A stretch of 16,596 nucleotides of DNA from Chromatiales bacterium (GTDB lineage: Bacteria; Pseudomonadota; Gammaproteobacteria; Chromatiales; Chromatiaceae): assembly GCA_024639625.1 (NCBI GenBank), contig JAHEIA010000002.1:1-16596 (forward strand). The letters are read 5' to 3'. Numbering within the stretch: position 1 is the first letter of the stretch; each line of letters starts with the position of its first letter. A model generated the notes under the pieces. The model did no database searches, was not told the DNA's origin, and saw nothing but the letters and a program-made list of their open reading frames with translations. Shown here piece after piece: positions 1 through 16,596 of this stretch. The translations under genes and the position numbers were made by a program.

Positions 1-324
1 CGGCGTGGCGTTCTCGATCGTATTGATGTAGCTCTGCCAGCTGTCGGCATCGCCGTCGAGGCCAGGAACCAGTTTCACAATGCCGAAGCGTAACGCACCC
101 GACGCGATGTCGTCCTGCGTCAGCAGCACAGGGGTACCGTTCTCGTTGGTGACGACGAAGGTCACCACTGGGGGGCTAGCGATCTTGACAGCGCTGATGG
201 TCAGGTCGAGGACTTCGCTCTCGGACGGCAGTGGGTATGGCAATTCCGGAGGGGTCTCGCCGCTACAACTGGTAGGGCTACCTGGGATGGTGATGCAGAG
301 GCTAAATAAGAGTTCGGTTAACAA
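1..324 (-). CDS. OmcA/MtrC-family multiheme c-type cytochrome, N-terminal fragment (runs off left edge)
   Basis: Only the first 108 codons are in the window; no heme motif has been reached yet. The visible part has a short hydrophobic N-terminus, a Cys at residue 20 that could be a lipid-attachment site, a Pro/Glu-rich spacer, then a beta-sandwich opening with IASPPVVTFVVTNENGTPV, LRFGIVKLVPG and WQSYINTIENATP. These phrases are typical of the first domain of OmcA/MtrC decaheme cytochromes, which carry electrons across or outside the outer membrane to metals or other acceptors. The TTG start is chosen because a strong AGGAGGA lies six bases upstream. An in-frame ATG at 384 would add 20 residues including several Arg/Lys, giving a more normal signal-peptide n-region, but it lacks a ribosome binding site. 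The family call is fairly firm; heme number and export route cannot be seen. Confidence 0.75.
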   Translation of the reverse strand, partial: MLTELLFSLCITIPGSPTSCSGETPPELPYPLPSESEVLDLTISAVKIASPPVVTFVVTNENGTPVLLTQDDIASGALRFGIVKLVPGLDGDADSWQSYINTIENATP

Positions 325-330
325 AGCCTT

Positions 331-337
331 TCCTCCT
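331..337 (-). promoter_or_regulatory. Shine-Dalgarno site for the OmcA/MtrC-like gene
   Basis: The minus strand reads AGGAGGA with a six-base spacer before TTG at 324-322. It is close to the ideal anti-SD complement and is the main reason to accept a TTG start. Confidence 0.6.
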
Positions 338-885
338 CGTCCGCCAGGCGAAAATAGCCGCCTTGTTGGAGGGCGCCCGAACATCGGACGTCGCACATTG
401 ATGGAATATATCCAGTCAGCGGGCTTAGCTCGCTCGCTACCACTCGCTGCCTGTTGCTCGCCAGGGGAACGTCGCCAATCTGCCCGCGCTGGTTACCAGC
501 CTAAAGAATTTCCGGCGAAAATCGCTCGGCCCGAGCCTGGTCTCCCGCGAAGCGAAAAATTCACAAGAAGACCGCAGTACAAATTTCTCTGCAACAGCCG
601 CAAAATTCAAAGATAACGTTAAGCGATGCACCACCATCGCGCCTATGCAGGCACCTGACTGTGGGTTGTACCCCGCTTTCTCAGGCGGGTGCTTCACTCC
701 CGTACGCCTACGTTTACCCGCGCCCTTCCGGATTGTCAAGCAAACATGATCTTAAGAGTCGTTGATTCTGTCTGTACGCAACAGGACATCCAATTTCCTT
801 GCGCAAAAAACCTGTAAAAACCTTCAACACACCCTCCGCCCCGCATCCCCCCAGGCCGCCTACTCTGCTCGTGGGATAATCTTCC

Positions 886-916
886 ACCTGCTGTTGCCGA
901 GGATCGCGCAGCAGGT
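886..916. repeat. Inverted repeat, 8-bp perfect arms
   Basis: ACCTGCTG (886-893) and CAGCAGGT (909-916) are exact reverse complements separated by 15 bases. On the plus strand the second arm is followed by TTTC. The T tract is too short for a confident terminator and no plus-strand gene ends nearby. It may be a REP-like palindrome or a protein-binding site. Confidence 0.4.
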
Positions 917-1496
917 TTTCAACGCGCTTTGTGCGCGCGCGTCTCTGGCTGCGGGATCCGCGATCTTTCCGCCGTTACCGCCGTACGCGGCCGCCTGCCT
1001 GGGCAATCCGCCTGGGGCATCGCGCTTCCGTGGCGGTAAGCGGTTGTTTACACGAAAAGCTGAAACCGGCAGGCGGCCGTCGGTTCAACCAAACCGAGCA
1101 ATCTAATCTGGGCTCGGGATCGAGGGCGGACGAGTAGCATCGATTTCTGGCGCGTGTTGTCGGATCGTCGGCAACCGAGGGGCAATTGCTCTGACGCGAA
1201 CAGAGGACTTGGTCCCATGCACCGCATGAGGGGATCGGAGGCAGGATTAGTGGGCCCTGCGTTCGCACGACGATGATCACTAGGTTTTGGCAGCGGCGAT
1301 CGGTGGTTCAAGCGGCAACGGATCGACCGCCAGCTGTGCAAATCCTTGGCTTCAAGGTAGGGGAGACAGCTGAGGTCGTTAGCCCGGGTCTGCCGATGAA
1401 GCACTTTCGCAAGCTGCATGCGTCGACCAGGAGCCAAGCTATGTGCAGGCGGTTCCAAGTCCTGCAGGTGGTAAAGCGGCGCGTGAACGGTTGGTG

Positions 1497-2228
1497 CTAA
1501 CTGCCAAACACCCAGCGCAGCGCAAAGGGCAGCGCGAACGCGGAAACCAAAGCCGTCAGCCCCATGGCTAGCGCAGAAAATGCACCCGCGAGGTCGCTGA
1601 TCTGAAACGCCCTCGCGGTGCCGATACCGTGCGAGTTCACGCCAAGCGCAAGACCTCGAACGCGGTCGTCTCGAACCCGAACCGCCGCCAATACGGCAGT
1701 ACCGATGACCGCGCCGAGCACGCCGGTGAGTACGACCAGCGCGGCGCTCAGTGAGGGCGAGCCGCCCGCCTTTTCCGCGATTCCCATCGCCACTGGCGCG
1801 GTCACCGACTTGGGTGCCAAAGAAATCAGGGTTTGTTTCGATGCACCAAGCCATTGTGCGATCAGGACGGCACTCGTTGTGGAAACGATGGCAGCGATAA
1901 TGATGGTCAACAGGATTGGAAGCCACAGCCTGTGTATGAGATGCAGATTTCGGTACAAAGGTATGGCGAGAGCCACTGTAGCGGGTCCCAGCATGAAGTG
2001 CACAAACTGCGCGCCGGCAAAATAGGTCTGGTAGTCCGTTTCCGTTACACGGAGGATGACCACCAGAACGATGATCGACGAGAGCACCGGATTGAACAGG
2101 GCCTTCCGTCCGCTGCGTTGAAAGATCCAGTCCGCAAGCACATACGCTGCCACTGTGAGCGTCAGGTGCAACAGCGGGCTGGCGGAAAGGTAGACCCAGA
2201 TGTCGCCGAGGGCAAGATCCAGCTCCAT
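1497..2228 (-). CDS. lrgB: LrgB/YohK-family integral membrane protein
   Basis: This 243-residue hydrophobic protein has about six to seven membrane segments and the two signatures of the LrgB/CidB family: SLAPKSVTAPVA at residues 136-147 and LGVNSHGIGTARAF at 195-208. The length is typical for the family. LrgB acts in the inner membrane together with LrgA; proposed roles are holin/antiholin-like control of murein hydrolase export and uptake or release of small acids such as pyruvate (glycolate in plant homologues). It starts three bases after the stop of the lrgA-type gene, so the two are almost certainly translated from one mRNA. The ribosome binding site is weak, consistent with translational coupling. 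The family call is firm; the substrate cannot be read from sequence. Confidence 0.93.
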   Translation of the reverse strand: MELDLALGDIWVYLSASPLLHLTLTVAAYVLADWIFQRSGRKALFNPVLSSIIVLVVILRVTETDYQTYFAGAQFVHFMLGPATVALAIPLYRNLHLIHRLWLPILLTIIIAAIVSTTSAVLIAQWLGASKQTLISLAPKSVTAPVAMGIAEKAGGSPSLSAALVVLTGVLGAVIGTAVLAAVRVRDDRVRGLALGVNSHGIGTARAFQISDLAGAFSALAMGLTALVSAFALPFALRWVFGS

Positions 2229-2231
2229 GGC

Positions 2232-2594
2232 TCAGTGTTCCCCTCGTCGACGCTCGACCCACCGGATGAGTGCCGTCATCAGTACCCCCGTCACTGCGAT
2301 GGTCACCACCGTGCTGAGCACCAGGGCCAGCGAAATTGCCAACCACTCCTCGCGCAGCATGGCGATATGCAGCATCACACCGACACCCGCAGGCACGAAC
2401 AGCAATGACAAATGAGCGAGCAGACCATCCACCACCCGCCCAAGTCCCTCGGGAATGCCTCCGCGCAGCCCAAGACCGAAAAACAAGAGAACCAGGCCCA
2501 CCACCGGACCGGGTATGGGTTGACTGCTCCAGACGACAAGCACCTCCCCGAGGAGCTGGCACAGCAGCAGGAGAGCAATAAACTTCAGGGGCAT
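2232..2594 (-). CDS. lrgA: CidA/LrgA (YohJ-like) family membrane protein
   Basis: The protein has 120 residues and four predicted membrane helices. It carries the family's IPGPVVGLVLL segment at residues 27-37 and the FVPAGVGVM segment at 66-74, and ends in a basic tail (RWVERRR), as LrgA/CidA proteins do. It is the small partner of the LrgB protein encoded directly downstream. An AGGGA ribosome binding site lies about eight bases before the ATG. A small palindrome (GCTAC-N5-GTAGC, 2632-2646) sits 38 bases upstream of the start and could be an operator or leader hairpin. No LysR- or LytTR-type regulator gene is visible beside it. Confidence 0.92.
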   Translation of the reverse strand: MPLKFIALLLLCQLLGEVLVVWSSQPIPGPVVGLVLLFFGLGLRGGIPEGLGRVVDGLLAHLSLLFVPAGVGVMLHIAMLREEWLAISLALVLSTVVTIAVTGVLMTALIRWVERRRGEH

Positions 2595-3016
2595 ACACGG
2601 AGATCCCTGTCGGAGGAGAATAGGAAATCATGCTACACGAAGTAGCGAATACGACGGAAGGACAGCGGTCGATGACGCGAGACAAACGACCTGCGCAGCG
2701 CAACCCACGATACTCCGGGAGGCAGGCCTCTTCAGCAATTCAATGGGTTGGACCCACCTCAGCGTGGTGGGCCATTATGTCTAGCTCTGGGGATAATGTG
2801 CGAATCGTGTGCGCTCCAGTGCGGCAAGGAAGAGGTTCCTTCGACTCGAGCCGTGCTCTGCGCAGTGGAGCTGATTTTTCTGTATCTCACGGGAGTCGCA
2901 AGCGTCTTGTACGCCGCTCTTGTGCGAAAAAGGAATAAGGTCTTGGCGGCCCCGACGTTTGCAGACGCTACAGAGGGGGCCGCGGCTACAATGCGAACGA
3001 CACCAACGATCGGCGA
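2595..3016. other. Intergenic region upstream of lrgA
   Basis: These 422 bases lie between the lrgA start and the end of the FHA-cyclase gene, so they should contain the lrgAB promoter on the minus strand. No clear -35/-10 pair was found. There are two palindromes: GCTAC-N5-GTAGC at 2632-2646 and a larger bulged stem at 2742-2776. A weak candidate small membrane-protein frame (2796-3041, plus) is listed separately. Confidence 0.5.
2742..2776. repeat. Bulged inverted repeat, REP-like
   Basis: AATGG (2742-2746) and CCCACC (2753-2758) can pair with GGTGGG (2766-2771) and CCATT (2772-2776). That gives 11 paired bases with a six-base bulge (2747-2752) and a seven-base loop. There is no following T tract on either strand, so it is not a canonical terminator. 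Size and shape resemble REP-type extragenic palindromes; no second copy is seen in the window. Confidence 0.45.
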
Positions 3017-3041
3017 TCAGGGCGGGTCCGCGGGTTGCTGA
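2796..3041 (+). CDS. Possible small Cys-rich single-pass membrane protein (doubtful)
   Basis: From the ATG at 2796 the frame gives 81 residues. A Cys cluster (CESCALQC) near the N-terminus is followed by a hydrophobic stretch of about 20 residues containing AVELIFLYLTGVASVLYAAL and a basic stop-transfer RKRNK, which is the layout of a small anchored protein. Against it: the ribosome binding site is poor (GGGG only three bases from the ATG), codon third positions are less GC-rich than in neighbouring genes, the C-terminal third is low complexity, and the last 25 bases overlap the convergent FHA-cyclase gene. I do not recognise the family. Confidence 0.2.
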   Translation: MCESCALQCGKEEVPSTRAVLCAVELIFLYLTGVASVLYAALVRKRNKVLAAPTFADATEGAAATMRTTPTIGDQGGSAGC

Positions 3042-3937
3042 AGGGGAGTCGGGGAAAGCGGCGTGAAGAGCGTGTGCATGCCCTCGAATCCAGGTACCGA
3101 GAAGGCCCCGGTTGGCTCGAGCTCCATCAGCGCCGACAAGCGCCGGGCCGCGGCCTCTGTCAGGCTGATCTTGCGGCCGGTAATCGACGCAGTTTTCTCG
3201 ACCTTGAAAACGAAGTTCAGGTCCCTGCCGACGAGCTTCTCCAGACCGCTGCTGATCCCGCCCCCGACACTGATCATGCCGTAGTGGCAGACGATCCGGA
3301 ACGCCAGTCCTGATTCCGATTCCAGTCTGCCGAAACGTCGCAGGACGTGAGCGATGCGCGTTTCCATGGCCGGGGTGTCGAGCCAAAAGGCCAGCAGCCC
3401 GTCGCCCAGGTATTCGTTGACCAGGCCACCACTGGTCTTAACGATTGCCTCGCACTCGCCGACCCAGCGGCGCAGCTTGGCGCTCCACTCTGCGTGGGGC
3501 AGCTCCTGGATGAGGCGAGTGGACTGTACGACGTCGGCAATCATTAGCCAGCAACGTTTGCGGACGATGGCAATCTCGGTCTGAGCGGCTACTGTGAGGT
3601 CCGCGGCGTAGCCGGGATCCATGCTCGGGTGGTGAAAAACGAGCAGGGCATCGCCGATCCGGATCTCGTCGCCGTCTTTCAAGGGCATCGGCCTCGCGAT
3701 GCGCTGGCCGTTTACATAGGTGCCGTTGGTGCTCCCGAGATCGATCACCAGCCAGTGCCCTTCCACTTCGTCGAGCTCCAGCAGCGTGTGCTCCCGGGAA
3801 ACCTTGGCGTCGTCCAAAACATGTCGGCAGCGCGACGAGCGACCGATGTTGAACGGGCTCGTCAGCGCAAGCTGTTGGCCGTCCGCGCACGACAACCAGG
3901 CCGGTTCCGAGGGACTGTCCGGTGTCCCTAAGCCCAT
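3017..3937 (-). CDS. FHA domain - class III nucleotide cyclase-like fusion protein
   Basis: The protein has 306 residues and no signal or membrane segment. Residues 22-101 form an FHA phosphothreonine-binding domain with GRSSRCRH, SREH (47-50) and the STNGTYVNG loop (69-77). Residues 125-292 form a class III adenylate/guanylate cyclase fold: the first metal Asp is D135 (IADVVQST), the second D179 (NEYLGDGLLAFW), and the transition-state Asn is N241. Three positions depart from typical adenylate cyclases: the adenine-specifying Lys is E175 (Glu as in guanylate cyclases), the partner Asp/Cys position is K234, and the catalytic Arg is K245. It may therefore make an unusual cyclic nucleotide, work weakly, or only bind nucleotide. 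The upstream Ser/Thr kinase is the obvious source of a phosphothreonine ligand. The gap to the kinase gene is 214 bases, so a separate promoter is possible. Confidence 0.88.
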   Translation of the reverse strand: MGLGTPDSPSEPAWLSCADGQQLALTSPFNIGRSSRCRHVLDDAKVSREHTLLELDEVEGHWLVIDLGSTNGTYVNGQRIARPMPLKDGDEIRIGDALLVFHHPSMDPGYAADLTVAAQTEIAIVRKRCWLMIADVVQSTRLIQELPHAEWSAKLRRWVGECEAIVKTSGGLVNEYLGDGLLAFWLDTPAMETRIAHVLRRFGRLESESGLAFRIVCHYGMISVGGGISSGLEKLVGRDLNFVFKVEKTASITGRKISLTEAAARRLSALMELEPTGAFSVPGFEGMHTLFTPLSPTPLQQPADPP

Positions 3938-4151
3938 ATACCCAGCCCGTGGTGAGATCCGTAATAGGGTGCCGGCCAGAGGACCAAATATCGATCCTGA
4001 CGCCCCGCACGCACCATCCGCCCCACGCGGGTCTTGCGGCAGGCAATCCTCGACGGTTGCCCTTTGCGGAACCGGCGCGGTTTGTCCCTGTTCTCGATGG
4101 TGGTCGCGGCGTGGGTCCCGATCGACTCGCTCACGCTCGAGCAGGGCCCGA

Positions 4152-5510
4152 TCAACTGCGTACTTCGCGCAGGAACGCCTGGCGCTCCGCCGGGTTGGCT
4201 ATCCTTTCCGCCAACTCGGCATGCAGTTCATCGAGCCGGTAGGTGCGCCGAGCATGGTGTGTGACCAGTTGGCGGGCGATGGGGCCCAGGTGACCGGCCA
4301 GGACTCGGCTCAGGCGCGCCATCTGGTCGGGTGTCAGGGTGTCCGCAAGCGTCATGTGAGCCCCGCCCCCCAGGCCGCCGGTGGAGCCTACTCCGGGGCA
4401 ACTGCCGGTGGCCAGGCAATGTTTCGCGCGGCTGATGAAGCGATCCCGCTCGCTGGGATCATCGATGTGGCGCGCCAGCGATTCGACTAGTTCCATCGGC
4501 GAATGGCTGGCGGCGAAGAACTTTCTGATCAGAAACCCGGCCACCGGACCCGTATAGGTGGCCAGCTCGAGTTCCAGCTTGTGCAACAGCTCGTCTGTCC
4601 ACACGGACATCTCGGCCCGCTCGGTGGCTGCAGGGTGCAGCACCGCGACGCTTGCGGCGAGCGTTTCCATCGCCGTCTGCTCGGAATCGGCAGGCTCCGG
4701 CACCCTCTCCAGCTCGACGAGAAAATCCCTGGCACTGGCAAACCGCCGTCTCGGGTCCTGGGCCAGCGCCCGCTGCAGGATTGCTCGTAACTCTTGCGGG
4801 AGCTGGCTCCCGCGCTCGCTCTGCAACGCGTGGTCCAGAAAGCTGGCCACAGGCTGCGTCAGAACTTGCTGGGGCAGAGGCTTCTGACCCGTTACGAGTT
4901 CGAGCAGCAGCATCCCGCTGCTGTAGATATCCGCCCGCTGGTCTACCGGCTCGCCGCGCAGCCCTTCCGGGCACATGTAGACCGGGGTGCCAAATAAGTG
5001 GCCGGTGACCGTCAGCTCCGAGTGATCGATTCTGGCTACCCCAAAGTCCGCCACCTTGACCCCTCCGGTCTGCAGCAGGATGACGTTTCCCGGTTTGATG
5101 TCCCGGTGTATAACGCCGTGACTGTGCGCCGCCTCCAGGGCCTTGAGGACCTGGACGATCATGTAGATCGATTCGGCCTGAGAGAACTCGTGTCCCTGGG
5201 CGAGAAAGGATTTGAGCTCCCTTCCCTCCACCAGTTCCATGACGATGAAGTCCAGCCCCCGGTCGGTGCCTAGATCAAACACGGTCACGATGTTCGGGTG
5301 GAAGCAACGGGCCGCCGCTTTGGCCTCCCGGCGAAAGCGCAACTGCATCGCGTCCGCGCCTTCGTTCTGGCGAAGGTGGGGATGCATGACCTTGATTGCC
5401 ACCGGACGCTCGATATCCGGGTCGACGCCCTTGTACACCACCCCCATGGCCCCCTGCCCCAGCACGGACTGGATGCGATACTTGCCCAGCGTCTTCGGCA
5501 TGTCGGTCAT
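4152..5510 (-). CDS. Soluble PknB-type Ser/Thr protein kinase with duplicated C-terminal module
   Basis: The protein has 452 residues with no membrane helix. The kinase domain spans about 11-265: Gly-rich loop GQGAMG (18-23), VAIK with K40, helix-C E62, HRDIKPGN (135-142) with catalytic D137, DFG (155-157), and GTPVYMCPE (174-182), where Cys replaces the usual Ala of the APE motif. All catalytic residues are present, so it should be active. The C-terminal half carries two copies of a module of about 50 residues (about 309-359 and 398-448). Both read as an L-x-LA-x-Y/H-x-GP-x-A core, then L-x-x-LA-x-x-I-x-(D/N)P-x-ER-x-x-F. Similar modules occur at the ends of some bacterial kinases; their role is unknown to me. 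The gene begins 37 bases after the heme-sensor gene and precedes the FHA-cyclase, a likely substrate or reader. MPKTLGKY (second ATG) is an alternative start. Confidence 0.93.
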   Translation of the reverse strand: MTDMPKTLGKYRIQSVLGQGAMGVVYKGVDPDIERPVAIKVMHPHLRQNEGADAMQLRFRREAKAAARCFHPNIVTVFDLGTDRGLDFIVMELVEGRELKSFLAQGHEFSQAESIYMIVQVLKALEAAHSHGVIHRDIKPGNVILLQTGGVKVADFGVARIDHSELTVTGHLFGTPVYMCPEGLRGEPVDQRADIYSSGMLLLELVTGQKPLPQQVLTQPVASFLDHALQSERGSQLPQELRAILQRALAQDPRRRFASARDFLVELERVPEPADSEQTAMETLAASVAVLHPAATERAEMSVWTDELLHKLELELATYTGPVAGFLIRKFFAASHSPMELVESLARHIDDPSERDRFISRAKHCLATGSCPGVGSTGGLGGGAHMTLADTLTPDQMARLSRVLAGHLGPIARQLVTHHARRTYRLDELHAELAERIANPAERQAFLREVRS

Positions 5511-5547
5511 GGCGGCCCCATCGGCTCCTTGGTTGTCGCGGATCGTG

Positions 5548-6459
5548 TCATGGGCGGTCGTGCCGTGACGGCAGATTTGCGTCGACGGATTCGTTCAGCA
5601 TGGTGACCGCGTTGGTCAGACTGCGGTACATGCGATTGAATGACTGGCCGAGAACGGCGATCTCGCCCTTGCCCTTCACCTCCAGTTCCGGAACGTCCAA
5701 GGCTCCCATACTGATCTCGTTGGCTTTGTGTGCCATGTTCTTGATCGGCTTGATCACAATGTAGTGCAGCATGAGGTTCAACAGGATCGCTACCAGCAGG
5801 AAGATCCCGACCAGCACGCCAAGAAAGATGGTGAAGGTCTCATGCGCCCGGTTCATCGGAACACTCATGGGAACCGACACGATCTGTGCGCCGACGACCT
5901 CGTTCAGTTTCCACCCGAAACCATTCGCCGTGCCATAGGTATCGATCATGGTTTGGGGGGCTTCCGCCGGTGTACTGTGGCAGCCGAGGCACTTCGGGTC
6001 GGAGATCTTGATCGGCCGACTCAGGTAGAGGGAGGGGCCGGTCGGGGTATCTCTCGTGCCGATCAGCTCAGTTTGGTCCTCGTGGTTGCGAAACCAATTG
6101 ACGATGTCCGCTTCCCAGTCGACCGCGCGATCCACCGGATTGGTCGGGTTCAGGGTCGCTTCCCGGTAACTGTAATCCGGGTACTCTTTCTGCAATTGAT
6201 CGACGTAGCGGTGCGCGGCATAGGCGGGTACCGTTTGTGGCAGGAACTGGCGCTTCTGCTGCAGCGCCAGCAGCGGGCGCACCTCTTGGATGGTGTAGCC
6301 GCGCACCGCAATCGCGCTTTGCAGCATCATGCGGGCGCTGTCGAGCACCTCCTGCCGTGCATTCTCCTCCAGAAACTCCTGGGTGGACCAAGCTGCCAGG
6401 CCGATGCCGCCCAAGGTCGCCAGGCCGAGCACTAGATTGAATGTAAGACGTAAGCTCAT
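5548..6459 (-). CDS. Membrane sensor with periplasmic heme-c (Tll0287-like) domain and HAMP, no output domain
   Basis: The protein has 303 residues. TM1 is at about 5-25 and TM2 at about 209-233; between them is a periplasmic domain of about 180 residues containing CLGCH (157-161), a covalent c-type heme site. The sequence around it (DTPTGPSLYLSRPI before, GTANGFGWKLNEVVGAQIVSVPM after) matches the Tll0287-like (DUF3365) heme domain found in periplasmic sensors. Residues 234-290 form a HAMP linker (IKPIKNMAHKANEISMG ... VLGQSFNRM) and the chain stops soon after. With no kinase, cyclase or methyl-accepting domain attached, the signal is probably passed to a separate partner, most simply the Ser/Thr kinase encoded 37 bases downstream. 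The family is known to bind heme; whether this one senses redox state, NO or another ligand is unknown. Confidence 0.9.
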   Translation of the reverse strand: MSLRLTFNLVLGLATLGGIGLAAWSTQEFLEENARQEVLDSARMMLQSAIAVRGYTIQEVRPLLALQQKRQFLPQTVPAYAAHRYVDQLQKEYPDYSYREATLNPTNPVDRAVDWEADIVNWFRNHEDQTELIGTRDTPTGPSLYLSRPIKISDPKCLGCHSTPAEAPQTMIDTYGTANGFGWKLNEVVGAQIVSVPMSVPMNRAHETFTIFLGVLVGIFLLVAILLNLMLHYIVIKPIKNMAHKANEISMGALDVPELEVKGKGEIAVLGQSFNRMYRSLTNAVTMLNESVDANLPSRHDRP

Positions 6460-6504
6460 AATTCCGTTCTCATCCCACAGCGGGTCGCATCGCGCACGCC
6501 GCTC

Positions 6505-7638
6505 CTATTGTGTTTTCGAGCACTCCTGCAGCGCCGCGAAGGCAATATCGAATCCCGCGAGGTCCAGCGTCGCTTGCTGGGTTCGGGTTACCGGCCAGGT
6601 AGGCCAGAAACCCAAAGCCAGGGTCAGACGCTCACCCTTGGCCATAGCCACCTGCACCGCTTGCTTGGTGTAGAGGGCGCGCTCGTTCAGGATCTGCGGG
6701 GCGAAAGCGACAAGCGCACCGTCATCCACGCGAAGCCCCTGCTCCGGGTAACTAGTATCAATATTGGAGTCCGTCTTGACCAGCACTGCGTCTAGGGTCA
6801 CCTGGATCTGCGCTTTGGTCGGTTCGTAGCCATCGTAAATGGTGAACTCGCGGGACAGCAATAGGCATCGGGTCGCCCCATCCAGTGGATCGGGACGCCG
6901 GTCCAATACCCAGCCCCCGGCCAAGGTGATCGGCAGGCTCGCGTCGTCGTAGCTCAGATCGGCGATACCGGGTTTCCGCGGGATCCCGCTCGGCGGCTTG
7001 GGGATCATCGCCAGATGAACCTCTTCGTCAAGCTTTGACTCCGCGTTGGCAGTCGGGGGCGTAGCCGGCTTCACGATCTCCGCGCGGGTCTCGGTCGCGA
7101 TGCTTGTCGCGGATTCGGGCTGGGCGGTGATGCTAGCGCGCTGCCCAGATGGATCACGCGGGGACTGGGCTGCCGGTGCATCCGCGGCGGTCGCAGGCAC
7201 CGGTTCGGGGGCGTCTCGTCCGCGAGGATCGGCGGAACGGAACGCGACCTTGCTTGTTGCGGCCTGCACGGACTGCGGGGTTTCTTGGGGAGCGGCAGGG
7301 GTGGTTGCAACTGCCTCTTTCACAGTGGTCCCGCGTCCGGCTGGGGGCCGGGCATCGGTTTCCGCTTCGCCCGCTTGGATCCCCAGCGTCGCGACTTCCA
7401 GCTCTGTTTCGGTTCTCCGCTCGATTATCGCGGGGTTTGGGCGATGGTCAGCGCTTGCCTCCGGCCGTATCGCAGCCATCTCTTCAGCCGGTGTTGAGCG
7501 CGCTGGGGGAGCCGGCAGCGTGAGCTCCGCGGCGTCAGGCGGTTCTTGGGTCGGTTGGGTCACACAGGCCGCCATCAAGACCGGGACTATCAGGGTCCCG
7601 ACGTAAACACGAGCGCGTTGCGTAAACTGAGAGTTCAT
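6505..7638 (-). CDS. Lipoprotein with disordered linker and unrecognised C-terminal domain
   Basis: The protein has 377 residues. The signal peptide ends in the lipobox LMAAC, with lipidation expected at C25. Residues 26 to about 210 are rich in Ala, Pro, Thr and Glu and look disordered, as in a spacer across the periplasm. Residues 225-373 form a compact domain opening with LPITLAGGWVLDRRPDPLDG. It contains two Cys (C258 and C373) that could form a disulfide, and GFWPTWPVTRTQQATLDLAGF near the end in two pieces (343-350 and 351-363). I do not recognise this domain. It is the first gene of the minus-strand run, 45 bases before the heme-sensor gene, so it may be an envelope partner of that sensor. 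The start is an ATG with a weak GGAA/GAG upstream. Confidence 0.8.
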   Translation of the reverse strand: MNSQFTQRARVYVGTLIVPVLMAACVTQPTQEPPDAAELTLPAPPARSTPAEEMAAIRPEASADHRPNPAIIERRTETELEVATLGIQAGEAETDARPPAGRGTTVKEAVATTPAAPQETPQSVQAATSKVAFRSADPRGRDAPEPVPATAADAPAAQSPRDPSGQRASITAQPESATSIATETRAEIVKPATPPTANAESKLDEEVHLAMIPKPPSGIPRKPGIADLSYDDASLPITLAGGWVLDRRPDPLDGATRCLLLSREFTIYDGYEPTKAQIQVTLDAVLVKTDSNIDTSYPEQGLRVDDGALVAFAPQILNERALYTKQAVQVAMAKGERLTLALGFWPTWPVTRTQQATLDLAGFDIAFAALQECSKTQ

Positions 7639-8155
7639 TTCCGGGCTTCTCAGGATCGACTAGGAGCTCGGACTCACGGGACCTGGGAGTGTCGGTAACC
7701 CCTTGCCCCCTGCAATGCGGGAACCTAAAGCCACCAAATCCGTGTGAGGTTTGAGCAGACGTTGGTGGTAAATCTAACACCGATTGGCGAAAACGCCACT
7801 ACCCCCGGCTAAAAAACTGGGGTCAGGTCTAACATTCAAACACGAAAGATCACCTGCTATCGAGACCGGTTCGACGATCCGCAGCTCGCGTTCCTGCCCT
7901 CGTGAGGCAGGAGCCCTTCCTCGACTACCGCCTCGCCTTGGACGCAGTAGATGTCCGGCTGATTGGATCCGCGAGGGGGGAAACGAGCTTCGCCACGGCT
8001 CGGGTTGGCCGGACTATTTGGCAGCGATGGCAAGGCCCTGCGCCACCTCGTCCCATTCTGCATGCAGCCCGTTGAGCCTGGTCCCGGTGTCTCGGGGCGG
8101 ACCGGGCCGGAAATCCGGCTTTCGACGTCCTAGGCCGACCGCAACAGATAGCGGA
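7639..8155. other. Intergenic region with promoter of the lipoprotein-sensor-kinase run and repeat fragments
   Basis: These 517 bases separate the lipoprotein start from the end of the beta-helix gene. The 7-bp inverted repeat CCACCAA (7731-7737) / TTGGTGG (7762-7768) lies about 95-130 bases upstream of the lipoprotein ATG and could be an operator. TGGCG-AAAA-CGCCA (7785-7798) is a perfect 5-bp hairpin. A RAYT/REP-like fragment and palindrome follow (7817-7912, listed separately). GCCGG-AAAT-CCGGC at 8106-8119 lies just past the beta-helix stop and may be part of its 3' end, but has no T tract in the right direction. No convincing gene is seen on either strand. Confidence 0.5.
7817..7912. repeat. 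REP/RAYT-associated repeat fragment with palindrome
   Basis: The phrase CTGGGGTCAGGTCTAAC at 7817-7833 resembles the short sequences that flank REP-associated tyrosine transposases (RAYTs) in proteobacteria. A 7-bp perfect palindrome, TCCTGCC (7892-7898) / GGCAGGA (7906-7912) with a seven-base loop, lies 59 bases further on. No transposase frame is left. I read it as a mobile-element scar or solo REP unit; the match is from memory of the motif. Confidence 0.35.
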
Positions 8156-9028
8156 TTACGGACTTGGGTCCGGGAAGTTGCCGCCGCCGTCGGTACCTCC
8201 GGAGTAGTCCGTGGTGCAGCCGGAGACTGTGTTGTTGCGATAGATGCCCGTGGCGCCATCGGCGAAGGAGATACAGTCCTGCCCGGTATCAGAGACCTCG
8301 TTCGCAATCACCATTCCGCTGGTCGGCGAATTATATAGATCGATACCGGAGGTCTGAGTCGGATACGATAGGTTGGTAACGCCGGAGACTCGGTTGTTCT
8401 TGAGCACGGCACCCGTGCCCCGTGCGTGCTCGATACCGATTGCCCAACTTGAGTCCGCTTGGGTGTCGGTTACATCGTTGTCGAGGATCCTTACGCCGTC
8501 TCCAAGCGTGGCAATCCCGTACGCGTAGTCGCCACCACCGGTGGTCACTACCTGGTTGCGTCGAACGATTGTGCCGTGTCCGAAAACCTGTATGCCGATG
8601 GCTCGGTTCTGGTCCGCCCGCACATCCTCGATAAGATGGCCAAGCGAGAGGCCGGTTGGACTCTCGAGCAGATTTATCGCAAAGTAGAATCCGCGAATGA
8701 TCCCGTTGCGGATAGTTATGTTCTTGCGGTCTTCGGCAAAGATCCCAATCGCCTGTGTCGAGGGCCCCGCTGCGAGCCCACCCAGCTTGAAACCGTTGAG
8801 ATCGATGGTGACGTTGTTAGTATTGATGGTGATCGCGTTGCCCGTCGCGATGTCAGTGCCCAGGCTTGCTTTCAGACAATATACTCCCTGGTCGGCGATG
8901 ATGTACGGTAGCGAGTCGATCACCGTGCACTCGGTGGTCTCCGCCAAGACAGGGCTGGAAAGTGCCACGCAGCATGCCAGTGCGGCGACAACACAACGGA
9001 CAGATTGGGATGAGATCGAGTATGTCAT
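8156..9028 (-). CDS. Secreted right-handed parallel beta-helix repeat protein
   Basis: The protein has 290 residues. It starts with a Sec signal peptide (hydrophobic AALACCVALSSPVLA, likely cut after A29). The mature chain opens with ECTVIDSLPYIIADQGVYCL, typical of proteins that begin with a disulfide-bonded cap (C33, C51). It then runs through NosD/PbH1-like coils: ITINTNNVTIDLNGFKLGG, ITIRNGIIRGF, GTIVRRNQV, VRILDNDVTDT, AVLKNNRVSG and GIYRNNTVSG. The Asn-rich turns and V/I-x-x-N spacing define the fold. The end is Gly/Asp-rich. Such proteins bind or cleave polysaccharide or act as surface scaffolds; no catalytic residues are obvious. AGGAG sits seven bases before the ATG. The nearest gene with the same orientation, the lipoprotein, lies 517 bases away, so this is probably a single-gene transcript. 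Confidence 0.87.
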   Translation of the reverse strand: MTYSISSQSVRCVVAALACCVALSSPVLAETTECTVIDSLPYIIADQGVYCLKASLGTDIATGNAITINTNNVTIDLNGFKLGGLAAGPSTQAIGIFAEDRKNITIRNGIIRGFYFAINLLESPTGLSLGHLIEDVRADQNRAIGIQVFGHGTIVRRNQVVTTGGGDYAYGIATLGDGVRILDNDVTDTQADSSWAIGIEHARGTGAVLKNNRVSGVTNLSYPTQTSGIDLYNSPTSGMVIANEVSDTGQDCISFADGATGIYRNNTVSGCTTDYSGGTDGGGNFPDPSP

Positions 9029-9385
9029 GGCCCTTCTCCTGTGCGTGTTCCGCCGGACCCTGACAATTGCCGAATGCGGGCGTCATGCCACCGGCAGAAG
9101 AGTTAAATTACCTCTTTATAATTAAGTATATCAGTTTGGTGGTTCTGCCCCCTTGCGCTGCCGCGGTACCGCCACCGCTTGATACTCGAGAATCGGCACC
9201 TCATATCCGACCCTTGTGCGCCTCGCAAAGTGGCGAGAAGATCGAACCCGCGCCTCGTGCAGATCACGGCGCAGTGGCTTCGGATGGGCCCGCTTTGAAA
9301 TCGATTGCCGATCCGGGGTGGCATCCCGGGGCGGATGCGCTATGGTCGGAAAGCGGGGAAGTCGATGAACAAGAGGAGAACACAA
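9029..9385. other. Divergent promoter region between beta-helix and CDGSH genes
   Basis: These 357 bases lie between two oppositely transcribed genes. On the minus side a sharply AT-rich block at 9104-9136 contains TATACT (9125-9130, minus) and TATAAA-like stretches about 90 bases upstream of the beta-helix ATG; a matching -35 is not clear. On the plus side TATGGT at about 9341-9346 is the only -10-like element before the CDGSH gene and also has no good -35. No gene was found inside. Confidence 0.4.
9373..9378 (+). promoter_or_regulatory. Shine-Dalgarno site deciding the CDGSH protein start
   Basis: GAGGAG is followed by seven bases and the ATG at 9386. It excludes the longer in-frame starts upstream (from 9305 and 9365), whose extra residues also have no counterpart in the related fusion protein. 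Confidence 0.7.
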
Positions 9386-9628
9386 ATGAGTGAAGAAGCA
9401 GTCGTCGCCCGCAAAGGGCCCTTTGCGTTCGAGGTGACGGAGGGAAAGACTTATTACTGGTGCGCCTGCGGCCGCAGCAAGAACCAGCCGGTGTGCGACG
9501 GATCACACCAGGGAACCGGTATTGACCCCCTACCCTTTACCGCAGAGAAAACCGAGACCGTCTATCTTTGCGGTTGTAAGCAGTCCGCGAACAAGCCTTA
9601 TTGTGACGGCAGCCATCAGTCGCTCTAG
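9386..9628 (+). CDS. Double CDGSH iron-sulfur domain protein
   Basis: This 80-residue protein is made almost entirely of two CDGSH motifs, each binding one [2Fe-2S] cluster through three Cys and one His: C26-x-C28 ... C37-DGS-H41 and C62-x-C64 ... C73-DGS-H77. The pattern matches tandem-CDGSH (MiNT-type) bacterial proteins related to mitoNEET, which are redox or cluster-transfer proteins. There is no signal peptide or membrane anchor, so it should be cytosolic. It is strikingly similar to the first 80 residues of the fusion protein encoded at 10435 (shared YYWC/VYWC, CGRSK-x-QP, CDGSHQG and PYCDGSH/PFCDGSH blocks), so one arose from the other by duplication or both from one ancestor. It is probably co-transcribed with the methyltransferase gene 81 bases downstream. 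Confidence 0.93.
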
Positions 9629-9699
9629 GTTCGGCGCCCGCATCTCAATCCGTGGACTAGCGGCCCTGCTTACGGTCACTGCTTCGTGAAGACGACGAT

Positions 9700-9703
9700 G
9701 AGG
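9700..9703 (+). promoter_or_regulatory. Shine-Dalgarno site for the methyltransferase gene
   Basis: GAGG with a six-base spacer precedes the ATG at 9710. The upstream GTG (9686) and ATG (9698) have no comparable site, and the family normally begins near MWDQRY. Confidence 0.45.
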
Positions 9704-9709
9704 CCGAAT

Positions 9710-10306
9710 ATGTGGGACCAGCGCTACGGCGAAGAGACCTATGCCTACGGTACTGAGCCAAACGAGTTCCTGGTTGCTATGGCGGAGGAACTACCCGCGG
9801 GAAGGCTGCTCTGTCTCGGCGAAGGCGAAGGGCGCAACGCGGTCTGGCTGGCGCAACAGGGGTACGAGGTTACTGCCGTGGATACCTCCGGGATCGGTTT
9901 GCGGAAAGCGCAACTACTGGCGACCGAGCGTGAGGTCAGAATCCGAACGGTACAGGCGGATCTTGACGATTTCGTCATCGAACCGGCGCGCTGGGATGCG
10001 ATCGTGTCCGTATTCTGCCATCTGCCTCCGGGATTGCGGGCTCGAGTGCACCGGCGCGCGGTGAACGGTCTTCGCCTCGGCGGTGTATTTCTGCTGGAGG
10101 CTTATACTCCCAGGCAGCTGGAATACGCCACCGGAGGTCCACCGACGGTCGAGCTGATGATGGACCTGGAGAGTCTGCGGGGCGAACTGGCCGGTCTTGC
10201 GTTTCTGCATGCCGAGGAACTCCTGCGAGAAGTACGCGAGGGGGAGTTCCATAACGGGACGGGAGCAGTGGTCCAGGTCGTCGCGCGGAAGCCAGGTGGC
10301 GGCTGA
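9710..10306 (+). CDS. Class I SAM-dependent methyltransferase (TehB-like)
   Basis: From ATG 9710 the protein has 198 residues. It opens with MWDQRYGEETYAYGTEPNEFL, whose first 20 residues are the usual start of small TehB/UbiE-like methyltransferases. The SAM-binding motif I is LCLGEGEGRN (34-43), with acidic D58 at the end of strand 2 (VTAVDTS) and QADLDDF at 82-88. FCHLPPGLR (102-110) and the GGVFLLE strand complete the fold. The substrate is not evident: TehB itself methylates tellurite/selenite, but many relatives act on thiols or small molecules. It sits between two CDGSH-encoding genes, 81 bases after one and 128 before the other, and is probably in the same transcript. ATG 9698 or GTG 9686 are possible longer starts. 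Confidence 0.88.
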   Translation: MWDQRYGEETYAYGTEPNEFLVAMAEELPAGRLLCLGEGEGRNAVWLAQQGYEVTAVDTSGIGLRKAQLLATEREVRIRTVQADLDDFVIEPARWDAIVSVFCHLPPGLRARVHRRAVNGLRLGGVFLLEAYTPRQLEYATGGPPTVELMMDLESLRGELAGLAFLHAEELLREVREGEFHNGTGAVVQVVARKPGGG

Positions 10307-10434
10307 ACCGCAGCACTGGAGAGCTGGAACGCGTCGGCATTGTGCGAACGTGACCCGCTCCCTAACCAAGCTACTAATGGGGGGTGGCAGATCGGAATGC
10401 ATCGCGGGGAACAAGCAACTGCTGGAGTAACCCA

Positions 10435-12675
10435 ATGAAAGCACCGAAGATCGCGGACACTAAGCCGATACCGGTCGAGCTGAAGGCTGGGACTACCGTT
10501 TACTGGTGTTCCTGTGGTCGATCGAAGACCCAGCCCTTGTGCGACGGCTCTCATCAGGGCAGCGAATTCACCCCCCTAGCCTTCACCCCGGAAAAGGACG
10601 ACAAATATTTCCTCTGCCAATGCAAACACACCGGCAATCCCCCGTTCTGCGACGGCAGCCATAAGCAGATCAGCGATGCGGACCTGGATGCCCAGGAAGG
10701 GCTGGATACGGTCTGGCACAAGGTCGCGGAGCCGAACGACTTGCGGGATGGCGAGGTGCGAACCGCACAGGCAGGAAGCAAAAGCCTTGCGCTCACCCGC
10801 TTCGACGGGAGCTATGGCGCCCTGGATAACGCCTGTCCGCACCAAGGAGGCCCGTTAGGCGAAGGTTCCATCGAATGTACCGGCGAGGGCGACTGCTGGC
10901 TGCGCTGCCCCTGGCATGGCTGGGATTTCCACCCCCTGACTGGGAAATCCCCCGGCAGCTTTGGCGACGGGGTGGCTATTTATCCCGTCGACGAGCGCGA
11001 CGACGGGGTCTATGTCCAGGTCAAGGAGCGCCGGGAGCGGGTGCGTACGGTCTCCGACGTCATGATCGAGACCCTGGTGAACTGGGGGGTAAGCCATGTT
11101 TTCGGCATGGTGGGTCACTCCAACCTGGGCCTGGCGGACGCTATCCGCGAACAGGAGGCCGCAGGCAAGCTGACCTATATCGGGATCCGCCATGAGGGGG
11201 CGGCGGCCTTCGCTTGCTCCGGCTTCGCCAAGCTGACCGGTCGCCCCGCGGCGTGCCTGAGCATTGCCGGACCGGGTGCAACCAACCTGCTCACCGGTCT
11301 GTGGGATGCCAAGGTCGACCGGGCACCGGTGCTGGCGCTAACCGGCCAGGTCAACACCCAGGTCTTCGGCCCGGGGGCTTTCCAGGAGATCGATCTGGCC
11401 GACGCCTTCTCCGCGGTCAGCGCCTTCAGCCAGACCGTGCTGCCGAACAGCCGGCACGCCGAGTTGATGACGCTGGCGCTCAAGCACGCGGTGGTGGAAC
11501 GGGACGTGTCCCACCTGATCTTTCCGGACGAAGTCCAGGTAATCCCCGCGGCGGAGGGTGCAGCGCCTTCGGCGCCGGATGGCCGCCTAGGGCACCTGGA
11601 CATCGCCCCGTCGGAGACGAGTATTCAAGCCGCAGTGGCGCGAATCAGGGTTGCCGAGCGGCCCGCCATCGTGGTCGGGTACGGTGCCCGCGAGCCGATG
11701 GACGCCGTCATCCAGCTTGCGCAGCGTCTCAGTGCACCCGTGCTGACCACCTTCAAGGCAAAGGGGCAGATTCCCGACGATCACCCGCTGGCGGCGGGGG
11801 TGCTCGGGCGCAGCGGGACCCCGGTGGCCAGCTGGTGCATGAACGAATCGGATCTACTGATCGTTTTCGGGGCCTCGTTCTCCAACCATACCGGCATCAC
11901 GCCGAAGAAGCCCATCATCCAAGTGGATTTAGATCCCATGGCGCTGGGTAAGTTTCATCCAGTGGAGGTGCCGGTGTGGGGTGAAATCGAGGTCACCGCA
12001 CAACGTCTGCTCGCCGAACTGCCGGCTACCCTTGCGGCCGTCGATCAACGCCCTGCAATCGCCGAACGCCAGCGCCTGTGGCGCGAGGAAAAGGTCCGCC
12101 GCGCCGAACGCGACCGGGGGCATGGGGTAAGCTCCGCTGCGATCTTCGCCGCCCTGTCCCGAGCCTGCCCGGAGGACGCGGTGATCGCCGTGGATGTGGG
12201 CAACAACACCTATTCGTTCGGCCGCTACTTCGAGTGCCAGCGACAGAGTGTTTTGATGTCCGGTTATCTCGGTTCCATCGGCTTTGGCTTTCCCGCAGCC
12301 ATGGGGGCCTGGGCGGCAACCCAAGCCATTACGGCCCAGGCAGAACGCCGGGTGATCTCCATCAGCGGCGACGGCGGTTTTGGCCAATATCTTGCGGAAT
12401 TCACCACCGCTGTGAAGTACGGCATGAACATCACTCATGTGCTGCTGAACAACAATGAACTAGGCAAGATCTCGAAGGAGCAACGGGCGGGAAACTGGCC
12501 AGTTTGGCAGACCTCCCTGCACAACCCGGATTTCGCTGAGTTCGCCCGCAACTGTGGCGGTCACGGCGTGCGGGTGGACACCGCCGGGGAGACGTTGGAA
12601 AAGGCGCTGCGCGAGGCGATCGCCCACGAGGGTCCGGCGCTGGTGGAGATTATTTCCGACGTCGATCTAGTTTGA
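10435..12675 (+). CDS. CDGSH-CDGSH-Rieske-ThDP enzyme fusion
   Basis: One uninterrupted frame of 746 residues. Residues 1-80 hold two CDGSH [2Fe-2S] motifs (C25, C27, C36, H40; C61, C63, C72, H76). Residues about 93-198 are a Rieske ferredoxin domain with C134-P-H136 and C158-PW-H161. Residues about 204-746 are a full ThDP enzyme of the pyruvate oxidase/acetolactate synthase superfamily: Pyr domain with the activating Glu in RHEGAAAFA (E254) and GPGATNLLTGL (279-289), a central domain (about 395-530), and a PP domain with GDG (645-647) and NNN (672-674). The expected reaction is decarboxylation of a 2-oxo acid, with carboligation or oxidation. The clusters suggest one-electron transfer to or from the ThDP intermediate, which is inference. 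The start is ATG 10435, with GGAG seven bases upstream. No signal peptide: cytosolic. Substrate and flavin content are unknown. Confidence 0.92.
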   Translation: MKAPKIADTKPIPVELKAGTTVYWCSCGRSKTQPLCDGSHQGSEFTPLAFTPEKDDKYFLCQCKHTGNPPFCDGSHKQISDADLDAQEGLDTVWHKVAEPNDLRDGEVRTAQAGSKSLALTRFDGSYGALDNACPHQGGPLGEGSIECTGEGDCWLRCPWHGWDFHPLTGKSPGSFGDGVAIYPVDERDDGVYVQVKERRERVRTVSDVMIETLVNWGVSHVFGMVGHSNLGLADAIREQEAAGKLTYIGIRHEGAAAFACSGFAKLTGRPAACLSIAGPGATNLLTGLWDAKVDRAPVLALTGQVNTQVFGPGAFQEIDLADAFSAVSAFSQTVLPNSRHAELMTLALKHAVVERDVSHLIFPDEVQVIPAAEGAAPSAPDGRLGHLDIAPSETSIQAAVARIRVAERPAIVVGYGAREPMDAVIQLAQRLSAPVLTTFKAKGQIPDDHPLAAGVLGRSGTPVASWCMNESDLLIVFGASFSNHTGITPKKPIIQVDLDPMALGKFHPVEVPVWGEIEVTAQRLLAELPATLAAVDQRPAIAERQRLWREEKVRRAERDRGHGVSSAAIFAALSRACPEDAVIAVDVGNNTYSFGRYFECQRQSVLMSGYLGSIGFGFPAAMGAWAATQAITAQAERRVISISGDGGFGQYLAEFTTAVKYGMNITHVLLNNNELGKISKEQRAGNWPVWQTSLHNPDFAEFARNCGGHGVRVDTAGETLEKALREAIAHEGPALVEIISDVDLV

Positions 12676-12810
12676 TCGCGGGGCTCGCGAGATAGGTCTC
12701 CGCCGCCCGCTAGGTTCGGCATACGTATGGGTCTTGCGCATAGGAAGAACGAAGGCAGTCTGCGCCCGGGCGCGCTTCGCGGCACGCATGTCGTGCTGTC
12801 GAGCCCGCGC

Positions 12811-13176
12811 TCAATCCGCGATCAGCCAGGCGTGCGCTGCCGGTAGCTGATCCGCGGGGAAATGTTTCACCTGGGCTGCAACAAAGTGGCCGGCAAGACT
12901 TTCGGCCAAATCACCCAACCGCGAGTCTGTAACCAGCGCAACCTTGCCGATCCGGTGGTGATGGTTGCGCACGAAACGCAGGTGCTTGAGCATCGCCCCC
13001 AGGTTGTCCCAGCCCGGAAACTCCCGAGCCTCGATAAGTAGCCCTTGCAAACCGCCGGTCTCCTCGACGAAGGGGTCCAACTGGGCGGCGAGCGATGCAA
13101 AGTCTTCGGCTGTCAGCGGGCCTTTCGGGCGTACGTGCAATACCGAGGTTGCCCGATCGAGTTCGTGATCAATCAT
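12811..13176 (-). CDS. SpoIIAA-like (STAS superfamily, DUF3478-type) protein
   Basis: The protein has 121 residues, starting at MIDHELDRA; a longer frame from 13227 exists but adds 17 residues unlike the family. The pattern is VLHVRPKGPLTAEDFASLA, then VEETGGLQGLLIEAREFPGW in two parts (37-46 and 47-56), NLGAMLKHLRFVRNHHHRIGKVALVTDS, and AAQVKHFPADQLPAAHAWL at the end. This is the SpoIIAA-like fold (Pfam DUF3478-type), whose members are small cytosolic or membrane-peripheral proteins of poorly known function. No obvious phosphorylatable Ser at the classic STAS position could be assigned. A GGAAGA sequence eight bases upstream supports the start. The gene ends 135 bases from the convergent ThDP fusion gene, and the small membrane-protein gene lies 126 bases upstream on the same strand. 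Confidence 0.85.
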   Translation of the reverse strand: MIDHELDRATSVLHVRPKGPLTAEDFASLAAQLDPFVEETGGLQGLLIEAREFPGWDNLGAMLKHLRFVRNHHHRIGKVALVTDSRLGDLAESLAGHFVAAQVKHFPADQLPAAHAWLIAD

Positions 13177-13302
13177 CTTCGTCTTCCAGGATCCATGCGC
13201 CCGGGTTGAGTCCCACTGGAGGAGCACAGACGGGCCACATCTCTGTGCGGGCCGCCGAGGGTCCGGCGGCTAAAGGCTCCGCCATTAGCGCTGCGAAATA
13301 GC

Positions 13303-13434
13303 CTATCCGATTCGGCTGGTATCGCATTTTTCGAGCGACTCCTTGATCTCCTTGATGTCCCTGGCCATGTAGGAGATGCGAACGAGGCTGACGGTAACCA
13401 GGCCGAGTATGGCCCCCAAGAATCCAACTTCCAT
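13303..13434 (-). CDS. 43-residue single-pass membrane protein with charged coiled-coil tail
   Basis: A short gene with strong local signals: GAGGAG seven bases before the ATG, and a hydrophobic segment at residues 4-20 (FLGAILGLVTVSLV with flanking residues). After that comes a charged amphipathic helix, ARDIKEIKESLEKCD (24-38), with I/L at heptad-like spacing, and a Cys at 37. The layout (short periplasmic or N-terminal end, one helix, cytosolic coiled coil) is typical of small bacterial membrane regulators or complex subunits. No family is recognised. It lies upstream of the SpoIIAA-like gene on the same strand, with 126 bases between, so the two could share a promoter. Confidence 0.65.
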   Translation of the reverse strand: MEVGFLGAILGLVTVSLVRISYMARDIKEIKESLEKCDTSRIG

Positions 13435-13441
13435 ACGATTT

Positions 13442-13447
13442 CTCCTC
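13442..13447 (-). promoter_or_regulatory. Shine-Dalgarno site of the 43-residue membrane protein gene
   Basis: GAGGAG on the minus strand, seven bases before the ATG at 13434. This near-ideal site is the main evidence that the tiny frame is translated. Confidence 0.6.
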
Positions 13448-13497
13448 GAAGAAACATCACCGCACCCTATTTTAGCCCAGTACGAACTACCAGACGC

Positions 13498-13521
13498 ACA
13501 CCCCTTGCCTAGGGTGTTTTC
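13498..13521 (+). terminator. Terminator-like hairpin
   Basis: ACACCC (13498-13503) pairs with GGGTGT (13512-13517) around an eight-base loop and is followed by TTTC on the plus strand. No plus-strand gene ends just upstream, so it could insulate the toxin-antitoxin operon from read-through or be fortuitous. A second palindrome, CCGCAG-G-CTGCGG, follows at 13530-13542. Confidence 0.35.
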
Positions 13522-13578
13522 TCACGCAACCGCAGGCTGCGGCAACTGGGTCGATTTCACAGCCGCCCCGCCATTTGC

Positions 13579-13606
13579 TTGCTTGCATTCCATTTGATGG
13601 TATATT
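13579..13606 (+). promoter_or_regulatory. Sigma-70-type promoter of the toxin-antitoxin operon
   Basis: TTGCTT (13579-13584) and TATATT (13601-13606) are separated by 16 bases, in a local AT-rich patch directly upstream of the antitoxin. The predicted start of transcription is near 13613, giving a leader of about 26 bases. Confidence 0.55.
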
Positions 13607-13607
13607 T

Positions 13608-13623
13608 TATTCCATACAGAATA
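13608..13623. promoter_or_regulatory. Palindromic operator candidate for autoregulation
   Basis: TATTC (13608-13612) and GAATA (13619-13623) form a perfect inverted repeat with six bases between. It overlaps the predicted transcription start, where antitoxin binding would block RNA polymerase. A second small palindrome, CCAT-TTG-ATGG (13590-13600), lies in the promoter spacer. Confidence 0.45.
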
Positions 13624-13638
13624 GACATGGTGTAGCCG

Positions 13639-14127
13639 ATGACTGCGCAGATCAAACTCTTCAAACCCCATCGCCCGTCGATTCCCGCCGCACGGAACGC
13701 CGGAGATGCTACGGCCAGGGGGCTGTTTCGCAGCCTGGGGCTGGTCCAGGACCGGGCGGCCCTGGTCAAGCAGATCCACCAGGGTTTCCCTGCAGGGGTG
13801 ATCGAGAAGCTGGCCGATGAACTTCGCGTCCCGCAGCAGACGCTGCTGAAGGTGACACGGATTGCCCCGGCGACCTTGACCCGGCGCCGCAGGAGCCCCT
13901 CCGGCCTGCTCTCGTCCGCGGAGAGCGACCGGGTATATCGCGTCGCTGCCGCTTACCGCCAGGCCCTCCAGCTGTTCGAAGACGACGCCGAAGCGGCTCG
14001 TGGCTGGCTCAGCGAACCCGCGAAGGCGCTGAGCGGCACCCCTCCCTTGCAGCATCTGGATACCGAGGCCGGGGCGGCCGAGGTGCGGGATCTGGTAGGT
14101 CGCCTTGAGCACGGCGTCTACACCTGA
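13639..14127 (+). CDS. Xre/MbcA/ParS-type antitoxin of a RES toxin
   Basis: The protein has 162 residues. Residues about 38-90 look like a helix-turn-helix DNA-binding segment (FPAGVIEKLADELRVPQQTL followed by Arg-rich TRRRR at 81-85). Residues about 95-162 match the MbcA/ParS/Xre toxin-binding domain (DUF2384), with the pattern W-LSEP--AL-G--PL--L-T--G---V---L-R-E-GVY. The family neutralises RES toxins, often by covering the active site with the extreme C-terminus, and represses its own operon. The stop codon overlaps the toxin start by one base (TGATG), so translation is coupled. The ribosome binding site is weak; the ATG at 13639 is the only sensible start because the earlier ATG at 13626 meets a stop at once. 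Confidence 0.92.
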   Translation: MTAQIKLFKPHRPSIPAARNAGDATARGLFRSLGLVQDRAALVKQIHQGFPAGVIEKLADELRVPQQTLLKVTRIAPATLTRRRRSPSGLLSSAESDRVYRVAAAYRQALQLFEDDAEAARGWLSEPAKALSGTPPLQHLDTEAGAAEVRDLVGRLEHGVYT

Positions 14128-14609
14128 TGCGCGCGTACCGACTGGTGAAGGCGCGTTACGCCGACAGCGCCTTGGACGGCTCCGGCGCCAAGGCGTACGG
14201 CGGCCGATGGAACAGCAAGGGGGTGGCGATGGTGTACGCCTCCGATACAGTCTCGCTGGCCGTTCTCGAGCTGTTGGTGCACCTTCACCGAAACGAAGTG
14301 CTAAATCACTACCGGCTGTTCGGTCTGGATCTGCCCGACGCGAGCGTGATGCGATTGGACCCGCGTGCGCTTCCCGCCGATTGGCGGAGCGATCCACCAC
14401 CCTCCTCCACGGCGGCGATCGGTGACGAGTGGATCTCCCGCCGCCCGTCCCTGGGACTAGCGGTCCCCAGCACGCTGGTGCCGCAGCAACGCAACCTGCT
14501 CTTAAATCCGGCGCATCCCGACTTCGAGGCCTTGGTTGCCGGGGCATCGAGCGAGCCGTTCAGCTTCGACCCGCGATTGGTTGAAGCGGACGGTGATTCT
14601 GCCGCTTGA
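14127..14609 (+). CDS. RES-domain toxin (NAD+-degrading family)
   Basis: The protein has 160 residues, the usual length. RES-family features: YRLVK near the start (R5), YGGRWNSKG (24-32), the VYASD strand (Y37), SLAVLELLVH (43-52) with the conserved Glu (E48), SLGLAVPS (108-115) with the Ser, and QRNLLLNPAHPDF (121-133). Characterised RES toxins such as MbcT deplete NAD+ by phosphorolysis or hydrolysis; those residues line the NAD pocket, so this copy appears intact and potentially active. It is coupled to the antitoxin gene by a one-base overlap. The 49 bases after its stop lead straight into the 3' end of the convergent diheme gene, without a clear terminator. Confidence 0.93.
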   Translation: MRAYRLVKARYADSALDGSGAKAYGGRWNSKGVAMVYASDTVSLAVLELLVHLHRNEVLNHYRLFGLDLPDASVMRLDPRALPADWRSDPPPSSTAAIGDEWISRRPSLGLAVPSTLVPQQRNLLLNPAHPDFEALVAGASSEPFSFDPRLVEADGDSAA

Positions 14610-14658
14610 GCTGGGGAACCGGTGCAGCCGCTGCTCCGCTAGCATTTATCCGGCTTGC

Positions 14659-16596
14659 TCAGGGGGAGAAAATCTCCAGTCGACCCCCTTGCCCGATGCT
14701 CACGCCTGACTCTAAGACAACCACCGGCGCCTGCAGAACCAATCGAGCGCCGGCCGGTACGCTCACATTGGGCCCGACGATGATCGAACAGGCGGCGGCA
14801 TGCTGGGACAGCCCCGGACCTAGGTTCAGGTTATACAGCGTGAGCGGCGGCTGGATGCAGTCGCAGGTCGGGGTGGTCGCAATCCAGTCGGTTACAAGCG
14901 CAAGCCCCGTCGGATCGGTTAGATTGCTGCCGAGCGGCGGCATGCCGTAGGCGTCCCGGCGCGCCGCACGCGCCCACAGGGTCGAGCGCGCCGGGTCTCG
15001 GGGCGCGAAGATACTGGCCCCAGAGATACCCAGATCGCCGGTACTCGGGACAACGCCGCAAATGCCCATGTCCGAAAACGCGCTCGCATACAGCAGATCG
15101 ATATTGTTGTTGGTGGTCCCGCCCGGCCGGTGGCAGTGGGAACAGTTGCTGTGCAGCCACGCCCGTGCCCGAGCATGGGGATTCGCAGCCAGGTCGTCGA
15201 GGCGCGGATAGACCGGCAGGTTTTCCGGCGGCTCGGGCAGCGGGGAGGAAAACAGACCGATCGCATCGAAGGTGGCGAGCTGATTGTCGGTGCGTCCGGT
15301 GCTCGGATAGGTAAAGTCCCGATTCATCTGGGCCGTTTCGGGCCCCAGGGAACGGCCGGCGGCCGCGGTGTGGCAGCGCAGGCATCCCGGGGTGCTCGGA
15401 AATTCCCATTCCTGTTGGCCAATCCATTTGCTTTTGCCGCCGACGACCCAGGCCGCGTCCGTCTGGGCATCGTCCCACTCGAAGCTGTAGCCGCCCCAGT
15501 CGCCATCGCTGTGGCGCGCCATGATCCGGGTTTCGACGCGTTTCCCATTGAGCGAAAAGGTCTTCATCAGCACGGTACCGATCGGGAACACCCAATCGCC
15601 TTCGGGGCTGACTTCAATCGTTGTGCCGTTGGGCAAGGCGAGCCAGCGCAGTTTTGCAGCCCTGTCGGACCAGAACGGCACGTTCAGATCGTAGGGGATC
15701 ATCGCTGGCGCCGGTTGTGTCGGGTCCGCCGGGTCGACGCACCCAGTCTCGGACAGGAATTGAGGAAAGACAACCGGTGGCAGTGACCCGGCATCGACCA
15801 GCCGGTAAATACTGCCTTGGGTGTAGTCGAGCAGATACAGCTCACCGTCGTGGCCCTCGGCGAAGCTGGAGATCACCCGTCCGCTGTCGAGCAGTACCTG
15901 GGAAAAAGGCCCGCCCGCCGGGTTGTAGAACACACCCCAAATGCGCCCGCTACAGTAGTCTCCATAGACGTAGGTTCCTTCCAGCTGGGGAATGTCCGCG
16001 CCGCGGTAGACATAGCCCCCGGTTACCGAGCAGCCTTCCGCATGGCTGTATTCCGCGATCGGCGGCAACATGCCGGCAGAGTCGCAACTGGCGGCGTTGT
16101 AGCACTGGCTGCCCTCCATGATGTCCCAGCCGTAATTGCCGCCCAATGCCACCCGATCCACCTCCTCCCAGAGCCCCTGACCCACATCCCCTGCCCAAAG
16201 GTCTCCTGTGCCCCGGTCGAAGCTCCAGCGCCAGGGGTTGCGGAATCCGTAGGCGTAGATCTCCGGGCGACCGCCGCCGGCTGCGAACGGATTGTCGGGC
16301 GGGATGGTGTAGGGGGCGCTTCCATCCACATCGATGCGCAGAAACGCCCCCAGCAGGGTGTTCGTGTTCTGGCCGTTACCGAGCGGGTCCCCTCCGGAGC
16401 CGCCATCGCCGAATCCGATGTAGAGGTACCCGTCGTTGCCGAAGGCGATGCCTCCGCCGTTATGGTTGCCGAAGGGCTGATCGACACTGAGAATGATCTG
16501 TTCCGAGGTCGGGTCCAGGGTTTGCCCGCCGGGCATCGTCTGAAACCGGGAGACCCGCGAGACCAGAGGATTGCCGGGCGCCGTGTAGGACAGGAA
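14659..16596 (-). CDS. PQQ-type sugar dehydrogenase-like beta-propeller fused to SO2930-type diheme cytochrome region (N-terminus missing)
   Basis: The 645 visible residues continue beyond the right edge. The first 270 or so are a glucose/sorbosone-dehydrogenase-like propeller: HNGGGIAFGNDGYLYIGFGD, IPPDNPF, YAYGFRNPWRWSFDRGTGDL, GDVGQGLWEEVD, GGNYGWDIMEG. The following part has two c-type heme motifs, CLRCH (residues 405-409) and CSHCH (485-489), and a GMPPLG motif (about 559-564) that may give a Met ligand. This order matches the SO2930/HNE_0200-type family, presumed periplasmic or outer-surface proteins passing electrons from an oxidised substrate to a cytochrome. The last 55 or so residues are a separate beta-rich tail with ACSIIVGPNVSVPAGARL and ESGVSIGQGGRLEIFSP, resembling tails of secreted proteins. 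Substrate and true activity are unknown; some propellers of this group have lost PQQ binding. Confidence 0.88.
   Translation of the reverse strand, partial: FLSYTAPGNPLVSRVSRFQTMPGGQTLDPTSEQIILSVDQPFGNHNGGGIAFGNDGYLYIGFGDGGSGGDPLGNGQNTNTLLGAFLRIDVDGSAPYTIPPDNPFAAGGGRPEIYAYGFRNPWRWSFDRGTGDLWAGDVGQGLWEEVDRVALGGNYGWDIMEGSQCYNAASCDSAGMLPPIAEYSHAEGCSVTGGYVYRGADIPQLEGTYVYGDYCSGRIWGVFYNPAGGPFSQVLLDSGRVISSFAEGHDGELYLLDYTQGSIYRLVDAGSLPPVVFPQFLSETGCVDPADPTQPAPAMIPYDLNVPFWSDRAAKLRWLALPNGTTIEVSPEGDWVFPIGTVLMKTFSLNGKRVETRIMARHSDGDWGGYSFEWDDAQTDAAWVVGGKSKWIGQQEWEFPSTPGCLRCHTAAAGRSLGPETAQMNRDFTYPSTGRTDNQLATFDAIGLFSSPLPEPPENLPVYPRLDDLAANPHARARAWLHSNCSHCHRPGGTTNNNIDLLYASAFSDMGICGVVPSTGDLGISGASIFAPRDPARSTLWARAARRDAYGMPPLGSNLTDPTGLALVTDWIATTPTCDCIQPPLTLYNLNLGPGLSQHAAACSIIVGPNVSVPAGARLVLQAPVVVLESGVSIGQGGRLEIFSP

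Follow-up and report, generated by a model that had tools for sequence, protein, structure and literature searches.

A CDGSH-CDGSH-Rieske-ThDP fusion protein from a Chromatiales bacterium and its possible part in 2-oxo-acid oxidation

The fusion gene in its window

Here we discuss a single bacterial gene that joins two CDGSH motifs, a Rieske domain and a complete ThDP-dependent enzyme, together with its relatives and their recurrent neighbours. The stretch analysed (hereafter the window) is 16,596 nucleotides long and comprises positions 1-16,596 of contig JAHEIA010000002.1 from the Chromatiales bacterium assembly GCA_024639625.1. The fusion, its parts and the two genes before it are as follows.

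9404..9625, plus strand: small stand-alone protein carrying a CDGSH pair that shares 53% identity with the pair in the fusion (open reading frame list; Pfam)
9686..10306, plus strand: SAM methyltransferase, Methyltransf_25 with weaker TehB and TPMT matches (Pfam; NCBIfam-type profiles)
10435..12675, plus strand: CDGSH-CDGSH-Rieske-ThDP fusion gene, 746 aa (translation; Pfam; AF2 model)
10456..10557, plus strand: first CDGSH [2Fe-2S] motif, C25, C27, C36, H40 (Pfam; alignment)
10594..10665, plus strand: second CDGSH [2Fe-2S] motif, C61, C63, C72, H76 (alignment)
10714..10947, plus strand: Rieske [2Fe-2S] domain of the dioxygenase-ferredoxin type, C134, H136, C158, H161 (Pfam; alignment)
11047..11397, plus strand: TPP_enzyme_N with activating Glu E254 and active-site loop F316-Q317 (Pfam; alignment; AF2 model)
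11623..12009, plus strand: TPP_enzyme_M with a possible flavin/nucleotide site; R459-S460-G461-T462, H485-T486-G487 and D498 conserved (Pfam; alignment)
12193..12651, plus strand: TPP_enzyme_C with the Mg/ThDP motif G645-D646-G647...N672-N673, K678 and E682 (Pfam; alignment)

The first-pass annotation had described one continuous frame of 746 residues, and the translation of 10435-12675 (plus strand) indeed passes through all 746 codons without an internal stop; the open frame extends upstream to a GTG at 10384, and the ATG at 10435 matches the aligned start of the relatives (M in 183/200 rows). All domain models score above their Pfam cut-offs, with zf-CDGSH covering two stretches (2.6e-18), Rieske (PF00355) at 4.6e-16 and TPP_enzyme_N, M and C at 1.1e-32, 1.2e-33 and 3.6e-36, respectively. 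The ligands claimed for two CDGSH clusters and one Rieske cluster were confirmed by Pfam and by an alignment of 200 members, all twelve being present in the fusion protein, where cluster binding is predicted. The two C-x-C-x(8)-C-D-G-S/T-H motifs lie about 20 residues apart, as in tandem CDGSH (type 6 CISD) proteins, and the tandem matches PDB 3tbn (E 3.3e-25); similarly, the C-x-H and C-x2-H ligands of the Rieske domain occur in 200/200 members and this part matches CarAc 1vck (E 1.6e-8). Judged from the sequences, these E-values and the conservation rule out a chance match. The AF2 model has a mean pLDDT of 88.9 and a pTM of 0.78, with low confidence at residues 308-317, and no hydrophobic segment was found in the fusion protein by the measure used for the small membrane partners described below. 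The fusion is an assembly of known domains on a known fold.

The open reading frame of the small CDGSH protein spans 9305-9628 and its start is uncertain; at locus L001 the fusion is likewise preceded by a small CDGSH gene and by a methyltransferase related to this one, with further sequence between those two. Elsewhere the window holds an LrgB/CidB-like and LrgA/CidA-like gene pair (1497-2594, minus strand), an Xre/MbcA/ParS-type antitoxin and RES-domain pair (13639-14609, plus strand; Pfam) and a GSDH (glucose/sorbosone dehydrogenase) domain protein (14659-16536, minus strand) whose C-terminal half contains two C-x-x-C-H motifs and which may be a fusion with a c-type cytochrome.

Spread of the family and its variable N-terminus

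A protein search with query residues 1-205 gave 7699 matches among 8000 scored candidates, not necessarily all ThDP fusions; among the best 120 of the 7699 (query included), 115 exceed 650 aa, the remaining five are shorter and without the C-terminal TPP model, and by pattern two CDGSH motifs occur in 119 and the Rieske motif in 120. A genome scan confirmed 558 stretches, 80 of which are listed as loci and carry all counts out of 80 given here; their titles name Gamma- and Alphaproteobacteria, Acidobacteriota, Planctomycetota, Nitrospirales, Gemmatimonadota, Polyangia, cyanobacteria and others, and most of the records are MAGs. Several bacterial phyla contain relatives at 55-89% identity, as do haloarchaeal plasmids, the family being carried by 5 plasmids among 135 plasmid records with a match, four haloarchaeal (59-62% identity) and one from Mycobacteroides (55%), measured over the Rieske-ThDP part. 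Its occurrence is patchy, with 5/299 evenly drawn genomes of the phylum (own genome included) and 34/210 genomes of the order, and phage records held ThDP enzymes only at <60% identity, none covering 80% of the query. The architecture and spread check proposed in the first-pass annotation thus returned Rieske-ThDP chains across several phyla and plasmids, CDGSH being found in 16/80 listed loci. A misassembly or frame artefact is ruled out by the open frame and by relatives on independent contigs, which also bear out the fusion's presence in related genomes. Where relatives are named, their annotation is only generic ('thiamine pyrophosphate-binding protein', 'acetolactate synthase large subunit-like', 'pyruvate oxidase'), and no functional description of the fusion was found in the open-access literature (subscription journals lying outside the scope), within which the earlier statement that none was known holds. 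The family is a real, widespread and apparently uncharacterised bacterial enzyme. Among individual copies, those on haloarchaeal plasmids L109 and L110 have merA within ~7 kb, L109 having an arsenic resistance gene as well, and L045, a MAG contig with the label Thermoleophilia, falls among Woeseiaceae relatives in a quick tree, which may point to misbinning.

The N-terminus is where members differ. The Rieske motif is present in 80/80 listed loci and the CDGSH pair in 16/80, and of the three [2Fe-2S] clusters that had been proposed, the ligands are all present here, but only the Rieske centre is a trait of the family and CDGSH is accessory. On the same quick tree of relatives, in which the reference branches are saturated, the CDGSH label needs 3 changes, 2 of them forced by well-supported branches. 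In at least 4 of the 16 CDGSH loci (L012, L018, L022, L059) Pfam places Fer4_19 beside CDGSH, and since Fer4_19 accompanies CDGSH in these four, the N-terminus seems able to accept various Fe-S modules. These four chains measure 871-889 aa and contain two CDGSH stretches, Fer4_19, Rieske and the ThDP domains; an 861-aa Rieske-ThDP variant in L071 (7347-9932) begins with ~220 residues without a Pfam match. In L013 (8001-11863) the CDGSH pair of the ThDP protein has 76% identity to that of the adjoining GltS protein, against 52% to the ThDP CDGSH pair of L001, as if the pair had been copied within the locus.

Active site and recurrent partner genes

The 200 aligned members comprise the 80 loci, 115 database proteins (query included) and 5 plasmid proteins, some of them near-duplicates (L006 and P0045, for instance); the references were PoxB, IlvI, Gcl and Oxc of E. 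coli. The four Rieske ligands, E254, F316, Q317, D498, E682 and K678 are invariant in 200/200, and the cofactor motif is nearly so (G645 in 196, D646 in 199, G647 in 200, N672 in 182 and N673 in 191 of 200), so that the complete ThDP enzyme with E254 and a GDG-NN motif read from this sequence earlier is upheld by the alignment and the TPP_enzyme_N/M/C matches. The E254 column is Glu in PoxB, IlvI and Oxc and Val in Gcl; E682 is shared with PoxB alone among the four references, and H228, R459 (199/200) and K678 are unlike all four. When a profile of 62 relatives was aligned to L. plantarum POX (PDB profile search at 1e-20; nothing at 1e-100), R459 fell on an Arg of POX and K678 on the position occupied by Trp in 2ez4, an entry with 'variant F479W' in its title. 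We take POX Phe479 (PoxB F465) to be important for electron transfer to FAD, and the Arg, Ser and Gln of POX presumably hold phosphate; our search of the open-access literature found nothing on the phosphate-holding and Phe479 roles in POX. PoxB aligned over residues 2-529 of 572, the fusion chain ending before the PoxB C-terminal tail, which is the membrane/quinone part of that enzyme.

Structure comparison covers residues 201-746, the N-terminal domains resting on Pfam and sequence matches, and recovers the POX-group ThDP fold over the full domain; among the PDB entries aligned to the AF2 model, PoxB, HKA synthase and C. glutamicum PQO come first and all 50 in the list fall within 4 Z units, and identity to POX-type structures is 25-28% in the structural alignments. 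The activating Glu and the Glu at the POX E483 column are both there (E254 and E682, 200/200), and D498 and its neighbours are conserved in the flavin-site region, as far as sequence columns tell. However, the NCBIfam pyruvate-oxidase cut-off (PRK08611) is missed by far (387.9 vs 742 bits) and Lys678 takes the place of the Phe at POX 479 / PoxB 465 in 200/200 members, and because of these two failures the fusion is not classed as a POX. It also scores below the AHAS cut-off TIGR00118 (293.7 vs 538.35 bits) and has Glu682 where IlvI has Trp, which in AHAS we assume to belong to the second-substrate site; a housekeeping acetolactate synthase is ruled out by this missed cut-off and by a separate AHAS in the own genome (G000:C530, PRK06466 at 974.6 bits against a cut-off of 951). 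No POR-type domain was matched in Pfam, only the TPP_enzyme_N/M/C, CDGSH and Rieske models. By its residues, then, the active site is pyruvate-oxidase-like, a 2-oxo-acid oxidoreductase role would fit it, and bound FAD or ADP is possible at the conserved flavin-site region, ADP being named as a ligand in titles of related lyase structures. The first-pass annotation's suggestion of a third solution fared less well if it is to mean an enzyme without FAD, as the POX flavin-site columns are conserved too.

What is new here, beside the fusion, is its partners: glutamate-synthase-like (GltS-like) neighbours, mostly with their own Rieske or CDGSH N-terminus, a Ferric_reduct+Rieske protein and small membrane proteins. 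A GltS-like FMN gene lies in the fetched flank in 34/80 listed loci and in none of the other 46/80, some flanks being short; with flanks of at least 3.5 kb on both sides, it is present in 24/57 and absent from 33/57. It is on the same strand in 31/34 loci, and its N-terminus is Rieske in 27, CDGSH in 3 and partial or untyped in 4; Glu_synthase (PF01645) was found by Pfam in all three neighbours scanned, and C-x5-C-x4-C in 30/32 size-selected neighbours, the other two being ThDP paralogues. CDGSH-GltS neighbours stand solely beside CDGSH-ThDP (3/3: L001 and L002, which are close kin, and L013, which is apart) and Rieske-GltS neighbours solely beside CDGSH-less ThDP (27/27), a count that leaves out G023 (the L002 locus) and G406 (the L001 protein at 100%), and only the CDGSH half of this match is informative because every ThDP member has a Rieske domain. 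As a strong argument module matching is weakened, since 30/30 typed adjacent pairs agree, yet exceptions exist unlinked: CDGSH-ThDP and Rieske-GltS occur apart in the own genome, G371, G506 and G507. Also, GltS neighbours are rarer beside CDGSH-ThDP (3/16 vs 31/64, Fisher 0.047).

Across genomes, a GltS-like protein is found at 1e-130 in 30/299 of the phylum sample, 9 in the Rieske form (typed by match start and counted by hand), and these nine include 5/5 ThDP genomes (Fisher 6.5e-9), with the two genes ~2.5 kb apart in four of the five. In the order it occurs in 23/34 ThDP genomes vs 22/176 others (Fisher 1.1e-10, kinship ignored; 45 by hand, leaving out matches at 43-45% identity in G407 and G410). 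No GltS-like gene was found in 11/34 ThDP genomes of the order, including the single-contig genome G510, which rules out obligate pairing; in all 11 the match begins in the CDGSH part, and the 14 order genomes whose match starts at residue 80-102 (two genera, 13 from one) all have the gene. On two of the four haloarchaeal plasmids a 'glutamate synthase-related protein' lies within ~4 kb, Halorarius halobius being a cultured relative with the two genes on a single plasmid, and none was found in the fetched 7 kb of the other two or of the Mycobacteroides plasmid. PF01645 has no match on the window's contig, where no GltS-like gene adjoins the fusion; in the own genome a Rieske-GltS gene is fragmented over the ends of two contigs, C261 and C458, and after it comes (L121, 995-1474) an interrupted DUF5996 frame that may be a draft-assembly error.

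Other neighbours in the 80 listed loci are DUF5996-like proteins (30/80), antiporters (17/80) and, in the same 8/80, a Ferric_reduct+Rieske membrane protein and a 255-aa Cys-motif protein. The latter, without a Pfam match and with a conserved EICDGKC...HRACANLC, is paired with Ferric_reduct+Rieske in L131-L134 (in L132 the pair occupies 7394-8161 and 8158-9213, minus strand); L131 and L132 have three Rieske proteins per cluster (Rieske-GltS, Ferric_reduct-Rieske and Rieske-ThDP), as does L133 by similarity. Furthermore, in six of 27 loci of CDGSH-bearing relatives, several of them duplicates, similar 75-77-aa proteins without a Pfam match follow on the same strand (L202, L203, L205, L208, L210, L211), directly adjoining (0 bp) except in L208, where the gap is 139 bp; that of L202 (10508-10741) contains two hydrophobic segments, and its start codon, an ATG, shares bases with the stop codon of the ThDP gene. 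Two genomes of the phylum (L132 and L133) encode a protein of 93-96 aa that contains hydrophobic segments and whose reading frame overlaps the ThDP gene start, and no small membrane gene was found downstream of the fusion in the window. The recurrent GltS-like neighbours with the same Fe-S attachment hint at a shared electron-transfer system, and the linkage could also mirror a common stress regulon and not one circuit.

Possible electron routes and known systems

With the single chain, its ligands, the ThDP and POX-like residues, the fold and the recurrent partners established, we give a probability of about one half to the explanation that the fusion is a membrane-linked 2-oxo-acid oxidase from which electrons leave through the Rieske domain. 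It would be a ThDP-dependent 2-oxo-acid oxidoreductase of the pyruvate-oxidase type, with pyruvate as the first guess, and, having no membrane segments itself, would be tied to the membrane or to partner redox proteins. ThDP would be activated by E254, the 2-oxo acid would then be decarboxylated, and the electrons of the carbanion/enamine intermediate would reach the fused Rieske cluster, probably by way of a flavin bound in the conserved site that resembles POX. From the Rieske cluster they would leave one at a time for an outside acceptor, with the CDGSH clusters as a further step in some relatives. This acceptor may be the Ferric_reduct+Rieske protein of the membrane, the GltS-like FMN protein with its Rieske or CDGSH module, or a small membrane partner together with the quinone pool. 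We infer the cluster and flavin occupancy, the substrate, the direction and order of electron flow and the identity of the acceptor. The explanation is weakened because Phe479 is replaced by Lys (200/200), because the pyruvate-oxidase cut-off is missed so widely (387.9 vs 742 bits), because the GltS-like gene is absent from 46/80 flanks and 11/34 order genomes, and because the window fusion adjoins neither this gene nor a downstream small membrane gene.

That the protein is instead a redox-neutral ThDP carboligase, decarboxylase or lyase, with Rieske and CDGSH as redox or oxygen sensors switching the enzyme or its assembly, we consider unlikely, even if AHAS, HKA synthase, 2-hydroxyacyl-CoA lyase and glyoxylate carboligase reach nearly the same fold score, the electron-transfer Phe of POX has given way to an invariant Lys, and the flavin bound by AHAS need not be redox-active; F316-Q317 with E682 is the PoxB combination among the references compared, and since the GltS-like and Ferric_reduct partners that share the Rieske module come from redox families, electron transfer is more plausible than sensing. 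Less probable again is a special form of the 2-oxo-acid oxidase explanation (or one with reverse flow) in which Rieske and CDGSH are a shared one-electron link and 2-oxo-acid oxidation drives the reductive reaction catalysed by the GltS-like FMN/[3Fe-4S] protein, an oxidation-amination couple. The C-x5-C-x4-C motif of 30/32 neighbours, the 27 Rieske and 3 CDGSH N-termini among 34, the co-occurrence (5/5 in the phylum sample; 23/34 vs 22/176 in the order) and the module match of adjacent pairs (CDGSH 3/3, Rieske 27/27) speak for such a couple, but 11/34 order ThDP genomes, G510 among them, do without the partner, the module match rests on few independent CDGSH cases (L001/L002 as kin, L013 apart), four genomes (own, G371, G506, G507) combine CDGSH-ThDP with an unlinked Rieske-GltS, GltS neighbours are rarer where CDGSH is present (3/16 vs 31/64), and a shared stress regulon could account for the linkage. 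We know of no Rieske domain that serves as a cluster donor, and with Rieske ligands kept in 200/200 members it is improbable that the main task of CDGSH and Rieske is to store, transfer or assemble clusters in the NEET manner, or to support quaternary structure, beside a ThDP domain of ordinary metabolic role, although CDGSH is accessory and stands with Fer4_19 in four loci, and NEET domains can, by the main text of PMC5859297, pass on electrons or whole clusters.

Returning to the 2-oxo-acid oxidase, a wider and more doubtful idea is that interchangeable Fe-S plugs (Rieske, tandem CDGSH, CDGSH with Fer4_19) on POX-like, GltS-like FMN and membrane Ferric_reduct-type proteins might form a widespread redox system not described before, a single short-range one-electron circuit that would link the membrane with both 2-oxo-acid oxidation and a reductive step dependent on flavin. 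The recurrent partner genes make the proposed wiring testable, and the tandem CDGSH (NEET) domains of bacteria, on whose function there is no agreement, would gain a role if it were true.

Several described systems come close. The main text of PMC3174974, in which the words 'thiamin' and 'Rieske' do not appear, describes type 5 CISD proteins (a CDGSH pair with a glutamate-synthase FMN domain) and type 7 (CDGSH with DUF1271); the former likewise join a CDGSH pair of this kind to an oxidoreductase, and a type 5-like protein is the direct neighbour of the ThDP fusion in L001, L002 and L013, whereas the enzyme of the fusion is ThDP-dependent and a Rieske domain is present as well. Similarly, the main text of PMC5859297, where 'thiamin' and 'TPP' are absent, names CDGSH proteins with Rieske, Rieske_2, Fer4_19 or Glu_synthase domains and so shares the co-occurrence of CDGSH and Rieske. 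The Rieske ferredoxins of ring-hydroxylating dioxygenases (CarAc 1vck) are of the same Rieske sequence type, free there and fused here. With 2-oxo-acid:ferredoxin oxidoreductase (OFOR) the likeness would be one of functional analogy, a ThDP enzyme with an Fe-S electron exit, but the fusion has no POR-type domain and its Rieske/CDGSH motifs are of the [2Fe-2S] and not the [4Fe-4S] kind. AHAS (IlvB/IlvI) shares the fold and the G-x-x-G-T stretch of the middle domain and differs in its Trp at column 682, where the fusion has Glu. PoxB, POX and pyruvate:quinone oxidoreductase share the ThDP fold, the activating Glu, the F-Q loop, the Glu at the POX E483 column and the Asp at the flavin site, whereas the fusion always has an N-terminal Rieske domain and sometimes CDGSH, carries Lys for Phe479/F465 and stops where PoxB continues into its C-terminal tail. 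In PoxB electrons pass from FAD to quinone, in POX from FAD to oxygen and in OFOR from [4Fe-4S] clusters to ferredoxin; a Rieske exit from the ThDP intermediate, if true, would be a wiring of 2-oxo-acid oxidation unlike all three.
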